This document shows positions 1 to 64,000 of a stretch of 64,000 nt of DNA, piece by piece. The stretch is taken from NCBI GenBank assembly GCA_001899065.1, contig MKUZ01000017.1:62001-126000 (forward strand). The letters are read 5' to 3'. Within the stretch, counting starts at the first letter, position 1; every line of letters starts with the position of its first letter. A program made the translations under genes and the position numbers. The DNA is from Devosia sp. 66-22 (GTDB lineage: Bacteria > Pseudomonadota > Alphaproteobacteria > Rhizobiales > Devosiaceae). The notes beneath the pieces were generated by a model that saw only the letters and a program-made list of their open reading frames with translations, was not told where the DNA came from and searched no databases.

Positions 1-271
1 TATCTGCCGCCTTGCGGGCTGGCAATGTCAAAGCCGCATGAAAGGCCGAGAATCGCGGCAGCGCTGAGGCGCAATCGGGCGGCACTTTGGGCGCATTTTG
101 ACGCACGAATCGGCCATGTGGCGGAATTGCGTTGCCCGGACCGATGTGGTTTAGGGATGAACGAATTCAAGCGCTCCGAGGTTGAGTCGGGGCGGCGTAA
201 GCTATGCCGCACAATTCGCCCTCAACTTCAGTCCGCTGAAACCGGATGAACGGGATCTCAAGGGGGTATTT

Positions 272-1180
272 GTGGCCGGTAAGTTTCTCCGCTCCATCGG
301 GGTCGCGTTGAGCGCAGCGTTTGCGCCCACGCTGGCCCGCGCGGCCGAAGGCCAGCCGTCTCCCGGCGAGATCGGCATGCAGGACTCGGTGACGCCCATC
401 GCGGATTCGATCCACGTCTTCCACAACGGCATCCTGCTGTGGACCGCGGTGCTGATTTCGCTCCTCGTGCTGGCGCTGCTGATCGTTGTCATCGTGCGCT
501 TCAACGCGCGCTCGAACCCGACCCCCGCCAAGTTCTCGCACAACACGCTGGTCGAGGTGATCTGGACGGCGCTGCCGGTGATCATCCTCGTGGTGATCGC
601 CATTCCGTCCTTTGCCGTGCTCACCGACCAGATGACGATGCCCGACGGGCAGCGGAAATATCTGGGCTCCAACATCTTCTCGTTCGGCTCGGTCGATGTG
701 CCGGCGCCGGCCGTCACCGTGAAGGTGACCGGCTCGCAGTGGTACTGGACCTATGAATATGTCGACCAGCAGAAGAGCTTCGACTCGACCCTGCTCGACG
801 AGGCGACCCGCCTCGCGCAGACGCCGGTGCAGCCACGCCTGCTGGCGGTCGACAACATGCTGGTCGTGCCGGTGAATGCCACGGTGCGCGTGCAGGTGAC
901 TGCCGCCGACGTGATCCACGCCTTCGCCGTCCCCAGCTTCGGCATCATCACCGACGCCGTGCCGGGCCGCCTCAACGAGACCTGGTTCAATTCGCGCAAG
1001 GAAGGCGTCTTCTACGGCCAGTGCCGCGAACTGTGCGGCAAGGACCACGCCTTCATGCCCATCGCCGTCCGTGTCGTCTCCGCCGAGGCGTACGCGGCCT
1101 GGATGGCGGCCTTCCAGGCCGGTTCGATCGCCGACGCCAACGCAACCCTGCCGCCGCTCTCGGCGGCACCCGCCGCGTAA
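272..1180 (+). CDS. ctaC: Cytochrome c oxidase subunit II (CuA subunit)
   Basis: Subunit II of the aa3-type cytochrome c oxidase; it takes electrons from cytochrome c through the binuclear CuA centre on the periplasmic side. The product has a signal peptide ending near ALARAAEG, two membrane helices, and a cupredoxin domain with the CuA ligand pattern GQCRELCGKDHAFM near the C-terminus. The reading frame is open from 182, but the GTG at 272 is the better start: AAGGGGG lies 5 bases upstream and the signal peptide begins there, giving 302 aa. It is the first gene of a same-strand ctaC-ctaD-ctaB-small ORF-ctaG-ctaE operon. The 270 bases before it hold no convincing gene and probably carry the operon promoter. 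Confidence 0.96.
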   Translation: MAGKFLRSIGVALSAAFAPTLARAAEGQPSPGEIGMQDSVTPIADSIHVFHNGILLWTAVLISLLVLALLIVVIVRFNARSNPTPAKFSHNTLVEVIWTALPVIILVVIAIPSFAVLTDQMTMPDGQRKYLGSNIFSFGSVDVPAPAVTVKVTGSQWYWTYEYVDQQKSFDSTLLDEATRLAQTPVQPRLLAVDNMLVVPVNATVRVQVTAADVIHAFAVPSFGIITDAVPGRLNETWFNSRKEGVFYGQCRELCGKDHAFMPIAVRVVSAEAYAAWMAAFQAGSIADANATLPPLSAAPAA

Positions 1181-1216
1181 GCGCCGGTCGCATAGATATC
1201 AGAGGGAACGCCGACA

Positions 1217-2920
1217 ATGGCTGATACTCACGCTCTCCAGGCCCACGACGCTCATGGCGACCACGCGCATGACGGCCACGGCCATGTCACCGGGTGGCGG
1301 CGCTACCTGTTCTCCACCAACCACAAGGACATCGGCACGCTGTACCTGGTGTTCGCCCTGATCTCGGGCGTCATCGGCACGCTGCTCTCGGGCGTCATGC
1401 GCCTCGAGCTGCAGGAGCCGGGCATCCAGATCTTCCACGGCCTCGCCTCGATGGTCTACGGCTACGGTGCCGGGGACGCGGCTGCCGCGCTCGACGCCGG
1501 CAAGCACATGTTCAACGTGTTCACCACGGCGCACGCGCTCATCATGATCTTCTTCATGGTGATGCCCGCCCTGATCGGCGGCTTCGCCAACTGGTTCGTG
1601 CCGCTGATGATCGGCGCGCCGGACATGGCGTTCCCGCGCATGAACAACATCTCGTTCTGGCTGCTGCCGCCGGCGCTGCTGCTGCTCATCATGTCGATGT
1701 TCTTCGAAGGTCCCGCGGGCGCCCATGGCGTCGGCGGCGGCTGGACCATCTACCCGCCGTTCTCGACCTCGGGCCAGCCCGGCCCGGCGATGGACTTCGC
1801 CATCCTCTCGCTCCACATCGCCGGCGCGAGCTCGATCCTGGGCGCCATCAACTTCATCACCACCATCTTCAACATGCGCGCCCCGGGCATGACGCTGCAC
1901 AAGATGCCGCTGTTCCCCTGGTCCGTGCTGGTGACGGCGTTCCTGCTGCTGCTGTCGCTGCCGGTGCTCGCGGGCGGCATCACCATGCTGCTGACCGACC
2001 GCAATTTCGGCACCACCTTCTTCGATCCCGCGGGCGGTGGCGATCCGGTGCTGTTCCAGCACCTGTTCTGGTTCTTCGGCCACCCCGAAGTGTACATCCT
2101 TATCCTGCCCGGCTTCGGCATTGTCAGCCACATCGTGTCGACCTTCTCGCGCAAGCCCATCTTCGGCTACATGGCGATGGTCTACGCCATGATCGCCATC
2201 GGCGGCGTCGGTTTCATCGTGTGGGCGCACCACATGTACACCACCGGCCTGTCCCTCAACGTGCAGCGCTACTTCGTTGCCGCCACGATGGTCATCGCGG
2301 TGCCCACGGGCGTGAAGATCTTCTCGTGGATCGCCACGATGTGGGGCGGTTCGATCACCTTCCGCACGCCGATGCTGTGGGCGCTGGGCTTCATCTTCCT
2401 GTTCACCGTCGGCGGTGTGACGGGCGTGATCCTCGCCAATGCCGGTGCCGACCGCGCGCTGCACGACACCTATTACGTGGTCGCGCACTTCCACTACGTG
2501 CTGTCGCTGGGTGCCGTGTTCGCGATCTTCGCGGCCTGGTACTACTGGTACCCCAAGATGTTCGGCATCATGTACAACGAGACGCTGGCCAACATCCATT
2601 TCTGGATCACCTTCGTCGGCGTGAACCTGGTGTTCTTCCCGCAGCACTTCCTGGGCCTGTCGGGCATGCCGCGCCGCTACATCGACTATCCGGATGCCTA
2701 TGCGTTCTGGAACCGCGTGTCGTCGGTGGGCTACTACATCACCTTCGCTGGCCTGCTGCTGTTCCTGTTCATCCTCTTCCTCTCGGCCCGCCAGCGCGTG
2801 AAGGCTCCGGCCAATCCGTGGGGTGAGGGCGCGACCACGCTCGAATGGACGCTGAGCTCGCCTCCGCCGTTCCACCAGTTCGAGACGCTGCCGCGCATCG
2901 ACGCGAAGTCCGACCACTAA
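1217..2920 (+). CDS. ctaD: Cytochrome c oxidase subunit I
   Basis: Catalytic subunit of the aa3 oxidase: it reduces O2 at the heme a3-CuB site and pumps protons. The 567-aa protein has about 12 membrane helices. Heme and copper ligands are visible: H106 (heme a), the HPEVY motif at 289-293 with the cross-linked His-Tyr pair, the CuB histidines H338-H339, and H424/H426 in HFHYV for hemes a3 and a. The N-terminus is unusually His/Asp-rich ([19 protein letters not shown]), a soluble extension that might bind metal; this is speculation. An AGAGGGAA ribosome site precedes the ATG. It lies 36 bp after ctaC in the same operon. Confidence 0.98.
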
Positions 2921-2932
2921 GGAACGGGGCGA

Positions 2933-3871
2933 GTGGCGTTCGTTGACGACAGCAAGGGCTATGTCACCGCAGCGGGCGGAGCGCGCGTAGAAGACTACTT
3001 CGCGCTCCTCAAGCCGCGCGTGATGTCGCTCGTCGTCTTCACCGCCATCATCGGCCTGCTGCTGGCGCCGGGCGGCCTGACGGGGGGCATCAACCCCGTC
3101 GTGGCCATCATCGCCATCCTCTGCATCGCCATCGGGGCAGGGGGCTCGGGCGCCCTCAACATGTGGTACGATGCCGACATCGACCGCGTGATGAGCCGCA
3201 CCGCCAACCGCCCGATCCCGGCCGGCCGCGTCAGCCGCGAGGAAGCCCTGACGCTGGGCCTGGTCTGCTCCGGCTTCTCGGTGGCGATCCTCGGCCTTGC
3301 CACCAACTGGGTGGTGGCGGCGCTGCTCGCCTTCACCATCTTCTTCTATGCCGTCATCTACACGATGTGGCTCAAGCGCTCGACGCCGCAGAACATCGTG
3401 ATCGGCGGCGCCGCAGGCGCCTTTCCGCCCATGATCGGCTGGGCCGCCGTCACCGGCGACATCTCGCTGCCCTCGGTGGTGCTGTTCCTCATCATCTTCC
3501 TGTGGACCCCGCCGCACTTCTGGGCGCTGGCGCTCTACAAGCAGGGCGACTACGGCGCCGCCGGCATCCCGATGCTGCCCAATGTGGCGGGCGAGCGGGC
3601 GACCAAGGTGCAGATCGTCGCCTATTCGGTGATCCTCGCCGCGACGAGCCTCGTCCCCTCCTTCATCGGCATGTCGGGCTGGCTCTACACCGCGGTTGCC
3701 GTGGTCACTGGGGCGTCGTTCCTCTACCTCGCGCTGCGCCTCTACCGGGCCGACGGAACGGCCATGAAGAAGGTGGCGCGCTCGCTCTTTACCTACTCGC
3801 TGAGCTACCTGGCGGTGATCTTCTTTGCGCTGATGACCGACCATATCGCGCAACTGGTCGGGTGGCTGTGA
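2933..3871 (+). CDS. ctaB: Protoheme IX farnesyltransferase (heme O synthase)
   Basis: UbiA-family membrane prenyltransferase that adds a farnesyl group to protoheme IX to make heme O, the precursor of heme a for the oxidase encoded alongside. The 312-aa product has about nine hydrophobic segments and the first Asp-rich motif [20 protein letters not shown], with a second polar loop near residue 200. It starts with GTG behind GGAACGGGG, 12 bp after ctaD. Its TGA stop overlaps the next ATG (TGATG), indicating translational coupling. Length and motifs are normal for the family. Confidence 0.97.
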
Positions 3872-4023
3872 TGAGCAACATCGTCCCCTCCGACGAGGAA
3901 CTGCGCCGGCGCCGCCGCCGCAATTCCATCGCGCTGGCGCTCGTGCTCGCCGCGCTTGTGCTGATCTTTTACGCGCTGACCATCGTGAAGATGGGCCCGG
4001 CCGTGTTCAACAGGACGCTGTGA
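3871..4023 (+). CDS. Small single-span membrane protein of the oxidase operon (CoxF-like)
   Basis: A 50-aa protein: a basic cytosolic N-terminus with six consecutive arginines, then one membrane helix (IALALVLAALVLIFYALTIV) and a short C-terminal tail. The start overlaps the ctaB stop by one base and it ends 1 bp before ctaG, so it is almost certainly translated as part of the operon. Small one-helix proteins in this position are known in alphaproteobacterial cta operons and are presumed to help oxidase assembly. That role is inferred from position; nothing catalytic is visible. Confidence 0.8.
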   Translation: MSNIVPSDEELRRRRRRNSIALALVLAALVLIFYALTIVKMGPAVFNRTL

Positions 4024-4024
4024 G

Positions 4025-4582
4025 ATGGCGACCGATACGCTCCACACGCCCGCCGAACGCCGCAACCGCAATGTCGCGGTGATCCTGTTCCTGGTGGCCG
4101 CCGGCATGGTCGGCGCCGCCTACGCCGCGGTGCCGCTTTACGAGCTGTTCTGCAAGGTGACGGGCTTTGGCGGCACCACCCGCGTCGCCACCGACAACCC
4201 CAAGGGCGTCATCGACCGGCTGATGACGACGCGCTTTGACTCCAACGTCGATGCGGGCCTTGCCTGGCACGTGACGCCGGCCCATCCCGTGACGGCTGAG
4301 ATCGGCCGCGTCGAGACCATCGTCTACACCGCGCGCAACCTCACCGATGAGACGATCACCGGCACCGCCGTGTTCAACGTCACGCCCGAGCGCGCCGGCC
4401 GCTACTTCAACAAGATGGAGTGTTTCTGCTTCACCGAGCAGACGCTCAAGCCCGGCGAGACGGTCGAGATGCCGGTGACATTCTTCGTCGATCCCGATAT
4501 CGACAAGGACGCCGAGCTCAAGACCATCCACGACATCACCCTGTCCTATACCTTCTACGCTTCGAAAAATAAGGGAAGCTGA
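4025..4582 (+). CDS. ctaG: Cytochrome c oxidase assembly protein CtaG/Cox11
   Basis: Membrane-anchored copper chaperone that delivers Cu(I) to the CuB site of subunit I. The 185-aa protein has one N-terminal membrane helix (about residues 18-38), a conserved cysteine just after it (LFCKVTGFGGTT), and an immunoglobulin-like periplasmic domain with the copper-binding CFCF motif (C133, C135) in the stretch NKMECFCFTEQTL. Both features match the Cox11 family, as does the length. It is packed tightly between the small membrane ORF and ctaE. Confidence 0.97.
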   Translation: MATDTLHTPAERRNRNVAVILFLVAAGMVGAAYAAVPLYELFCKVTGFGGTTRVATDNPKGVIDRLMTTRFDSNVDAGLAWHVTPAHPVTAEIGRVETIVYTARNLTDETITGTAVFNVTPERAGRYFNKMECFCFTEQTLKPGETVEMPVTFFVDPDIDKDAELKTIHDITLSYTFYASKNKGS

Positions 4583-4585
4583 TCC

Positions 4586-5473
4586 ATGGCTGCCGCCGCT
4601 CACGCAAAGCCCAACCACGACTATCATCTCGTCAATCCGAGCCCGTGGCCGTTGGTCGGTTCTGTCTCGGCCTTCGTCCTGGCCGTGGGCGCCATCATCT
4701 TCTTCAAGGCCCGCAAGGGCGATGCGATGATGCTGTTCGGCAGCGATCTGGCGGCCGCCGGTCCGTGGGTCATGCTCATCGGCTTCGCGGGCGTGCTCTA
4801 TACCATGTATGCGTGGTGGTCGGACGTGGTGAAGGAGTCCGTCACCGGCGACCACACGCCGGTGGTCCAGATGCATCACCGCTACGGCATGATCCTGTTC
4901 ATCGCGTCCGAAGTGATGTTCTTCGTGGCGTGGTTCTGGGCCTATTTCGACCAGTTCTTCCGCCACGACGACGTCGAGCAGTATGCCCGCGTCGAGGCGA
5001 TGGGCACCACCTGGCCGCCGATCGGCGTCGAGCTGTTCGACCCCTTCCACCTGCCGCTGTTCAACACGCTGATCCTGCTGACCTCGGGCACCACCGTGAC
5101 CTGGGCGCACCACGCGCTGATCCACAACGACAAGAACGGCCTCAAGGCCGGCCTGTGGCTGACGATCATCCTGGGCGCGCTGTTCTCGGTCGTGCAGGTG
5201 ATCGAATACACCCGCGCCGGTTTCCCCTTCGCCGGCAACATCTACGGCGCCTCGTTCTTCATGGCGACGGGCTTCCACGGCTTCCACGTGCTGATCGGCA
5301 CGATCTTCCTCACCGTCTGCCTCGTGCGCGCCTATGTCGGCAACCTCACCCAGAAGCATCATCTGGGCTTCGAGTTCGCCGCCTGGTACTGGCACTTCGT
5401 CGACGTGGTCTGGCTGTTCCTGTTCGCCGCCATCTATGTGTGGGGAAGCTGGGGCGTCGCGATCAATCACTGA
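4586..5473 (+). CDS. ctaE: Cytochrome c oxidase subunit III
   Basis: Subunit III of the aa3 oxidase, a seven-helix membrane protein with no redox centre that stabilises proton uptake and turnover of subunit I. The 295-aa sequence begins KPNHDYHLVNPSPWPLVGS, the usual family start, and carries the signatures FFVAWFWAYF, GTTVTWAHHALI and the C-terminal WYWHFVDVVWLFLF. It starts 3 bp after ctaG and is the last gene of the oxidase operon. A strong hairpin 23 bp downstream probably ends transcription. Confidence 0.98.
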   Translation: MAAAAHAKPNHDYHLVNPSPWPLVGSVSAFVLAVGAIIFFKARKGDAMMLFGSDLAAAGPWVMLIGFAGVLYTMYAWWSDVVKESVTGDHTPVVQMHHRYGMILFIASEVMFFVAWFWAYFDQFFRHDDVEQYARVEAMGTTWPPIGVELFDPFHLPLFNTLILLTSGTTVTWAHHALIHNDKNGLKAGLWLTIILGALFSVVQVIEYTRAGFPFAGNIYGASFFMATGFHGFHVLIGTIFLTVCLVRAYVGNLTQKHHLGFEFAAWYWHFVDVVWLFLFAAIYVWGSWGVAINH

Positions 5474-5495
5474 TCGCGGACGGCATGGAATTTCC

Positions 5496-5523
5496 CAGGG
5501 GCGCGGCATGAGCTGCGCCCCTG
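5496..5523 (+). terminator. Hairpin terminator after the oxidase operon
   Basis: A perfect 9-bp stem (5496-5504 with 5515-5523, CAGGGGCGC/GCGCCCCTG) with a 10-base loop lies 23 bp after the ctaE stop and is followed by TCGTTT. The short T-run makes it a weak intrinsic terminator. It overlaps an in-frame ATG at 5508, which argues that the next gene starts at the later ATG at 5544. Confidence 0.6.
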
Positions 5524-5543
5524 TCGTTTCCGGGGACAGGGCA

Positions 5544-6161
5544 ATGGCCGACCACATCATCCACGACCTCGCGGCGCTCGAAGCGCTCTATGGCGAGGTC
5601 AACGAGGTCTCCGCCCTCAAGGAGATCGGCTATCTCCATCCGCACTACGCCGCCTTCATCGAGGCCTCGCCCTTCGCGGTGCTGGCGACGGCGGGGGAGC
5701 ACGGTCTCGATGCGAGCCCCCGCGGCGACGCGGCCGGCTTCGTCGAGATCGTCGACGACAGGACGCTGCTCATGGCGGACCGACGCGGCAACAACCGCAT
5801 CGACAGCCTGCGCAACATCCTCGCCAATCCGCAGGTCGCGCTGCTCTTCCTCGTGCCCGGCATCGGCGAGACGCTGCGGGTCAACGGCAGGGCCGAGATC
5901 TCCGTCGACCCCGGCCTGCTCGAGCGCTTCGCGGTCGCCGGCAAGTGTCCGCGCTCGATGCTGGTGATCCACATCGAGAGCGTGTTCTTCCAGTGCTCGC
6001 GCGCCCTGATCCGCTCCGAGCTGTGGAACCCGGCGCGGCACCTGCCGCGCAGTGCGCTGCCCTCGACCGGCCAGATGCTCGCCGCCGTGACGGATCAGCG
6101 CATCGACGGCGAAACCTACGACCGCGAACTACCACCCCGCCTCAAGGCCACGCTATACTGA
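5544..6161 (+). CDS. Pyridoxamine 5'-phosphate oxidase-family flavoprotein
   Basis: A 205-aa protein of the pyridoxamine-phosphate-oxidase-like split-barrel fold, close to the MSMEG_1061/FMN-binding subgroup. Visible signatures are FIEASPFAVLATAGEHGLDASPRGD, followed by DRTLLMADRRGNNRIDSLRNILANPQVALLF, the typical FMN/F420-barrel strands. The true substrate is unknown; most members are flavin-dependent oxidoreductases rather than pyridoxine enzymes. The ATG at 5544 has GGGGACAGG in front and lies beyond the oxidase terminator hairpin. It ends 4 bp before the DUF983 gene. Confidence 0.85.
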   Translation: MADHIIHDLAALEALYGEVNEVSALKEIGYLHPHYAAFIEASPFAVLATAGEHGLDASPRGDAAGFVEIVDDRTLLMADRRGNNRIDSLRNILANPQVALLFLVPGIGETLRVNGRAEISVDPGLLERFAVAGKCPRSMLVIHIESVFFQCSRALIRSELWNPARHLPRSALPSTGQMLAAVTDQRIDGETYDRELPPRLKATLY

Positions 6162-6165
6162 GCCG

Positions 6166-6519
6166 ATGTCAGACAGCCTCGTTTCGCCCCTCTCCGCCGG
6201 TCTCCGGTGCACCTGCCCGCGCTGCGGCGAGGGCGACCTGTTCGCCGGCTTCCTCAAGGTCAATCCGGTCTGCCAGAGCTGCGGCCTCGACCTCGCCTTC
6301 GCCGACAGCGGCGACGGCCCGGCCGTGTTCGTGATCTTCGCCGTGGCGCCCATCGTCATCATCCTCGCCTTCATCGTCGAGGCGCTGTTCCACCCGGCGC
6401 CCTGGATGCATCTGGTGCTGTGGATCCCCACGATCATCGTGCTGTCGCTGCTGTTCCTGCGCCCCTTCAAGGCCACCATGATCGCCCTGCAGTACCAGCG
6501 ACAGGCGGGCTCCGCGTGA
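6166..6519 (+). CDS. DUF983 membrane protein
   Basis: A 117-aa protein with an N-terminal zinc-ribbon-like pair CPRCGEG...CQSCG (about residues 17-44) followed by two membrane helices (VFVIFAVAPIVIILAFIVEAL and LVLWIPTIIVLSLLFL). This is the DUF983 architecture. The family is regularly found next to cytochrome oxidase and SURF1 genes in alphaproteobacteria, so a role in oxidase assembly is likely, but the biochemical function is not established. The stop codon overlaps the GTG start of the SURF1 gene (GTGA). Confidence 0.9.
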   Translation: MSDSLVSPLSAGLRCTCPRCGEGDLFAGFLKVNPVCQSCGLDLAFADSGDGPAVFVIFAVAPIVIILAFIVEALFHPAPWMHLVLWIPTIIVLSLLFLRPFKATMIALQYQRQAGSA

Positions 6520-7259
6520 CCGCCCGCCTCGGCTTCGGCTTCTGGAGCTTCATTCTATTCATGCTGGCGCTGACCGGGCTGTTCGTCCTGCTCGGCGTCT
6601 GGCAGGTCGAACGCCTCGCCGAGAAGGAGGCGCTTGTTGCCGATGTGGGCCGCCAGCTCACGCAGCCCCCCTACGACCTGCCGCCGGCCGACCAGTGGGC
6701 CGCGATCGACATCGAGACCTATGCCTACCATCCGCTGAAGCTGACCGGCACCTACCGCAACGGCGACGCGGTGCTGGTCTTCACCAATCTGCCCGAGCCA
6801 AAGGGCCAGTATGGCGGCCCCGGCTACTGGGTGATGACCCCTTTCGAGGCCGCCACGGGCGGCACCGTGTTCGTCAATCGCGGCTTCATTCCGCAGGCAT
6901 CGGCCGCCGCGTTTAGGACCGCCGCCGGTCCGGCGGGCGAGCAGACGCTCACCGGCCTCGCGCTGAAGCCCGAAGCCGCCGGCGCGTTCACGCCCGGCCC
7001 CGACACCGCCAACCGCATCGAATGGGTGCGCGATCCCGTGCGCCTTGCCGCCATGGCCGGGATCGGCGACCCGGTCTTTGGCCTCACTGTGGATGCCCCG
7101 GCGGGCGAGGCCGGCGCGCTGCCGCAGGGCGGCGAGACGGTCATCGAGTTCCCCAACAATCATCTGGGCTATGCGCTCACCTGGTTCGGCTTCGCCCTGA
7201 TCACCCCACCATTGCTGGCATTCTGGGTTTTCCGGCAGCTTCGGCCGGCCAAAGCCTGA
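6516..7259 (+). CDS. SURF1-family cytochrome oxidase assembly protein
   Basis: A 247-aa protein with one membrane helix near each end (ILFMLALTGLFVLLGVWQ and ITPPLLAFWVFRQL) and a periplasmic domain between them, the SURF1/Shy1 plan. Diagnostic motifs are LGVWQVERLAEKEAL, VNRGFIPQ and NNHLGYALTWFGFAL. SURF1 binds heme a and helps insert it into subunit I. The GTG at 6516 overlaps the DUF983 stop, and this is where SURF1 homology begins. The frame is open further upstream, but those residues are a shadow of DUF983. Confidence 0.93.
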   Translation: MTARLGFGFWSFILFMLALTGLFVLLGVWQVERLAEKEALVADVGRQLTQPPYDLPPADQWAAIDIETYAYHPLKLTGTYRNGDAVLVFTNLPEPKGQYGGPGYWVMTPFEAATGGTVFVNRGFIPQASAAAFRTAAGPAGEQTLTGLALKPEAAGAFTPGPDTANRIEWVRDPVRLAAMAGIGDPVFGLTVDAPAGEAGALPQGGETVIEFPNNHLGYALTWFGFALITPPLLAFWVFRQLRPAKA

Positions 7260-7264
7260 AATCC

Positions 7265-7293
7265 TTGCTCCCATCCGCCGGTTTCACTAGGTT
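7265..7293 (+). promoter_or_regulatory. Candidate promoter for thrC
   Basis: TTGCTC (7265-7270), a 17-base spacer and TAGGTT (7288-7293) lie 31 bp before the thrC ATG, in the short gap after SURF1. The same TAGGTT -10 element at the same spacing is seen before glyQ. It resembles alphaproteobacterial housekeeping promoters but has not been tested. Confidence 0.4.
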
Positions 7294-7323
7294 GCGCCAA
7301 CTTTTCATTGGGACAGCAGCCTG

Positions 7324-8724
7324 ATGCAATTCGTCTCGACCCGCGGCGAAGCGCCGGTCCTCGGCTTCTCCGACGCGGTGCTCTCGGGCCTCGCCAGCGA
7401 CGGCGGGCTCTACCTGCCTGAAACCTGGCCGCAGATTTCTCCCGCCGAGATCGCGGGCTTCGCCGGCAAGTCCTATGCCGACGTGGCGTTCGCCATCATC
7501 TCGCGCTACGTCGATGGCGAGATCCCCGACGGCACGCTCCGGGGCATCATCGACGCCTCCTATGCGACCTTCCGGCATCCCTCGGTGACGCCGCTGGTCG
7601 AGATCGCGCCCAACCATTTCGTGCTCGAGCTGTTCCACGGCCCCACGCTCGCCTTCAAGGACGTGGCCATGCAGTTCCTCGCGCGGGTGATGGACCACAT
7701 CCTCGCCGAGCGCGGCGTGCGTGCCACCATCGTGGGGGCCACATCGGGCGATACCGGCTCGGCAGCGATCGAAGCCTTCCGCGGCCGCGACACCACCGAC
7801 ATCTTCATTCTCCACCCCGAGAACCGCACGTCGGAAGTGCAGCGCCGGCAGATGACGACGGTGCTCGACGACAACGTGCACAACATCGCGCTCAAGGGTA
7901 CCTTCGACGACTGCCAGAACATCGTGAAGGGCCTGTTCCGCGCGCCGCGCTTCCGCGGCGAGATGAAGCTGAGCGGCGTCAACTCGATCAACTGGGGCCG
8001 CATCGTCGCGCAGATCGTCTACTATTTCACTGCCGCCGTGTCGCTCGGCGCGCCGCATCGCCCCGTGAATTTCGTCGTGCCGACCGGCAATTTCGGCGAC
8101 ATCTTCGCCGGCTATTGCGCCAAGCTGATGGGCCTGCCGATCGCCAATCTGGTGATCGCCACCAACGCCAACGACATTCTTGCCCGGACGCTCGAGACGG
8201 GCACCTACGAGACCGGCACGGTTGTCACCACCATCAGCCCGTCGATGGACATCCAGGTCTCGTCCAATTTCGAGCGGCTGCTGTTCGAGGCGCTCGACCG
8301 CGACGCCCCCACGCTCAAGCGCCTGATGAACGGACTGACGCAGTCGGGCAGCTTCACCGTTCCCGCGAGGGGCCTCGCAACCATCCGCGCAGCCTTTGCC
8401 GCGGGGCGCGCCAGCGAGGCCGAGACGTCAGCGACAATCGCGGGGGTCCTCGCTGAAGCGGGATATCTGCTCGATCCGCACACCGCCGTCGGCGTTGCCG
8501 TCGGCCGCGAGCACGACCTCGGCGGCGCGCCGGTGATTGCCCTGTCCACCGCCCATCCCGCCAAGTTCCCCGCGGCGGTGAAAGCCGCGACGGGTGTTGA
8601 ACCCGCCCTTCCGGCATGGTTGTCTGATCTTTACCAACGGCAGGAGCGCTTCGACGTGCTTGCCAACGACCAGGATGCCGTCGAAGCCTTCATTCGTGCG
8701 CGCTCCCGGGCGGGGAGGAGTTAG
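7324..8724 (+). CDS. thrC: Threonine synthase
   Basis: PLP-dependent enzyme that converts O-phosphohomoserine to threonine in the cytosol, the last step of threonine synthesis. The 466-aa length matches the long bacterial/fungal class. The N-terminus MQFVSTRGEAPVLGF and the motif GPTLAFKDVAMQF, whose K112 is the PLP Schiff-base lysine, identify it. GATSGDTGSAA is the phosphate-binding loop. In many alphaproteobacteria thrC is followed, as here, by an M16 peptidase gene; the stop is only 1 bp before the TTG start of that gene. Confidence 0.97.
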   Translation: MQFVSTRGEAPVLGFSDAVLSGLASDGGLYLPETWPQISPAEIAGFAGKSYADVAFAIISRYVDGEIPDGTLRGIIDASYATFRHPSVTPLVEIAPNHFVLELFHGPTLAFKDVAMQFLARVMDHILAERGVRATIVGATSGDTGSAAIEAFRGRDTTDIFILHPENRTSEVQRRQMTTVLDDNVHNIALKGTFDDCQNIVKGLFRAPRFRGEMKLSGVNSINWGRIVAQIVYYFTAAVSLGAPHRPVNFVVPTGNFGDIFAGYCAKLMGLPIANLVIATNANDILARTLETGTYETGTVVTTISPSMDIQVSSNFERLLFEALDRDAPTLKRLMNGLTQSGSFTVPARGLATIRAAFAAGRASEAETSATIAGVLAEAGYLLDPHTAVGVAVGREHDLGGAPVIALSTAHPAKFPAAVKAATGVEPALPAWLSDLYQRQERFDVLANDQDAVEAFIRARSRAGRS

Positions 8725-8725
8725 T

Positions 8726-9988
8726 TTGAGCGTACGGACCACCACCCTCGACAACGGCATGACCGTCATCACCGATGACATGCCGCACCTCGAAAGCGCC
8801 TCGCTGGGCATCTGGGTCAAGGCGGGCTCGCGCAGCGAGACGCTGGCCGAGCACGGGGTGAGCCACGTGCTCGAGCACATGGCGTTCAAGGGCACTGCGA
8901 GCCGTACGGCGCTCGAGATCGCCGAGACCATCGAGAATGTCGGTGGCGACCTCAACGCGGCGACCTCGGTGGAGCACACCGGCTACTTCGCCCGCGTGCT
9001 CCGCGAAGACGTGCCGCTCGCCGCCGATATCCTGTCCGATATTCTGCAGAACTCGCTGTTCGACCAGAACGAACTCGACCGCGAGCAGCAGGTGATCGTG
9101 CAGGAAATCGGCGCGGCCCGCGACAATCCCGACGACCATGTGTTCGACCTGTTCCAGGAAGCCGCGTTCCCCGACCAGCCGATCGGCCGCACCATTCTGG
9201 GCACCGTGGATTCGGTGAAGAGCTTCTCGCCCGCGACGGTCCGCGACTACATGGAGCGCAACTATGTGGGCGACCAGATGGTCGTGTGCGCCGCCGGCAA
9301 CGTCGACCACGAGGCCCTCGTCGATATCGCCGCCAACCGCTTTCACGACCTGCGCACCAGCGGCGCACCGGTGCCGCAGAAGGCAAAATATGTGGGCGGC
9401 GAGAGCCGCATCCTGAGCGAACACGAGCAGGCCCATATCGTGCTCGGCTTTGAGGGCAGGGCGTACAATTCCGACGGCTTTTACGCCGCGCAGATCCTCG
9501 CCTCGATCCTTGGCGGTGGCATGTCCTCGCGGCTGTTCCAGGAAGTGCGCGAGAAGCGCGGCCTCTGCTACTCGGTCTACGCCTTCCACTGGGCCTTCGC
9601 CGACAGCGGCATCTTCGGCGTCGCCGCCTCGACCGGCGAAGACGAAGTCACCGACCTCATTCCTGTCGTCATCGACGAGCTGCTCAAGGCCACCGAGACC
9701 ATCACCGACGAGGAAGTGCTGCGCGTCCGCAACCAGATCCGCGCCGGCCTGCTGATGTCGCTCGAAAGTCCGTCGTCGCGCGCCGGCCAGCTCGCGCGCC
9801 AGCAGATCCTGTGGGGGCGGCCGATACCACTGCAGGAGACGGTCGACCGCATCAACCGCATCACCGCCGACCGCGTGAAGCTGATTGCCCGGCAGGTGCT
9901 CGACAAGGGGGCATTCTCGCTCGCCGGCATCGGCCCCGTCGCCAAGCTTCCCGACTACGACGCCATCGCGTCGCGCCTCAAGCACTAA
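8726..9988 (+). CDS. M16-family zinc metallopeptidase (mitochondrial processing peptidase-like)
   Basis: A 420-aa pitrilysin/M16B protein similar to the beta subunit of the mitochondrial processing peptidase. The inverted zinc motif HVLEH is at residues 47-51, with the distal glutamate expected in the following helix (DREQQVIVQEIGAARDN). A glycine-rich loop (LGGGMSSRLFQEVREKRGLCYS) completes the family signature. The best start is TTG at 8726: GGGGAGGAG sits 5 bases upstream and the family N-terminus RTTTLDNGMTVITD follows at once. No signal peptide is seen, so it is probably cytosolic. The stop overlaps the next ATG (TAATG). Confidence 0.94.
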   Translation: MSVRTTTLDNGMTVITDDMPHLESASLGIWVKAGSRSETLAEHGVSHVLEHMAFKGTASRTALEIAETIENVGGDLNAATSVEHTGYFARVLREDVPLAADILSDILQNSLFDQNELDREQQVIVQEIGAARDNPDDHVFDLFQEAAFPDQPIGRTILGTVDSVKSFSPATVRDYMERNYVGDQMVVCAAGNVDHEALVDIAANRFHDLRTSGAPVPQKAKYVGGESRILSEHEQAHIVLGFEGRAYNSDGFYAAQILASILGGGMSSRLFQEVREKRGLCYSVYAFHWAFADSGIFGVAASTGEDEVTDLIPVVIDELLKATETITDEEVLRVRNQIRAGLLMSLESPSSRAGQLARQQILWGRPIPLQETVDRINRITADRVKLIARQVLDKGAFSLAGIGPVAKLPDYDAIASRLKH

Positions 9989-10599
9989 TGGTCATGCTCG
10001 GCTGGTTCGCTCCCGATCCGACCCCGGTTCTGGAGGGGCCTCATGTCGTGCTGCGCGCGCCGCGCTCGCGCGATTACGAGGCGTGGCGCGCGCTGCGCCG
10101 CGCCAGCCGCGACTTCCTCAAGCCCTATGAGCCGCGCTGGACCGAGGCCGATCTCAATCGCCAGGCCTATGGCGCCCGCCTCTGGCGCGGCCGGCAGGAA
10201 GCGCGGCGCGGTACCGACTATTCGTTCCTGTTGTTCGAAAAGACACAGCGCGGCGAAGTGCTGGTGGGCGGCCTCACGATCTCCAATGTGCGGCGCCGCG
10301 CCGCACAGTTCGCGACGCTCGGCTACTGGATGGGCGAGCGCTTCGCCGGCCGCGGCCTGATGAGCGAGGCGGTGGGCGTGCTGCTGCCCTATTTCTTCGA
10401 GGTACTGGCGCTGCATCGCCTGCAGGCGGCGTTTTTGCCGCACAATCAGGCGAGCCGTCGTGTCCTTGAAAAGAACGGATTCCACGAAGAAGGCTACGCC
10501 GAACACTACCTCCAGATCGACGGCAAATGGGCGGATCATGTGCTTTTCGCCCTGACCCGCGAACGCTGGGAGGCCCGCCCCAAAACGGGCCTGCCCTGA
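9988..10599 (+). CDS. RimJ/RimL-type GNAT acetyltransferase
   Basis: A 203-aa GNAT acetyltransferase of the ribosomal-protein N-acetyltransferase type. It shows the acetyl-CoA loop region LGYWMGERFAGRGLMSEAVG and the C-terminal ALHRLQAAFLPHNQASRRVLEKNGFHEEG typical of RimJ. The target is unknown. The start ATG overlaps the stop of the M16 gene, so it is cotranslated with it. The stop is followed directly by the leader of the EAL gene. Confidence 0.9.
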   Translation: MVMLGWFAPDPTPVLEGPHVVLRAPRSRDYEAWRALRRASRDFLKPYEPRWTEADLNRQAYGARLWRGRQEARRGTDYSFLLFEKTQRGEVLVGGLTISNVRRRAAQFATLGYWMGERFAGRGLMSEAVGVLLPYFFEVLALHRLQAAFLPHNQASRRVLEKNGFHEEGYAEHYLQIDGKWADHVLFALTRERWEARPKTGLP

Positions 10600-10671
10600 A
10601 TGCTTGTCGCGATGGGGAAACCCCGTTACCTAGGGCGGTCGAACATTCCGGGCGGACCTATCATCCATAGC

Positions 10672-13551
10672 ATGCGTCAGTTGTTGGCCCTCGTGGTGCT
10701 TTTGCTGTTGGCCGCCATCGGCCCGGCAGGCGCCCAGGAAGTCGACATCGTTCCGGCGCCCGAAGACGTCAACGCCGTCAACCTGACGTCGGCCGTGAGC
10801 GTCCGTCCGGGCGAAAACGGCAAGATCGAGCTTTCGACCGCGCCCGGCGAAGACGGCATCATCCGCCGCATCGGCGTGCTCGCGAGCCAGAGCGGCACCA
10901 ACCCGAACTGGGCCGTGTTCGCGCTGCGCAACGATTCCGATGCGCAGATCGACCGCCTGCTGGTCGCCCCGTTCTTCCGCCTGCCGGGCTCGGGCGTGTT
11001 CCGCCCCGACCTCGGCGCGCTCCGCATGACCGCGCTTACCCCGAGCGCTGGCATCCGACCGGTGCGCCTGCCGGACCGCGAGGCCGATGTGTTCGAGGTG
11101 ACGCTCGACCCCGGCGCCACCGTTACCTTCGTCGCCGAACTCAGCGGCAACACGCTGCCCGAGCTTTATCTGTGGAAGCCCGACGCCTATCGCGACTATG
11201 TCAACTCATTCACGCTGTTCCGCGGCGTGGTGCTCGGCGTGGCGGCGCTTGCGGCGGTGTTCCTCACCATCATGTTCGTGGTGCGGGGCAGGGGCATCTT
11301 CCCGGCCACGGCGGCCTTCGCCTGGGCTGTGCTCACCTACCTGCTGATCGACTTCGGCATCTTCGGGCCGCTGCTCGGCATCTCCAACGGCTCGACCCAG
11401 CCGTTCCGCGCGGCGGCCGAGGCGGGCATCGCGACGACATTGTTCGCGTTCCTGTTCATCTATCTCAACCTTCACCGCTGGCACCTGCGGTTCATCACCC
11501 TGGCGCTCGCGCTCACCGTGGTGTTCCTCGCGCTCTTCGGCTTTGCCTTCTTCCAGCCGGCTGTGGCCTCGACCATCGCGCGGCTCGTCCTGGCGCTGCT
11601 CGCGCTCACCGGCTTCTTCCTCATCCTGCTGCTGGCGCTGCGCGGCTACGACCGCGCGGTGCTGCTGGTGCCCACCTGGATCATCTACATCGCCTGGATC
11701 TTCTATGGCTGGCTGGTGATCACCGGCCAGGTCTCCAACGACGTCGCGCAGCCCGCCATCGCCGGCGGCCTCGTGCTCATCGTCATGCTGCTCGGCTTTA
11801 CCTCGGTGCAGCACGCCTTTTCGGAAGGACAGGTGTCCATCGGCACGCTCAGCGAAGTCGAGCGCCGCGCCCTGGCGCTCACCGGCTCGGGCGACTTCGT
11901 CTTCGATTGGAACATCGAGCGCGACCGCGTCAGCGTCTCCGACGAGCTCTGCATCCGCCTCGGCGAGCGCCGCGGCTCGCTGCGCGGCGCCATCAAGCGC
12001 TGGCTCGATCGTATCCATCCCGACGACCGCGACCGGTTCAGAACGGCGTTCGACACGCTGGTGGAGCTGCGCCGCGGCAAGGTTTCGACCGACATCCGCC
12101 TTGCGGCCCACGACGGCAGCCACCGCACCTTCCGGATGCGCGTCAAGCCCGTGCTAGGCGGCGACGGGCAGGTGACGCGCATCGTCGGCACGCTGCAGGA
12201 CGTCAACGAGGATCGCGCCAGCCGCGACCGCCTGCTGCACGACGCGGTGCACGACAGCCTCACGGGACTGCCCAACAAGCAGCTGCTGCTCGACCGGCTC
12301 GAGCGCGCGCTGACCCGTGCCAAGCTGCCCAACGGCATCAAGCCGGCGGTGTTCCTCATCGACATCGACCGCTTCATGGAGCTCGAGGAGCGCGTCGGCC
12401 ACTCCGCCGCCGATTCCGTGCTGCTCGCCATCTCGCGCCGCATCGCCCGCATCATGCGTCCGCTCGATACTGTGGCCCGCCTTTCGGGCGACCAGTTCGC
12501 CGTGATCCTCGCGTCGGAAGCCGCCGCCGGCAAGATCGCCGAAACCGCCGAGCAAATCCGTAAGGCGCTGAAGTCTCCGTTCAATTTCGGCGAGCGCGAT
12601 TTATCGCTGACCGCCTCGATCGGCGTCACCATCTATGACGGCAACCCGGCCACCGCCGACGATGTGCTGCGCGATGCCGAACTCGCGATGTACTACGCCA
12701 AGCGCCTGGGCGGCGATCGCATCGAGGCCTATCGCGCTTCGGCGCGCTCCATCGCCGCCTATAGCCGCGCCTCCGAGGAAGACCTCGACCGCGGCCTGCG
12801 CCACGGCGAGCTCGAAGTGCAGTTCCAGCCCATCATGGACATCCATTCGGGCGAGATTGCCGGCGCCGAGGCGCTGATGCGCTGGAACCACCCGCAGCGC
12901 GGCATCGTGCCGCCCGAGGAGTTCGTGCCGCTCGCCGAGCGCACCGGCATGATCGAGCGGCTCGGCCGTCTCGCCTTCGAGCAGGCCGCCGGCCAGACCC
13001 GCGACTGGCTGCGCCAGCTTCCGGTGCCCGACGAGTTCTTCGTATCGGTCAATCTGTCGCCGACGCAGCTCCAGACTGAAACGCTGCTCTCCGACATGCG
13101 CTCGCTGGTCAGCCAGGATCGCCAGGTCGCCTCGCATCTGAAACTCGAGATCACCGAGGGCCAGGCGATGAGCAATCCGGAGCATTCGGCTTATATGCTG
13201 AGCGCGCTCAAGGCGATGGGTCTGCGCCTCGCGCTCGACGATTTCGGCACGGGTCACTCCTCGCTGAGCTATCTGCACCGCTTCCCGGTCGACACCATCA
13301 AGATCCCGGCGCCCTTCGTACAGATGGCCGACGACAGCGGCCTGTCACACACCCAGGTGCCCATCATCCGCTCGATCGTGGCGCTCGCCACCGAGCTCGA
13401 TCTTCTGGTGATCGCCGAGGGCGTCGAGACGCTCGAGGAGATCGAGCGCCTGCAGCAGCTCAACTGCCAGTTCGCCCAGGGTTTTGCCTTCGGCGCCGCC
13501 ATGACCGGCGTGGAGTTCACCAAGAAGCTGGCCGCTCAGCTGGGCCGATAG
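10672..13551 (+). CDS. Membrane PAS-GGDEF-EAL protein with degenerate GGDEF motif, likely c-di-GMP phosphodiesterase
   Basis: A 959-aa signalling protein: signal peptide (MRQLLALVVLLLLAAIGPAGAQ), a periplasmic beta-rich domain to about residue 190, seven or eight membrane helices (190-410), a PAS domain (about 415-540), GGDEF (about 550-710) and EAL (about 725-955). The cyclase motif is degenerate: residues 605-609 read SGDQF. The EAL domain looks intact, with EALMRW at 733, NLSPTQ, EITEG, DDFGTG, TIKI and AEGVE. It should therefore hydrolyse c-di-GMP, with the GGDEF part perhaps a GTP sensor. The frame is open from 10600, but the signal peptide begins at 10672. Confidence 0.93.
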   Translation: MRQLLALVVLLLLAAIGPAGAQEVDIVPAPEDVNAVNLTSAVSVRPGENGKIELSTAPGEDGIIRRIGVLASQSGTNPNWAVFALRNDSDAQIDRLLVAPFFRLPGSGVFRPDLGALRMTALTPSAGIRPVRLPDREADVFEVTLDPGATVTFVAELSGNTLPELYLWKPDAYRDYVNSFTLFRGVVLGVAALAAVFLTIMFVVRGRGIFPATAAFAWAVLTYLLIDFGIFGPLLGISNGSTQPFRAAAEAGIATTLFAFLFIYLNLHRWHLRFITLALALTVVFLALFGFAFFQPAVASTIARLVLALLALTGFFLILLLALRGYDRAVLLVPTWIIYIAWIFYGWLVITGQVSNDVAQPAIAGGLVLIVMLLGFTSVQHAFSEGQVSIGTLSEVERRALALTGSGDFVFDWNIERDRVSVSDELCIRLGERRGSLRGAIKRWLDRIHPDDRDRFRTAFDTLVELRRGKVSTDIRLAAHDGSHRTFRMRVKPVLGGDGQVTRIVGTLQDVNEDRASRDRLLHDAVHDSLTGLPNKQLLLDRLERALTRAKLPNGIKPAVFLIDIDRFMELEERVGHSAADSVLLAISRRIARIMRPLDTVARLSGDQFAVILASEAAAGKIAETAEQIRKALKSPFNFGERDLSLTASIGVTIYDGNPATADDVLRDAELAMYYAKRLGGDRIEAYRASARSIAAYSRASEEDLDRGLRHGELEVQFQPIMDIHSGEIAGAEALMRWNHPQRGIVPPEEFVPLAERTGMIERLGRLAFEQAAGQTRDWLRQLPVPDEFFVSVNLSPTQLQTETLLSDMRSLVSQDRQVASHLKLEITEGQAMSNPEHSAYMLSALKAMGLRLALDDFGTGHSSLSYLHRFPVDTIKIPAPFVQMADDSGLSHTQVPIIRSIVALATELDLLVIAEGVETLEEIERLQQLNCQFAQGFAFGAAMTGVEFTKKLAAQLGR

Positions 13552-13560
13552 AACATCGCT

Positions 13561-13965
13561 CTACAAGGCGGATTTGATATCCGTCCTGGCGAAGTCGCCG
13601 CCCTTGTAGAGCAGGGGAACGTCGAGCCGCTTGGCAAGCGCATAAGAAAAGCAGTCGCCGAAGTTGAGCTGAGCGGGATGGCTCGTGCCCTTTCCAAACT
13701 GCATGTGGGCTTGTTGCGCGAACTGCAGGTCGTCGAGACTCAGCGGTTCGATGGTCGCTCTCGCCGACGCGAGGAAGTCGTCCAGCCACGCTTCGCTCAT
13801 CGCCGTGGGGAGATGACGAAGACCGCGTATCACGATCGAGCATTCAAGCACCGCAGCAGCGGAGACGAATGGACCGCCATCGTCTGCCATTCGCCTACCG
13901 AGCAGGGCGGCGTCGCTCTCCTTGGCGAAGATGGCCACGATCGCTGACGTATCGACGACGATCAC
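13561..13965 (-). CDS. vapC: VapC-type PIN-domain ribonuclease toxin
   Basis: A 134-aa PIN-domain toxin of a type II toxin-antitoxin pair. The acidic catalytic set is complete: D5 (VVDTSAIVAI), E41 (LECSIV), D104 (FGDCFSYALAK) and D124 (KGGDFARTD). Family members cleave tRNA or rRNA; which one this toxin targets cannot be read from sequence. The start overlaps the antitoxin stop by 4 bp (ATGA), the normal antitoxin-first order. It converges on the EAL gene with a 9-bp gap. Confidence 0.93.
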   Translation of the reverse strand: MIVVDTSAIVAIFAKESDAALLGRRMADDGGPFVSAAAVLECSIVIRGLRHLPTAMSEAWLDDFLASARATIEPLSLDDLQFAQQAHMQFGKGTSHPAQLNFGDCFSYALAKRLDVPLLYKGGDFARTDIKSAL

Positions 13966-14246
13966 GTCGGCAAGCCGTTCTCGTCGTAGCCAAGAATCTC
14001 GTCTGCGGTTCGCGTGTCCCGGACAGGAGCTGCCCAGTAGCGCTCAACGATCGACATCATCCGCGCATATCGCTCATCAGCAGACTCCACAGGTGCGTCG
14101 CGATCCAGCTTCTCCTGAAGCGCCACCTTCACGGCTCTGCTGAGCGTCGTGTGATGCTGGCGCGCAACTTCCTCCGCCAGGGCCCTGGTCTCGGGGTCCT
14201 TCAGATTAAGCTGGGTGGCCTTCGCCGCCGGCTCGTGCTTGTTCAT
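13962..14246 (-). CDS. vapB: VapB-type antitoxin
   Basis: A 94-aa antitoxin of the Rv0623/PSK-operon family. The N-terminal part (QLNLKDPETRALAEEVARQHHTTLSRAVKVALQEKL) forms the DNA-binding dimer domain, and the C-terminal tail (DERYARMMSIVERYWAAPV...ADEILGYDENGLP) is the toxin-binding arm. It is the first gene of the vapBC pair. A perfect 12-bp inverted repeat overlaps its start codon and core promoter, the expected place for autorepression. Confidence 0.92.
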   Translation of the reverse strand: MNKHEPAAKATQLNLKDPETRALAEEVARQHHTTLSRAVKVALQEKLDRDAPVESADERYARMMSIVERYWAAPVRDTRTADEILGYDENGLPT

Positions 14247-14281
14247 GGTAGAAAGATACGCCTCTTTCTACCATGCTTCAA
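14245..14281 (-). promoter_or_regulatory. vapBC promoter and VapB operator (leaderless type)
   Basis: On the minus strand, TTGAAG (14281-14276), a 17-base spacer and TATCTT (14258-14253) are followed only 6 bases later by the vapB ATG (14246), so the transcript should start at or within a base or two of the start codon. A perfect inverted repeat, ATGGTAGAAAGA / TCTTTCTACCAT (14245-14256 with 14263-14274, 6-base spacer), covers the spacer, the -10 and the start codon. Binding of VapB-VapC there would block the promoter directly. Confidence 0.75.
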
Positions 14282-14282
14282 C

Positions 14283-14861
14283 CTAGGCGTGCCCGGCGGC
14301 TCCGCTGAGGCTCGCCCGCGTGATGCCCAATTGTGCCAGGGCGATGTCGTAGCGGTCGCCCAGCGCCGTGCCGAACAGCAGGTTGCGGGAGAAGGGGACG
14401 GTGAGCCAGCCGTTGAGGGCGAGCTCGTTTTCGAGCTGGCCGGCGCCCCAGCCGCAATAGCCCAGCGCGAAAACGGCGTCGGCGGGCTCGGGCTTGAAGG
14501 CGATGGATTTGAGGATGTCGAGCGTCGCCGTGAGGCAGATCTCGTCGCTCACCTCGTACGTGTTCTCCTCGCGGAAATAATCGGGCGAATGGAGCACGAA
14601 GCCGCGCCCCCGTTGCACCGGACCGCCGCGCAGCACTTCGCGGTCGCGCACGCTGGAGGGCAGCCGGATCAGCTCGTCCTTGCCGCTGATGCCGAGCTCT
14701 TCGAGGATATCGGCGAAGCGCATGTCCTCGACGGGCTGGTTGACCACCAGTCCCATCGCGCCCTCCTCGCCATGCCCGACGACATAGATCACGGCTTCGT
14801 GGAAGCGCTCGTCGCCCATCGTGGGCATCGCCACCAGAAACTGCCCCTTGAGGGATTCCAT
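14283..14861 (-). CDS. UPF0301 (YqgE/AlgH) family protein
   Basis: A 192-aa cytosolic protein of the UPF0301/AlgH family, recognised by LKGQFLVAMPTMGDERF, VNQPVEDMRF, GGPVQRGRGFVLHSP and GYCGWGAGQLENEL. The molecular function of the family is unsettled; AlgH has been linked to transcriptional control of alginate genes in pseudomonads. In-frame ATGs also occur at 14873 and 14897, but the one at 14861 has GGAGGC four bases upstream and begins just before the conserved block. The vapBC promoter begins 2 bp after its stop. Confidence 0.9.
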   Translation of the reverse strand: MESLKGQFLVAMPTMGDERFHEAVIYVVGHGEEGAMGLVVNQPVEDMRFADILEELGISGKDELIRLPSSVRDREVLRGGPVQRGRGFVLHSPDYFREENTYEVSDEICLTATLDILKSIAFKPEPADAVFALGYCGWGAGQLENELALNGWLTVPFSRNLLFGTALGDRYDIALAQLGITRASLSGAAGHA

Positions 14862-14978
14862 CACTGCCTCCATCGCGGCCAATCTAGCGCACAGCACAGT
14901 GGCGGCAATATGCCGGTCACGAAGCCCTGATCCGACGTGCCTTCATTGTTGCCGGTTTCCATTGTATCGGGGAGCGCC

Positions 14979-15782
14979 ATGCTGAGAATTCTCGCTGTCA
15001 TCGCTGTGACGTCCCTCGCAGCGCCAGCCTTTGCCGCCGCTACCGACTGGCAGGAAATCGCGCCGGGCGTGAAGGCCCGCCTCATTTCATCCGACACGCT
15101 GGTCGATGGGGTGACGCTTGCCGGTCTCGAGCTCGACATGCCCGCGGGGACCAATACCTATTGGCGCACGCCGGGCGAAACCGGCATTCCCACCGAGTTC
15201 GATTTCTCCGCTTCGAGCGGTGTCGTCGACCCCATGGTCCACTGGCCCTATCCGCAGATCGACCGCAGCCGCGGCTACATGGACTACGCCTATTACGGGC
15301 CGGTCGTGCTGCCCTTCGAGTTCGGCGCGGAGGCGGGGCCGGCGGTTCTCGATGTCGCCGTGACGCTGGGCATCTGCTCGGACATCTGCGTGCCCGCGAC
15401 CGCGAAGCTGACGCTGCCGCTCGACTTCGCGACGCCCGATGCCGCGCAGGCCATCCGCCTCGACCAGGCCATGGCCACCACGCCCATCCTATGGGACCAG
15501 CCCGGCAAGCCCTTCGGCAGTGTCGAGGCGGGACTCGACGGCTCGCTGCATCTGCTGAGCCCCAACGCGGCGATAGATCCGCAGAGCGTCATCGCCGCCC
15601 TCGACGATCCCGCCATCCTCTTTGAAGCGCCGCAAAAAAGCCCGGATGGCGCCTTATGGACCCTCAGGCCTCTCGGGGGAGCGGCTGAAAAGGAACTGGA
15701 GGGCAGTTCCGTTCAATTGACATTCGAGACGCCCGAAGGCCCATATGCGGTCACCTATTTGATCGCGCCGAGCCAGCCCTAG
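14979..15782 (+). CDS. Secreted DsbD-alpha-like thiol:disulfide interchange domain protein
   Basis: A 267-aa exported protein with a signal peptide (MLRILAVIAVTSLAAPAFA) and a domain like the periplasmic N-terminal (alpha) domain of DsbD/ScsB. A CSDIC cysteine pair (C133, C137) sits in the expected ITLGICSDICVP-like context. The membrane and thioredoxin (gamma) domains of full DsbD are absent, so it must receive electrons from another partner if it is active. The ATG at 14979 follows GGGGAG and starts the signal peptide; the frame is open from 14937. A peroxiredoxin gene follows. Confidence 0.85.
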   Translation: MLRILAVIAVTSLAAPAFAAATDWQEIAPGVKARLISSDTLVDGVTLAGLELDMPAGTNTYWRTPGETGIPTEFDFSASSGVVDPMVHWPYPQIDRSRGYMDYAYYGPVVLPFEFGAEAGPAVLDVAVTLGICSDICVPATAKLTLPLDFATPDAAQAIRLDQAMATTPILWDQPGKPFGSVEAGLDGSLHLLSPNAAIDPQSVIAALDDPAILFEAPQKSPDGALWTLRPLGGAAEKELEGSSVQLTFETPEGPYAVTYLIAPSQP

Positions 15783-15816
15783 CGGCTCCACCAACACCAA
15801 GCGGAAAATCGCGAGC

Positions 15817-16308
15817 ATGATCCAAGCCGGCGACAAGCTGCCGTCCGTTCCCGTTAAACTTGTCGATGCCAATGGCGTGTCCGATGCCGACAGCGCCGGC
15901 ATTCTGGGTCAGGGTCGCGTCGTGCTGTTCGGCGTTCCCGGCGCCTTCACGCCCACCTGCGACACCAGCCATCTGCCTGGCTTCATCGGCGCCGCCGATC
16001 GCATCAAGGCGGGCGGCGTCAACCGGATCGTCTGCGCCACCGTCAACGACCATCACGTGGTCAAGGCCTGGGCCGAGCGCAGCGACGCCCTGGGCAAGAT
16101 CGATTTCATTGCCGACGCGCATGGCAGGCTCGCAGAAGCCCTTGGCCTTGCGAAGAATTTCGGTGATCTGGGCCGGCGCTACGCTCGTTTTGCCATGATC
16201 GCCAGGGATGGTGTGGTCCAGCAGGTGTTCGTGCAGGACGTTGCGGGCGTGACAGTCAGCGGCGCACCTGCCATTCTTTTAGCCCTGCAGGGGGAAGTAG
16301 TAGCGTGA
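15817..16308 (+). CDS. Peroxiredoxin (Prx5/PMP20 type)
   Basis: A 163-aa thiol peroxidase of the Prx5 group. The catalytic motif PGAFTPTCDTSHLPGF contains the peroxidatic cysteine C48, and the rest follows the family (VNDHHVVKAWAER, ARFAMIARDGVVQQVFVQ). It reduces H2O2 and organic peroxides with glutathione, glutaredoxin or thioredoxin. It follows the DsbD-alpha-like gene by 34 bp, and its stop overlaps the start of a lipoprotein gene, so the three may form an envelope/redox operon. Confidence 0.94.
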   Translation: MIQAGDKLPSVPVKLVDANGVSDADSAGILGQGRVVLFGVPGAFTPTCDTSHLPGFIGAADRIKAGGVNRIVCATVNDHHVVKAWAERSDALGKIDFIADAHGRLAEALGLAKNFGDLGRRYARFAMIARDGVVQQVFVQDVAGVTVSGAPAILLALQGEVVA

Positions 16309-16895
16309 CACGGGGTCCAGCGTTGAATCTTGCCACTTTGCGTATCGCCGCCGCCGTTTCGGTCGCCGCACTCCTGTCGGCCTGCTCGATGGGCGGCATC
16401 ACCCCGGCGCCCTCGCCCCAGTCGCAGGCGCTGCAGACCGCGGCCGTGACCCCGGACGAAATTGCGGCGCAGAGCCCGGCGCTGCCCGCCATCGCCACCG
16501 AATGCCCGCCCATCAAGGTGCGCCCCGGCGCCGAGGCGATCTACTATTACGGCAAGGGCCAGGTGGGTAACCCCAAGGACCTGCAGTACCAGGCCGTCAT
16601 CGACAAGCAGTCGCGCAACTGCGTGGTCTCCAACGGCCTCATCACCGTCAAGATGGGTGTCGTCGGCCGCTTCATGCTCGGGCCCTCGGGCAACCAGACG
16701 AGCGTCGGCCTGCCGCTGCGCTTCGCCGTCGAGCGCGACGAGGCGCCGCTGTTCACCGAAAAGTACGAGATCCCGGTCCAGCTCGCCGGCGGCGCGCAGG
16801 CGACCGATTTCGTCAAGGTCGTCGAGAACGTCCAGATCCCCTACGTGTCGGGCGACAACATCACCATCTGGGTCGGCTTCGACTCCAAGGGCTGA
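16305..16895 (+). CDS. Hypothetical lipoprotein
   Basis: A 196-aa exported lipoprotein: hydrophobic N-terminus and lipobox LLSAC with the lipidated cysteine at residue 27. The remainder is a beta-rich domain (CPPIKVRPGAEAIYYYGKG...RNCVVSNGLITVKMGVVGRFMLGP) seen in conserved alphaproteobacterial proteins of unknown function. It starts with GTG overlapping the peroxiredoxin stop, preceded by a GGGGGAAG ribosome site. No enzyme motif is visible. The glycine riboswitch begins about 55 bp after its stop. Confidence 0.85.
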   Translation: MTRGPALNLATLRIAAAVSVAALLSACSMGGITPAPSPQSQALQTAAVTPDEIAAQSPALPAIATECPPIKVRPGAEAIYYYGKGQVGNPKDLQYQAVIDKQSRNCVVSNGLITVKMGVVGRFMLGPSGNQTSVGLPLRFAVERDEAPLFTEKYEIPVQLAGGAQATDFVKVVENVQIPYVSGDNITIWVGFDSKG

Positions 16896-16950
16896 TAAAC
16901 CGGCCGTGCCGATTGACTCCGGCGCGGCCATCGCATCAGGATAAATCGAC

Positions 16951-17126
16951 TGCGGGAGATGCCGGACGGAATTTCCGTCCGGAGCCGAAGGCGCAACCGC
17001 CCCGGAAACGCTCAGGCAAAAGGACCGCGTCGGACTGAACTCTGGAAAGCAGGTGGCAACACCTCACCGAAGGAGCAACCGGAGCATAGGCCCTCCGGGA
17101 AATCTCTCAGGTTAGCGGACAGAGGG
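16951..17126 (+). promoter_or_regulatory. Tandem glycine riboswitch
   Basis: Two glycine aptamers in series precede gcvT. Aptamer 1 (about 16951-17029) contains GCCGAAGGCGCAA and ACGCTCAGGCAAAAGGAC, closed by GCGG/CCGC. Aptamer 2 (about 17040-17124) contains ACCGAAGGAGCAA and ATCTCTCAGGTTAGCGGAC, closed by CTCTG/CAGAG. The linker is only about 10 bases, as is usual for the cooperative tandem form. It should switch the glycine cleavage operon on when glycine is plentiful. A short hairpin (17136-17141 with 17146-17151, CACCGC/GCGGTG) between aptamer 2 and the gene may be part of the expression platform; no T-run follows, which favours control of translation. Confidence 0.95.
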
Positions 17127-17181
17127 GGCACGGCGCACCGCGCAGGCGGTGGGCATTCGTGCAATCGACCCCGGTGTGTCC

Positions 17182-18351
17182 ATGTCCGAGACTCAAGACG
17201 AACTCCTCAAGACCGTCGCCCTCAACGGCGAGCACGTCACGCTCGGCGGCCGCATGGTGCCGTTCTCGGGTTACTCCCTGCCGGTGCAATATCCCACCGG
17301 CATCATCGCCGAGCACAAATGGACGCGCGAGCATGCCGGGCTGTTCGACGTCTCGCATATGGGACCGAGCTTCCTGCTGCTCAACGAGAAATCCGGCGAC
17401 CCGCAGCGCGACCATGAGGCGGTTGCCGCGCTGGTCGAGCCGCTTGTCACCGGCGACATCCGCGGCCTGCAGCCCGGCCAGGTGCGCTATACTCTGCTGC
17501 TCAACCACGAGGGCGGCACGCGCGACGACCTGATGATTGCCCGCCCCGCCGATCCCGCCTGGGGCGGCACGCTCTATGTCATCGTCAATGCGGGGACCAA
17601 GGAACTCGATTGGGCTCATATCGCCGCCGCGACGTCGGGCCGGGCGACCCTCAATCGCTCCGACGATTGCGGGCTGCTCGCGCTGCAGGGCCCCGACGCA
17701 GTCGCCGTCCTCAGTGCGATCGTCCCGGAGGTCGCGGGGCTCGGCTTCATGACCTATCGCTCCTTCAAGTGGAACGGCACGACGCTGGTCATCTCGCGCT
17801 CGGGCTACACGGGTGAGGACGGGTTCGAAATTCTCGTTCCGCCGGAGTCGGCTCCCGCGCTATGGAACGCAATTCTTGCCGACGCGCGCGTCAAGCCTAT
17901 CGGCCTCGGCGCCCGCGACAGCCTGCGACTCGAGGCAGGGTTGCCGCTCTACGGGCACGACCTCGACGACACCGTCTCGCCCATCGAGGCGGGGCTCAAT
18001 TTCGCCGTCAGCAAGCGCCGCCGCGAAGCTGCCGACTTCCCCGGCGCCCAGCGCATCCTGAGCGAGCTCTCCGGCAATCTCGGCCGCATCCGCGTCGGCC
18101 TGTTCGTCGAAGGCGCTCCGGCCCGCGAGGGTGCGACGATCGTCGACGAGCACGGCACCGGCATCGGTCGCGTCACCTCGGGCGGCTTCGCGCCGTCACT
18201 GAGCCGCGCCATCGCGCTCGGCTTCGTCGATCCCCGTCACGCTGCGCCGGGCACGAAACTGCAGGTCGCCGTGCGCGACCGGCTGCAGCCCGCCGAAGTC
18301 ACAACTCTTCCCTTTGTCCCCCATCGCTACGTGCGAAAGGCCGCGTCATGA
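17182..18351 (+). CDS. gcvT: Glycine cleavage system T protein (aminomethyltransferase)
   Basis: T protein of the glycine cleavage complex; it takes the aminomethyl group from the lipoyl arm of GcvH and makes 5,10-methylene-THF and ammonia. The 389-aa protein shows [25 protein letters not shown] and the C-terminal [20 protein letters not shown] typical of GcvT. The ATG at 17182 fits the family N-terminus; the frame is open from GTG 17149, so the start is not certain, and no strong ribosome site is seen. It is the first gene behind the glycine riboswitch, and its stop overlaps gcvH by ATGA. Confidence 0.96.
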
Positions 18352-18713
18352 CCACCAGATACACCGAGGACCACGAATACATCCGCGTCGAAGGCACGAC
18401 CGGCACCGTGGGCATCACCAACTACGCCCAGGACCAGCTCGGCGACATCGTCTTCGTGGAGCTGCCCACGCCCGGCAAGAAGCTCAAGAAGGGCGACGAG
18501 GCCGCAGTGGTCGAGTCGGTGAAGGCCGCCTCCGAGATCTACGCACCCGTCTCGGGCACCATCACCGAGGTCAATCTCGCGCTCCAGGCCGAGCCCGGTC
18601 TCATCAACACGGCGCCTGACGCCGGCGGCTGGATTTACAAGATCGCGCTCGACGACACCTCCGAGCTCGACAGCCTGCTCGACGACGCGGCCTACGCCAA
18701 GCACACCGCCTGA
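18348..18713 (+). CDS. gcvH: Glycine cleavage system H protein
   Basis: A 121-aa lipoyl carrier that shuttles the aminomethyl intermediate between the P, T and L proteins. The lipoylation lysine is K59 in the motif [19 protein letters not shown], and the N-terminus [13 protein letters not shown] is standard. Length is normal. It overlaps gcvT by 4 bp and lies 8 bp before gcvPA, so it is clearly within the gcv operon. Confidence 0.98.
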
Positions 18714-18721
18714 GGACATCG

Positions 18722-20074
18722 ATGCGCTACCTTCCCCATTCCGCTGCCGAGCGCGCCGAGATGCTGGCCGTGATCGGCGCGAAGTCCGCCGAGGAGCTGT
18801 TCGGCGCCGTGCCGCGGCACGCGCTGCTGACCAGGCCCGTCGACCTGCCGGCGCACTCGCCCGAGTTCCTCGTCGAGGCCCGCATGCGGGCAATGGCGGC
18901 CAGGAACCGCGCCGGCGCCGATGGTCCGTTCTTCGTCGGTGCCGGCGCCTATCGGCATCACGTCCCGGCGACCGTCGACCACCTGATCCAGCGCAGCGAA
19001 TGGCTCACCGCCTATACGCCCTATCAGCCCGAAGTGTCGCAGGGCACGCTGCAGATGCTGTTCGAGTTCCAGACGCAGGTCGCGCACCTGACCGGCATGG
19101 ATGTGGCAAACGCCTCCATGTATGACGGCTCGACCGCCACCGCCGAGGCCGTGCTGATGGCGCGGCGGCTGACCCGCAAGGACCGGATCATTCTCTCGGG
19201 CGGCCTCCACCCGCACTACCGCGACGTCGTCCACACCTATCTCGACAATTCGCCCAACCTTGTCAGCCTTCCCGCTTCACCGGAAGGGCAGGGCGACATC
19301 CTCGACCGCATCGACGACGACACCGCTGCTATCGTCATCCAGACGCCGGACTTCTTCGGCCATCTGCGCGACGTGAAGCGCGCCGCCGACGCCATCCACG
19401 CCAAGGGCGGCCTGCTGATCGTGGTGGTCACCGAGGTCGTTTCGCTCGGGCTGCTAGAGGCGCCGGGCGCCCTCGGCGCCGATATCGTCGTGTGCGAGGG
19501 CCAGTCAATCGGCAATGCCCTCAATTTCGGCGGCCCCTATGTCGGGCTGATGGCGACCCGGAAGGAGTTCATCCGCCAGATGCCGGGCCGGCTCTGCGGC
19601 GAGACCGTCGATGCCGATGGCAATCGTGGCTTCGTGCTCACGCTGTCCACCCGCGAGCAGCACATCCGCCGCGAGAAGGCGACATCGAACATCTGCACCA
19701 ATTCCGGTCTCTGCGCGCTGGCCTTCTCGATCCATATGTCGCTTCTCGGCGAAGCCGGGCTCACGCGCCTCGCGCGCCTCAACCATTCGCGCGCCGCAGC
19801 CCTGGCAAAGGCGCTGCGCGCGGTGCCGGGCGTCGAGCTCCTCAACAAGACCTTCTTCAATGAGATGACCATCCGGCTGCCGATCCCTGCGGCGCCGGTT
19901 ATCGAGATCCTCGCGGAAGCCGACGTGCTGGCGGGCGTCCCCGTCAGCCGCCTCATCCCCGACGATCCGGCGGTCGACAACCTCATCGTGCTCGCGGCGA
20001 CCGAACTCACCACCGACGCGGACATCGATATGCTCGCTACCTGCCTCAATGCCGCCATCGGAGGTGCAGCATGA
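18722..20074 (+). CDS. gcvPA: Glycine dehydrogenase (decarboxylating) subunit 1
   Basis: N-terminal half of the split P protein, which decarboxylates glycine with PLP. The 450-aa sequence starts [15 protein letters not shown] and contains [19 protein letters not shown] and [16 protein letters not shown], all GcvPA hallmarks. The PLP lysine is on the partner subunit, gcvPB, whose start overlaps this stop (ATGA). The split form is common in Gram-positives and Thermus but less so in proteobacteria, where a single gcvP of about 950 aa is usual. Confidence 0.96.
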
Positions 20075-21606
20075 GCATGAACACCCAGGGCCGCCCGACC
20101 GGAACGGGCACTGCCTCCGCCGCCGCCACCGGCTCCTCGCTGCTGCCCAACGAACCGCTGCTGTTCGAGATCGGCGACACCGAGCACTCCGGCGTTGACC
20201 TGCCCGATGTCGCCGTGTCGGGCGACTTCCTCGGCGGCTTCGAGCGCAAATCGCCGCTGAGCCTCGCCGGGCTCACCGAGCCCGAGGCGATGCGTCACTA
20301 CGTGCGTCTCAGCCGCCTCAATTACTCGATCGACAGCGGCATGTATCCGCTCGGCTCGTGCACCATGAAGCACAATCCGCGGCTCAACGAAAAGATGGCA
20401 CGACTCCCCGGCTTCGCCGATATCCATCCGCTGCAGCCGGTCTCCACCGTCAAGGGCGCGCTCGAATTGATGAGCGAGCTCGCCCACTGGCTGATGACCC
20501 TCACCAATACCGCCGCCGTGTGCCTCACGCCCAAAGCCGGCGCGCACGGCGAGATGGCCGGCATGATGGCGATCCGTGCCGCGCACCAGGCAACGCGCCA
20601 GAACCACCGGAACGTGGTTCTTGTTCCCGAGTCCGCCCACGGCACCAATCCGGCGACGGCGGCCTTCCTCGGCTACACCGTCAAGGCCATCCCGGCCCGT
20701 ACCGACGGCACCGTCGATGTCGAGGCGGTGAAGGCGGCGCTCGGCTCCGACATCGCCGCGATCATGCTGACCAACCCCAACACCTGCGGCCTGTTCGAGC
20801 CCGACATCATCGACATCGCCAAGGCGGTGCACGATGCCGGTGCCTATTTCTACTGCGACGGCGCCAACTTCAACGCCATCATGGGCGTGGTGCGGCCGGG
20901 GGACCTCGGCATCGACGCCATGCACATCAACCTGCACAAGACCTTCTCCACCCCGCATGGCGGTGGCGGTCCGGGCGCCGGACCGGTTGTGCTGTCGGAG
21001 GCGCTCGCGCCCTTCGCGCCGGTTCCGTTCGTGCGCGATGGCGAGCTCGTCGAGCATCCCGAGGGCACGCACCTGGGGCGTGTCACCGCGTTCAACGGCC
21101 AGATGGGCATGTATGTGCGGGCGCTCACCTACATGCTGAGCCACGGCGGCGACGGCCTTGCGCAGGCGGCCAAGGATGCCGTACTCAACGCCAACTACGT
21201 GAAGGCGCGGCTGGGCGACGTGTTCTCGGTGCCCTTCGCCGAGGCCGGCTTCTGCATGCACGAGGCGCTGTTCGACGACAGCTTCCTTGAAGGCAGCGGC
21301 GTCACCACGCTCGATTTCGCCAAGGCGCTCATCGACGAGGGCTACCACCCCATGACCATGTACTTCCCGCTGGTGGTGCACGGGGCGATGCTGATCGAGC
21401 CCACCGAAAGCGAGAGCCGGCAGACGCTCGATCATTTCTGCGAGACGATGCTCGACCTCGCCGCCGATGCGAAGGCGGGCAACGCCGAGCGCTTCACGGC
21501 TGCACCGACGCGCGCGCCGCGCCGCCGGCTGGACGAAACGCGGGCGGCGCGCCAGCCCAAGCTCAAATGGGAAGCGCCCCAGCCGCTGCCGCAGGCGGCG
21601 GAATAG
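20071..21606 (+). CDS. gcvPB: Glycine dehydrogenase (decarboxylating) subunit 2
   Basis: C-terminal half of the split P protein, 511 aa, carrying the PLP-binding lysine in [21 protein letters not shown]. Other signatures are [16 protein letters not shown] and [15 protein letters not shown]. It forms the active alpha2beta2 enzyme with GcvPA. The N-terminal 25 residues (Gly/Thr/Ala-rich) look like an unstructured extension, and a second ATG lies at 20077. The C-terminus (about 480-511) is Arg/Ala-rich and not conserved. A strong hairpin follows and closes the operon. Confidence 0.96.
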
Positions 21607-21632
21607 GGAACCATCGGGGCTAGACGGGGAGT

Positions 21633-21655
21633 CCACCGCAGCTATGCTGCGGTGG
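21633..21655 (+). terminator. Hairpin after the gcv operon
   Basis: A perfect 10-bp stem (21633-21642 with 21646-21655, CCACCGCAGC/GCTGCGGTGG) with a TAT loop sits 27 bp after the gcvPB stop and 10 bp before the next start. No T-run follows, so it may be a weak terminator or an mRNA 3'-end stabiliser. It is so close to the GTG of the DUF2332 gene that it might also affect its translation. Confidence 0.5.
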
Positions 21656-21665
21656 TGGAGTTTCC

Positions 21666-22712
21666 GTGACAAAGACCGAGCGCGTTCTCAGTCAGTTCGC
21701 CGATCAGGCGCGGGCCAGCGACCAGCTCGGCTCGCCGTTTACTGCCATGCTCTGCCGCGTCCTCGCGGCGCGGCTGCATGCCGGCACGCATTTCGGCCGC
21801 CGCATCCTCGAATGGGAGGGCGACCCGTTCCCTGACAATGTGGCGCTCCGCGCCTGCGGCGCGCTACACGCGCTGGCGCGGTCGGGCTGGGAACCCAATC
21901 TCACCCGTGTCTATCCACCCAACCCGACGAGCGAAACGGCGCTGTGGGTGGCGATCTCCGATGCCCTGCAGCACAACGACGCGTTCCTCACCGAGCGCCT
22001 CGACAGCCCGCCGCAGACCAACGAGGTCGCGCGCTCGGGCTGGATCCTGGGCGCCATGCTGCACCTCAGCTCCATCACCGGGCGGTCGCTCGAGGTGCTC
22101 GAGATCGGCGCCAGCGCCGGGCTCAATCTCGCCTTCGACGAGTATCGCTACGAGCTGGGTAACGGACGGAGCTGGGGGCCGCTCGATGCACCGCTGACGG
22201 TCGAGTGCGCCTGGCGCGGCAGGACGCCGCCGCTCGACGCGCCGCTCGCCGTGGTATCGCGCGCCGGCTGCGATCTGCGCCCTGTCGATCCCGGCAATCC
22301 GGACGACCGAGCCCGCCTCGCCTCCTATGTCTGGGCCGACCAGCTCCACCGGATGCACCGGGTCGAAGCCGCGCTGGCCCATGCCGCCCGGCACCACCGC
22401 ACGGTCGACGGCGCCGACGCCGCCGACTGGATCGAGCGGAAGCTGACGGTGCCGCAACTGCCGGGCGTGGCGCGCGTCGTGCTCCACACCATCGTCTGGG
22501 ACTACATTCCGGCGCCCGTGAAGACCCGGATCGAGGCGGCGCTGGCAGCAGCCGGGGCGGCGGCGACGCCGCAGCGACCGTTCGCCCGGGTGAGCGCCGA
22601 GCCCGATGCCACGCGCGGCAGCGCGCGCCTCGACCTCACGGTGTGGCCGCAGGGCGAAACCGTTATGCTGGGTCGTGGGGACTTCCACGGCCGCTGGGCG
22701 GAGTGGGCCTAG
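21666..22712 (+). CDS. DUF2332 family protein
   Basis: A 348-aa protein of the DUF2332 family. A Rossmann-type motif, LEVLEIGASAGLNLAFDEYRY (about residues 140-160), resembles the SAM-binding motif I of methyltransferases, so an SAM-dependent activity is possible but unproven. Other conserved blocks are ELGNGRSWGPLDAPL and VVLHTIVWDYIPA. It starts at GTG 21666 shortly after the gcv hairpin and converges on the hydrolase gene with a 2-bp gap. No membrane or export signal is seen. Confidence 0.85.
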   Translation: MTKTERVLSQFADQARASDQLGSPFTAMLCRVLAARLHAGTHFGRRILEWEGDPFPDNVALRACGALHALARSGWEPNLTRVYPPNPTSETALWVAISDALQHNDAFLTERLDSPPQTNEVARSGWILGAMLHLSSITGRSLEVLEIGASAGLNLAFDEYRYELGNGRSWGPLDAPLTVECAWRGRTPPLDAPLAVVSRAGCDLRPVDPGNPDDRARLASYVWADQLHRMHRVEAALAHAARHHRTVDGADAADWIERKLTVPQLPGVARVVLHTIVWDYIPAPVKTRIEAALAAAGAAATPQRPFARVSAEPDATRGSARLDLTVWPQGETVMLGRGDFHGRWAEWA

Positions 22713-22714
22713 GC

Positions 22715-23551
22715 TTACGCGCTGCGCCGAAGCGTCTCGCGAAACGTCGCGTCGCTCGCGAATGCCTCCAGCAGTTGATTGAACTCGGCCGGCTGGTCCC
22801 AGAACGGGGCATGGCCGGCATCCTCGATCACCAGCGGCATGCCGTGCCACAGCGAGGGCCCGGCGAGCGTGTCGAGATAGCTGAGCCGCACGAACGGCTC
22901 CTCGCGGCCATTGACCAGCGCGACCGGAATGCGCGCCGTTTCCACGGCATGGCGCTGGTCGAGACATTCGCCCCGCATCAGCGAGCGTACCGTCGCCGAG
23001 CGCACCCGGCCATCGGCGCGGCGGATCGCGGCGAGCAGCTCGGGTGTCGCGCCACGGCCGTAGCAGAGCGAGAAGAAGCGGGCGACGTCGCGGTCGGAAT
23101 AGTCTTCCTTGCTGGCGAGGGGCGCGTCCCAGCTCGTGCGGAAGGCGCGCAGCATGGCGAGCGTGCCGTGCCCTACCGGCGGCGCGCCGCACAGCATCAG
23201 GCCGGCCAGTCCCTTGTGCTCGATCATCTCGATGGCGATGTGGCCGCCCAGCGACCAGCCCAGGATCATGAAGCGGTCGAGCGCGAGCCGCGCCACCAGT
23301 TCGGTCATCGCCTGCGTCATGCCGCGCAGCGAATAGGCGGCGGGATCGGCCGCATCCTCGCTCTCGCCATGGCCCGGCAGGTCGACGGCGATCAGGCGGT
23401 GCTTGCGGGCGAGGGGGCTGTCGAGCTGCCGGTCGAACACCGCGCGGCTGCTCCCGGTGCCATGCAGCATCAGGATGGGCAGCCCGGCGCCATCGCTCTC
23501 GGTCAGGCGGAGCGCGCCGGCGGATGTGGCGATGGTTCGTACGTGCAGCAT
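22715..23551 (-). CDS. Alpha/beta hydrolase
   Basis: A 278-aa alpha/beta-hydrolase-fold protein. The oxyanion-hole motif MLHGTGSS, the nucleophile elbow GWSLGGH (serine in the middle), and the C-terminal catalytic histidine in EDAGHAPFWDQP are all present, so it should be an active esterase/lipase-type hydrolase. The substrate cannot be inferred. It is transcribed divergently from the ICMT-like methyltransferase gene across a 130-bp gap that contains a near-match to a CtrA box (TTAA-N7-CTAA at 23617-23631). Confidence 0.9.
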   Translation of the reverse strand: MLHVRTIATSAGALRLTESDGAGLPILMLHGTGSSRAVFDRQLDSPLARKHRLIAVDLPGHGESEDAADPAAYSLRGMTQAMTELVARLALDRFMILGWSLGGHIAIEMIEHKGLAGLMLCGAPPVGHGTLAMLRAFRTSWDAPLASKEDYSDRDVARFFSLCYGRGATPELLAAIRRADGRVRSATVRSLMRGECLDQRHAVETARIPVALVNGREEPFVRLSYLDTLAGPSLWHGMPLVIEDAGHAPFWDQPAEFNQLLEAFASDATFRETLRRSA

Positions 23552-23645
23552 CGGAACCTCAGAAATGAGGGCTCCACCCTATGCGCTGCCGACGCACGCC
23601 GGGTTTACGCAAAGGCTTAACGTTCACCTAATGGTGCCAGCCGCC

Positions 23646-23675
23646 TTGTCATGGATGGCTCGCGCACACTAGGGT
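23646..23675 (+). promoter_or_regulatory. Candidate leaderless promoter for the ICMT-like gene
   Basis: TTGTCA (23646-23651), an 18-base spacer and TAGGGT (23670-23675) end 6 bases before the ATG at 23682, which would give an mRNA starting at or next to the start codon. The -35 is close to consensus and the -10 is of the TAGGNT kind seen elsewhere in the window. Confidence 0.4.
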
Positions 23676-23681
23676 CGGCGC

Positions 23682-24230
23682 ATGCAGCTCGGGCTCGATA
23701 TCCTGCTCACCGGATTGAGCATTTTCGTCATCGGCAGCCATGCCGTGGTGGGCAAGGGGCATTTCAAGTCGCGGCAGATGCCCGCCGGCGCCAATCTGGT
23801 GTCGGCCGCCGTGCTCACGACGCTCGCCGTGTTTCTGCTGCTGCTGTGGACCGGCGAGGCGCCGCTCGCCGCCCAGCTCGTCGCGCTTGCCCTGGAGGCA
23901 GCAAGCCTCTGGCTGTTTTTCCGCACGATCGCCGCCTCGCGCGACGGCGCGCTGCACTTTGCCTTCGATACCGAGAACCCGGTGAGCCTCGTCACCGCGG
24001 GGCCGTACCGCCACGTGCGCCACCCGTTCTACACGTCCTACCTGATCTTCTGGACCGGCCTTGCCATCGGCACGTGGTCGCCCTGGGCCATTCCCGTGCT
24101 GGTGCTGATGACGGTGCTGTACACCGTCGCGGCCCGCGGCGAAGAAGCCAAATTCGCCCGCACCGGCATGTCGGAAGACTACGCCGCCTACCGTGCCCGC
24201 ACCGGCATGTTCTGGCCGAAGCTCGGATAG
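23682..24230 (+). CDS. Isoprenylcysteine carboxyl methyltransferase-like membrane protein
   Basis: A 182-aa integral membrane protein with about five helices and the C-terminal ICMT/PEMT signature: VTAGPYRHVRHPFYTSYLIF, then RGEEAKFARTGMSEDYAAYRARTGMFWP. The histidines and the glutamate pair form the SAM and acceptor site in this superfamily. In bacteria, members methylate small lipophilic or amine substrates; the substrate here is unknown. The ATG lies 6 bases after a candidate -10 box, suggesting a leaderless transcript. Confidence 0.87.
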   Translation: MQLGLDILLTGLSIFVIGSHAVVGKGHFKSRQMPAGANLVSAAVLTTLAVFLLLLWTGEAPLAAQLVALALEAASLWLFFRTIAASRDGALHFAFDTENPVSLVTAGPYRHVRHPFYTSYLIFWTGLAIGTWSPWAIPVLVLMTVLYTVAARGEEAKFARTGMSEDYAAYRARTGMFWPKLG

Positions 24231-24261
24231 GGCAGGGACGCCGGGGCCCACCCCAAAACAA

Positions 24262-24284
24262 AAGGCGGGCACCGGGCCCGCCTT
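24262..24284 (-). terminator. Intrinsic terminator of the F0 ATP synthase operon
   Basis: A 9-bp stem (24262-24270 with 24276-24284, AAGGCGGGC/GCCCGCCTT) with a 5-base loop is followed on the minus strand by TTTGTTTTGG. It lies 27 bp beyond the atpF stop. It may also act on transcripts of the convergent ICMT-like gene, although the plus-strand T-run is poor. Confidence 0.8.
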
Positions 24285-24310
24285 CAAACTCACTTTTGTG
24301 AAACCCTGCT

Positions 24311-24814
24311 CTAGTTGAGCTTGGCGCCCACGTCGCGGATCGCCTGGTCGACCAGGGCGTCGCCCTTGCTCGCCATCTGGCGGGTGAGCAGCACGCGAGC
24401 GGCTTCTACCGCGACGTCGGCCGAGCGCGAACGCACTTCGGCCACGGCCTGCGATTCCGCCTGGGCGATCTTGTCTTCCACTGCCTTGGTGCGGCGGGCG
24501 ATCAGCGCCTCGAGCGAGGTCTTGGCCTCGGCCGTCAGGCGGAACGCTTCTTCGCGCGCGGCGGCCACGATGCTCTCGGCTTCGGTGGCGGCTGCCTGGC
24601 GTTTGCTCTCATATTCTTCGAGCAGGAACTTGGCCTCGAGGCGCAGGCGCTCGGCCTCCGCCAGCTCGGACTCGATCGCCTTGATGCGGTCGTCCAGCAT
24701 CTTGGCGATGGTGCGGTGGATACCCGCATAGAGCGCGATGCCGATGAAGATGACGAGGGCGATGGTCGCCCAGATGGTGGCGCCCGTGGTGGCGTCGAAC
24801 CCGAAGCTCAGCAT
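24311..24814 (-). CDS. atpF: F0F1 ATP synthase subunit b
   Basis: A 167-aa subunit b of the peripheral stalk, with an N-terminal membrane helix (ATIWATIALVIFIGIALYAGI) followed by a long charged coiled coil rich in Ala, Glu and Arg. It pairs with the b' subunit encoded just upstream as a heterodimer linking F0 to delta/F1. It is the last gene of the minus-strand F0 operon atpI-B-E-B'-F. Its ATG shares one base with the end of the b' gene. Length and pattern are standard. Confidence 0.95.
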   Translation of the reverse strand: MLSFGFDATTGATIWATIALVIFIGIALYAGIHRTIAKMLDDRIKAIESELAEAERLRLEAKFLLEEYESKRQAAATEAESIVAAAREEAFRLTAEAKTSLEALIARRTKAVEDKIAQAESQAVAEVRSRSADVAVEAARVLLTRQMASKGDALVDQAIRDVGAKLN

Positions 24815-25446
24815 CAGACGGCTCCCTTGGCTTCTGCGACCGCGGCGCGGACGTCGGCTTCATTGGCGTCGCCGCCAAGCTGCGCGACGAGGGCCTGCGC
24901 CGTCTCGGTGGCGATGGCGTCGACACTGCCCAGCGCGGCCGATTTGCTGGCCTGGATGCGGGCGTCGGCTTCGCTCATGCGCGTGCCCAGATCCTTCTCG
25001 ACCACAGCGCGCTTGCCCTCGATATCCGCGCGGATGGACTGGCGGGTATCTTCGGCGATCTTGCCGGCGTCCTGGCGCGCCTGAGCGAGCGCGGCTTCGT
25101 AAGCGGCCACGGCCTTGTCGGTCTGCGCGCGCAGCCGCTCGGCTTCCTTGAGGTCGCCTTCGATGCGGGCCTTGCGCGCGTCGATGATGCCGCCGATGCG
25201 GGGCAGGGCGACGCGGCTCAGCGCGATGTAGAGAACGGCGAAGGTGATCGCGAGCCAGACGAGCTGGCTCGAGAACGTCGAGGGATCGAACGGCGGGAAG
25301 ACCTCGGCATGGGCTTCCTCGGTGGCGTGCACCTCGCCGGTCGCATGCGCTGCGTCCGTCGCGTGCTCATCCACAACGACGCCCTGCTGCAGAGCGTCAC
25401 CGCCTTCAGCCTGCGCCACGATGATGATGGGGGTCTGGCCCGCCAT
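24814..25446 (-). CDS. atpG: F0F1 ATP synthase subunit b'
   Basis: A 210-aa second stalk subunit (b', also called atpF2) of photosynthetic and alphaproteobacterial ATP synthases. The long N-terminus (about 55 residues, Ala/His/Glu-rich) precedes the membrane helix QLVWLAITFAVLYIALSRVALPRIGGII, followed by the coiled coil. The motif PRIGGIIDARKARIEGDLKEAERL is typical of b'. The N-terminal extension before the helix is longer than in most homologues and of low complexity. A hairpin with a T-run separates it from atpE upstream. Confidence 0.94.
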   Translation of the reverse strand: MAGQTPIIIVAQAEGGDALQQGVVVDEHATDAAHATGEVHATEEAHAEVFPPFDPSTFSSQLVWLAITFAVLYIALSRVALPRIGGIIDARKARIEGDLKEAERLRAQTDKAVAAYEAALAQARQDAGKIAEDTRQSIRADIEGKRAVVEKDLGTRMSEADARIQASKSAALGSVDAIATETAQALVAQLGGDANEADVRAAVAEAKGAV

Positions 25447-25471
25447 GTCGTAACCTCTTGTCGCCAGAAAA

Positions 25472-25493
25472 GAAGCCCGGCGGACCGGGCTTC
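25472..25493 (-). terminator. Intercistronic attenuator-like hairpin between atpE and the b' gene
   Basis: A 9-bp stem (25472-25480 with 25485-25493, GAAGCCCGG/CCGGGCTTC) with a 4-base loop is followed on the minus strand by TTTTC. It lies in the 68-bp gap after atpE. It looks like a partial terminator or a 3'-end protector, either of which would raise the amount of c-subunit message over that of the b subunits. Confidence 0.6.
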
Positions 25494-25514
25494 GCTATCG
25501 TCTCGATCTGCCGA

Positions 25515-25742
25515 TCAGACTGCGAACAGCAGCAGGAGGGCGATCAGGAAGGAGAAGATGCCCAGAGCTTCGGTCACGGCGAAGCCGAAGATCAGGTTAC
25601 CGAACTGGCTCTGGCTGGCCGACGGATTGCGCAGGGCACCCGACAGGAAACTGCCGAAGATGTTGCCCACGCCGATGGCGGCGCCCGCCATACCGATTGC
25701 GGCGATACCTGCGCCGATAAACTTAGCTGCTTCTGCTTCCAT
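25515..25742 (-). CDS. atpE: F0F1 ATP synthase subunit c
   Basis: A 75-aa proteolipid with two membrane helices that forms the rotor ring. The proton-carrying carboxylate is E58 in [14 protein letters not shown]; the polar loop RNPSASQSQ contacts F1. The glycine-rich first helix ([21 protein letters not shown]) is typical. Glutamate with no extra sodium-binding pattern suggests proton coupling. Hairpins lie on both sides of the gene (25769-25787 upstream, 25472-25493 downstream), fitting the need for many more copies of c than of a, b or b'. Confidence 0.97.
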
Positions 25743-25768
25743 TAGTCTGCTCCATTTTGCGACCGATT

Positions 25769-25787
25769 GACGGCGCTTGCCGCCGTC
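25769..25787 (-). other. Intercistronic hairpin before atpE
   Basis: A 7-bp stem (25769-25775 with 25781-25787, GACGGCG/CGCCGTC) with a 5-base loop lies between atpB and atpE, about 27 bp upstream of the atpE start. It has no T-run after it on the minus strand. It could protect the 5' end of a processed atpE message. Confidence 0.4.
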
Positions 25788-25807
25788 TCACTGTGAACCG
25801 GTCTAGA

Positions 25808-26563
25808 TCAATGCGACGGATGGATCGCATCGTTGATGTACATCGAGGTCAGCACCGCAAACACATAGGCCTGCAGAGCCGCGACGAGGAATTCGAGGGC
25901 CGTGATCGCGACGGTCATGACCAGCGGCAGGATGGCGCCAAGCCAGCCCAGCCAGCCGAGCGCACCGAGCGTCACGATGAAGCCGGCGAACACCTTGAGG
26001 GTGATGTGGCCGGCGAGGATGTTGGCGAACAGACGAACGCTGAGCGAAATCGGGCGCGACAGGAACGAGACGATCTCGATCGGCACCACGATGGGCAGCA
26101 CGTAGCCGGGCACGCCCGAGGGCACGAACAGCTTGAGGAACTTGAACCCGTTCTTCCAGAAGCCGTAGACGATGACGACGGCGAACACGAGAAGCGCGAG
26201 AGCGAAGGTGATGATGATGTGGCTGGTCACCGTAAAGAAGAACGGGATCATGCCGAACATGTTGGCGACGAGCACGAACATGAAAAGCGAGAACACGAAG
26301 GGGAAGAACTTCATGCCCGCGGTGCCGGCCGAGCTTCGCACCATATTGGCCACGAACTCGTAGAGCATCTCGCTCACCAGCTGCGCGCGGCCCGGGATGA
26401 TGGCGCGGCGGCCGGTGGAGAGCAGCAGGTACGCGAGGATCAGTCCAACCGTCAGCACCATGAACAGCGCCGAGTTGGTGAAGGCGAAACCGCCCTCGCC
26501 AAACGAGACGACCGGTGTGATCAGGAATTGGTGGATCGGGTCGACTTTATTCGGATCGGCCAA
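25808..26563 (-). CDS. atpB: F0F1 ATP synthase subunit a
   Basis: A 251-aa membrane subunit forming the proton half-channels beside the c-ring. The essential arginine is in [17 protein letters not shown], and [12 protein letters not shown] precedes it, as in all F-type a subunits. Five or six helices are seen. It is the second gene of the F0 operon, 15 bp after atpI. Length and motifs are normal for alphaproteobacteria. Confidence 0.97.
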
Positions 26564-26578
26564 GAACGGTCCCCAGCT

Positions 26579-26965
26579 CTAGTCTTCGTCATCAGAACCC
26601 GGACCGAGGTCCGAGCCGGGCGGCGGTGGTGCCGCCCTGTTCATGCTTTCGGCTGCGCGCACCACATTGAGCACGCCGGCCGCAAATCCGATCAGCAGCA
26701 TCACCAGCATGAGCCACGGTGCGGTATTCAGCCACCGGTCCAGCAGATAACCCGCCCCCGCGCCAACCAGGATCGCCGCGATGAACTCGGTGCCAAGCCG
26801 CATGGCGCGGCCCATTCCCGTCACCTCGCCGCCAATCCTCTGAGGCCCCGCGGTTTCCGCCGCGAACTGCCCCCGGGCGCGTTCGATCTTCTCCTTGAGG
26901 CGCTGCGACTGCTCGCGCACCCGCTCTTCCTCGCCGTTACCACCGGACCCGCGCATGTCAGTCAA
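26579..26965 (-). CDS. atpI: ATP synthase accessory protein AtpI
   Basis: A 128-aa protein with a charged N-terminus, a conserved block (RLGTEFIAAILVGAGAGYLLDRWLNTAPWLMLVMLLIGFAAGVLNVVR) containing two membrane helices, and an acidic tail. This is the AtpI/I-subunit family, which helps assemble the c-ring and may import Mg2+. It is the first gene of the F0 operon and lies about 60 bp downstream of a near-consensus promoter. Confidence 0.92.
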   Translation of the reverse strand: MTDMRGSGGNGEEERVREQSQRLKEKIERARGQFAAETAGPQRIGGEVTGMGRAMRLGTEFIAAILVGAGAGYLLDRWLNTAPWLMLVMLLIGFAAGVLNVVRAAESMNRAAPPPPGSDLGPGSDDED

Positions 26966-27022
26966 CGCGTCCTCCTGTCAGCCCCGGAACTCTAAGGAAA
27001 AGACCCCCTCAAAGTCGGGCGC

Positions 27023-27051
27023 AACATAGTGTTGACCCAATTGAGTGTCAA
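27023..27051 (-). promoter_or_regulatory. Promoter of the F0 ATP synthase operon
   Basis: On the minus strand a perfect -35 TTGACA (27051-27046), a 17-base spacer and TATGTT (27028-27023) lie 57 bp before the atpI ATG. It is the best sigma-70-type promoter seen in the window, fitting a housekeeping operon. Confidence 0.75.
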
Positions 27052-27109
27052 GCGCGCCTCATTGGCACTAAGCGCCTGTAATATAATGGTATTTCACCGC
27101 CGGACTGGG

Positions 27110-27133
27110 GCGCGACAACGAGTCATGTCGCGC
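27110..27133 (-). terminator. Possible terminator hairpin after smc
   Basis: An 8-bp stem (27110-27117 with 27126-27133, GCGCGACA/TGTCGCGC) with an 8-base loop lies 31 bp after the smc stop on the minus strand. No T-run follows, so its role as a terminator is uncertain. Confidence 0.4.
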
Positions 27134-27163
27134 TTTGGCGGGGGCGGGCCAAGGCGGCGGCTT

Positions 27164-30100
27164 TTACGCCACCTTCGATTCCAGCACCGCCGCCGCGCCG
27201 GTGAGGTCCACCGACACGAGCTGGCTTACGCCGCGCTCATACATGGTGACGCCGAACAGCCGGTTCATCCGCGCCATGGTGATGGGGTTGTGGGTGATCA
27301 CCACGAACCGCGTCTCGGTGCGGTTGGCCATCGCATCGAGCAGCGCGCAGAAGCGCTCCACATTGGCGTCGTCGAGCGGCGCGTCGACTTCGTCGAGCAC
27401 GCAGATCGGCGCCGGATTGGTAAGGAACACCGCAAAGATCAGCGACATGGCGGTGAGTGCCTGCTCGCCGCCCGACAGCAGCGTCATGGTCGAGGGCTTT
27501 TTGCCCGGCGGCTTGGCGATGATCTCGAGGCCCGCTTCCAGCGGATCGTCGCTCTCGACGAACTGCAGCTCCGCCGTGCCGCCACCGAACAGCGTCGTGA
27601 ACAGCTCCTGGAAGTGCGCGTTGACCTTCTCGAATGCTTCCGACAGCCGCGAGCGGCCTTCCTTGTTGAGACTCTGGATGCCCGAGCGGAGCTTGGCGAT
27701 GGCGGCCACGAGGTCGTCGCGGTCCTTCACCATGACGTCGAGCTTTTCCTGCACTTCGACGCTTTCCTGCTCGGCGGCGAGGTTCACGCCGCCCAGCCGC
27801 TCGCGCTCTGCCTTGAGCCGCTCGACCTTGCGCTCGGTGGCTTCTTCCTCGGGCAGGGCGTCCTGCGGCTTGATGCCGGCGGCGAACGCCGTGTCGGCCG
27901 CTTGGATGTCGAGCGTCTCCTGCACCTGCCGTTCGATCTGATGGCGCTGCGCGATCAGGCCCTTGAGTCGCTCCTCGACGCGGGCGAGGTGCTCGCGGAA
28001 CCCGCTCAGCGCTTCGGCGGCGAGCCGCTGCGCCTTGTCGGCATCCTTGAAATTGCCCTGGGCCTGCGCCAGCACGTCGCTGGCCGCGCTGTGCGCGGCG
28101 CGTGCCGTGGCGATCTGCGCGTCGAGTTCGGCCTGCCGCTCCTCGAAGCCGGCGGGCGAATTGTTCATCGTCTCCAGAGCCTGCGACAACTCGTTCAGCC
28201 GCTTGTCGAGCGTTGCCACCTGCGCCTCGGCGCCGCCGCGGCGCCGCTGCCAGTTGGCTGTCTCATTGGCGATCTGGCTCAGCCGTCCATTGCGGAGCTG
28301 CGCCGCCGTCTCGAACGAACCGAGCTTGAGCCGCGCCTGGTCGGCGCCGCCCCGCGTCTCGTCGAGATGCGTGCGCTTGCCCGCGAGCATCGCCGCCGCT
28401 TCGCTCTCGTCGCCGGCTTCTTCCAGCGCCTTCAGCGCATCGGCCTCGATGCCTTCGGCTTCCGCCAGCGAGGAGGCGAGCCGCACCCGCGCTTCCTCGA
28501 GCGCCGATTGCCGCGTGGCTAGCTCGCTCACCGCCTTGGTGGCGCGGTCGAGTTCCTGCTGCGCTGTCGCGATGTCGCGCTGCGCCGTGCGCCACGCATC
28601 GCGCTTCTGGCGCTCGCCATTGCGCGACTGTTCCAGCGACTGGTTCAGCGCCTGCGCGTCGGCGCGCAACGAATTGCGGGTGGCGCGGGCGTCGTTGAGT
28701 TCGGCATCGAGCTCGGCCAGCCGATTGCGCTGTGCGAGGCGCTGCGCCGCAGCACTCGGGGCATCCGCCGCCGATACGAAACCGTCCCAGCGCCACAGGT
28801 CTCCCTCGCGCGTCACCAGGCGCTGCCCCGGCTTGAGCTCGCGCTGCAGCCGCGAGCCTTCGGCCTTGTCGACGACGCCGATCTGATTGAGACGGCGTTC
28901 CAATAGGCCGCTTCCGGAAACATGCGTGCTGAGCGGCGTGGCGCCGGCCGGCAGGCCAGGGTCGCCCTCGCCGGGGATCGGGCCGGCCCAGTGGAGCGGC
29001 GCTCCAGCGTCCGACGACGCTTCGAGGTCGTCGCCCAGCGCCGCGCCCAGCGCGGTCTCGAAGCCGGCGTCGACCTTGAGCTCGTCGGCAATCGCCGTCC
29101 ACAGCCCCTTGGCGCCGCCATTGAGGATGCGGTTGAGCGTCTGCGCCTCGGCGTCGAGCCGGTTCACCTGCGCTTCGATCTCGGTCACCTTCGGCCGCAC
29201 CGCCTCGAGCGCCGCCTGCGCCTGCCGCGTTGTTTCCTCCGCGGCCACGGCGGCGGCTTCGGCTTCCGCCGACAGCGCCTGCGCCCCATCGAGCGCATTG
29301 CGCTTGGCGGTCACGCCGTCATCGGCCTCGAGCTGCGCCGCCACATTAGCGGCGTCGCGCTCGACATCGGCGATCTGTTGACGGAGTCGCGCCGCGCGCT
29401 GCGCCGCATCCTCGGCGCCGCGCTTGGCCTGCGCCCGACGTGCCTTCACCTGCGCTTCGAGATCGGCGGCGATCCGCGCTTCGGCTTCCGCCGCGCGCAC
29501 CGCGTTCATCGCCTCTTCCGCCGCCGCCTTGGCTGCGGCGAAGGCTTCGGCTTCGCCGGCCGCCTCAACCTCGAGCCGGGCCTTCTCCTCGGCCGCGAGC
29601 CTGAGCGCTTCGTCGCTTTCCTCGAGCAGCGCGCGTTCGCGCGATCCATCGGCGGTGGTCTGTTCGATACGCTGCGTCAGCTCGGCGCGCCGCTGTTCGG
29701 CCCGCCGCGCTTCCTCGGCAAGCTGCTCGGCGAGGATCGTCAGGCGCTGCAGCGCCGCGCCGGCCGCCGCTTCCTTGTCGCGCAGCGGCTGCACGGCCTG
29801 GTCGGCCATGAACACCACCTTCTGCGCTTCGAGCTCGGTGTGCTGGGCGTTGGCGAGCTCGTTGATGAGCCGGCCCTGCTCGGCCTCGGTTTCCTTCTCC
29901 GCCGCCCGCGCCGCGATCCAGCGGATGTGGAACAGCGTCGCCTCCGCCCGGCGGATGTCGCCGCTGATCGAGCGGTAGCGCGTCGCGAGGCGCGCCTGGC
30001 GCTTGAGCTGCTCGAGCTGCTGCGTCACCTGGTTGATCACGTCCTCGACGCGTTCGAGGTTCTGCTCGGCTGCCTTGAGCCGGAGCTCGGCCTCATGCCG

Positions 30101-30634
30101 GCGCGAATGGAGGCCCGAGATGCCCGCCGCTTCTTCGAGCAGCGCCCGCCTTGCCGTCGGCTTGGCGGCGATCAGCTCGCCGATCTGGCCCTGCCGGACG
30201 AGGGCAGGGGAATGGGCGCCCGTGGAGGCGTCGGCAAACAGGAGCTGCACGTCGCGGGCGCGCACTTCCTTGCCGTTGACGCGATAGACCGAGCCTTCTT
30301 CGCGCTCGATGCGCCGGGTGACTTCCAGCACGTCGGCATTGTTGAGCGTCGCCGGCGCCGTGCGGTCCGAATTGTCGAGCACCAGCGTCACTTCGGCGCT
30401 GTTGCGCTGCGGCCGGTTGCCCGAGCCGTTGAAGATCACATCGTCCATGCCCGAGGCGCGCATCGCCTTGTAGGAGCTCTCGCCCATCACCCAGCGCAGC
30501 GCTTCGACCAGATTGGACTTGCCGCAGCCATTGGGCCCGACAACGCCGGTCAGGCCAGGTTCGAGGTGGAGCTCGGTCAGATCCGAAAAGGATTTGAACC
30601 CGTGCAGCTTGAGACGCGAGAACTTCATAGACAT
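27164..30634 (-). CDS. smc: Chromosome segregation protein SMC
   Basis: A 1156-aa SMC ATPase that compacts and segregates the chromosome with ScpA/ScpB. The Walker A motif GPNGCGKSN is at residues 33-41, long coiled coils flank a hinge (about 520-640, around the poorly conserved stretch APLHWAGPIPGEGDP), and the C-terminal head has LLSGGEQALTAMSLIF (signature) and PICVLDEVDAPLDD (Walker B). Size and order are normal for alphaproteobacteria. The first ATG at 30634 is followed by a second at 30628; either may be used. A hairpin terminator separates it from the upstream dsbA-like gene. Confidence 0.97.
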   Translation of the reverse strand: MSMKFSRLKLHGFKSFSDLTELHLEPGLTGVVGPNGCGKSNLVEALRWVMGESSYKAMRASGMDDVIFNGSGNRPQRNSAEVTLVLDNSDRTAPATLNNADVLEVTRRIEREEGSVYRVNGKEVRARDVQLLFADASTGAHSPALVRQGQIGELIAAKPTARRALLEEAAGISGLHSRRHEAELRLKAAEQNLERVEDVINQVTQQLEQLKRQARLATRYRSISGDIRRAEATLFHIRWIAARAAEKETEAEQGRLINELANAQHTELEAQKVVFMADQAVQPLRDKEAAAGAALQRLTILAEQLAEEARRAEQRRAELTQRIEQTTADGSRERALLEESDEALRLAAEEKARLEVEAAGEAEAFAAAKAAAEEAMNAVRAAEAEARIAADLEAQVKARRAQAKRGAEDAAQRAARLRQQIADVERDAANVAAQLEADDGVTAKRNALDGAQALSAEAEAAAVAAEETTRQAQAALEAVRPKVTEIEAQVNRLDAEAQTLNRILNGGAKGLWTAIADELKVDAGFETALGAALGDDLEASSDAGAPLHWAGPIPGEGDPGLPAGATPLSTHVSGSGLLERRLNQIGVVDKAEGSRLQRELKPGQRLVTREGDLWRWDGFVSAADAPSAAAQRLAQRNRLAELDAELNDARATRNSLRADAQALNQSLEQSRNGERQKRDAWRTAQRDIATAQQELDRATKAVSELATRQSALEEARVRLASSLAEAEGIEADALKALEEAGDESEAAAMLAGKRTHLDETRGGADQARLKLGSFETAAQLRNGRLSQIANETANWQRRRGGAEAQVATLDKRLNELSQALETMNNSPAGFEERQAELDAQIATARAAHSAASDVLAQAQGNFKDADKAQRLAAEALSGFREHLARVEERLKGLIAQRHQIERQVQETLDIQAADTAFAAGIKPQDALPEEEATERKVERLKAERERLGGVNLAAEQESVEVQEKLDVMVKDRDDLVAAIAKLRSGIQSLNKEGRSRLSEAFEKVNAHFQELFTTLFGGGTAELQFVESDDPLEAGLEIIAKPPGKKPSTMTLLSGGEQALTAMSLIFAVFLTNPAPICVLDEVDAPLDDANVERFCALLDAMANRTETRFVVITHNPITMARMNRLFGVTMYERGVSQLVSVDLTGAAAVLESKVA

Positions 30635-30652
30635 AGGTTCTGAGATAGCGAA

Positions 30653-30682
30653 ACGGCCCGTCGCGCGGAAGCGACGGGCCGT
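30653..30682 (-). terminator. Strong hairpin terminator after the DsbA-like gene
   Basis: A perfect 12-bp stem (30653-30664 with 30671-30682, ACGGCCCGTCGC/GCGACGGGCCGT) with a 6-base loop is followed on the minus strand by TTTCGC. It lies between the dsbA-like stop (30762) and the smc start (30634). Confidence 0.7.
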
Positions 30683-30761
30683 CGTAGGCCACTGAACCTT
30701 GTGGAAATTGAGTCCTTGTCCCCAACATATGGGGTCAAGGCTGCCCCGGATCCCGTCCGGG

Positions 30762-31526
30762 CTAGAGCAGCGGATCGATCTCGGCGGCGAGCTGCTCCAT
30801 CGTCTTGTCGCCGGTGAGCTGCTTGCCGTTGACGTAGAAGGTGGGCGTGCCTTCGAGCCCGAAATCGTTGAGCGCCTGGTTGCGCATCGCGTCGATCCCG
30901 TTGAACAGCTCCTGGTTGGTCAGTGCCTCGTTGAACGCCGCGTCCGAGAAGCCGAGCTGGGTCGCGACGGTCTTGAGGGCCGTCAGCGGGTCGCTCGCGG
31001 TGCCCCATTCCTGCTGCGTCTTGAAGTAGGCCGACAGCACGTTGTCATAGGTCTCGATCGCAGTCTGCGACAGCCCGCTGGGGTTGCCGGGGTCGGCAGG
31101 AGCCGCCGGCTCGGCGCTGGCCTCGGCGCTCGGCGCCGACGGATCGGCCGGGGCCGGCGTCGCACCGCCATCCACCGACTTGGCGGCATGCTCGGCGAGC
31201 ATGAAGATCGCGGCGTCCAGCGTGTTGCGGGCGAACGGGCGGATGATGAACTTCACCTTGCCGGTCGCGACATACTTCTCCTTGAAGGGCGGGAGCACGT
31301 TGTTGGACCAGTCGGCACAGTGCGGGCAGGTGGGCGACGCGTATTCGATCACCGTCACCTTGGCCGCCGCATCGCCAAGCACCTTGTCGGGAATGGCGAC
31401 GTTCATCAGCTTGAGCAGGTCGATCATGTCGCCTTCCTTGGCGAGCGTGATCGAGGGAAGGCCGGCAACGCCCGCGGCGGTCGCGACGGCGGCCAGGGCA
31501 AGGGTCTCTCGGCGGGTCAGTTTCAC
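30762..31526 (-). CDS. DsbA-family periplasmic thioredoxin-like protein
   Basis: A 254-aa exported protein with an N-terminal signal of twin-arginine appearance (MKLTRRETLALAAVATAAG), a thioredoxin active site CPHC (C67-C70) and a cis-proline loop GTPTF. It belongs to the DsbA/BdbD-like group and should oxidise or isomerise protein thiols in the periplasm. A Pro/Ala/Glu-rich low-complexity insert (about residues 118-150) splits the helical domain, a place where homologues usually have a short loop. It stands as a single gene with a strong terminator downstream. Confidence 0.92.
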   Translation of the reverse strand: MKLTRRETLALAAVATAAGVAGLPSITLAKEGDMIDLLKLMNVAIPDKVLGDAAAKVTVIEYASPTCPHCADWSNNVLPPFKEKYVATGKVKFIIRPFARNTLDAAIFMLAEHAAKSVDGGATPAPADPSAPSAEASAEPAAPADPGNPSGLSQTAIETYDNVLSAYFKTQQEWGTASDPLTALKTVATQLGFSDAAFNEALTNQELFNGIDAMRNQALNDFGLEGTPTFYVNGKQLTGDKTMEQLAAEIDPLL

Positions 31527-31578
31527 GGGTTCACTCCTGATTTTGGCGGCACGTTACACAGCCGCGATAGGGCGGCAA

Positions 31579-31604
31579 GTGACCAAACCGTAAGAATTGG
31601 TCAC
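31579..31604. other. Inverted repeat between DUF721 and dsbA-like genes
   Basis: An 8-bp perfect inverted repeat, GTGACCAA (31579-31586) and TTGGTCAC (31597-31604), lies about 52 bp upstream of the dsbA-like start and 24 bp after the DUF721 stop. It could be an operator for dsbA-like expression or a weak terminator for the DUF721 gene; neither has more support. Confidence 0.35.
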
Positions 31605-31628
31605 GTCGGGTTGAACAGTGGGTCGGTA

Positions 31629-32132
31629 TCAACGCTTGCCGCTGAGAATGCGTTCGCCCAATGCCTTGAGCGCGTCCTTGAGGGCAGGGTCGTCGACCTC
31701 CGCCACAGCCTGATCGGCATGTCTGGCCACCTCCGGCGGCGTTGTGGTGTTCTGCGGCCTGGGCGCTGAACTGCGGATGAACGGCGCCGCGCTGAGCTTG
31801 ATCTCTCGCACCAGGAAATAGCCGAAATAGCGGTTCACCGCCGCCGCGATCAGCGGTGCCTCGTGCGCCAGCGCCAGGCGCTGGCTCTCTGCGCAGCGCA
31901 GGAACAGCGTCGCCCCCTCATGCCCGGCGCCGCGCGGCCATTTGAGCTCGGCCGGCATCGCCACCTTGTCATAAGGCTTGGGCGCCATCGCCGCCCAGTT
32001 GGCGAGGATGTCGCGAGTGGCAAAGCCCCGCTTCTTGAGCGCGGAATCGAGCACGCCGCCCAGCGCCTCGGCGACGCCGACGGCACGGTTGAGCCGCTTG
32101 GGCTCGGCTGGCTCTGCGCTCTTCTTGGCCAC
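31629..32132 (-). CDS. DUF721 (DciA-like) protein
   Basis: A 167-aa protein of the DUF721 family, recognised by AEALGGVLDSALKKRGFATRDILANWAAM and the KH-like core ATLFLRCAESQRLALAHEAPLIAAAVNRYFG. The family includes DciA, the ancestral loader of the replicative helicase DnaB; in alphaproteobacteria the gene is often next to mutY, as it is here (divergent). The C-terminal 50 residues are Pro/Thr/Ala-rich and poorly conserved. A DciA role is inferred from the family. Confidence 0.82.
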   Translation of the reverse strand: MAKKSAEPAEPKRLNRAVGVAEALGGVLDSALKKRGFATRDILANWAAMAPKPYDKVAMPAELKWPRGAGHEGATLFLRCAESQRLALAHEAPLIAAAVNRYFGYFLVREIKLSAAPFIRSSAPRPQNTTTPPEVARHADQAVAEVDDPALKDALKALGERILSGKR

Positions 32133-32177
32133 GAGGGAAATCCGTTGCGCCGGCTACCCGGCTGGTCCATGTGCCTG

Positions 32178-33245
32178 ATGATGCCAGAACAGTCCGCAGC
32201 GCAACAGGTCATGCCGCTCGATTCCGGCGCCGTGCTCGCCTGGTACGACCAGCACGCACGCGACCTGCCCTGGCGCGTCTCGCCCGCCGACCGGGCGCGG
32301 GGCGTTCGCCCCGATCCCTATCGCGTCTGGTTGAGCGAAGTGATGCTGCAGCAAACGACGGTCGCCGCGGTGCGCGACTACTTCGTGCGCTTCACCTCGC
32401 TCTGGCCCACCGTTGCCGATCTCGCCGCAGCACCGCTCGACTCGGTCCTGCGCGAATGGGCGGGGCTCGGCTACTATGCCCGCGCCCGCAACCTCCATGC
32501 CTGCGCCGCCGCCGTGGTCGAGCAATATGGCGGCGTGTTCCCCACGATGTCGGCGGAACTGCTCACCCTGCCGGGCATCGGCCCCTACACCGCCGCCGCC
32601 ATCGCCGCGATCAGTGCTGACGAGCACGTCGCCGTCGTCGACGGAAATGTCGACCGCGTCCTTGCCCGCTATCTCGCCCTCGGCGTTCCCGTTCGCGACG
32701 GAAAGGACTTGATCCGCGGCACCGTGCAGGCCGCCGTGCCCGCGCGCGCCGGCGACTTCGCCCAGGCCATGATGGACCTCGGCGCCACCATCTGCGCCCC
32801 GCGCGCGGCCAGCTGCCTCGTCTGCCCGCTGCAGCCGGGCTGCACTGGCACCCGCAGCGATCCGCTGGCCTACCCGGTGAAGGCAGAAAAGCCCGAACGC
32901 CCAACGCGTTACGGCCATGCCTTCGTGATGCGCGACGCCTCGGGCGACGTCTATCTCCGTTCCCGGCCGCCAACCGGCCTCCTCGCCAAAATGACCGAGA
33001 CGCCGGTGTCGGACTGGACCGGCACGAAATCCGATCCGGCCTTTCCCGTCCCCGGCGACTGGAGCCACAGGGGACAGGTGGTGCATGTCTTCACCCACTT
33101 CCGCCTCGAACTCGAAATCTGGTCCGCCACGATCGCGGACATCTCGACGCTCGAGGACGGCTGGTGGAGCGACCCGCGCCAGCTCGACAACGAAGCCCTG
33201 CCGACGCTGTTCCGCAAAGCCCTGGCGGTAGCGGGCTTCGAATGA
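32178..33245 (+). CDS. mutY: A/G-specific adenine DNA glycosylase
   Basis: A 355-aa base-excision repair enzyme that removes adenine opposite 8-oxoguanine. It contains the helix-hairpin-helix (LPGIGPYTAAAIAAI), the catalytic residues in SEVMLQQTTV and VVDGNVDRVLARY, and the 4Fe-4S ligand set CAPRAASCLVCPLQPGC (C-x6-C-x2-C-x5-C). The C-terminal NUDIX-like domain that reads 8-oxoG ends with VVHVFTHFRLELEIW. Several in-frame ATGs (32169, 32178, 32181, 32211) are possible and none has a strong ribosome site, so the start is uncertain by up to 14 codons. Confidence 0.95.
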   Translation: MMPEQSAAQQVMPLDSGAVLAWYDQHARDLPWRVSPADRARGVRPDPYRVWLSEVMLQQTTVAAVRDYFVRFTSLWPTVADLAAAPLDSVLREWAGLGYYARARNLHACAAAVVEQYGGVFPTMSAELLTLPGIGPYTAAAIAAISADEHVAVVDGNVDRVLARYLALGVPVRDGKDLIRGTVQAAVPARAGDFAQAMMDLGATICAPRAASCLVCPLQPGCTGTRSDPLAYPVKAEKPERPTRYGHAFVMRDASGDVYLRSRPPTGLLAKMTETPVSDWTGTKSDPAFPVPGDWSHRGQVVHVFTHFRLELEIWSATIADISTLEDGWWSDPRQLDNEALPTLFRKALAVAGFE

Positions 33246-33306
33246 AAATGCCCCCGGCCCATTCTTGGACCGGGGGCAGGTCTGCCCGAAGACTGGAGGT
33301 CTTATC

Positions 33307-34458
<1,152 letters not shown>

Positions 34459-34487
34459 CTAACGAGGCTGGTTGTAAGGCCTTACGG

Positions 34488-34502
34488 TTAAAGGCGATTT
34501 AA
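34488..34502. promoter_or_regulatory. CtrA-like box upstream of ccrM
   Basis: TTAA-N7-TTAA (34488-34502) is a perfect match to the CtrA core consensus and lies 51 bp upstream of the ccrM ATG. A second, weaker pair, TTAG-N7-TTAG on the minus strand (34462-34448), lies between it and the gene. CtrA activates ccrM in Caulobacter; control here is inferred. Confidence 0.65.
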
Positions 34503-34545
34503 GGCTCGTGGTGAACGAAAGCTTAAAGCTCGGAGCCAACGACAG

Positions 34546-35292
34546 CTAGGCGGCGAACAGGTCGAGCTGCGGCTTGGGCGGCGGCTTCTTCCATCCGGGC
34601 GGGACCAGGGGGCCGATCGAAATGCCGGTCCTCAGCCGCGTATCGGCTTCGATGCAGGGCGCGAAGTCCATTCGATGATAGCGCCCGGGCCCGTGTGCCT
34701 CGAGCGCCCGGAAATGCGTCGGCGCCGAATAGCCCTTGTGGCTGTCGAAGCCGAAATGCGGCTCCTCGCAATGCATGATCTCGCACATGCGGTCGCGCGT
34801 CACCTTGGCGATGATCGAGGCGGCGGCGATCGACAGCGACAGCGCGTCGCCGCCCACGACCTTCTCGGCGGTGCACGGCATGCCCTTTGGCAGCGTGCTG
34901 CCGTCCACCAGCACATGGTCGGGCTGTACCGCCAGCGTCATCACCGCCCGCCGCATCGCCCACATCGAGGCCCACAGGATGTTGAGATCCATGATGATCG
35001 ATGTCGGCGCCGCCACCACGGACACCGCGGTCGAGTTCGCCAGGATCTCATCGTGCAGCCGCGTCCGGTCGTCGGCGGTCAACTGCTTGCTGTCGTTGAG
35101 CCCGTCGGGGATGCGGCGCCGGTTGAGGATCACCGCAGCGACCACCACCGGGCCGGCCAGCGGGCCGCGACCCACTTCGTCGACGCCGGCAACGATGGTC
35201 GCACCACGCCGCACCGCCCGCTTCTCGTAGAAGAGGTCGGGGACGGAAGCGGCACCTGGCTCGTTCGAATCGCGCGGCATGGGCCTCAACAT
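34546..35292 (-). CDS. rnhB: Ribonuclease HII
   Basis: A 248-aa RNase HII that cuts RNA in RNA-DNA hybrids and starts removal of misincorporated ribonucleotides. The motif AGVDEVGRGPLAGPVV (catalytic D38, E39) and DGSTLPKGMPC are present. The protein ends KPQLDLFAA: QLDLF fits the beta-sliding-clamp binding consensus QL(S/D)LF. Start: ATG 35292 has AGGAGG just upstream; ATG 35280 is also possible; the frame is open to 35337 but that would run into the neighbouring gene. It is the next gene upstream of ccrM on the same strand. Confidence 0.94.
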   Translation of the reverse strand: MLRPMPRDSNEPGAASVPDLFYEKRAVRRGATIVAGVDEVGRGPLAGPVVVAAVILNRRRIPDGLNDSKQLTADDRTRLHDEILANSTAVSVVAAPTSIIMDLNILWASMWAMRRAVMTLAVQPDHVLVDGSTLPKGMPCTAEKVVGGDALSLSIAAASIIAKVTRDRMCEIMHCEEPHFGFDSHKGYSAPTHFRALEAHGPGRYHRMDFAPCIEADTRLRTGISIGPLVPPGWKKPPPKPQLDLFAA

Positions 35293-35308
35293 GCCCCTCC
35301 TGCGCCCC

Positions 35309-36457
35309 TCAGAACAAGCTGAGCTGGTTGTCCTCAACCCGCGGCGGCATGAACAGATCGGTCCGCGCCGCGGGCAGGCGCCGGTCGAGTCCGTAGCGCT
35401 CCTTGGCCTTGGCGAAGCGCTGCTGCATCAGTGTCGCATAGGCGCCTTCGCCCACCATGCGCTCACCCCAGGCCGCGTTGTAGTCCTTGCCGCCGCGCGT
35501 ATCGCGCACCAGGCTCATCACGTGCTTCACCCGGTCGGGGTAGTGACGCAGCATCCATTCGCGGAAGATCTCGCGCACTTCGCCGGGCAGGCGCAGCAGC
35601 ACCATGCCGGCCCATTGCGCGCCCTGCGCCGCGCCGGCATCGAGGATGCGCTCCATCTCCATGTCGTTGATCGCGGGGATCATCGGCGCCGCCATGACCC
35701 CGGTGGGGACCCCAGCCGCAGACAGGAGCCGGATCGCCTCGAGCCGCTTCTCAGGCGTCGAGGCGCGCGGCTCCATCTTGCGACTGAGGATGTGGTCGAG
35801 GCTGGTCACGCTCAGCCCCACATGGATGAGCCCGAGCTTGGCCATCTCGCTCAGGATGTCGAGGTCGCGCACGATCAGCGCCGACTTGGTCACGATCGAT
35901 GCCGGATGCCGCGTTTCGAGCAGCACTTCGAGGATGCCGCGCGTCAGCCGGTGCGTCCGCTCGGCCGGCTGGTAGGGGTCGGTGTTCGTCCCCATCGCGA
36001 TCGGCTTGGGCTTGTAGCGCTTGTCGGCGAGCTCGCGCTTGAGCAGCTCCACCGCGTTGACCTTCACATAGATCTGCCGCTCGAAATCGAGCCCCGCCGA
36101 ATGTCCCAGATAGGCGTGCGTGGGCCGCGCGAAGCAGTAGCTGCAGCCATGCTCGCAGCCGCGATAGGCGTTGATCGACCGGTCGAAGCCGATATCGGGG
36201 CTTTCATTGCGCGTAATGATGCTCTTGGCGCGCTCGATATGCTCCACCGTTTCGAACGGCTTCAGTTCCTCCACCTGGCCCCAGCCATCGTCGAAGGCTT
36301 CGCGGCTCTCGGTGTCGAACCGGCTGGGCGCATTTGTCTGCGCCCCGCGCCCGCGATTGCGCTTGGGATCGAGCATGCCGCGGCCAATCAGGTCGGCGTC
36401 GCGCGTATCCTTGAGCTTTTCGAGCTGCTCGAACGATGGGGCGGTCTGGATGGCCAT
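35309..36457 (-). CDS. PA0069-family radical SAM protein
   Basis: A 382-aa radical SAM enzyme of the PA0069/Rv2578c type. The Fe-S cysteines are C101, C105 and C108 in AYRGCEHGCSYCFARP (CxxxCxxC). The reaction is unknown. The N-terminal 60 residues (GRGAQTNAPSRFD) are characteristic of the family. The last five residues are QLSLF, an exact match to the bacterial sliding-clamp binding pentapeptide, and they are fully exposed at the C-terminus. The gene ends 16 bp before rnhB, which has the same motif, so a DNA-associated role is suggested. Confidence 0.92.
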   Translation of the reverse strand: MAIQTAPSFEQLEKLKDTRDADLIGRGMLDPKRNRGRGAQTNAPSRFDTESREAFDDGWGQVEELKPFETVEHIERAKSIITRNESPDIGFDRSINAYRGCEHGCSYCFARPTHAYLGHSAGLDFERQIYVKVNAVELLKRELADKRYKPKPIAMGTNTDPYQPAERTHRLTRGILEVLLETRHPASIVTKSALIVRDLDILSEMAKLGLIHVGLSVTSLDHILSRKMEPRASTPEKRLEAIRLLSAAGVPTGVMAAPMIPAINDMEMERILDAGAAQGAQWAGMVLLRLPGEVREIFREWMLRHYPDRVKHVMSLVRDTRGGKDYNAAWGERMVGEGAYATLMQQRFAKAKERYGLDRRLPAARTDLFMPPRVEDNQLSLF

Positions 36458-36500
36458 GATGACACCAGATGGGGACGAATCGTCCCGAAGTTAATGGGTC

Positions 36501-36704
36501 TTAACCAGTAGCACTTGGTCGTGAACAAAACAAGAACATTGAGATGGCCGGCTGCTGGTGCCGCTTGAAGAACTGCACCTCGCGCTCGTGCTTCTCGGCC
36601 GCTTCGCGCGTGTCGAACGTGCCCAGATTCCGGCGCCTGCCGGTCCTTGGATCGGCCTTCTTCGAATAGAGCCGGTAGGCGCCGGATTTGAGCTTTCGGA
36701 TCAT
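36501..36704 (-). CDS. Small protein with integrase-like AP2/arm-type fold
   Basis: A 67-aa protein beginning MIRKLKSGAYRLYSKKADPRTGRRRNLGTFDTREAAEKHEREVQFFKRH. The pattern of short beta strands followed by a helix is like the arm-type DNA-binding domain at the N-terminus of tyrosine integrases, but no catalytic domain follows. Small free-standing proteins of this type are widespread in alphaproteobacteria, and in those I recall they end near FKRH. Here 18 further residues (QQPAISMFLFCSRPSATG) follow, which may reflect loss of the original stop. Function unknown. Confidence 0.65.
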   Translation of the reverse strand: MIRKLKSGAYRLYSKKADPRTGRRRNLGTFDTREAAEKHEREVQFFKRHQQPAISMFLFCSRPSATG

Positions 36705-36778
36705 GTCGCTTTCCTCTCATGCAGAACGGACGGGCGAGCGGACGCGTTCCGCCCTTGCGTTTCGCGGCACGACAAGAT

Positions 36779-36798
36779 ACTGAACCATATGGTTCAGT
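36779..36798. promoter_or_regulatory. Perfect 20-bp palindrome centred on the arsR-type start codon
   Basis: ACTGAACCATATGGTTCAGT reads identically on both strands, and the ATG of the ArsR-family gene begins at its centre. It is a good candidate autoregulatory operator: a bound ArsR dimer would block the promoter clearance region or the translation start. It also lies in the divergent gap to the small integrase-like gene. Confidence 0.6.
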
Positions 36799-37157
36799 TT
36801 TATCCGGCCGCGCGCTTCGACACCTCCTTCGCCGCCATTTCCGATGCGACGCGTCGGGGGGTACTCGAGCAGCTCGGCCGTGCCGACGCCTCGATCACCG
36901 AGCTTGCCGAGCGGTTCGACATGACCCTCACGGGCATGAAGAAGCACGTCACGCTGCTCGAGCAGGCAGGTCTCGTGACCACGGTGAAGGTGGGGCGGGT
37001 TCGCACCTGCCGGCTCGGCGGCCGCGGCCTCGAGGAGGAGGCGGCGTGGATCGAGCGCTACCGCCAGATGTGGGCCAGCCGGTTCGATGAACTGGACAAG
37101 GTCGTCGAACAACTCAAGCAGAAGGAAGAGTCCAATGGACGCACAGCGAGCGAGTGA
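36789..37157 (+). CDS. ArsR-family winged-helix transcriptional regulator
   Basis: A 122-aa winged-helix regulator of the ArsR type with FAAISDATRRGVLEQL, ITELAERFDMTLTGMKKHVTLLEQAGLV as helix-turn-helix, and a wing (VGRVRTCRLG). There are no cysteine metal sites, so it is not a metal sensor of the classic kind; it belongs to the group paired with SRPBCC/AHSA1 genes, as here. The ATG at 36789 lies at the centre of a 20-bp palindrome. The stop lies 22 bp inside the following gene, a tight overlap. Confidence 0.92.
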   Translation: MVQFYPAARFDTSFAAISDATRRGVLEQLGRADASITELAERFDMTLTGMKKHVTLLEQAGLVTTVKVGRVRTCRLGGRGLEEEAAWIERYRQMWASRFDELDKVVEQLKQKEESNGRTASE

Positions 37158-37653
37158 ACAAACGCAGGGGCCGATCACCACGACCGATCGTCGTTCGGAG
37201 CGGGAGGTCGTCGTCACCCGCACCTTCAATGGCCCCGCGCGCATCGTCTTTGACGCCTGGACCAAGCCCGAACTGCTGATGAAATGGTGGACGCCAAAAT
37301 CCTTCGGCATCACCTTCATCTCGTGCGAGGCCGACGTTCGCGCGGGCGGTACCTATCGCTTCGTTTTCGGCCATCCCGATTTCGACCAGCCGATGGCGTT
37401 CTTCGGTCGCTATCTCGAGGTGGAGCCTCCCAGGCGCCTCGTCTGGACCAACGAGGAGGGCGAGGAGGGGTCGGTGACCACCGTCACCTTCGAGGAAAGG
37501 GACGGCAAGACGCTCCTCGTCCTCCACGACCTCTATCCCTCCAAGGCCGCGCTCGATGAAGCAATGGCCTCGGGCGGCATCGGCGGTTTCCCCGAGCAGT
37601 TCGAACAGCTCGACATCCTGCTCGGCAGCCTGCCGAGCGCCGGCTCGGCCTGA
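37135..37653 (+). CDS. SRPBCC/AHSA1 domain protein
   Basis: A 172-aa protein of the START-like SRPBCC fold, AHSA1 subgroup: VVVTRTFNGPARIVFDAWTKPELLMKWWTP, a central strand block GGTYRFVFGHPD, and the C-terminal helix GGIGGFPEQFEQLDILL. Members bind hydrophobic small molecules; the ligand is unknown. The start lies 23 bp inside the ArsR-type gene, so the two are cotranslated and the regulator probably controls both. The first 25 residues look disordered. Confidence 0.9.
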   Translation: MDAQRASEQTQGPITTTDRRSEREVVVTRTFNGPARIVFDAWTKPELLMKWWTPKSFGITFISCEADVRAGGTYRFVFGHPDFDQPMAFFGRYLEVEPPRRLVWTNEEGEEGSVTTVTFEERDGKTLLVLHDLYPSKAALDEAMASGGIGGFPEQFEQLDILLGSLPSAGSA

Positions 37654-38010
37654 GGCGGGGTGGTCCATTGCGGCCGTGCGACGCCGCCTCGATGGGCGCG
37701 GGGCCTGGTGCCTGCGCCCTTCGTCGGTTTGACTTCCCTGGCGAACTGGCCATGATGGCGGGCATGACTGCCCTTGCACATTCTGCCGCGCTGCGCGGCA
37801 CGAGACTGAAGACAGGCTTCTAGCCTGGCACGACGACCTGCGCGAGCAAGCGTCGGAGCCAGGACCGCGGGCTGACCCCCAACATCGAGACGGACTGCCC
37901 TCGCGCGGATTGCGGCGCCGGCTTCGGCTGGTCCGTGCATCGCGCCGAGCCGCAGGCCATTCCCGCCGCGGCCCGGTGGCCGGCGGCTGCCCTGTTCAGT
38001 CGAGACCCAA
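37654..38010. other. 357-bp stretch without a recognisable gene
   Basis: The gap after the SRPBCC gene has high GC and contains only short overlapping open frames without family resemblance or good ribosome sites. No tRNA, repeat, IS end or clear terminator was seen; a short CCGCGCTGCGCGG hairpin near 37785 is the only local structure. It could be a decayed gene. Nothing else can be supported. Confidence 0.4.
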
Positions 38011-38217
38011 ATGACTTTCCGCTACAGCATCACCCTTCCGGCCACCGGCAGCCACAAGCTGCCCCGCTTCGCCCGCTGGTCGCGCGAAACTGCGCCCGAT
38101 ATCGTCTATAGCCTGCCGCCGCAGGTCCCCATCGAGGCCGAGACGCTGACGGTGCGCCTGCGCAGCGTCGCCGACCGCGACCGGCTCCGCTCGCTGTTCC
38201 CCGCGGCCCTGCCATGA
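38011..38217 (+). CDS. Hypothetical small protein
   Basis: A 68-aa protein (MTFRYSITLPATGSHKLPRFARWSRE...) with no family I recognise. The support for its being real is its coupling to the next gene: its stop overlaps the next ATG (ATGA), and codon use is like that of neighbours. The ribosome site is weak. It has no membrane or export signal and contains a basic, Arg-rich C-terminal helix. Confidence 0.5.
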   Translation: MTFRYSITLPATGSHKLPRFARWSRETAPDIVYSLPPQVPIEAETLTVRLRSVADRDRLRSLFPAALP

Positions 38218-38648
38218 AGCCGGTTCTGCTGCCGCCGGCGCGGCTGACCCAGCGCGACTACGCCATCATGCGCGGCATCGCCCTGCATCGGCCGATCGCG
38301 CCCCGCGGTTACTACACCCTGCTCAATACCCGCCTGATCTCGGCCGAGGTGCTCGAGGCCGTCGACGACGACATCGTCACCATCGACAGCCTCGTGCGCT
38401 ATCGGGTGGGGGCGGGCAACACGCTCGAGCACCGCCTCGTGGTGGGCTCGTTCGAGGCGCTGATGGGCAAGACGGTGTCCGTGCGGACCCTGGTGGGCGT
38501 GGCGATGCTGGGCGCGCGCGCCCTCGACGTCATCCCGCTGTCGGGTCTCGATGAGCAGGAGGTGATGGTCGAGGCGGTGACGCATCCCGCGCCGGATGCA
38601 CGCGCTTCGGCCCGCTGGCCGGAGCGCAAGCTGATGACCCGCGGCTAG
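38214..38648 (+). CDS. Rnk/GreA C-terminal-like protein
   Basis: A 144-aa protein. Its middle (about residues 55-105: VTIDSLVRYRVGAGNTLEHRLVVG...KTVSVRTLVGVAMLGARALD) matches the FKBP-like C-terminal domain shared by GreA/GreB and Rnk. The N-terminal part (LTQRDYAIMRGI) resembles Rnk, which binds RNA polymerase, more than the GreA coiled coil, which is absent. It probably acts on RNA polymerase as an Rnk-type regulator. It overlaps the previous small ORF and converges on moaB, overlapping its last 4 bp. Confidence 0.75.
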   Translation: MKPVLLPPARLTQRDYAIMRGIALHRPIAPRGYYTLLNTRLISAEVLEAVDDDIVTIDSLVRYRVGAGNTLEHRLVVGSFEALMGKTVSVRTLVGVAMLGARALDVIPLSGLDEQEVMVEAVTHPAPDARASARWPERKLMTRG

Positions 38649-39181
38649 CGTTCGCCCAGCCGCGGCATCAGCTCGACGAAGTTGCAGGGCTTGTGCCGGT
38701 TGTCGAGCTGGGCGCGCAGGATCCCCTCCCACGCGTCCCGGCACGCACCGCGCGAGCCCGGCAGCACGAACACGAAGGTCGTGCCGATCAGTCCGCCCGT
38801 CGCGCGCGACTGCAGCGAACTCGTGCCCACTGTCGTGGCCGAATACTGGTGGAACAGCACCGAGAACCCGTCCATCCGCTTCTGGAACAGCGGCTCGAGC
38901 GCCTCGGGCGTCACGTCGCGCCCCGAGAACCCGGTACCGCCCGTGGTGATCACCGCATCCACCGCCGGATCGTTGACCCAGCGCATCACATGGCCGCGGA
39001 TTTCGTGGATGTCGTCGCGGCACACGGCGCGCTCAGCGCAGCGGTGCCCGTCGGCTTCCATCATCGATTTGAGCAGGGCGCCGGCGGTGTCGGTTTCGAG
39101 CGTGCGCGTATCGCTTACCGCGAGCACCGCGATCGACAGCGGCGTGAAGGGGCGGCTCAGATCCAGCTCACTCTTGAACAT
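38645..39181 (-). CDS. moaB: Molybdenum cofactor biosynthesis protein B
   Basis: A 178-aa MoaB/Mog-fold protein that adenylates molybdopterin in molybdenum cofactor synthesis. It shows LAVSDTRTLETDTAGALL, the nucleotide-binding VITTGGTGFSGRDVTPEAL and LPGSRGACRDAWEGIL. The start overlaps the end of the MFS transporter gene by 14 bp. No other moa gene is in the window. Confidence 0.94.
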   Translation of the reverse strand: MFKSELDLSRPFTPLSIAVLAVSDTRTLETDTAGALLKSMMEADGHRCAERAVCRDDIHEIRGHVMRWVNDPAVDAVITTGGTGFSGRDVTPEALEPLFQKRMDGFSVLFHQYSATTVGTSSLQSRATGGLIGTTFVFVLPGSRGACRDAWEGILRAQLDNRHKPCNFVELMPRLGER

Positions 39182-40556
39182 CGTTCTTCTTCTCCGGCTC
39201 GGGCGTCGCGTCCGGCTTGCGGTCGGTCTCGACCACGCTCACCGGCTCGACCACGTCGGGCGTAATGATCTCGGCTTCCGCCTTCAGGCTGCCGGGGGCA
39301 GGGGACGCACGCTCCACCGCCTGCTGCGTTTCGTCCGAGCGCGGATCGAGTTCCACCGTGCCCGGCGTCACGCCCTTTTCGGCGCTCATCGCGCGGAAGC
39401 GGATGCGCCCGTCGATCCGCACCGGCCGCACCTTCATGCGCAGGAACGCCGTCAGCGCCAGCGCGCCGTGGAACGTCGCCGTCACGATGAACAGTCCCAC
39501 GGGCTGATAGAGGTTCATCACCACGGCGGCGATGGCGGGGCCGATCGCCAGGCCCGTGCCCAGCACCAGCAGCATGCCACCCGCGACGCGACCGAACTCG
39601 CCCTGCTTGGCGAAGTCGTTCGCATGCGCCACCGCGATCGCGTAGATCGGATAGGCGGAGAAGCCGTAGAGCGCGAACAGAACATACATGAACCAGCCGC
39701 CGCGCGGGTTGAACAGCAGCGTGACGAAGCCGACGACCGCCGCGAGCGTCCCCAGCACCACGATCACCCAGCGGCGGTCGATCTTGTCGCTGATCCGTCC
39801 CGCCGGCACCTGCGCAATGGCGCCCAGCACCGCGGTCACCGCGAACAGGAACGCGATCCCCGAGGCGTCGAGCCCCTGGTCGTGGCCGTAGACCGGCGCC
39901 AGCGTGCCGAAGGTCCCGTTGGCCATGCCCACCGAGAACGCCGTGATTACCGCCAGCGGTGAGGTCTTGTAGAGCAGCCACACATCGAGCTTGGCCGAGG
40001 CCAGCGGCCGCGGCTGCGGCGTCGATGTCATGGCGCTGGGCAGGATCGCGCAGATGAAGGCGATGGCGCCCACGATGAAGGGGATGTGGCTCGACACGCC
40101 CGTCACCGACATGGCGAGCTGCCCCAGCGTCGAGGCCGTCATGTTGATGGTGGTGTAGATCGAAAAGATCGTGCCGCGGCTCTTGTTCTCGGCCACCTCG
40201 TTGAGCCAGCTCTCGACGATCATCGCCGCGCCGGCAAAGCAGAAGCCTGAGAAGGCGCGCAGCACGATCCACGAGATGTCGTTGACCAGCAGCAGATTGC
40301 AGAGGATCGTGATGGTCCCGATCGCCGCCATGATCGAGAAGGCCCGGATATGACCGACGCGCTGCACCAGCAGCGGCACCGTGATCGACCCGGCGATGAA
40401 TCCCACCGACCAGCCCGTGCCGATCAGGCCGAGCGCCAGCAGCGAGAAGCCCTCCTCGGCGCCGCGCACCGAAAGCAGCAGCCCCTGCAGCCCGCCCGCG
40501 AACATCAGGAACGCGGAGCCGAGGAACAGGGCATAGATTTTGACGACGGACGACAT
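39168..40556 (-). CDS. Major facilitator superfamily transporter
   Basis: A 462-aa transporter with 12 predicted helices in two halves and the loop signature GHDQGLDASGIAFLFAVTAVLGAIAQVPAGRISDKIDRRW (the MFS motif A, between helices 8 and 9). The N-terminal half contains RGAEEGFSLLALGLIGTGWSVGFIAG. It resembles the YcaD-like uncharacterised MFS proteins common in alphaproteobacteria. The last 70 residues form a Pro/Glu/Asp-rich cytosolic tail. Substrate unknown. It overlaps moaB by 14 bp. Confidence 0.9.
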   Translation of the reverse strand: MSSVVKIYALFLGSAFLMFAGGLQGLLLSVRGAEEGFSLLALGLIGTGWSVGFIAGSITVPLLVQRVGHIRAFSIMAAIGTITILCNLLLVNDISWIVLRAFSGFCFAGAAMIVESWLNEVAENKSRGTIFSIYTTINMTASTLGQLAMSVTGVSSHIPFIVGAIAFICAILPSAMTSTPQPRPLASAKLDVWLLYKTSPLAVITAFSVGMANGTFGTLAPVYGHDQGLDASGIAFLFAVTAVLGAIAQVPAGRISDKIDRRWVIVVLGTLAAVVGFVTLLFNPRGGWFMYVLFALYGFSAYPIYAIAVAHANDFAKQGEFGRVAGGMLLVLGTGLAIGPAIAAVVMNLYQPVGLFIVTATFHGALALTAFLRMKVRPVRIDGRIRFRAMSAEKGVTPGTVELDPRSDETQQAVERASPAPGSLKAEAEIITPDVVEPVSVVETDRKPDATPEPEKKNDVQE

Positions 40557-40627
40557 GACGCTTTCTTGTCTGTTCGGCGGAGACTGAGGCCCTGACCCTC
40601 AACAGCGGCTAAAGCTGGGCCGTTCCC

Positions 40628-41440
40628 TTACGACGTTCGAATTCCTTGCTTAACAATCGCTTGCTTGAGGCTGAGCATGTCCTTCCAGGCCTGTGCCTTG
40701 GCACTGGGCGTGCGGAGCAGGAAGGCGGGGTGCAGCGTCGGCAGCACCGGGCCGCTCCAGTTGTTGATCTCGAGCGTCTTCCACTGGCCGCGCATGCGGG
40801 TGATGCCCTGGCTGGTGGCAAACAGCGCCTGCGTCGGCACATTGCCCAGCGTCACCATGAGCTTGGGGTTCACGAGCTCCACTTGGCGGTGGAGGAAGGG
40901 CGCGCATTGCGCCAGCTCGTCCGGCGTCGGGTTGCGGTTGCCGGGCGGCCGCCACGGCACCATGTTGGCGATGTAGACCTTTGTGCGGTCGAGCCCGATC
41001 GCCGCCAGCATGCGGTCGAGGAGCTGGCCGGCCCGGCCGACGAAGGGCTTGCCCTGCTTGTCCTCTTGCTCGCCCGGACCCTCGCCGACCATCATGATCT
41101 GCGCCTGCGGGTTACCGTCGGCGAATACCAGTTGAGTCGCGCGATGCTTGAGCACGCAGCCGTCATAGGCCTCCATCGCCGCCCGCAGCTGCTCGAGCGT
41201 CGTCGCGGCGGCGGCAATCTCGCGCGTCTCGGCCGGATCGGTCACCAGCGGTGCCGCGGGGGGCGGGGCAGGGGCCGGGCCGGCTGCTGCCGGCAGGACG
41301 CGCTTGACCGGCGCGACTGCGGACGCGGCGAACCGGTCCACCGGCTCGTCGCCCACCGCAATGTCCACGCCCGCCGCGCGATACCAGTCGAGTACCGCGA
41401 GGGCTTCCGCGTCGGACATCTGTGAGGGGTCGTGCGCCAT
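40628..41440 (-). CDS. Uracil-DNA glycosylase, family 4
   Basis: A 270-aa uracil-DNA glycosylase of the Fe-S family 4. It carries MVGEGPGEQEDKQGKPFVGRAGQLLD (motif A), ANMVPWRPPGNRNPTPDE and LPTLHPAFLLR (motif B). Cysteines at YDGCVLKHRATQ and AQCAPFL are the visible Fe-S ligand candidates; the usual first CxxC pair is reduced to a single Cys, a variation common among alphaproteobacterial members. An N-terminal Ala/Pro-rich linker (about 45-70) joins a small helical start to the catalytic domain. It removes uracil from DNA. Confidence 0.92.
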   Translation of the reverse strand: MAHDPSQMSDAEALAVLDWYRAAGVDIAVGDEPVDRFAASAVAPVKRVLPAAAGPAPAPPPAAPLVTDPAETREIAAAATTLEQLRAAMEAYDGCVLKHRATQLVFADGNPQAQIMMVGEGPGEQEDKQGKPFVGRAGQLLDRMLAAIGLDRTKVYIANMVPWRPPGNRNPTPDELAQCAPFLHRQVELVNPKLMVTLGNVPTQALFATSQGITRMRGQWKTLEINNWSGPVLPTLHPAFLLRTPSAKAQAWKDMLSLKQAIVKQGIRTS

Positions 41441-41683
41441 CGCGCCCTTATCTCACGGCCACCCCGACGGTGGAACCCATGCGTCGCCCTCTTGAACCGT
41501 CCCGTCACGGCCAATAGCCTTCACCCTCACCGGAAGGCACTCGAGCGCGGCATCGGGCGGTTGGCCTAGTGCTCCGGGCGGCGGCGCAGCGAGACCTTCC
41601 CGGTCGGGCTCATCGTCGCGCCGGTCTCGGCCATCCTCCGGCGCAATCCGTGCCTCTTCCCGCCAGCACTAGGGAGCTGCTGC

Positions 41684-42055
41684 ATGAAACTCGGTGCTTT
41701 TTCCATTAGCCTCGCCGTCAAGGACATCAAGGCATCCAGGGCCTTCTACGAGAAGCTCGGCTTCTCCGATCTGGGCGGCGTTGCCGACCAGAACTGGCTC
41801 ATCATGACCAACGGCACGACGGTCATCGGCCTGTTCCAGGGTATGTTCGACAAGAACATCCTCACCTTCAATCCGGGCTGGGGACAGGACGCCAGACCCG
41901 TCGACCCGTTCGACGATGTCCGCGCCATCCAGGCCGACCTCGACGCCAAGGGCATCGCCTTCGAGGCCAGGGCGGACCCAACCGGCTCCGGCCCGGCGCA
42001 CTTCGTCATCCACGATCCCGACGGCAACCAGATCCTGGTCGACCAGCACCGCTGA
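41684..42055 (+). CDS. VOC-family (glyoxalase-like) protein
   Basis: A 123-aa single-domain vicinal oxygen chelate protein: [21 protein letters not shown] at the start and [18 protein letters not shown] at the end are the paired beta-alpha-beta motifs. Members may be dioxygenases, lyases or resistance proteins; the substrate here is unknown. The ribosome site GGGAGCTGCTGC precedes the ATG. The 240 bp upstream contain no gene that I can support. Confidence 0.88.
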
Positions 42056-42113
42056 TTTGCGATCCTGCGGCGCGCGTGCCATAGGCCTCGCCTGATCGTG
42101 AGCCGGGGCGCCG

Positions 42114-43760
42114 ATGGCCGAGCGCGACATCATCGAGACCGAAATCGTCATCGTCGGGGCCGGCCCCGCCGGCCTCGCCGCCGCCATCCGGCTCAAGCAG
42201 AGATCCCCCCAAACGGCGGTGATAGTCGTCGAAAAGGCGGCGGAAATCGGCGGACATATTCTGTCCGGCGCGGTGATGGATCCCTCCGGCCTCAGTGAAC
42301 TGATCCCCGACTGGCGCGAACGCGGCGCCCCGGTCGGACCCGACGTGACCCGGGACGTGTTCCACGTCCTCACCCGCCGCCACGATTTTCGCCTACCCGG
42401 CTTCCTGCTGCCGCCGCTGATGAAGACGCTTGACGGCGTCATCGTCTCGCTCGGCGACCTCGTCCGCTGGCTGGGCGCCGAGGCACAGGCCCTCGGCGTC
42501 GACATCTATCCCATGACCGCCGCGGTCGACGTGCTGCGCGGCGCGGGCGGCGCCGTCGAAGGCATCGTCACCGGCGACCTTGGCGTCGACCGCGCCGGCA
42601 AGCCCAAATCCGGCTACGCCGCCGGCATCGGTCTGCGGGCCAAATACACGCTCATCGCCGAGGGCGCGCGCGGCTCGCTGGCCAGGCGCACCATCGGCGA
42701 TTTCGGCCTCGACGCCGCCGCGTCGCCGCAAAAGTACGGCCTCGGTCTCAAGGAGGTCTGGGAGATCCCCGCCGCCCTCCACGAGCCCGGCCGCGTCGAT
42801 CACTTCCTCGGCTGGCCGCTCGACGACGCGACGCAGGGCGGCGGGTTCCTCTATCACGCCGCCGACCGCCGGATTTACCTCGGCCTTGTCGTCCATCTCG
42901 ACTATCGCGATCCGACGCTCTCGCCGTTCGACGAGTTCCAGCGCTTCAAGCAGCACCCCGCCATCGCCCGCCTGCTCGAGGACGCAACCCGCCTTTCCTA
43001 CGGCGCCCGCGCGCTCACCTCGGGCGGATGGCAGTCGATCCCCGACCTCGCCTTCCCGGGCGGCGCGCTCATCGGCTGCGCCGCCGGCTACATGAACGCG
43101 CCGCGCCTCAAGGCCATTCATTCGGCCATCCGTTCCGGCATCGCCGCCGCCGATGCGGTGGCCGAGGCGCTCGGCAAGGGCAGGGCGCACGACACGCTCG
43201 ACGACCTGAGGCAGCGTACCCTTGCCACCGGCATCGGTCCGGAGCTTCGCCGCGTGCGCAACGTCAAGCCGCTGTGGTCGCGCTTCGGCACCGTATTGGG
43301 CGTCCTGTTGGGCGGCATCGACATGTGGGTCAGCACGCTGCTGCGGGTCTCGCCCTTCGGCACACTCCGTCATCGCAACGCCGACGCCGACACGCTCTGG
43401 CCCACCTCGACCACCGGCGTGCGCAGCTATGACCGCCCCGACGGCAGGATCGCCTTCGATCGCGCGTCCTCGGTGTTCCTTGCCAATATCGCGCATGACG
43501 AGGACCAGCCGGTCCATCTGCGTCTCGCCGACCCGGCCGTGCCGGTGCGCGACACGCTCCCCGCCTACGGTGCCGAACCGGCGCCGCGCTACTGCCCCGC
43601 CGGCGTCTACGAGCTGTCCGCCGAAACCGGAGAGCCGGTCTTCCGCATCAGCCCGGCCAACTGCGTCCATTGCAAGACCTGCGATATCAAGGATCCGGCC
43701 CGCAACATCACCTGGGTCCCACCTGAAGGCGGCTCAGGGCCCAATTATGTGGGCATGTGA
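42114..43760 (+). CDS. Electron transfer flavoprotein-ubiquinone oxidoreductase
   Basis: A 548-aa inner-membrane-associated enzyme that passes electrons from ETF (fatty-acid and amino-acid oxidation) to ubiquinone. The FAD-binding motif IVGAGPAGLAAAIRLK is at the N-terminus, with GGHILSGAVMDP behind it, and the 4Fe-4S cysteines are at the C-terminus (YCPAGVYEL...NCVHCKTCDIKDPARNITW). Length and order are normal for ETF-QO. In Rhizobiales it is commonly followed, as here, by a TPR gene and ispE. Confidence 0.97.
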   Translation: MAERDIIETEIVIVGAGPAGLAAAIRLKQRSPQTAVIVVEKAAEIGGHILSGAVMDPSGLSELIPDWRERGAPVGPDVTRDVFHVLTRRHDFRLPGFLLPPLMKTLDGVIVSLGDLVRWLGAEAQALGVDIYPMTAAVDVLRGAGGAVEGIVTGDLGVDRAGKPKSGYAAGIGLRAKYTLIAEGARGSLARRTIGDFGLDAAASPQKYGLGLKEVWEIPAALHEPGRVDHFLGWPLDDATQGGGFLYHAADRRIYLGLVVHLDYRDPTLSPFDEFQRFKQHPAIARLLEDATRLSYGARALTSGGWQSIPDLAFPGGALIGCAAGYMNAPRLKAIHSAIRSGIAAADAVAEALGKGRAHDTLDDLRQRTLATGIGPELRRVRNVKPLWSRFGTVLGVLLGGIDMWVSTLLRVSPFGTLRHRNADADTLWPTSTTGVRSYDRPDGRIAFDRASSVFLANIAHDEDQPVHLRLADPAVPVRDTLPAYGAEPAPRYCPAGVYELSAETGEPVFRISPANCVHCKTCDIKDPARNITWVPPEGGSGPNYVGM

Positions 43761-43874
43761 CGGCCGAACCACGCTGCCGCCGCGCCTCACAACCCCGTGT
43801 GGCCTTGCGGCGCAGTCGCAAAATCGACAATCTTTCCATGGCTATTCGGCCGGTCCCGGAGACAAGGAAACCTC

Positions 43875-45617
43875 GTGAATCTCGCCCTGCGCCTCGTCGC
43901 CACCACCGCGCTTGCCGGTCTCCTACTCACCGCGCCGGCCTTGTCCCAGGGCCAGTTCCTCGACCTCGCGGAAGGTCCCAGCGCCGCCGGCAGCTATCTG
44001 GCCGGCCAGGAAGCGATGGGCGAGCTCAGCACGCCCAATGCCGCCCGCTACTTCGCCCAGGCCGCGGCCGACGAGTGGGACAATCCGCTGGTCATCCACG
44101 CCGCCTTCGTTGCCCTCGCCGCCAATGGCGAGATCGAACGCTCCGCCGATTCCGCCCGCCGCATGCTCGAGCTCGAGCCCACCAACCAGCTCGCCCAGCT
44201 CGTCATCGCCACCGAGGCGCTCAAGAACCGGCGCTACGCGGCCGCCATCCGCGACCTCGACAAGCTCGGCTCCGACAGCTTCGAGGGCATCACCGGCTCC
44301 ATCCTGCGTGCCTGGGCGCTGATCGGCGATGGCCGCTACAGCGAGGCGATGGGCTCGCTCGACAAGGTCGCCGAGAACGGCCTCGAGGAGTTCCTCGTCT
44401 TCCACCGCGCCATCATGGCCGAAGTCGCCGGCGACCGCGCCGCGGCGCAGGACTACATCAGCCAGGCGATCGAGGTCGACGCCTTCACCGCCGACGTGGT
44501 CGATGCCTATGCCCGCATCCTTGCCAATGCCGGCCGCTTCGACGAGGCGCTCGACGCCATCGTCGCCTTCGAGGCGCAGGGCCTCAACCACCCCATCATC
44601 TCCGCGCTCAAGACGCAGCTCGCCAACCGGCAGCGGCCCACAATGTTCGTCGACAGCGTGCAGGCCGGCGCCGCGCAGATGTTCCACAGCGTCGGCCTCG
44701 CCTTCGCCCGCGAGGGCACCACCGACATCTCGCTCGTGCTCGAGCGGCTGGCGCAGTATCTGGACCCGCGCAACGACACTATCCCCATCGTCATCGGCCA
44801 GCTCTACGATGGCGCCGGCCAGCACGAGCTCGCCAATGCGCTCTATGATGGGCTCCCCGCCAATTCGCTGCTCAAGCCGATGGCCACCGTGCGCGTCGCC
44901 GACAATCTCGATGCGATGGGCGACCGCCCCGAGGCGATCCGTCGGCTGAGCAACATCATTGCCACCAATCCGGACGACATCGACGCCATCTCCGTGCTCG
45001 GCGACCTGCTGCGCGCCGACAAGCAGTTCGCCCGATCCGCCGACGCCTATACCCAGGCGCTCGCCGTCACCGGCGGCAAGAGTCCCGCCGACTGGCGCTT
45101 CTACTACGTACGCGGCATCGCCTATGAGCGCTCGGACCAGTTCCCGCTCGCCGAAAAGGACTTCCTGCGCGCGCTCGAACTCAATCCCAACCAGCCGCAG
45201 GTGCTCAACTACCTGGGCTATAGCTGGGTCGACAAGGGCATGAACCTCGACCGCGGCCTCGAGATGATCGAGAAGGCCATCGAAGGCGCGCCCAATGACG
45301 GCTACATCATCGACAGCCTGGGCTGGGCCTACTACCGCCTCGGCCGCTTCGAGGAAGCCGTGGGCAAGCTCGAGGAGGCGGCTCTGCTGCGTCCCGCCGA
45401 TCCCGAGATCAACGACCATCTCGGCGACGCCTATTGGCGCGTCGGCCGCAAGCTTGAAGCGACGTTCCAGTGGAAGGTCGCCTATGCCATGGACACCGAG
45501 GGCAACGTCAAGAAGCGGATCGAGCCCAAGCTCAAGGGCGGCCTCGATGCCGCCCCCGTCAGCGAGGATTCGGCGCCGGTCGAGCCGGCGCCCGGAGACC
45601 AGGCCGCGGCCAACTGA
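43875..45617 (+). CDS. Exported TPR-repeat protein
   Basis: A 580-aa protein with a signal peptide (NLALRLVATTALAGLLLTAPALSQ) and many tetratricopeptide repeats; the clearest are in the C-terminal half (AEKDFLRALELNPNQPQVLN, GWAYYRLGRFEEAVGKLEEA). It is probably periplasmic or outer-membrane-attached and scaffolds other proteins. The frame is open from 43797, but GTG 43875 has AAGGAAA upstream and begins the signal peptide. The gene lies between ETF-QO and ispE. Confidence 0.88.
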   Translation: MNLALRLVATTALAGLLLTAPALSQGQFLDLAEGPSAAGSYLAGQEAMGELSTPNAARYFAQAAADEWDNPLVIHAAFVALAANGEIERSADSARRMLELEPTNQLAQLVIATEALKNRRYAAAIRDLDKLGSDSFEGITGSILRAWALIGDGRYSEAMGSLDKVAENGLEEFLVFHRAIMAEVAGDRAAAQDYISQAIEVDAFTADVVDAYARILANAGRFDEALDAIVAFEAQGLNHPIISALKTQLANRQRPTMFVDSVQAGAAQMFHSVGLAFAREGTTDISLVLERLAQYLDPRNDTIPIVIGQLYDGAGQHELANALYDGLPANSLLKPMATVRVADNLDAMGDRPEAIRRLSNIIATNPDDIDAISVLGDLLRADKQFARSADAYTQALAVTGGKSPADWRFYYVRGIAYERSDQFPLAEKDFLRALELNPNQPQVLNYLGYSWVDKGMNLDRGLEMIEKAIEGAPNDGYIIDSLGWAYYRLGRFEEAVGKLEEAALLRPADPEINDHLGDAYWRVGRKLEATFQWKVAYAMDTEGNVKKRIEPKLKGGLDAAPVSEDSAPVEPAPGDQAAAN

Positions 45618-45620
45618 GCG

Positions 45621-46496
45621 ATGGCGGAGACGTCAGTCGAGGCCGCGCCCGCCAAGATCAACCTCGCGCTCCACGTCACCGGCCGCCGGGCCGACGGCTA
45701 CCATTCGCTCGAAATGCTGGTGGCCTTCGCCGAAGTCGGCGATGAACTGGAAGCCGCGCCGGCGCGGCAGGACAGCCTCTCGATCAGCGGCCCCTTCGCC
45801 GCCGGCCTCGGCAATGGCGAGAGCAACCTCGTGCTGCGGGCGCTCGGCGCCTTCCGCCGGCGCTGGCCCGGCGCCTTGCCCGACGGCATCGATCTGCGCC
45901 TCGCCAAGAACCTGCCCGTCGCGGCCGGCCTGGGCGGCGGCTCTGCCGACGCGGCGGCGGCCCTGCGCCTGTTCGCGGCGATGGCCGATGCGGACATCGC
46001 CTTCCCCGACCTGCTCGAGCTGTCGCGCGGCCTCGGCGCCGACGTGCCGATGTGCCTTTATTCGCGGCCGGCGGAAGTGCGCGGCATCGGCGAGATCGTG
46101 CTGCCGCTCAAGCACTTCCCCACCTGCTATGTCGTCCTGGTGAATCCGCTCGTTCCAGTCGTTACCGCCGACGTGTTCCGCCGGCTGGAGCGCCGCGACA
46201 ATCCCGGCCTCCCCGATATCGGCGGTCCGCTGACCCGTCCCGCCCAACTTGGGCTCTGGCTCAGCGAGACCCGCAACGACCTCGAGCCGCCCGCCATCGC
46301 CATGGTGCCCGTCATCAGCAACCTCATCGCCCAGCTTCGTGTCGCCAATGGCTGCATCCTCGCCCGCATGTCCGGCTCCGGCGCCACGGTCTTCGGCCTC
46401 TTCGGCTCCAGCGCCCAGGCCCATCAGGCCGCCCACGACCTCCGCGAAACCTGGCCCGCCTACTGGGTCGCCGCCGCGCCGTTGCTTGCCGCGTGA
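45621..46496 (+). CDS. ispE: 4-diphosphocytidyl-2-C-methyl-D-erythritol kinase
   Basis: A 291-aa GHMP kinase of the MEP isoprenoid pathway, phosphorylating CDP-ME. It shows APAKINLALHVTGRRADGYH, the ATP-binding loop AAGLGGGSADAAA, and the C-terminal ARMSGSGATVFGLF. It starts 3 bp after the TPR gene. It ends 3 bp before the convergent copD, so no terminator is placed between them. A polyprenyl diphosphate synthase gene, which uses the pathway's products, is 4 kb away. Confidence 0.96.
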   Translation: MAETSVEAAPAKINLALHVTGRRADGYHSLEMLVAFAEVGDELEAAPARQDSLSISGPFAAGLGNGESNLVLRALGAFRRRWPGALPDGIDLRLAKNLPVAAGLGGGSADAAAALRLFAAMADADIAFPDLLELSRGLGADVPMCLYSRPAEVRGIGEIVLPLKHFPTCYVVLVNPLVPVVTADVFRRLERRDNPGLPDIGGPLTRPAQLGLWLSETRNDLEPPAIAMVPVISNLIAQLRVANGCILARMSGSGATVFGLFGSSAQAHQAAHDLRETWPAYWVAAAPLLAA

Positions 46497-46499
46497 GGC

Positions 46500-47348
46500 T
46501 CAGCCCATCGGCAGCGTACCGAGCACGCTGACCAGCGCGACAACCACGACGCCGATGGCCATCTCGGCGAGTGCCGACCGATAGAGCGGCACCGCGCCGT
46601 CGCGTGCGAAGCGCGGCAACAGCACGTAGCGATTGGCGAGCGCCAGCCCGACCATCAGCAGCACGAGCCCGATCTTGGCTGCGAGCAGAGCCTGCCAGGG
46701 CGAGGCGAGGTCGGTGGGCGGTCCGCCGATCAGCAGCCACGTATTGACGAGCCCCGTCGCCAGCGTCACCGCTACCGCCAGGTGGCCGAGGCCGGAGAAA
46801 CGGCGGAGCGCCGCCTCGGCATCGGCGCCCAGCCGCATGCTGAGGGCCAGCGGCAGGAGCGAGCCCAGCCAGAACCCCGCCGCCACCAGGTGCGCGATCT
46901 GGCTGGCCCGGCCGACGCCGCCGGTCCAGCCTCCCGTGGCGGCGAGATGGCCGACGAGGCCCAGCACCGCCAGCATCGCGCCGGAGAGCACCGCGAGCGC
47001 CCACCATCGCGGCCACGCCGCAATCGCCGCGACCAGCAGCACGTCGAGCGCCAGCACGGCGATCCACGTGCGGCCGAACTGCGTCCCGGTGAGGACGAGC
47101 TGCAGCGTGGCGGGATCGACAGCGTCGGCCCAGCCGTCGCCCATCGTCGCTGCCGTCACGCCGAGCCAGATCAGCGATGTCCCCACGAGGATGCAGATAC
47201 AGGCGATCGCCAGCCTGCGCAGATGCCTGGTGAGGTTGCCCGGCATCCCCGGCGGCGCGATCGCAGCGGCAAACACGGCGATGCCGAAGAGCTGGATGGC
47301 CGCCGCGTAGTGCAGGACGCGTGCCGCGGCGAGGACAAGCTCCGGCAA
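46500..47348 (-). CDS. copD: Copper resistance D family membrane protein
   Basis: A 282-aa membrane protein with eight predicted helices of the CopD family (copper import or tolerance with CopC). Conserved blocks include LHYAAAIQLFGIAVF near the start, LVGHLAATGGWTGGVGRASQIAHLVAAGFWLGSLLPL in the middle, and AKIGLVLLMVGLALANRYVLLP. The histidines and methionines in the middle block are the likely copper contacts. It is the last gene of the cop/ECF module, 4 bp after copC. Confidence 0.93.
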   Translation of the reverse strand: MPELVLAAARVLHYAAAIQLFGIAVFAAAIAPPGMPGNLTRHLRRLAIACICILVGTSLIWLGVTAATMGDGWADAVDPATLQLVLTGTQFGRTWIAVLALDVLLVAAIAAWPRWWALAVLSGAMLAVLGLVGHLAATGGWTGGVGRASQIAHLVAAGFWLGSLLPLALSMRLGADAEAALRRFSGLGHLAVAVTLATGLVNTWLLIGGPPTDLASPWQALLAAKIGLVLLMVGLALANRYVLLPRFARDGAVPLYRSALAEMAIGVVVVALVSVLGTLPMG

Positions 47349-47352
47349 TCGC

Positions 47353-47733
47353 TTACTTCACGTCGAACGAATAGGTGCCGCTCACCTTGTGGCCGTCGGC
47401 CGCGACTGCCGCCCAGTCGACGGTGTAGCTGCCGTCCGGCAGTCCAGCTGGCAGCGTGACGATCACGCTCGCGCCGTTCGCAGGGTCAATGGCAAAGCTC
47501 GTCCCGCCGACCGCCAGCCCGTCGGGTCCGACAATCTCGATTTTGGAGAAGGCCGGCTCGATGCTCTCCGAGAAGGTGAGCACAAGCGCTTCTGGCATCA
47601 CCTCGACCACGGCATCGGCGGCAGGAACGGACGACACCAGTTCCGCATGGGCCAGCGACGGCAGGGTCTGCGCGCCGACACAGAAGATCGCGAGCGCGGC
47701 GGCCCGGGCCAGGTTCCGGATGATGGTGTGCAT
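47353..47733 (-). CDS. copC: Periplasmic copper-binding protein CopC
   Basis: A 126-aa periplasmic protein with a signal peptide ending near SLAHA. The mature N-terminal histidine (H29), together with D113 and H115 in AADGHKVSG, forms the Cu(II) site of CopC/YobA proteins. The methionine-rich Cu(I) site of the classic plasmid CopC is absent, as in most chromosomal members. The frame is open to 47829, but the signal peptide begins at 47733, 11 bp after the sigma factor stop. It probably hands copper to CopD. Confidence 0.93.
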   Translation of the reverse strand: MHTIIRNLARAAALAIFCVGAQTLPSLAHAELVSSVPAADAVVEVMPEALVLTFSESIEPAFSKIEIVGPDGLAVGGTSFAIDPANGASVIVTLPAGLPDGSYTVDWAAVAADGHKVSGTYSFDVK

Positions 47734-47744
47734 TGCCAGTCTCT

Positions 47745-48485
47745 CTAGTCGTGCCCGGCGGCGACGGGTTCGGGCGGTCCATTGTGCGTGCGCAGTTCTA
47801 CCAGAACACGGTCGGCCATGTGCACACATCTTTGGCCGTCGAAGGGAAACAGCGATGTGAAGGCGCCGTTGAGCTTCTGCTCGATCGTCTCGCGCATCAG
47901 CCGGCGCGCCCGATGCAGCCGCGTCCGCACCGTCTCGGGCTTGATGTCGAGCGTGGCTGCCGTCTCCTCGACGCTCAGCCCCTGCACGTCGCGCAGCACG
48001 AACACCGAGCGGAAGGGGACGGGCAGGGCGTCGACCGCCTGCTCGAGGAAAGTCCGGATCTCCTGGCGTGACATTTCGGTCTCCGGATCGAGTTGCGGCT
48101 GGATGGAGGGAAACTGGATGATCTGTGCGCTCTGGCCGCGTTCGATGTCGATCTGCTCGACCCCTGTCGTCGGCCGCCGCCGCCGCAGCCGCTCGGTCGC
48201 CTCGTTGACGGTGATGCGCGTGAGCCAGGTGGTGAATTCGGCATCGCCGCGGAAGCCGTCGAGGTGCGTGAACGCCTTCACATAGCTTGCCTGCACCACG
48301 TCTTCGGCCTCGGCATCGTTGTGCACGATGGCGCGGGCGACGCGGAACAGCCGCTGGTTGTGGCGTCGGACAAGCGTGCGGATCGCCGCCTCGTCCTGGC
48401 CGCGCGCCATTTCGACGAGCACCCTGTCGCCATGGCCGGCGAGGTCGGCGCGGGGAGGGGAAACGGTGAGCCGTGTCGTTGTCAT
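47745..48485 (-). CDS. ECF-family RNA polymerase sigma factor
   Basis: A 246-aa extracytoplasmic-function sigma factor: region 2 (LVRRHNQRLFRVARAIVHNDAEAEDVVQASYVKAF, DAEFTTWLTRITVNEATERLRRR) and region 4 (LPVPFRSVFVLRDVQGLSVEETAATLDIKPETVRTRLHRARRLM). A C-terminal tail of about 45 residues contains FPFDGQRCVHMADRVL, with Cys, His and Met in a row of potential metal ligands. No anti-sigma gene is adjacent. It lies between the cupredoxin gene and copC; matching ECF-type promoters precede it and the DUF4142 gene, so it probably controls the whole module. Confidence 0.94.
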   Translation of the reverse strand: MTTTRLTVSPPRADLAGHGDRVLVEMARGQDEAAIRTLVRRHNQRLFRVARAIVHNDAEAEDVVQASYVKAFTHLDGFRGDAEFTTWLTRITVNEATERLRRRRPTTGVEQIDIERGQSAQIIQFPSIQPQLDPETEMSRQEIRTFLEQAVDALPVPFRSVFVLRDVQGLSVEETAATLDIKPETVRTRLHRARRLMRETIEQKLNGAFTSLFPFDGQRCVHMADRVLVELRTHNGPPEPVAAGHD

Positions 48486-48513
48486 GATCGCCTACTCTAT
48501 GCCTACCGCATTG

Positions 48514-48538
48514 GACGGCGAAGCGCGCAATACGTTCC
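48514..48538 (-). promoter_or_regulatory. ECF-type promoter P2 before the sigma factor-copC-copD genes
   Basis: On the minus strand GGAAC (48538-48534), 16 bases, then CGTC (48517-48514) and CAATG. The transcript would begin about 20 bp before the sigma factor ATG at 48485. The same elements with identical spacing precede the DUF4142 gene, which suggests autoregulation by this sigma factor. Confidence 0.7.
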
Positions 48539-48550
48539 CGACAGGCTGCG

Positions 48551-48579
48551 GGGCGCCGGAACGTGCCGTTCCGGCGCCC
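48551..48579 (-). terminator. Hairpin between the cupredoxin gene and promoter P2
   Basis: A perfect 12-bp stem (48551-48562 with 48568-48579, GGGCGCCGGAAC/GTTCCGGCGCCC) with a 5-base loop lies 6 bp after the cupredoxin stop. It has no T-run, so it may attenuate readthrough or protect the upstream message. It sits 12 bp before the GGAAC element of P2. Confidence 0.55.
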
Positions 48580-48585
48580 GTCGGC

Positions 48586-48912
48586 CTACGGCGCGATGAC
48601 GAGGGTGCCCGTCATCCCGGGGTGGAACTTGCAGAAGAAGTCGAGACTTCCCACCGCGCCCACCACCATGCGGACCTCGGTTCCGGCCGGCAGGTCGACG
48701 TCGAAGCTCTTGTCGCGGGCCGTCGCCGAGTGGCGGAAGATGTCGTTGTTCTGCCAGATGACCGTATCGCCGGCATGGAGCTCGGCCGGCACGGGGCCGA
48801 ACTTCATCTTGTCGATCACGATCGTGTAGTCGGCGGCAAAAGCGGGCATCGCGGCGAGCGCGGTGCCGGCCACCAGCACGCCGGTCAGGGCCAGCTTGAT
48901 CAGGGCGGTCAT
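48586..48912 (-). CDS. Cupredoxin (type-1 blue copper protein)
   Basis: A 108-aa periplasmic protein with a signal peptide (MTALIKLALTGVLVAGTALAAMPAFAA) and a plastocyanin/amicyanin-like domain. All four type-1 copper ligands are visible: H61 (IFRHSATA), C94, H97 and M100 (DFFCKFHPGM). It should bind one copper and shuttle electrons or buffer copper. The frame is open to 48954, but the signal peptide starts at 48912 behind GGAGCC. It is downstream of the DUF4142 gene and upstream of the sigma factor. Confidence 0.94.
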   Translation of the reverse strand: MTALIKLALTGVLVAGTALAAMPAFAADYTIVIDKMKFGPVPAELHAGDTVIWQNNDIFRHSATARDKSFDVDLPAGTEVRMVVGAVGSLDFFCKFHPGMTGTLVIAP

Positions 48913-48922
48913 CTCAAGGCTC

Positions 48923-49441
48923 CTACTGGAACTTTGCCGCGACCATCTCGGCATGATGCTGGTGCTCGGTGAACAGCGTCAGGCCGGTCTTGAGTAGCTC
49001 CTTGAACTCGGCGTTCTGCGCCGAGGGGATCAGCACCGAGCTCAGCGCTCCGTTGACCGTGGCGTGGTAGGCGACCTCGTTGGCGATGTAGGCCTTGTCG
49101 AACGCGGCGCCATCGAGCTTGTCGAGCTCGGCCAGCTTGTCCGCCGCCGCCTGGCTCAGCGCCTGGCTGGTCGGATTGTCTTCGGGCGTGACCCCGAGCT
49201 TCGTCACCAGCGCCAGCGCCTGGTCGTTCACCGCCTTGTGGTCGGCGGCCATCAGCGTGGCGAAGGCGATGATGTCCGCGTTGGTGCTCTTCTTGATCGC
49301 CTGTTCGGCCGCCACAACGTCGATCTGCCCGGCCGTGTAGGCGATGTGGGCGATCTGCGGATCGGTGGGCGCGTCGGCGGCGGCGCCGACGCCGGCCATG
49401 CCGAAAGCGAGGAGCGCTGCAAGCACTGTAGTTCTGATCAT
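48923..49441 (-). CDS. DUF4142 exported protein
   Basis: A 172-aa exported protein: signal peptide (MIRTTVLAALLAFGMAGVGAAA) followed by a helical ferritin-like DUF4142 domain (IKKSTNADIIAFATLMAADHKAVND..., AYIANEVAYHATVNGAL, TLFTEHQHHAEMVAAKF). Histidines recur at positions suited to metal binding (DHKA, YHAT, EHQHHAE). The molecular function of DUF4142 is not known. It is the first gene of the ECF-regulated cupredoxin/copper module and lies 60 bp downstream of a GGAAC-N16-CGTC promoter. Confidence 0.92.
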   Translation of the reverse strand: MIRTTVLAALLAFGMAGVGAAADAPTDPQIAHIAYTAGQIDVVAAEQAIKKSTNADIIAFATLMAADHKAVNDQALALVTKLGVTPEDNPTSQALSQAAADKLAELDKLDGAAFDKAYIANEVAYHATVNGALSSVLIPSAQNAEFKELLKTGLTLFTEHQHHAEMVAAKFQ

Positions 49442-49501
49442 GTCGATCTCCTGGGAACGGAAGGCAACGGGACATCTGCGCCCCGCTGGTTCGCTCCATT
49501 C

Positions 49502-49526
49502 GACGGTGACCGGCCGGAAATGTTCC
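49502..49526 (-). promoter_or_regulatory. ECF-type promoter P1 before DUF4142-cupredoxin
   Basis: On the minus strand GGAAC (49526-49522), 16 bases, then CGTC (49505-49502) and GAATG. It lies 60 bp upstream of the DUF4142 ATG and matches P2 at both elements, in spacing and in the AATG after the -10. Confidence 0.7.
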
Positions 49527-49568
49527 GGCGTTGACGAATCCGGCGACAGAAGAGGCCCGCGTTCCCGA

Positions 49569-50522
49569 TCAGCTCTCCGCGTCGGTCATCACGATGCGTT
49601 CGTCGGTGACCCGGAAGCCGGCACGCCCGAACGCGGCCGCCATCGGCACATTGCCCATGTCGGTGTCGGCGCCCACCTCCTCGCCGGGCGCGAACTCGCT
49701 CAGCATCCACATCATCTCCGCCAGCAGTTCGTTGACATAGCCGCGGCCGCGCTGCGCGGGCACGACGCCGATATAGGCGATCACGGGTACCCTGTGGTTG
49801 CGCGCCGGCACGATGAGGCCGGCCAGCTCGCCCGATTTGGTGTAGGCGAGTTTCCACCAGTCGCGCGGCGAGGGGAACCAGGCGAGGTCCTCGAGCTGCT
49901 GCTGCGCGGCGCGATCGAGGCCGATCTGCGCGATGCTGCGCCGGTCATGTGCGTCGAGCGTGTCGGCCAGAATCTCGCGCAGCGCGACGAGCAATTGCGC
50001 CTCGTCCGCTGGCCTGTAGTCGAGCCGCGCGCCGCGCGGCGGCAGGCCGTCGCGCTCCGCCGACCAGCGATAGCTGAAGCGCTCGACGAACAGCTGGAGT
50101 CCGGCATTCTTTGCCGCGTCCATCCGCGCCCTGGCCCAGTCGCGCATCACCGGATTGTCGCGCCAGCCCGGCGGCAGGAACAGGTGGTAGTCCGGCCGTT
50201 TGCCGTCGTCATTGCGCATGGAATCATGGGCGGTCAGCAGCAGTTTGGTGCCCAGCGCGACCTGTCGCGGCCCCGGCATCGCCTCCAGCCAGTCGAGCGC
50301 CGCCGGACGTGTGTCGTCGGGCCCGCACCACCAGCAGGCCCGCGCCACCACGACGCCGGCCTCGATCGCCACCCAGGTGTGTTCGGGCCGGTACTGCCGC
50401 GCGGCGAGCAGCGCGGCGTAGTCGCGCGCCGTCTCCCACAATCCGGGCAGGCGCTCGAACGGATATGACAGGAACAGCTCGGTCTCGCCCGGCCGCAGCG
50501 GGCGTATCGTCAATTCAGGCAT
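49569..50522 (-). CDS. GNAT-family N-acetyltransferase (two-domain)
   Basis: A 317-aa protein. The C-terminal half has the GNAT acetyl-CoA site (VIAYIGVVPAQRGRGYVNELLAEMMWML, FGRAGFRVTDE), and the N-terminal half (VVVARACWWCGPDD...VMRDWARARMDAAKNAGLQLFVERFSYRW) looks like a degenerate second GNAT repeat, giving a tandem arrangement. Substrate unknown. The ATG has GGAGGATAG directly upstream. It lies on the same strand as the cop/ECF module but upstream of promoter P1, so it is probably separate. Confidence 0.85.
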   Translation of the reverse strand: MPELTIRPLRPGETELFLSYPFERLPGLWETARDYAALLAARQYRPEHTWVAIEAGVVVARACWWCGPDDTRPAALDWLEAMPGPRQVALGTKLLLTAHDSMRNDDGKRPDYHLFLPPGWRDNPVMRDWARARMDAAKNAGLQLFVERFSYRWSAERDGLPPRGARLDYRPADEAQLLVALREILADTLDAHDRRSIAQIGLDRAAQQQLEDLAWFPSPRDWWKLAYTKSGELAGLIVPARNHRVPVIAYIGVVPAQRGRGYVNELLAEMMWMLSEFAPGEEVGADTDMGNVPMAAAFGRAGFRVTDERIVMTDAES

Positions 50523-50548
50523 CTATCCTCCAGGGACAAGTCATCCGT

Positions 50549-50570
50549 CGTCCTGCCGCTCGGCAGGACG
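50549..50570 (-). terminator. Hairpin after the polyprenyl synthase gene
   Basis: A 9-bp stem (50549-50557 with 50562-50570, CGTCCTGCC/GGCAGGACG) with a 4-base loop lies about 95 bp after the polyprenyl synthase stop on the minus strand and 27 bp before the acetyltransferase start. No T-run follows. Confidence 0.4.
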
Positions 50571-50665
50571 CGCAATCGGCCGATCGCGCGCGAACGCCGC
50601 GATCGTCATGTGGGGGAACAGCCTCGTCCGATCAGTAGCCGCAAATGCCGCGGCGGGCCAGAGCG

Positions 50666-51682
50666 TCAGTACGCGCGGCTCACATAGAATTCGGCGATGT
50701 CGCTCAGGATCGTCTTCATCTCGGTATCGTGCAGCGGGGCGAGGGCGGCGCGGGCGCGCTGCACATGTGCCTGCGCCTGCTCAACCGTCCGACCCAGCGC
50801 ATTGTGCCGGTTCATGATCGCAACGATCTGGGTGAGCGAGGTGTCGCTCGCATCGGCCTTGCCCAGCGCCGCGGCGATGATCTCGCGCTCGGCCGGATTG
50901 GCATCGGCGAGGGCGAGGATCACCGGCAGCGTCATCTTGCCTTCGCGCAGGTCGTCGCCGGTGTTCTTGCCCATCGCGCCGCTCTCGCCGCGATAGTCGA
51001 GCACGTCGTCGACGAGCTGGAAGGCGAGGCCGAGCTCGAGCCCGTAATCGCGCAGCGCCGTGCGGCCCGCGTCGTCGGCGCCGCCGGCCATGGCGCCCAC
51101 TTCGGCTGCCGCCTGGAACAGCGTTGCAGTCTTGGCGCGGATCACCTGGTTGTAGTCGTCGGGCGTCGCGGCGAGGTCGCCGGCCTTGGACAACTGGAAC
51201 ACCTCGCCCTCGGCGATGACCGTTGCCGCCTTGGCGAGCACGCCCAGCGCGTCGAGCTTGCCGGTCTCCACCATCATCAGGAACGCCTGGCCGAGCAGGT
51301 AGTCGCCCACCAGCACGCTTGCCTGGTTGCCCCAGATCATGCGCGCCGCCGGCCGGCCGCGCCGCATGTCGCTCTCATCCACCACGTCGTCGTGGAGGAG
51401 GGTGGCGTTGTGCATGAACTCGACGGCCGCCGCATAATTGATCTGGGCGCCCGTCGGCTTGTCGAACACCAGCGCCGCGGCCACCGTCAGCATCGGCCGC
51501 AGCCGCTTGCCGCCGGCCTCGATTAGGTAGCGGGCAAGCTGCGGCACCATTTCCACGTGGGATTCGGCGCGGCTCAGGATCAGGGCGTTGACCTTGTCCA
51601 TCTCGGCATGCGTCGCCGCCAGCAGGCGGTCGAGCGCGCCCAGTCCTGCCTGTTCCTTCGTTGCCGCCGCCGAGGTGACCAT
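50666..51682 (-). CDS. ispB: Long-chain all-trans polyprenyl diphosphate synthase
   Basis: A 338-aa prenyltransferase making the ubiquinone side chain, octaprenyl or decaprenyl by comparison with relatives; chain length cannot be read reliably. The two Asp-rich motifs are LLHDDVVDESD (first) and LVDDVLDYRGE (second), with GGKRLRPML before them. It is cytosolic. It is divergent from the methyltransferase gene, with a 72-bp gap that must hold both promoters. The quinone made from it serves ETF-QO and the respiratory chain encoded elsewhere in the window. Confidence 0.95.
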   Translation of the reverse strand: MVTSAAATKEQAGLGALDRLLAATHAEMDKVNALILSRAESHVEMVPQLARYLIEAGGKRLRPMLTVAAALVFDKPTGAQINYAAAVEFMHNATLLHDDVVDESDMRRGRPAARMIWGNQASVLVGDYLLGQAFLMMVETGKLDALGVLAKAATVIAEGEVFQLSKAGDLAATPDDYNQVIRAKTATLFQAAAEVGAMAGGADDAGRTALRDYGLELGLAFQLVDDVLDYRGESGAMGKNTGDDLREGKMTLPVILALADANPAEREIIAAALGKADASDTSLTQIVAIMNRHNALGRTVEQAQAHVQRARAALAPLHDTEMKTILSDIAEFYVSRAY

Positions 51683-51754
51683 CTCTTGCCGTTCTGCCGT
51701 TGAGGCCCGTCCGCAAACCCGTATGATTGGCGCGAACCGGCCCGGAAACTCGCG

Positions 51755-52531
51755 ATGTCCCTAGCCCACGGCGCTGAAATTGTAAAACGTCCGGAGGTCA
51801 CACATGACGCCTTTCTGGGCGGGCGCCTGACCATTGCCCAGCCTGCCCGGGGGTTTCGCGCCGGGCTCGATTCGGTGCTGCTGGGCGCCGCGACGGGCCA
51901 CGGGCAGGGCCAGTTGCTCGATCTGGGCGCCGGCGTGGGGACGGCGGCGCTCGTTGCCCTCGCCGATCACGCCGCCCTCGGCGCCATGCTGGTGGAAGCC
52001 GACGCCGACACCGCGGCGCTGGCGGCCGGGAACGTAACCGCCAACGGCTTCGCCGGCCGCGCCCAGGTGCTCACCCTCGACCTCACCGCGAGCGGCCGCA
52101 CCCGCACCGCCGCCGGCCTCAGGCCCGACCATTTCGTCTCGGTGCTCGCCAATCCGCCCTTCTTCGAGGTCGGCACCGCCCCGTCTGCCCGCCGTGCCGC
52201 CGCCCGCCACATGTCGGCCGAGGCGCTCGACGTCTGGGTCAAGACTGCCGCCAGTCATGCCGCGCCGGGCGGCGAGGTGATCTTCATCCACGTCGCCGAG
52301 CGCCTGTCGGCACTGCTGCAGAGCTTCGAGGCGCGTTTCGGCGCGGTCACGATCCTGCCGCTGACCCCGCGCGAGGCCGAGCCGGCCAACCGCATCCTGA
52401 TCCGCGGCATCAAGGGTTCCCGCGCCCCGCTGACGCTGCTCGCCTCGCGCGCCATCCACACGCCGTCCGGACGCACATTCCGCCCGCAATTCGAGGCCAT
52501 CTTCCGCGGCCGCGACCGGCTCCACTGGTAA
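51755..52531 (+). CDS. tRNA1(Val) (adenine-N6)-methyltransferase-like protein
   Basis: A 258-aa SAM-dependent methyltransferase of the TrmN6/COG4123 group. The SAM motif LLDLGAGVGTAAL and the adenine-N6 motif NPPFF (in VLANPPFFEVG) are both present, preceded by the family-typical FRAGLDSVLLGAA. E. coli YfiC/TrmN6 methylates A37 of tRNA1(Val); the same target is likely but unproven. It is divergent from the polyprenyl synthase and followed by the S49 peptidase. Confidence 0.88.
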   Translation: MSLAHGAEIVKRPEVTHDAFLGGRLTIAQPARGFRAGLDSVLLGAATGHGQGQLLDLGAGVGTAALVALADHAALGAMLVEADADTAALAAGNVTANGFAGRAQVLTLDLTASGRTRTAAGLRPDHFVSVLANPPFFEVGTAPSARRAAARHMSAEALDVWVKTAASHAAPGGEVIFIHVAERLSALLQSFEARFGAVTILPLTPREAEPANRILIRGIKGSRAPLTLLASRAIHTPSGRTFRPQFEAIFRGRDRLHW

Positions 52532-52577
52532 TGGTGGCCATCCGGCCTTACATGACGCCGCGGCGTTGAGGAGAAAC

Positions 52578-53402
52578 ATGCGCGAACCGACCGGATTCAT
52601 CGGCTGGCTGACCAGGCCCTTCCGCAAGCAGGGCCCCGTCATTCCGGTCGTCCGCCTGCATGGCGTCATCGCCGCCGAGACGCGCCCGGGCCGGCTCAAT
52701 ATCGAGGGCGTCGCGCCGCTGCTCGACCGCGCCTTCCGCATGTCGGGCGACACCGTCGCCATCATCGTCAACTCGCCGGGCGGTTCCGCGGTGCAGTCGC
52801 GCCTCATCTCCAAGCGCATCCGCGATCTCGCCGCCGAGCACGAAAAGCGCGTCCTCGTCTTTGTCGAGGATGCCGCCGCATCGGGCGGCTATTTCATCGC
52901 CACCGCGGGCGACGAGATCATCGCCGATCCATCCTCGATCGTCGGCTCGATCGGCGTCATCTTCGCCGGCTTCGGCTTCCCCCGGGCGCTCGACAAGCTC
53001 GGCGTCGATCGCCGTGTTCACACTTCGGGCCGGAACAAGTCGACCATGGATCCCTTCCTTCCCGAAAAACCAGCGGACGTCGAGCGCATCAAGCAGCTCG
53101 AATCCGAGATCCATCAGGTGTTCATCGACTGGGTGAAATCGCGCCGCGGCGGCAAGCTCACCGCGCCCGACGACCAGTTGTTCACCGGCGAGTTCTGGAG
53201 CGGCCTGCGCGGTCTGGAGCTCGGCCTGATCGACGGCGTAGGCGATTTGCACGAGACCCTGCGCAGCCGCTTCGGCGAGCGCATGCGCCTGCGCGTCATC
53301 GAGCCCAAGCGCGGCCTGTTCCAGCTTCCGCGCCTCGGCATCGCGGCCGATGTCGCCGCCACGCTCGAAGACCGCACGGTCTGGTCGAGGCTCGGCCTAT
53401 GA
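52578..53402 (+). CDS. S49-family serine peptidase (SppA/SohB-like)
   Basis: A 274-aa serine-lysine dyad peptidase that degrades membrane-associated and signal peptides. The nucleophile S102 lies in EDAAASGGYFIATAGDEI, and the general base is probably K154 in SGRNKSTMDPF. VNSPGGSAVQS forms the oxyanion region. Unlike E. coli SppA it is single-domain with no clear N-terminal membrane helix, so it may be cytosolic. The ATG at 52578 has GAGGAG upstream. It overlaps the next small gene by 4 bp. Confidence 0.93.
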   Translation: MREPTGFIGWLTRPFRKQGPVIPVVRLHGVIAAETRPGRLNIEGVAPLLDRAFRMSGDTVAIIVNSPGGSAVQSRLISKRIRDLAAEHEKRVLVFVEDAAASGGYFIATAGDEIIADPSSIVGSIGVIFAGFGFPRALDKLGVDRRVHTSGRNKSTMDPFLPEKPADVERIKQLESEIHQVFIDWVKSRRGGKLTAPDDQLFTGEFWSGLRGLELGLIDGVGDLHETLRSRFGERMRLRVIEPKRGLFQLPRLGIAADVAATLEDRTVWSRLGL

Positions 53403-53620
53403 CAGCGATCCTGCTGCGCATCCTCATCATGGCCGTGATCTTCGGCGCGATTGCGCTGGGCGTCCGCCGCATCTGGCGCGACTGGCAGAAGCAGTTCAAG
53501 GCCGAGGAAACCGAAGTTCACCAGCGCGACCTTGAGGAGCGCAAGCGCCCCGACGTCATCACCCTGAAGCGCGACGCCGACGGCACGTTCCGTCCGCCCG
53601 AGAACGACAATCGGCGCTAG
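53399..53620 (+). CDS. Small single-span membrane protein
   Basis: A 73-aa protein with one N-terminal membrane helix (ILLRILIMAVIFGAIALGVRRIW) and a charged cytosolic tail ending PPENDNRR. The start overlaps the S49 stop (ATGA), and a gene like this sits behind the S49 peptidase in many Rhizobiales. No function is known. It converges on the GGDEF-EAL gene with a 4-bp gap. Confidence 0.8.
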   Translation: MTAILLRILIMAVIFGAIALGVRRIWRDWQKQFKAEETEVHQRDLEERKRPDVITLKRDADGTFRPPENDNRR

Positions 53621-53624
53621 GTGA

Positions 53625-56282
53625 CTAGCCGGCGAGCCGCCTGACGCGGCGCGAGCCGTCGATCTCGGCGAGCACGCCAAACACTTCCGCCGCGGCCACC
53701 GGACGGCTCAGCAGATAGCCCTGCGCCTCGTCGCAGCCATTGCGCACCCAAGCGAGCTGCGCCGGCGTCTCGACGCCCTCGGCGGTCACCTTCATGCCCA
53801 GCGACTGGCCGAGCCCGATCACCGAGCGCACGATGGCCTGGCTCTCCTCGCTGCCCGGCAGGCCGCTGACGAAGGCACGGTCGATCTTGATCTTGGAGAA
53901 CGGGAAGCGCTGCAGATAGCCGAGCGACGAGAACCCCGTTCCAAAATCGTCGAGCGCAATCCTCACGCCCGCGTTGCGCAGGCGCCGCAGCGTTTCGAGA
54001 TTGGTGTTGGAGTCGCGCATCAACACCGTCTCGGTAATCTCGAGCTCGAGCCGACTGGCCTGCAGCCCGGTCTCCGCCAGGACGCGCTTGACGGTGTCGG
54101 CGAGCCCGTCCGTCGCAAACTGCCGCGGCGACAGGTTCACCGCCACCGCAACGTCCGCAGGCCAGCGCATCGCCTCGCGCGCGGCCTGCCGCAGCACCCA
54201 TTCGCCGATCGGCACGATCAGCCCGCTTTCCTCGGCCACCGGGATGAATTCCTCGGGCGAGATCGGACCGCGGCGCGGATGGTTCCAGCGCAGCAGCGCC
54301 TCGAAGCTCGCCACCCGGTCGGTGCGCAAATCCACCAGCGGCTGATAGGCGAGAGCGAACTCGCCGCGCTCGATCGCGTTCGCCAGATCCGAGCGCAGGG
54401 CCTGCCTCTGCATCAGCTCGATATGCATCGACGGCTCGAAGAAGCGGTGGGCGCCGCGCGCTTCGGTCTTGGCTGCGTAGAGGGCGATGTCGGCGTTCTT
54501 GAACAGTTCGTCGGGCCGTGTCGCCCTGCCGGCCACCGCGATGCCGATGCTGGCGCCGACGCGCACCGGCTGCCCGTTCACCGGGTGCGGCGCGCCCACC
54601 GTCTCGATCAGCCGCATGGCGATCGCGGCGATTTCGTTCTCGCCGTCGTGTCGGCAGAGGATCACGGCGAACTCGTCGCCACCCAGCCGCGCCACCGTCA
54701 CGTCGGGTCCCAGCACGTCGCGCAGCCGGTTGGCCACGCTCACCAGCAGCACGTCGCCGACAGGATGGCCCAGCGTGTCGTTGACTTCCTTGAAGTGATC
54801 GAGGTCGAGCAGCAGCACGGCGATATCGGGCTCCCGCGCCTCGTGCAGCCGCTGCTGGAACAGCGCCCGGTTGGCGAGCCCCGTCAGAGGGTCGTGATGA
54901 GCAAGGTGCTCGATCTCGTCGCGGGCCCGCTTCTGTTCGGAAATATCGCGGAAGAACACCGAGAGACCCTCGGCCGTCGGGAACGCCCGGATGCCGAGCC
55001 AGACCTGCTGGTCGTCGAGGAACAGTTCGAACTCGGCCGGCTCGCCCGTCTGGAACACGCGCTTGTACTGGTCGCCTTCGCCCGACGTCGCCGCGTTCGG
55101 AAACAGCTCCCACAGGCTGACCCCGACCTTGAGCTTGTCATTGGTCAGCTTGATGATCTGCGCAGCGTGGCTGTTCCAGTAGGCAACTCGCCAGTCCCGC
55201 GTGATCACGAGCACGCTGTCATGCGTACTCTCGAGCACCGCCTCGAGCTGCGTGCGGCTCGCTTCGAGCGCCTCGCGGCTCTGTTCCACCGCATGCCGCA
55301 GGCGTCGCTGCGTGCTGATGATCCAGTGCTCGCGGAAGCCGGCGATCAGCGCGAAGCCGATGGCCAGCACGCCCGCCACGTAAGAGTAGGGCGGTCCGCC
55401 CACCACGCCCGACACCGAGCCCGAAATGAGGATCGCGCCCACCGCCAGCGCCGGCACCGTCGCCTGCGCGATCGAGCGGTCGGCACGCCGCCTCGGCGCG
55501 GCAGCCTGCGTCTCCGCGCTCGGCTCGTCCCGCGTCTCGGCCATCTGCTCGATCGCCGACCAGACGATCAGCAGGCTCGAGCTCAGCCAGAGCACCTGCA
55601 TGATGCCGCCGACCTGGTAGGTGCCGTCCATCAGCCCCAGCGCATAGCGCCCGTCGGCCACCGCCTCGGCCAGCACCGCGAGCACCATCAGTCCGTACGA
55701 CACCGATTTGCGGCCATAGCCATAGAGCGTCAGCGACAGGACGCCGAAGGCGGCGACCGCGCACCACAGCGCCGGATAGAGGAAGGCGACGACTGTCGCG
55801 AAAGGCGGCATCACCGACGCGGCGATGCTGTGGTTGAGCACGAAGATCGCCGACAGCGCGATGGCGCAGTAGATCAGCGCGAAATTGTAGAGCTGCACCG
55901 TCCCGAAGCGGTTCCGCACCTGCGTGAACTGCAGCATGCCGGCGGTAAAGAACAGCGCCATCGCAAAGAACGCCGCTTCCGCCAGCGACGGGAACACCGG
56001 CACGCGGTCGACCAGCGCGAGCGCGATGTAGCTGCCATTGCCCAGCAGATAGAGGCTCGAGCCGATGCCGAAATTGCGCCACGCCGACCGTTCCCCTGGC
56101 GTTCCGCGCCGAGCCGCGAGGAAGCACGCCACGGCTGCTGCCATGGGTCCGAGCAGCGAGGGAACCGACCACCAGGCCGCCCGCGCCTCGAAGTCGAGCC
56201 TGAGCCAGCCCGGTCCGGCCGCGAACACGGCAAGTCCGGCCACGAGCACGATCAAGGCGACAAGGCGCAGATGGAAAGGCAT
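53625..56282 (-). CDS. Membrane PAS-GGDEF-EAL protein with both c-di-GMP motifs intact
   Basis: An 885-aa signalling protein: about eight or nine N-terminal membrane helices (residues 1-330), a PAS domain (about 345-460: LEAVLESTHDSVLVITRDWRVAYWNS), GGDEF (GGDEF at 534-538, preceded by LDLDHFKEVNDTLGH) and EAL (EALLRW at 661, NLSPRQ, EITET, DDFGTG, KIDR, AEGVE). The RxxD inhibitory site is not evident. It could make or break c-di-GMP. The frame is open to 56339, but ATG 56282 begins the first membrane helix. It is divergent from the broken LuxR-type gene. Confidence 0.93.
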   Translation of the reverse strand: MPFHLRLVALIVLVAGLAVFAAGPGWLRLDFEARAAWWSVPSLLGPMAAAVACFLAARRGTPGERSAWRNFGIGSSLYLLGNGSYIALALVDRVPVFPSLAEAAFFAMALFFTAGMLQFTQVRNRFGTVQLYNFALIYCAIALSAIFVLNHSIAASVMPPFATVVAFLYPALWCAVAAFGVLSLTLYGYGRKSVSYGLMVLAVLAEAVADGRYALGLMDGTYQVGGIMQVLWLSSSLLIVWSAIEQMAETRDEPSAETQAAAPRRRADRSIAQATVPALAVGAILISGSVSGVVGGPPYSYVAGVLAIGFALIAGFREHWIISTQRRLRHAVEQSREALEASRTQLEAVLESTHDSVLVITRDWRVAYWNSHAAQIIKLTNDKLKVGVSLWELFPNAATSGEGDQYKRVFQTGEPAEFELFLDDQQVWLGIRAFPTAEGLSVFFRDISEQKRARDEIEHLAHHDPLTGLANRALFQQRLHEAREPDIAVLLLDLDHFKEVNDTLGHPVGDVLLVSVANRLRDVLGPDVTVARLGGDEFAVILCRHDGENEIAAIAMRLIETVGAPHPVNGQPVRVGASIGIAVAGRATRPDELFKNADIALYAAKTEARGAHRFFEPSMHIELMQRQALRSDLANAIERGEFALAYQPLVDLRTDRVASFEALLRWNHPRRGPISPEEFIPVAEESGLIVPIGEWVLRQAAREAMRWPADVAVAVNLSPRQFATDGLADTVKRVLAETGLQASRLELEITETVLMRDSNTNLETLRRLRNAGVRIALDDFGTGFSSLGYLQRFPFSKIKIDRAFVSGLPGSEESQAIVRSVIGLGQSLGMKVTAEGVETPAQLAWVRNGCDEAQGYLLSRPVAAAEVFGVLAEIDGSRRVRRLAG

Positions 56283-56366
56283 CAAATCCAGGCAATCGCG
56301 GCAATCAAGCACGCCACAATGCCCAGTAAACCTGCCCAAACCGATAAACGGCTTGGCGAAGATTGT

Positions 56367-56710
56367 ATGAACAGCCCCGGGGGCGGTCTAGAACCTCCCG
56401 CTCAGGGTCAGCTTGACGGCGTGCTCGCTGCCGGCACTCCGGAGGAAGTGAGCCGGCACATGGCCGGGCTGCTGCTCACCGAGCGGCTGATGGAACTCGC
56501 CGCGCCCGCCGATGACGTGCCGGCGCTGACCGAGCGGGAGCGCGACTGTCTCGCCTTCGTCGCCGACGGTCGTACCGACTGGGAGATCGCGACGCTGCTC
56601 GGCATTTCGGAATCGACCGTCCGGTTCCACCTCAACAGCGCCGCCGCAAGCCGGGCGCGGTCAATCGGGCGCAGGCCGCCGCACGCCTCGCCGTCCGCGG
56701 CCTGCTCTAG
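56367..56710 (+). pseudogene. Frameshifted LuxR-type helix-turn-helix protein
   Basis: A short (about 113-aa) regulator with a C-terminal LuxR helix-turn-helix: PALTERERDCLAFVADGRTD, then WEIATLLGISESTVRFHLNS. After residue S91 the frame goes wrong, and the conserved continuation RRKPGAVNRAQAAARLAVRGLL is found in the +1 frame (from 56642) and ends at the TAG at 56708-56710. One C appears to be missing near 56638-56646. The unshifted frame runs on to 56804 with unconserved Arg/Pro-rich sequence into the start of the next gene. This could be a real mutation, a sequencing error or, less likely, programmed frameshifting. Confidence 0.7.
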
Positions 56711-56793
56711 CGCCCGGCGCAGGCGCGTCCCCCGCCTGCGGGACAGACTTTCCGCCCCCGCCGCGCTAGGGTCGGAGTGGGGGACATGCGAAA

Positions 56794-57753
56794 ATGCCAG
56801 ATAACGACGCCGACCGCGACGCCATCATTGCGCTGATCCATCGCAACCGGGCCGCCATCTGGACCCATGATTTCGCCCTGTGGGAGACCTGCTTCGTCCA
56901 CGCGCCCTACACCACGCGGCTGGGCTGGTGGCGCCCCGGCGGCATCTTCGTGCGGCAGGGCTTCGACGAGCTCGCTGCCCGCGCCCGGACCGCACCGCTC
57001 CCCGTGAGCCTGCCGAACGCCTATGAAACGACGGTCGAAAACCTGACGCTGCGGATTGCGGGCGACATGGCCTGGGCCGTGTTCGAGCAGCACTACCCCG
57101 AGCGGTATGACGGCTATTTCGGTCCTGGCATCGTCCACGAGATGCGCGTCTTCGAACGGCACGATGGCGAGTGGAAGATCGCCGTGCTCTGCTTTCTGGA
57201 CGGCGATGCCGGCAAGCTCAGCCAGGTCGCACTCCGCCTCGACGGCGCCGGCGCCGTGCTGTGGAAGAGCCCGGCTGCCGAGCGCATGCTCGCCGACAGC
57301 GACGACCTCGTCATCCGCGCCGGCCGCGCCCACTTCCGCGACCGCACCGCCGATCGCGCGCTCGATGCGGCGCTCGCCTGGGCTGCCAAGCTCGACACAG
57401 CCTACATGTCCGGCCACGGCGCGGTGCCCATTGTCGTCGAAGCGGGGGAGGGGGTGGCGAGCCGCATCTACTGGGTTGTCGGCGATGCCGGCATGATCCT
57501 TCTCCTGTTGGCCGATGCCGCCGTCGACGAAGACCGCCTCCGGGTCGCGACGCAGATTTACGGGCTGTCTCCGGCCCAGCAGCGCGTCGCCGCCCTCGTC
57601 GCCGAGGGGCTGTCGCTCGCCCAGATCGCCGAGCGCATGGCGATCACGCCCAATACGGCGCGTACCCATCTCGACCGGATCTTCGAAAAGACCGGCGTGC
57701 GCAATCAGACCGCGCTGGTCCGCGTCCTGCTCTCGGCCGTATCGCCGGTCTAG
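56794..57753 (+). CDS. NTF2-like/SnoaL-LuxR fusion transcriptional regulator
   Basis: A 319-aa protein. The first 130 residues form an NTF2/SnoaL-type alpha+beta domain (IIALIHRNRAAIWTHDFALWETCFVHAPYTTRLGWW...EMRVFERHDGEWKIAVLCF), the middle (about 140-250) resembles a PAS-like sensor region (LWKSPAAERMLADSDDLVIRAGRAHFRDR), and the C-terminal 60 residues are a LuxR helix-turn-helix (LSPAQQRVAALVAEGLSLAQIAERMAITPNTARTHLDRIFEKTGVRNQTAL). It should sense a small ligand and control transcription; ligand and targets are unknown. It follows the frameshifted LuxR-type gene. Confidence 0.85.
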   Translation: MPDNDADRDAIIALIHRNRAAIWTHDFALWETCFVHAPYTTRLGWWRPGGIFVRQGFDELAARARTAPLPVSLPNAYETTVENLTLRIAGDMAWAVFEQHYPERYDGYFGPGIVHEMRVFERHDGEWKIAVLCFLDGDAGKLSQVALRLDGAGAVLWKSPAAERMLADSDDLVIRAGRAHFRDRTADRALDAALAWAAKLDTAYMSGHGAVPIVVEAGEGVASRIYWVVGDAGMILLLLADAAVDEDRLRVATQIYGLSPAQQRVAALVAEGLSLAQIAERMAITPNTARTHLDRIFEKTGVRNQTALVRVLLSAVSPV

Positions 57754-57855
57754 CCTGTCCCCCGATCGGGGGACGCCGCGCTGTCCCTCGTTCCGCTGAC
57801 AATACGCCGCCGGCGTCCGCGCTAGCTTTCCTCCACCATCTGGAGGACGACGCAC

Positions 57856-58053
57856 ATGGCCGACATCGCTCTCGGACGCATCTGGAGTCCCGCCGAATCC
57901 GCCCCGCGTGCCGCCTGGCTCGACCGCCTCGTGCACCGCGCCCGAATTCTCCGCCGCCGCGCCCGCCGCGACCGCTACCTCGCACTCACCGGCCGTGCCG
58001 CGCGCCACTACCCCTGGTTCGAGACGATGTTCCGCTCGATGAGCGGCCGCTGA
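57856..58053 (+). CDS. Hypothetical small basic protein
   Basis: A 65-aa protein with no recognised family. It is rich in arginine (LVHRARILRRRARRDRYLALTGRAARHYPWF), which suggests binding to nucleic acid or membrane. A good ribosome site, GGAGG, stands 10 bp before the ATG, and codon use is like that of neighbours, so it is probably real. It lies 100 bp downstream of the NTF2-LuxR regulator. Confidence 0.6.
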   Translation: MADIALGRIWSPAESAPRAAWLDRLVHRARILRRRARRDRYLALTGRAARHYPWFETMFRSMSGR

Positions 58054-58114
58054 TCGCCGTCCGCATCGCGGGGACGACATCGCTTACGGGGCTTCCGTTG
58101 CGGCGCCCCCCGGC

Positions 58115-58423
58115 CTAGAGCACGGTCACCTGGTGCAGCCGGGCGAGGATGCGGTGCTGGTCGAGCTCGACCTCGAGCCGGTGCCGGTAGTCGCGCCACC
58201 AGGCCGTATCGACGTCCTCCACCATCACCTCGAAGATGGCGATCCGGTCGTGGACAACGTCCTCGGCTTCGGGCTTCCAGGCGCCCTCGGCCGGCGACTG
58301 CAGATGCGCCGTCACGCCGCCGAACCGCTCGGTCAGCTCGGTCTTGATCCGCTCGAACACATTGACCGGCACGGCCGTGCCGTCCGGTTTCTCGAGCGGA
58401 ATGAACAGTTCAACGACAAACAT
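58115..58423 (-). CDS. Conserved hypothetical protein
   Basis: A 102-aa soluble protein beginning MFVVELFIPLEKPDGTAVPVNVFERI and ending RILARLHQVTVL, with a conserved central stretch (ERFGGVTAHLQSPAEGAWK). Similar small proteins are found in many proteobacteria without a known role; the strand pattern suggests a ferredoxin-like dimeric alpha/beta barrel. GGAGGCGAGG precedes the ATG. It is divergent from glyQ with a 108-bp gap. Confidence 0.75.
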   Translation of the reverse strand: MFVVELFIPLEKPDGTAVPVNVFERIKTELTERFGGVTAHLQSPAEGAWKPEAEDVVHDRIAIFEVMVEDVDTAWWRDYRHRLEVELDQHRILARLHQVTVL

Positions 58424-58475
58424 ACCTCGCCTCCGGTACCGGCAGCCTAACCGATTCCCCGTCCGATCGGGCCCG

Positions 58476-58504
58476 TTGACCCATCGGGCGGCAGAAACTA
58501 GGTT
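58476..58504 (+). promoter_or_regulatory. Candidate promoter for glyQ
   Basis: TTGACC (58476-58481), a 17-base spacer and TAGGTT (58499-58504) lie 28 bp before the glyQ ATG, in the divergent gap. The -10 is identical to that proposed for thrC. Confidence 0.5.
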
Positions 58505-58531
58505 CCGCGCGCCTCCAACCGGACTAGCCCG

Positions 58532-59452
58532 ATGCCCAATCTGCCCGCCAACATGGATCCCCGGAACTCCTTCCAGGGCCTCATCCTGACGCTCCAGCAA
58601 TTCTGGGCGAACCAGGGCTGCGTGATCCTGCAGCCCTACGACATGCAGATGGGCGCCGGGACGTTCCATACCGCGACGACGCTGCGCGCCCTCGGCCCCA
58701 AGCCGTGGAGCGCCGCCTACGTCCAGCCCTCGCGCCGTCCCAAGGACGGGCGTTACGGCGAAAACCCCAACCGGCTGCAGCACTACTACCAGTTCCAGGT
58801 GATCCTGAAGCCGTCGCCCGACAACATCCAGGAGCTCTACCTCGAGTCGCTCAAGCAGATCGGCCTCGATTCCGCGCTGCACGACATCCGCTTCGTCGAG
58901 GACGACTGGGAGAGCCCGACGCTGGGCGCCTGGGGCCTCGGCTGGGAGTGCTGGTGCGACGGCATGGAAGTCAGCCAGTTCACTTACTTCCAGCAGGTCG
59001 CCGGCTTCGAGTGTAACCCCGTTCCAGGCGAGATCACCTACGGCCTCGAACGCCTCGCCATGTATGTGCAGGGCGTCGAGAACGTCTACGACCTCAATTT
59101 CAACGGCGGCGGCAACGATCGCGTCACCTATGGCGACGTGTTCCTGCAGAACGAGCAGGAGCAATCGCGCTACAATTTCGAATACGCCAACACCGACATG
59201 CTGTTCCGCCACTTCGCCGACGCCGAAGCCGAATGCAAGGCGCTGCTCGAACAGGGGCAGGGACCCGACGGCCGGCACCTGCTCGCCGTCCCCGCTTACG
59301 AGCAGGTCATCAAGGCGTCGCACAATTTCAACCTGCTTGACGCCCGCGGCGTCATCTCGGTCACCGAGCGCCAGAGCTACATCCTGCGCATCCGCGAGCT
59401 CGCCAAAGCCTGCGGCGCGGCCTGGCTGCAGACGGAAGGTGGCGGCGCCTAA
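58532..59452 (+). CDS. glyQ: Glycyl-tRNA synthetase alpha subunit
   Basis: A 306-aa class II aminoacyl-tRNA synthetase subunit that activates glycine as part of an alpha2beta2 enzyme. Signatures include [44 protein letters not shown] and [16 protein letters not shown]. The beta subunit gene, glyS, normally follows; here an acetyltransferase, DoxX, LemA and other genes lie downstream, and no glyS is found before the window ends. A near-consensus promoter precedes it. Confidence 0.98.
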
Positions 59453-59601
59453 CCGGCGCCCCTGAGCGGCTCGATAGCGTCGAGCTCCTTGGCGGCCGAT
59501 TGTTCGGCCCTCGCGAGATCGTAGCCCGCCTGCATGTTAAGCCGGAACTTGGCCGTCGTGCCGCGCTGCTCCGGTCGGAGGTCGTCAGGCGTCGGTCTCA
59601 C
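59449..59601 (-). CDS. Possible 50-aa small protein
   Basis: A short minus-strand frame starting at GTG 59601 (GGAGGG stands directly before it) and overlapping the last codons of the acetyltransferase gene. It reads [20 protein letters not shown]... and ends EPLRGAG, with an acidic helical C-terminus ([22 protein letters not shown]). It is too short to judge by family, and the ribosome site is too near the start. It fills the 132-bp gap between two convergent genes. Confidence 0.3.
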
Positions 59602-60091
59602 CCCTCCGCATCGCCGCCTTGTGAGCGGCGTATTCGGGGAACTCCAACTCCGCCCAGGCGCTCAGCGGCTTCACCAGGATGAGCCCGTCGTCGGCGTAGC
59701 CGTTCCGGCTGTAGAAATTGTGCGTGCGCTCTTTCCCCAGCAGCATCGAGATACGGATCAGGTCGCACCCCATGCGTGTCGCCTCCGCTTCGAGCCACAC
59801 CATCATCTTGGCGCCGATTCCCGCACTGCGCATCTCGTGGTCCACGACCACATGGTCTGCCTCGGCCCACTTGCCGGCCCACAGCTGGACGCCGATCCAC
59901 AGGCCGGAAACACCGACCATCCTGTCGCCGACAAAGGCGGCGATGCAGCGATAGTTCCCCTGCGCGATCATCGCCCTGAGGCGCTCGCGGAACAGTGCCT
60001 CCGGCAACGAACCGGTCTGGCCGTAGAGGGGAAAGATCGTCTGGATCTGATCGAATCCGGTCAACTCGCGGATCACCACCTCGTCCTGCAC
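59585..60091 (-). CDS. GNAT-family N-acetyltransferase
   Basis: A 168-aa GNAT protein: VGDRMVGVSGLWIGVQLWAGKWAEADHVVVDHEMRSAGIGAKMMVWLEAEATRMGCDLIRISML with the acetyl-CoA motif RSAGIGAKM, then YSRNGYADDGLIL at the end. Substrate unknown. The frame is open to ATG 60184, but a good promoter lies at 60135-60162, inside that extension, and GTG 60091 has GGGAGG 5 bases upstream. The shorter start is therefore preferred. Confidence 0.85.
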   Translation of the reverse strand: MQDEVVIRELTGFDQIQTIFPLYGQTGSLPEALFRERLRAMIAQGNYRCIAAFVGDRMVGVSGLWIGVQLWAGKWAEADHVVVDHEMRSAGIGAKMMVWLEAEATRMGCDLIRISMLLGKERTHNFYSRNGYADDGLILVKPLSAWAELEFPEYAAHKAAMRRGETDA

Positions 60092-60134
60092 TGGAACCTC
60101 CCTTGCCCGCGGGGCGCTCACATTCGGGGTTCCA

Positions 60135-60162
60135 AGTATAGTGCCTGTGCCTGCTTGCTCAA
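60135..60162 (-). promoter_or_regulatory. Promoter of the GNAT gene
   Basis: On the minus strand TTGAGC (60162-60157), a 16-base spacer and TATACT (60140-60135; five of six consensus bases) lie 43 bp before the GTG start. This supports the choice of GTG 60091 as the start codon. Confidence 0.65.
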
Positions 60163-60207
60163 GCTGGAGCAGCGCTCTAGCCATGAGCGACGCGTAAGGG
60201 GAACGAC

Positions 60208-60594
60208 ATGGACTTTCTGACGTCGCTGAATTTCTGGCTCTGGGCGGCCGCCGTGCTGCTTGCCTTCGTCTACCTCATGGCCGGCGTCATGAAGGGCACG
60301 CAACCCATCGACAAGCTCGCCGCGCAGATGAAGTGGCCGGCCCAATACCCGCGCCTCACCCGCTTCGTCGGCTGGGCCGAGGTGGCCGGCGCCGTCGGCC
60401 TCGTCCTGCCGCTGCTGACCGGCATCCTCGCCTGGCTCACCCCGCTCGCCGCCCTCGGGCTCGCCCTGGTCCAGCTCCTCGCCTTCGGCTTCCATCTGCG
60501 CCGCGGCGAGCCGCAGATCCTGCCGGCCAACATTGTGCTCTTCGTCCTCGCGGTCTTCGTCGCCTGGGGCCGGTGGCCGCTGTTCGGCGCCTGA
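60208..60594 (+). CDS. DoxX-family membrane protein
   Basis: A 128-aa membrane protein with four helices of the DoxX family: LWAAAVLLAFVYLMAGVMK, FVGWAEVAGAVGLVLPLLTGILAWLTPLAALGLALVQLLAFGFHLRRGE. Members are linked to redox and thiol stress or quinone-related functions, but no specific activity can be assigned. The ribosome site AAGGGGAA precedes the ATG. It is followed 10 bp later by the hairpin that contains the start of the arfA-like gene. Confidence 0.87.
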   Translation: MDFLTSLNFWLWAAAVLLAFVYLMAGVMKGTQPIDKLAAQMKWPAQYPRLTRFVGWAEVAGAVGLVLPLLTGILAWLTPLAALGLALVQLLAFGFHLRRGEPQILPANIVLFVLAVFVAWGRWPLFGA

Positions 60595-60604
60595 TTTCGC
60601 GCTA

Positions 60605-60632
60605 GACTCATGGCGAGGTATCGCCATGAGTC
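60605..60632 (+). promoter_or_regulatory. 12-bp hairpin sequestering the arfA-like start codon
   Basis: GACTCATGGCGA (60605-60616) pairs perfectly with TCGCCATGAGTC (60621-60632) around a GGTA loop. The Shine-Dalgarno-like GAGG (60615-60618) and the ATG (60626-60628) lie in this structure, so translation should be repressed unless it opens. Both ends of the stem are GANTC sequences (60605-60609 and 60628-60632), potential CcrM methylation sites. Confidence 0.65.
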
Positions 60633-60793
60633 CGCCCCGCAAAGCCCCGCCGAAGAAGCGCAATCTTGCTGCCAAGGCGCTGCGTTCGCCGCTCTTCCGG
60701 CCGAAAGTCGCTGGCAATCCAGCGGCTTATAAGCGGCGCAAGCGGTTTATCCGAAATCCGGGTGACGATACCTCGGACGATCAGATCAACTGA
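60626..60793 (+). CDS. Candidate alternative ribosome-rescue factor ArfA
   Basis: A 55-aa basic protein whose middle, KRNLAAKALRSPLFRPKVAGNPAAYKRRKRF, resembles the ribosome-binding part of ArfA (E. coli core [22 protein letters not shown]). ArfA recruits RF2 to ribosomes stalled on messages without a stop codon when trans-translation fails. The C-terminal tail is acidic (PGDDTSDDQIN). The start codon lies within a 12-bp hairpin, which may keep synthesis low. Assignment rests on the short motif and on size; a generic small basic protein is the alternative. Confidence 0.6.
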   Translation: MSPPRKAPPKKRNLAAKALRSPLFRPKVAGNPAAYKRRKRFIRNPGDDTSDDQIN

Positions 60794-60937
60794 AATCAAG
60801 TGGATTGGCGGGGCGCGGCGCCAAACTCGCCTGTTCATTGTCCATTCAGCCGTCCGACGCCAGTTGCAGCGCCACCAAGCCGGTGACAGTTTACCGGCAC
60901 GCTCGGCGCGGAGGGCGCGCCTTTCCTCGGAGGCATC

Positions 60938-61495
60938 ATGTTCGGCTGGATCATTCTGGGCATCGTCGTTGTCGTCATCGGCTACGGCATCATGGCGTAC
61001 AACAATCTCGTGCGGCAGCGGCAGCTCACCCAGGAGGGCTGGTCGGGCATCGACGTGCAGCTCAAGCGCCGCACCGACCTCATCCCCAATCTGATGGAAG
61101 CGGTGAAGGGCTATATGAGCCACGAGCGCGAGACGCTCGAGGCCGTCACCCAGGCGCGCACCGCCGCGCAGGCGGCCCAGAACGGCACGCCCGAGCAGCG
61201 CGCCCAGGCCGAGGGCATTCTGTCGGGCGCGCTCGGCCGCTTGTTCGCCGTCGCCGAGGCCTATCCCGACCTCAAGGCCAGCCAGAACTTCATGCAGTTC
61301 CAGGGCGAGCTCAGCAACACCGAGAACGAAATCCAGCTCTCGCGCCGCTACTACAACGGCACCGCCCGCGACCTGAACACGGCCGTCGAGTCCTTCCCCT
61401 CGAACGTCATCGCGAACTTCTTCAAGTTCGACAAGGTGCAGTATTTCGAGATGGAGAACCCGGCCGACCGCGCCGTGCCGCAGGTGAAATTCTAA
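60938..61495 (+). CDS. LemA-family protein
   Basis: A 185-aa protein with a single N-terminal membrane helix (FGWIILGIVVVVIGYGIMAYNNLV) and the conserved LemA helical domain (QEGWSGIDVQLKRRTDLIPNLMEAVKGY, SQNFMQFQGELSNTENEIQLSRRYYNG). Function is unknown; it is typically found with the DUF2207 membrane protein that follows here, so the two probably work together at the membrane. The ribosome site GGAGG precedes the ATG. Confidence 0.95.
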   Translation: MFGWIILGIVVVVIGYGIMAYNNLVRQRQLTQEGWSGIDVQLKRRTDLIPNLMEAVKGYMSHERETLEAVTQARTAAQAAQNGTPEQRAQAEGILSGALGRLFAVAEAYPDLKASQNFMQFQGELSNTENEIQLSRRYYNGTARDLNTAVESFPSNVIANFFKFDKVQYFEMENPADRAVPQVKF

Positions 61496-61509
61496 GCCAC
61501 CCGATCGTC

Positions 61510-61530
61510 GTCCCCGCGGATAGCGGGGAC
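61510..61530. repeat. REP-like palindrome between lemA-type and DUF2207 genes
   Basis: An 8-bp stem (61510-61517 with 61523-61530, GTCCCCGC/GCGGGGAC) with a GGATA loop, followed by CCCATCTT. This resembles the short palindromic intergenic elements (gtccccgc...gcggggaccc) common in alphaproteobacterial genomes. Only one copy was noticed in this window. It may also act as an intercistronic mRNA stabiliser. Confidence 0.45.
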
Positions 61531-61558
61531 CCATCTTCCCATGCGCGAGGGCCGCAGC

Positions 61559-63499
61559 ATGTTCACTCGGCGTACCCACTCCTGGATCGCGGCGCTGCTG
61601 CTCGTCCTCGCATCGCTTTGCGCGGTCCCCGCCATGGCCCGCGAGGAGATCCGCTCATTTGTCAGCGACACCACGCTGCGCGCCGACGGCTCCGTCGAGG
61701 TCACCGAGACCATCGCGGTCAATGTCGAGGGCAGCGAAATCCGCCGCGGCATCTACCGCGATATCCCCACCCAGCTCGTCAATCCCGACAATACGCGGCT
61801 CCGCTCGGATCTGCGCGTCGTCGAAGTGCTGCGCGACGGCCAGCCCGAGCCCTACGACGTCTCCAACCTCGGTGGCGGCTTCAAGCGCATCCAGATCGGC
61901 GACGCCGACGTCTTCCTCGACTACCGGGTGCACACCTACACCATCCGCTACACCATGAGCCGCATGGCCCGCTACTTCGCGGACCATGACGAGCTCTACT
62001 GGAACGCTACCGGCAACTACTGGAACTTCCCCATCCTGTCGGCCACCGCCATCCTCGAGGTGCCGCAGGGTGCCGTGATCGATGGTGCCATCGGCTACAC
62101 GGGCACGCCCGGCTCCACCGAGCAGGCGGTCCGGATCGACCAGACCGCCCCCAACTCCGTCACCGTCCGCACCACGCGCGAGCTCGCGGCAGGGGAGGGG
62201 CTGTCCGCCGCCGTGAAATTCCAGAAGGGCATTCTTGTCGCGCCCGAAGGACTCACCGGCGTCGGCAACTGGATCTCCGACCATCGCGAGCTGGTGTTCC
62301 CCGGCTTCGCGGTGCTGATCGTCCTGCTGTACAACTACTTCGCCTGGAGTGCTGTCGGCCGCGATCCGGCGCGCGGCACCATCATTCCGTTGTTCCACGC
62401 GCCCAAGGGCATGTCGCCCGCGCTCATGCACTATATCGGCAATATGGGCTTCAAGGGTGGCGGCTGGACCGCCTTCACCGCCGCCATCTTCGATCTCGGC
62501 GTCAAGGGCCTGGTGCAGATCGACAAAACCGGCAAGGACCTCACCATCACCTCGACGGGCAAGGCGACCGAGAAGTTGCCGCCGGGCGAGCAGATCATCT
62601 ACGACTATGTCCGGTCCAAGGGCTCCGTCACCGTCGACAAGACCGACGGCCCCAAGCTCAACACCAAGCGTGGCGAGCTCGTAGCCACCATCGAGAAGGA
62701 AAACCGCGAGGTCTACTTCAAGAACAATGTGCTCTACAGCATCGGCGGTGTCCTGCTTGCCGTCGTCATGCTCGGCGCGCTGGTCTGGCTCGAAGTGCTC
62801 GATCCGGTGTTCCTCATCGTCGCCATCATCGGCGCGGTCATCATCGGTGTCTTCCTCGGCGTCATCTTCGGTTCGGCCAAGGGCGGCGTCGTCGGCAAGA
62901 TCATCACCATCATCTGGGTCGCGATCATCGGCTTCAATTTCATCGGCGTGGGCATCGATGCGCTCGCTGGCTTCCGTCTCAACATCGACACCGGCCTTAT
63001 CGCCGCCATCTCGATCATGGTCATCGTGATCGTCTTCGCCATCCTCATGCGTGCGCCCACCATCCAGGGCCGCAAGCTCATGGACGACATCGAGGGCTTC
63101 AGGATGTACATGGAGACCGCCGAGAAGAACCGCCTCAACTATGTCGACAAGGGCGAGCCGCCCATGTCGGTGACGCGCTTTGAGACCATCCTTCCCTTCG
63201 CCATCGCGCTGGGCGTCGAGAAGCCATGGTCGGAGCGCTTCGAGGCCGACCTGGTGCGCAACGCGGTCGAGGGCGCCACGGCAGGCTCCTATTCGCCCGG
63301 GTGGTATCGTGGCGGCTCGTGGTCCACAGGCGGCAGCACCGGCGATTTCTCGAAATCCTTCTCCGGCATCGCCACCGGCATGAGCGCCGCAATGATCGCC
63401 GCCCAGCCCAGCACCAGCTCCGGCTCCGGCTTCTCGGGCGGCGGTGGTGGTGGCGGCTCGGGTGGCGGCGGCGGTGGCGGAGGCGGCGGCGGCTGGTAG
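61559..63499 (+). CDS. DUF2207 membrane protein
   Basis: A 646-aa protein with a signal peptide (FTRRTHSWIAALLLVLASLCAVPAMA), an extracytoplasmic beta-rich DUF2207 domain (about 28-230: IRSFVSDTTLRADGSVEVTETIAVNVEG), a membrane helix near 245-262, a soluble region and a second membrane cluster (about 395-505). The C-terminus is almost pure glycine (about the last 25 residues, ending in W), a known trait of the family. The ATG at 61559 has GAGGG upstream and is preferred to 61541. It pairs with the LemA gene. Role unknown. Confidence 0.93.
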   Translation: MFTRRTHSWIAALLLVLASLCAVPAMAREEIRSFVSDTTLRADGSVEVTETIAVNVEGSEIRRGIYRDIPTQLVNPDNTRLRSDLRVVEVLRDGQPEPYDVSNLGGGFKRIQIGDADVFLDYRVHTYTIRYTMSRMARYFADHDELYWNATGNYWNFPILSATAILEVPQGAVIDGAIGYTGTPGSTEQAVRIDQTAPNSVTVRTTRELAAGEGLSAAVKFQKGILVAPEGLTGVGNWISDHRELVFPGFAVLIVLLYNYFAWSAVGRDPARGTIIPLFHAPKGMSPALMHYIGNMGFKGGGWTAFTAAIFDLGVKGLVQIDKTGKDLTITSTGKATEKLPPGEQIIYDYVRSKGSVTVDKTDGPKLNTKRGELVATIEKENREVYFKNNVLYSIGGVLLAVVMLGALVWLEVLDPVFLIVAIIGAVIIGVFLGVIFGSAKGGVVGKIITIIWVAIIGFNFIGVGIDALAGFRLNIDTGLIAAISIMVIVIVFAILMRAPTIQGRKLMDDIEGFRMYMETAEKNRLNYVDKGEPPMSVTRFETILPFAIALGVEKPWSERFEADLVRNAVEGATAGSYSPGWYRGGSWSTGGSTGDFSKSFSGIATGMSAAMIAAQPSTSSGSGFSGGGGGGGSGGGGGGGGGGGW

Positions 63500-63584
63500 C
63501 CGGCGAGGCGGCGGTCATTTGGATCGAGCCCCACCGAGCCGGCCAGCGAAGCCGGCAGCGGGGGTCGTTACCTGCGGTAGAACG

Positions 63585-64000
63585 CTACCCTACAAAGTCC
63601 ACCGGCACGCCCGGCTCGACCAGCCCCGCCAGTTCGCCCGCGTCCCAGTTCGTCAGCCGCACGCAGCCATGCGAGGCCGTCTTGTCGATCGTGTCCGGGA
63701 TCGGCGTGCCGTGGATGCCGAAGGTCGGCTCCGTCAGGTCGATCCACATCGAGCCCACCGGCCCGTTCGGCCCGGGCGGAATGATCAGCCTGTCGGTGTT
63801 CTCGCCCTGCTGGAAATTCACGTCGGGATTGTATGTGTAGTTGGGCATCGGTGCGACCGCCGCCACGAGGTGTGTGCCGCTCGGTGAGGGATTGTCCGCG
63901 CTGCCGATCGTGGCCGGATACGCCACCACCAATGCGCCCGTCGCATCGTAGGCGCGCAGCTGCCGCGCTGTCTTGTCCGCTTCGATCCGCGCCACCTTGC
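63585..64000 (-). CDS. L,D-transpeptidase (YkuD), N-terminus beyond the window
   Basis: C-terminal part of an L,D-transpeptidase catalytic domain, cut by the right edge. It shows RIEADKTARQLRAYDATGALVVAYPATIGS, then GPNGPVGSMWIDL, HGTPIPDTIDKTASHGCVRLTNWDA with the catalytic His and Cys (SHGCVR). Such enzymes make 3-3 crosslinks in peptidoglycan or anchor lipoproteins. An in-frame GTG at 63995 is probably internal, since the frame continues to the window end. It converges on the DUF2207 gene with an 85-bp gap. Confidence 0.92.
   Translation of the reverse strand, partial: KVARIEADKTARQLRAYDATGALVVAYPATIGSADNPSPSGTHLVAAVAPMPNYTYNPDVNFQQGENTDRLIIPPGPNGPVGSMWIDLTEPTFGIHGTPIPDTIDKTASHGCVRLTNWDAGELAGLVEPGVPVDFVG

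Follow-up and report, generated by a model that had tools for sequence, protein, structure and literature searches.

An RpoE8-type (ECF29) sigma factor module, probably for periplasmic copper handling, with copC–copD behind the sigma gene in Devosia sp. 66-22

Gene layout and promoters of the module

We analyzed a window of 64,000 nucleotides of DNA from Devosia sp. 66-22 (contig MKUZ01000017.1, positions 62,001 to 126,000). The first-pass annotation of this window had described five minus-strand genes, for a DUF4142 protein, a type-1 cupredoxin, an ECF sigma factor, CopC, and CopD, and two matched promoters. All five open reading frames were recovered in place with the corresponding Pfam matches, as follows:

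49497..49526, minus strand: ECF29-type promoter of the DUF4142–cupredoxin pair, GGAAC-N16-CGTCGAATG (from the motif; same place in relatives)
48923..49441, minus strand: DUF4142 exported ferritin-like protein, 172 aa (Pfam PF13628, 7.6e-33; AlphaFold mean pLDDT 90.5)
48586..48912, minus strand: type-1 copper protein (cupredoxin), 108 aa, ligands H61, C94, H97, and M100 (PF13473, Cupredoxin_1, 7.8e-8)
48509..48538, minus strand: ECF29-type promoter of sigma–copC–copD, GGAAC-N16-CGTCCAATG (from the motif; before the sigma gene in many relatives)
47745..48485, minus strand: ECF sigma factor, RpoE8/ECF29 family, 246 aa, with a C-terminal extension and a single cysteine, Cys219 (Sigma70_r2 and r4_2; NF008888, 283 bits)
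47353..47733, minus strand: CopC periplasmic copper-binding protein, 126 aa (PF04234, 7.6e-25; NF033814 above cut-off)
46500..47348, minus strand: CopD copper membrane protein, 282 aa (PF05425, 1.1e-22; NF033808 above cut-off)

CopC and CopD exceeded the curated cut-offs of their Pfam and NCBIfam models, identifying them as CopC–CopD copper proteins; the gaps are 11 nt between the sigma gene and copC and 4 nt between copC and copD. The four annotated cupredoxin residues, which correspond to the His-Cys-His-Met ligands of type-1 copper proteins, were all present and did not vary among the 32 rows aligned (the window protein plus 31 of the 101 sequences available). The fold of the DUF4142 protein was most similar to that of CopM, which occupied Foldseek ranks 1–3 in a search with the AlphaFold model (best E value 1.5e-3) and again came first in a profile search (E value 0.02).

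The annotation had considered a chance match between the two promoters unlikely. Consistent with this, the full motif, GGAAC-N16-CGTC(C/G)AATG, occurred exactly twice in the window, both times in the module, and in none of 100 shuffled sequences. Its short form, GGAAC-N16-CGTC, occurred six times in the window versus 0.77 expected, a number reached in 1 of 100 shuffles. Genome-wide, where a scan with this short form had been proposed, it was too weak on its own and was rejected as a regulon marker, having fewer matches (84) than the reversed control (206). The pattern GGAAC-N16-NRTCSAA gave 17 genomic sites versus 25 for its reversed control; the two module sites lay 26 and 58 nt upstream of starts on the same strand, and a rough gene prediction placed the other 15 within open frames, L236 and L243 less clearly than the rest. 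The promoter site at 49526 also overlaps an antisense open reading frame, which we took as spurious.

The sigma factor belongs to the RpoE8/ECF29 family

The window sigma factor scored 283 bits, and RpoE8 of Sinorhizobium meliloti 1021 scored 323 bits, against the same NCBIfam equivalog model, NF008888 (cut-off 204). RpoE8 was assigned to ECF29 by ECFfinder (PMC6180224, in part), and ECF29 membership of the window sigma factor here means membership in the NCBIfam family of RpoE8 rather than a score on ECF group models. It was 46% identical to the rpoE8 product of S. meliloti R28. The ECF29 promoter, GGGAAC / GCATCCAA, is matched in the window by GGAAC-N16-CGTC(C/G)AATG, whose −10 element carries G in place of A and, in one copy, also G in place of C. 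The window also has the neighboring genes of ECF29 systems, encoding an exported DUF4142 protein (equivalent to SMb20593) and a blue copper protein, and their combination of a C-terminal extension, here a predicted helix, with no anti-sigma partner: as annotated, neither the open reading frames nor the Pfam matches of the window revealed an anti-sigma gene adjoining the sigma gene. A review table places ECF29 among the groups with regulatory extensions.

According to the cited passages of PMC6180224, the S. meliloti RpoE8–SMb20593–AmcY system shares with the window the sigma equivalog, the DUF4142 and cupredoxin genes, the lack of a known anti-sigma factor, and a promoter (GGGAAC/CATCCAA) placed before both the sigma and the DUF4142 gene. 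Its genes, in contrast, run sigma, DUF4142, cupredoxin, with sigma first, and do not include copC–copD. The suggestion of an undescribed regulon is not supported: the RpoE8/ECF29 family has been published, including its promoter of this type, a blue copper neighbor, and the lack of an anti-sigma factor (PMC6180224, same passages). The window module is thus a new form of an already catalogued ECF29-type system. Plasmids of Rhizobium sp. N731, R. etli CIAT 652, and R. leguminosarum WSM1325 keep the DUF4142–cupredoxin–sigma order of the window and encode sigma factors 55–57% identical to the window sigma factor; unlike the window, they carry the motif only before DUF4142 and lack copC–copD.

ECF26 came into question as the group since its member RpoE4 controls a pseudoazurin (PMC3511301). 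Like the window, the RpoE4–SorT–pseudoazurin system combines an ECF sigma factor with an exported blue copper protein; unlike in the window, a putative anti-sigma gene adjoins its sigma gene, it responds to sulfite, and its promoter consensus is GGAATA/GT, as given in the cited part of that paper. No COG5662-type anti-sigma gene lies beside the window sigma gene, and ECF26 was rejected as its group, the RpoE8/ECF29 equivalog fitting instead.

The C-terminal tail and the control of the sigma factor

A supposed reliance of ECF systems on anti-sigma factors had been taken as a mark of novelty, an argument that lapses since ECF groups without them are well known (PMC8999054, in part). The sigma tail motif RCVHM had also been suggested as a direct sensor, and of this suggestion the cysteine survived. 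RCVHM lies in sequence shared by the family: of 90 trimmed rows, all 90 had its Cys, 6 its His, and 39 its Met, and RCVHM was therefore rejected as a Cys-His-Met copper site. C219, in the helix predicted at residues 217–234, was invariant in 97 of 97 aligned sigma rows, and the tail cysteine was the only one of the protein in 71 of the 90 trimmed rows. A cruder count found it in 94 of 98 tails, the four exceptions being out of register and all containing RC. The invariance of the Cys-bearing tail suggests control at the protein level.

The Myxococcus factor CorE is a metal-sensing ECF sigma factor with a Cys-rich extension, and CorE-type factors (former ECF44 and ECF238) resemble the window sigma factor in lacking an anti-sigma factor, in carrying Cys in a C-terminal extension, and in their copper context (PMC8999054, in the part cited). 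With this precedent, and with an extension but no adjacent anti-sigma gene in the window, the sigma factor might be activated through chelation of copper by its own Cys, His, and Met. The poor conservation of His and Met argues against this mechanism, as does the single cysteine, C219, on a short helix where no CXC is possible, versus the Cys-rich domain and CXC linker motif of CorE-type factors. The window sigma factor belongs to another group, and we regard a CorE-like tail as improbable.

When rpoE8 was overexpressed 126-fold in S. meliloti, no target responded, including SMb20593 with its perfect motif, and amcY was upregulated in the rpoE8–SMb20593 deletion; the same passages of PMC6180224 call RpoE8 control a mystery and state that no anti-sigma factor is known for ECF29. 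A signal-gated inhibitor could explain the silence of overexpressed RpoE8, and many ECF sigma factors have an anti-sigma factor, so that an unlinked one might govern the sigma factor, with the tail being structural. We consider this rather unlikely, since RpoE8 in 126-fold excess should saturate an anti-sigma factor encoded on the chromosome, none is known for the group, none was annotated beside the sigma gene in the plasmid relatives (in incomplete tables that include hypothetical proteins), and none was among the 25 most frequent of the 76 Pfam families matched by 66 flanking proteins. Conversely, a constitutively active sigma factor, controlled only by its own level through simple autoregulation or another upstream regulator, would agree with a promoter directed at its own gene. 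The inactivity of overexpressed RpoE8 and the invariant tail make this, too, hardly probable.

Gene sets and the family promoter in relatives

Among 126 loci, 103 contained a conserved core of the sigma factor, the cupredoxin, and either DUF4142 or a TTHB210-like protein. CopC–CopD joined the set in the window only; the five genes together do not form a conserved unit. Within its family, 22 other genomes bear the sigma factor; 8 of them have a CopC, in no case beside the sigma gene, and among 20 CopC matches in 397 genomes no other had this sigma factor within 1.5 kb. The gene folE was a recurrent neighbor (18 of 126 loci). In one metagenome bin (L091), cupredoxin and sigma shared a single open frame; this fusion was set aside because it came from one bin and the sigma had its own ATG behind GAGGAGGA.

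The proposed autoregulation through a shared ECF promoter was supported across the family, in which copies of one element stand before the cassette, the sigma gene, or both. A loose family motif was found upstream of DUF4142 in 66 of 70 loci and upstream of the sigma gene in 58 of 100, versus 92 of 2000 random windows, and the strict motif preceded 17 of 25 TTHB210-like genes.

Two observations are new: the recurrence of folE as a neighbor, and, in three Mesorhizobium-like genomes, the family promoter 54–56 nt before the gene for a PCuAC copper chaperone. Behind PCuAC lie DUF1775 and a CopC–CopD fusion in G314 and a CopC–CopD fusion in G095, and G163 ends there at the contig end. Of the genomes tested, 3 of the 11 that have the sigma factor carried the motif before PCuAC, and 0 of the 7 that lack the sigma factor did. 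In G075 the motif stood before folE, yet this genome lacks the RpoE8-type sigma factor. Overall, remote sites outside the module did not exceed chance, either in 39 genomes (9 of 31, versus 9 reversed controls) or in 397 (46 versus about 39 in the control). The copC genes of relatives were rejected as targets in trans (strict motif before 0 of 10 loci; one loose motif), and single motif sites ahead of a globin gene (G257) and a Rieske reductase gene (G151) were taken as chance. Four sites outside the module in G003 and G010 had a single repeated sequence in common.

The copper role proposed for the module gained some further support from the CopM-like DUF4142 protein and from the motif before PCuAC with the CopC–CopD fusion; that copper is also the signal, we infer. 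With PCuAC behind the family promoter and folE as a neighbor, it is reasonable to hypothesize that the ECF29 group handles copper, although the remote sites did not outnumber their controls. No copper effect on FolE was found in the literature consulted, of which PMC10882993, in the part cited, covers zinc, cadmium, and peroxide. A less probable reading is a module for periplasmic or redox stress in general, with the copper proteins carrying electrons and something other than copper as the signal. It would suit the cupredoxin standing without copper transport genes in most loci, the TTHB210-like alternative cassette, and folE; the CopM-like fold, CopC–CopD in the window, and PCuAC with the CopC–CopD fusion behind the motif speak against it.

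Discussion

Somewhat more probably than not, the window contains an autoregulated ECF29 (RpoE8-type) module for periplasmic copper handling, with copC–copD recruited behind the sigma gene. Judging from the promoters, the active sigma factor would transcribe sigma–copC–copD and, through the second promoter copy, the DUF4142–cupredoxin pair. The task of the exported products (the CopM-like helical protein, the type-1 copper protein, CopC, and CopD) would be the binding, buffering, or delivery of copper, which may be signal or cargo. Control would be exerted via the sigma factor's own C-terminal helix and its one invariant cysteine, by binding of metal or a partner or by redox change, replacing an adjacent anti-sigma factor. 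Family membership, promoters, gene sets, and conservation are established at the sequence level. The silence of 126-fold overexpressed RpoE8, the occurrence of CopC beside the sigma gene in the window only, and the chance number of remote sites count against this explanation.

ECF29 has been catalogued with its function unexplained, and no targets were seen for its one studied member (PMC6180224, in the passages cited). Our comparison points to copper as a candidate function of the group and supplies a readable promoter with further candidate targets and one candidate switch residue. It also suggests that copC–copD were joined to the promoter of this sigma factor twice, in cis in the window and in trans in Mesorhizobium-like genomes. 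Tentatively, ECF29 sigma factors may be one-component copper or copper-redox switches, in which an invariant, usually lone cysteine of the C-terminal helix takes the place of an anti-sigma factor, and whose GGGAACCTTT-N-CATCCAA regulon would join exported copper binders, PCuAC/CopCD delivery, and GTP cyclohydrolase I in mixes that differ across Alpha- and Gammaproteobacteria.

Results

The minus-strand module at 46500-49526 of the window, comprising genes for a DUF4142 protein, a type-1 cupredoxin, an ECF sigma factor, CopC and CopD, was present with its two promoters as the first-pass annotation had described it; the sigma-copC gap was 11 nt and the copC-copD gap 4 nt. GGAAC-N16-CGTC(C/G)AATG matched the 64 kb twice, each time upstream of a module gene, and none of 100 shuffles contained a match to this full motif; a shorter form would not convince by itself. 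Across the whole genome, GGAAC-N16-NRTCSAA gave 17 sites versus 25 for the reversed pattern. The two module sites lay 26 and 58 nt upstream of a same-strand start, and the remaining 15 lay inside open frames according to a crude gene call (L236 and L243 less clearly). The regulon in this genome may be the module alone.

The window sigma scored 283 bits in NF008888, the NCBIfam equivalog for RpoE8, an ECF29 sigma of Sinorhizobium meliloti (cut-off 204), and a sigma gene on S. meliloti 1021 pSymB scored 323 bits. We take the pSymB gene to be rpoE8, since the two motifs upstream of it (locus L056) are identical to those that the available text of PMC6180224 gives for rpoE8 and SMb20593. The window sigma was 46% identical over 212 residues to the R28 copy of rpoE8, whose two neighbors in the annotated R28 record are DUF4142 and cupredoxin genes. 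The sigma family, promoter type and core neighbors are already published. Among 299 genomes of the phylum, 21 exceeded the NF008888 cut-off, with scores of 235 bits or more; the best match below it (167 bits) ended at position 205 of 231, short of the tail. ECF29 is tabulated under regulatory extensions, class "others", in the available part of a review (PMC8999054), and no ECF29-copper link was found in the open-licence papers searched.

Gene content was compared across 126 loci, namely the window, 9 plasmid stretches chosen by hand out of 637 matching records, 10 close-relative stretches, the 80 best out of 484 loci from named genomes and 26 more; the loci are not independent, since certain genomes contribute two of them (L063 and L081, for example).

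Gene content within 4.5 kb of the sigma gene
DUF4142 and cupredoxin: 79 loci, including the window
TTHB210-like and cupredoxin: 24 loci
DUF4142 alone: 2 loci
TTHB210-like alone: 1 locus
Cupredoxin alone: 1 locus
None of the three: 19 loci

At 25 loci, among them L083:4026-4442 and L065:6256-6879, the place of DUF4142 was taken by a TTHB210-like exported protein, which resembled the solved TTHB210 structure (3vg8, E 2.4e-23); the two that were scanned matched PF18197. TTHB210 in Thermus is under a sigma-E system; no paper on this control was found in the literature searched. In the tree built from 97 sigma rows, whose bootstrap is not settled, gene content required 14 changes (least possible 2; shuffled mean 35.8): the cassettes are exchanged, and sigma and promoter are retained. 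With profiles seeded with the window's own proteins, CopC/CopD lay within 4.5 kb of the sigma only in the window among the 126 loci. Of the 22 other genomes in the window genome's family that carry the sigma, 8 had a CopC by Pfam search, none adjoining the sigma. Separately, at L267 (genome G481) a CopC-CopD pair adjoins a different sigma (31% identical), another possible sigma-CopCD pairing. In L091:4431-5684, an Amaricoccus metagenome bin, cupredoxin and sigma share one stop-free open frame, the sigma having its own ATG. On Rhizobium plasmids L051 and L053, the DUF4142-cupredoxin-sigma genes are immediately preceded by a co-oriented DUF488 gene, and a hypothetical gene occupies that place in L052.

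A loose motif lay up to about 350 bases upstream of DUF4142 at 66 of 70 loci, of the sigma at 58 of 100 and of the cupredoxin at 3 of 84; random windows drawn from these loci contained it in 92 of 2000 cases. A strict motif preceded 17 of 25 TTHB210-like cassettes, with near-matches visible in several others. Rhizobium-type loci share the window's gene order, but no motif was found before their sigma gene, which follows the cupredoxin; the window is unusual in its additional, separate sigma promoter.

Outside the module, GGAACYTT-N14/15-RTCCAA gave 31 sites in 39 sigma-bearing genomes, of which 22 belong to the module and 9 lie elsewhere; reversing the pattern yielded 9. Since non-module sites are no more numerous than chance, only their positions are informative. 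A strict pattern in 397 genomes of the order gave 46 sites versus about 39 reversed (a by-eye table count). In three genomes termed Mesorhizobium-like from their tree neighbors (G314, G163 and G095), a PCuAC copper-chaperone gene had the motif 54-56 nt upstream. A CopC-CopD fusion follows this gene in G095 and, together with DUF1775, in G314; the G163 contig ends there.

PCuAC genes with the family promoter
L328:2756-5540: PCuAC, CopC-CopD fusion behind
L329: PCuAC
L330: PCuAC, CopC-CopD fusion behind

All 8 tested genomes of that genus carried this PCuAC gene. An intact motif stood before it in 3 of the 5 that have the sigma and in none of the 3 that lack it, and a damaged copy occupied the same place in G091 and G111 (without sigma) and also in G211 (with sigma). 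When other genera of that family were added, the motif preceded a PCuAC gene in 3 of the 11 sigma-bearing genomes and in none of the 7 others. This tie to sigma presence is suggestive only.

The GTP cyclohydrolase I gene (folE) occurred at 18 of the 126 loci (L113, L129, L207, L084, L087, L123, L091 and others), with one exception no more than about 1.8 kb from the sigma; 7 had the motif within 300 nt upstream (background, 85 of 4000 random windows). The motif also precedes folE far from any sigma in three Bradyrhizobium-like genomes (L333-L335), one of which, G075, is without the sigma.

The first-pass annotation had pointed to Cys-His-Met residues (RCVHM) in the sigma tail; of these, only the cysteine was invariant. 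C219 was present throughout (97/97) in an alignment of the window sigma with 96 rows out of 119 usable ones, from which near-copies were left out by hand and rows that were below 190 aa, identical or with stops, including L069 with its broken tail, were dropped. In a 90-row set without plasmid rows, C219 occurred in all 90, H221 in only 6 and M222 in 39 (F214, 87; G216, 89; R218, 86); in these rows, trimmed to the domain, 71 had no second Cys. In the AlphaFold model, region 4 is followed by a helix formed by residues 217-234 (mean pLDDT 88).

The window cupredoxin kept all four copper ligands. In DUF4142, M64, D67, H68, E122, H126, H160 and H163 were invariant across the window protein and 32 of 77 others, 33 rows in all. 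Its model was nearest to CopM and DUF305 proteins (best Foldseek E 1.5e-3, none below 0.001; TM 0.67/0.77) and a profile search ranked CopM first (E 0.02), two weak matches that agree with each other. A DUF4142 member also occurs in a lanthanide metallophore cluster, according to the available text of PMC11317620; therefore, the family is not copper-only.

Discussion

The best reading of these sequences is the proposal that the sigma transcribes the module. It would amplify itself upon a copper-related signal, and the activated sigma would then drive production of exported copper binders and, in the window's lineage, additionally of CopC-CopD. The strongest fact against simple autoregulation is the published overexpression of RpoE8 in S. 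meliloti, in which a 126-fold increase induced no target in the available text (PMC6180224). This result is compatible with a sigma still requiring some other signal, and equally with one that is inactive or differently used. The signal itself may be copper excess, copper shortage or a redox change. PCuAC and CopC-CopD point to copper delivery or uptake, and the DUF4142-cupredoxin pair also fits buffering.
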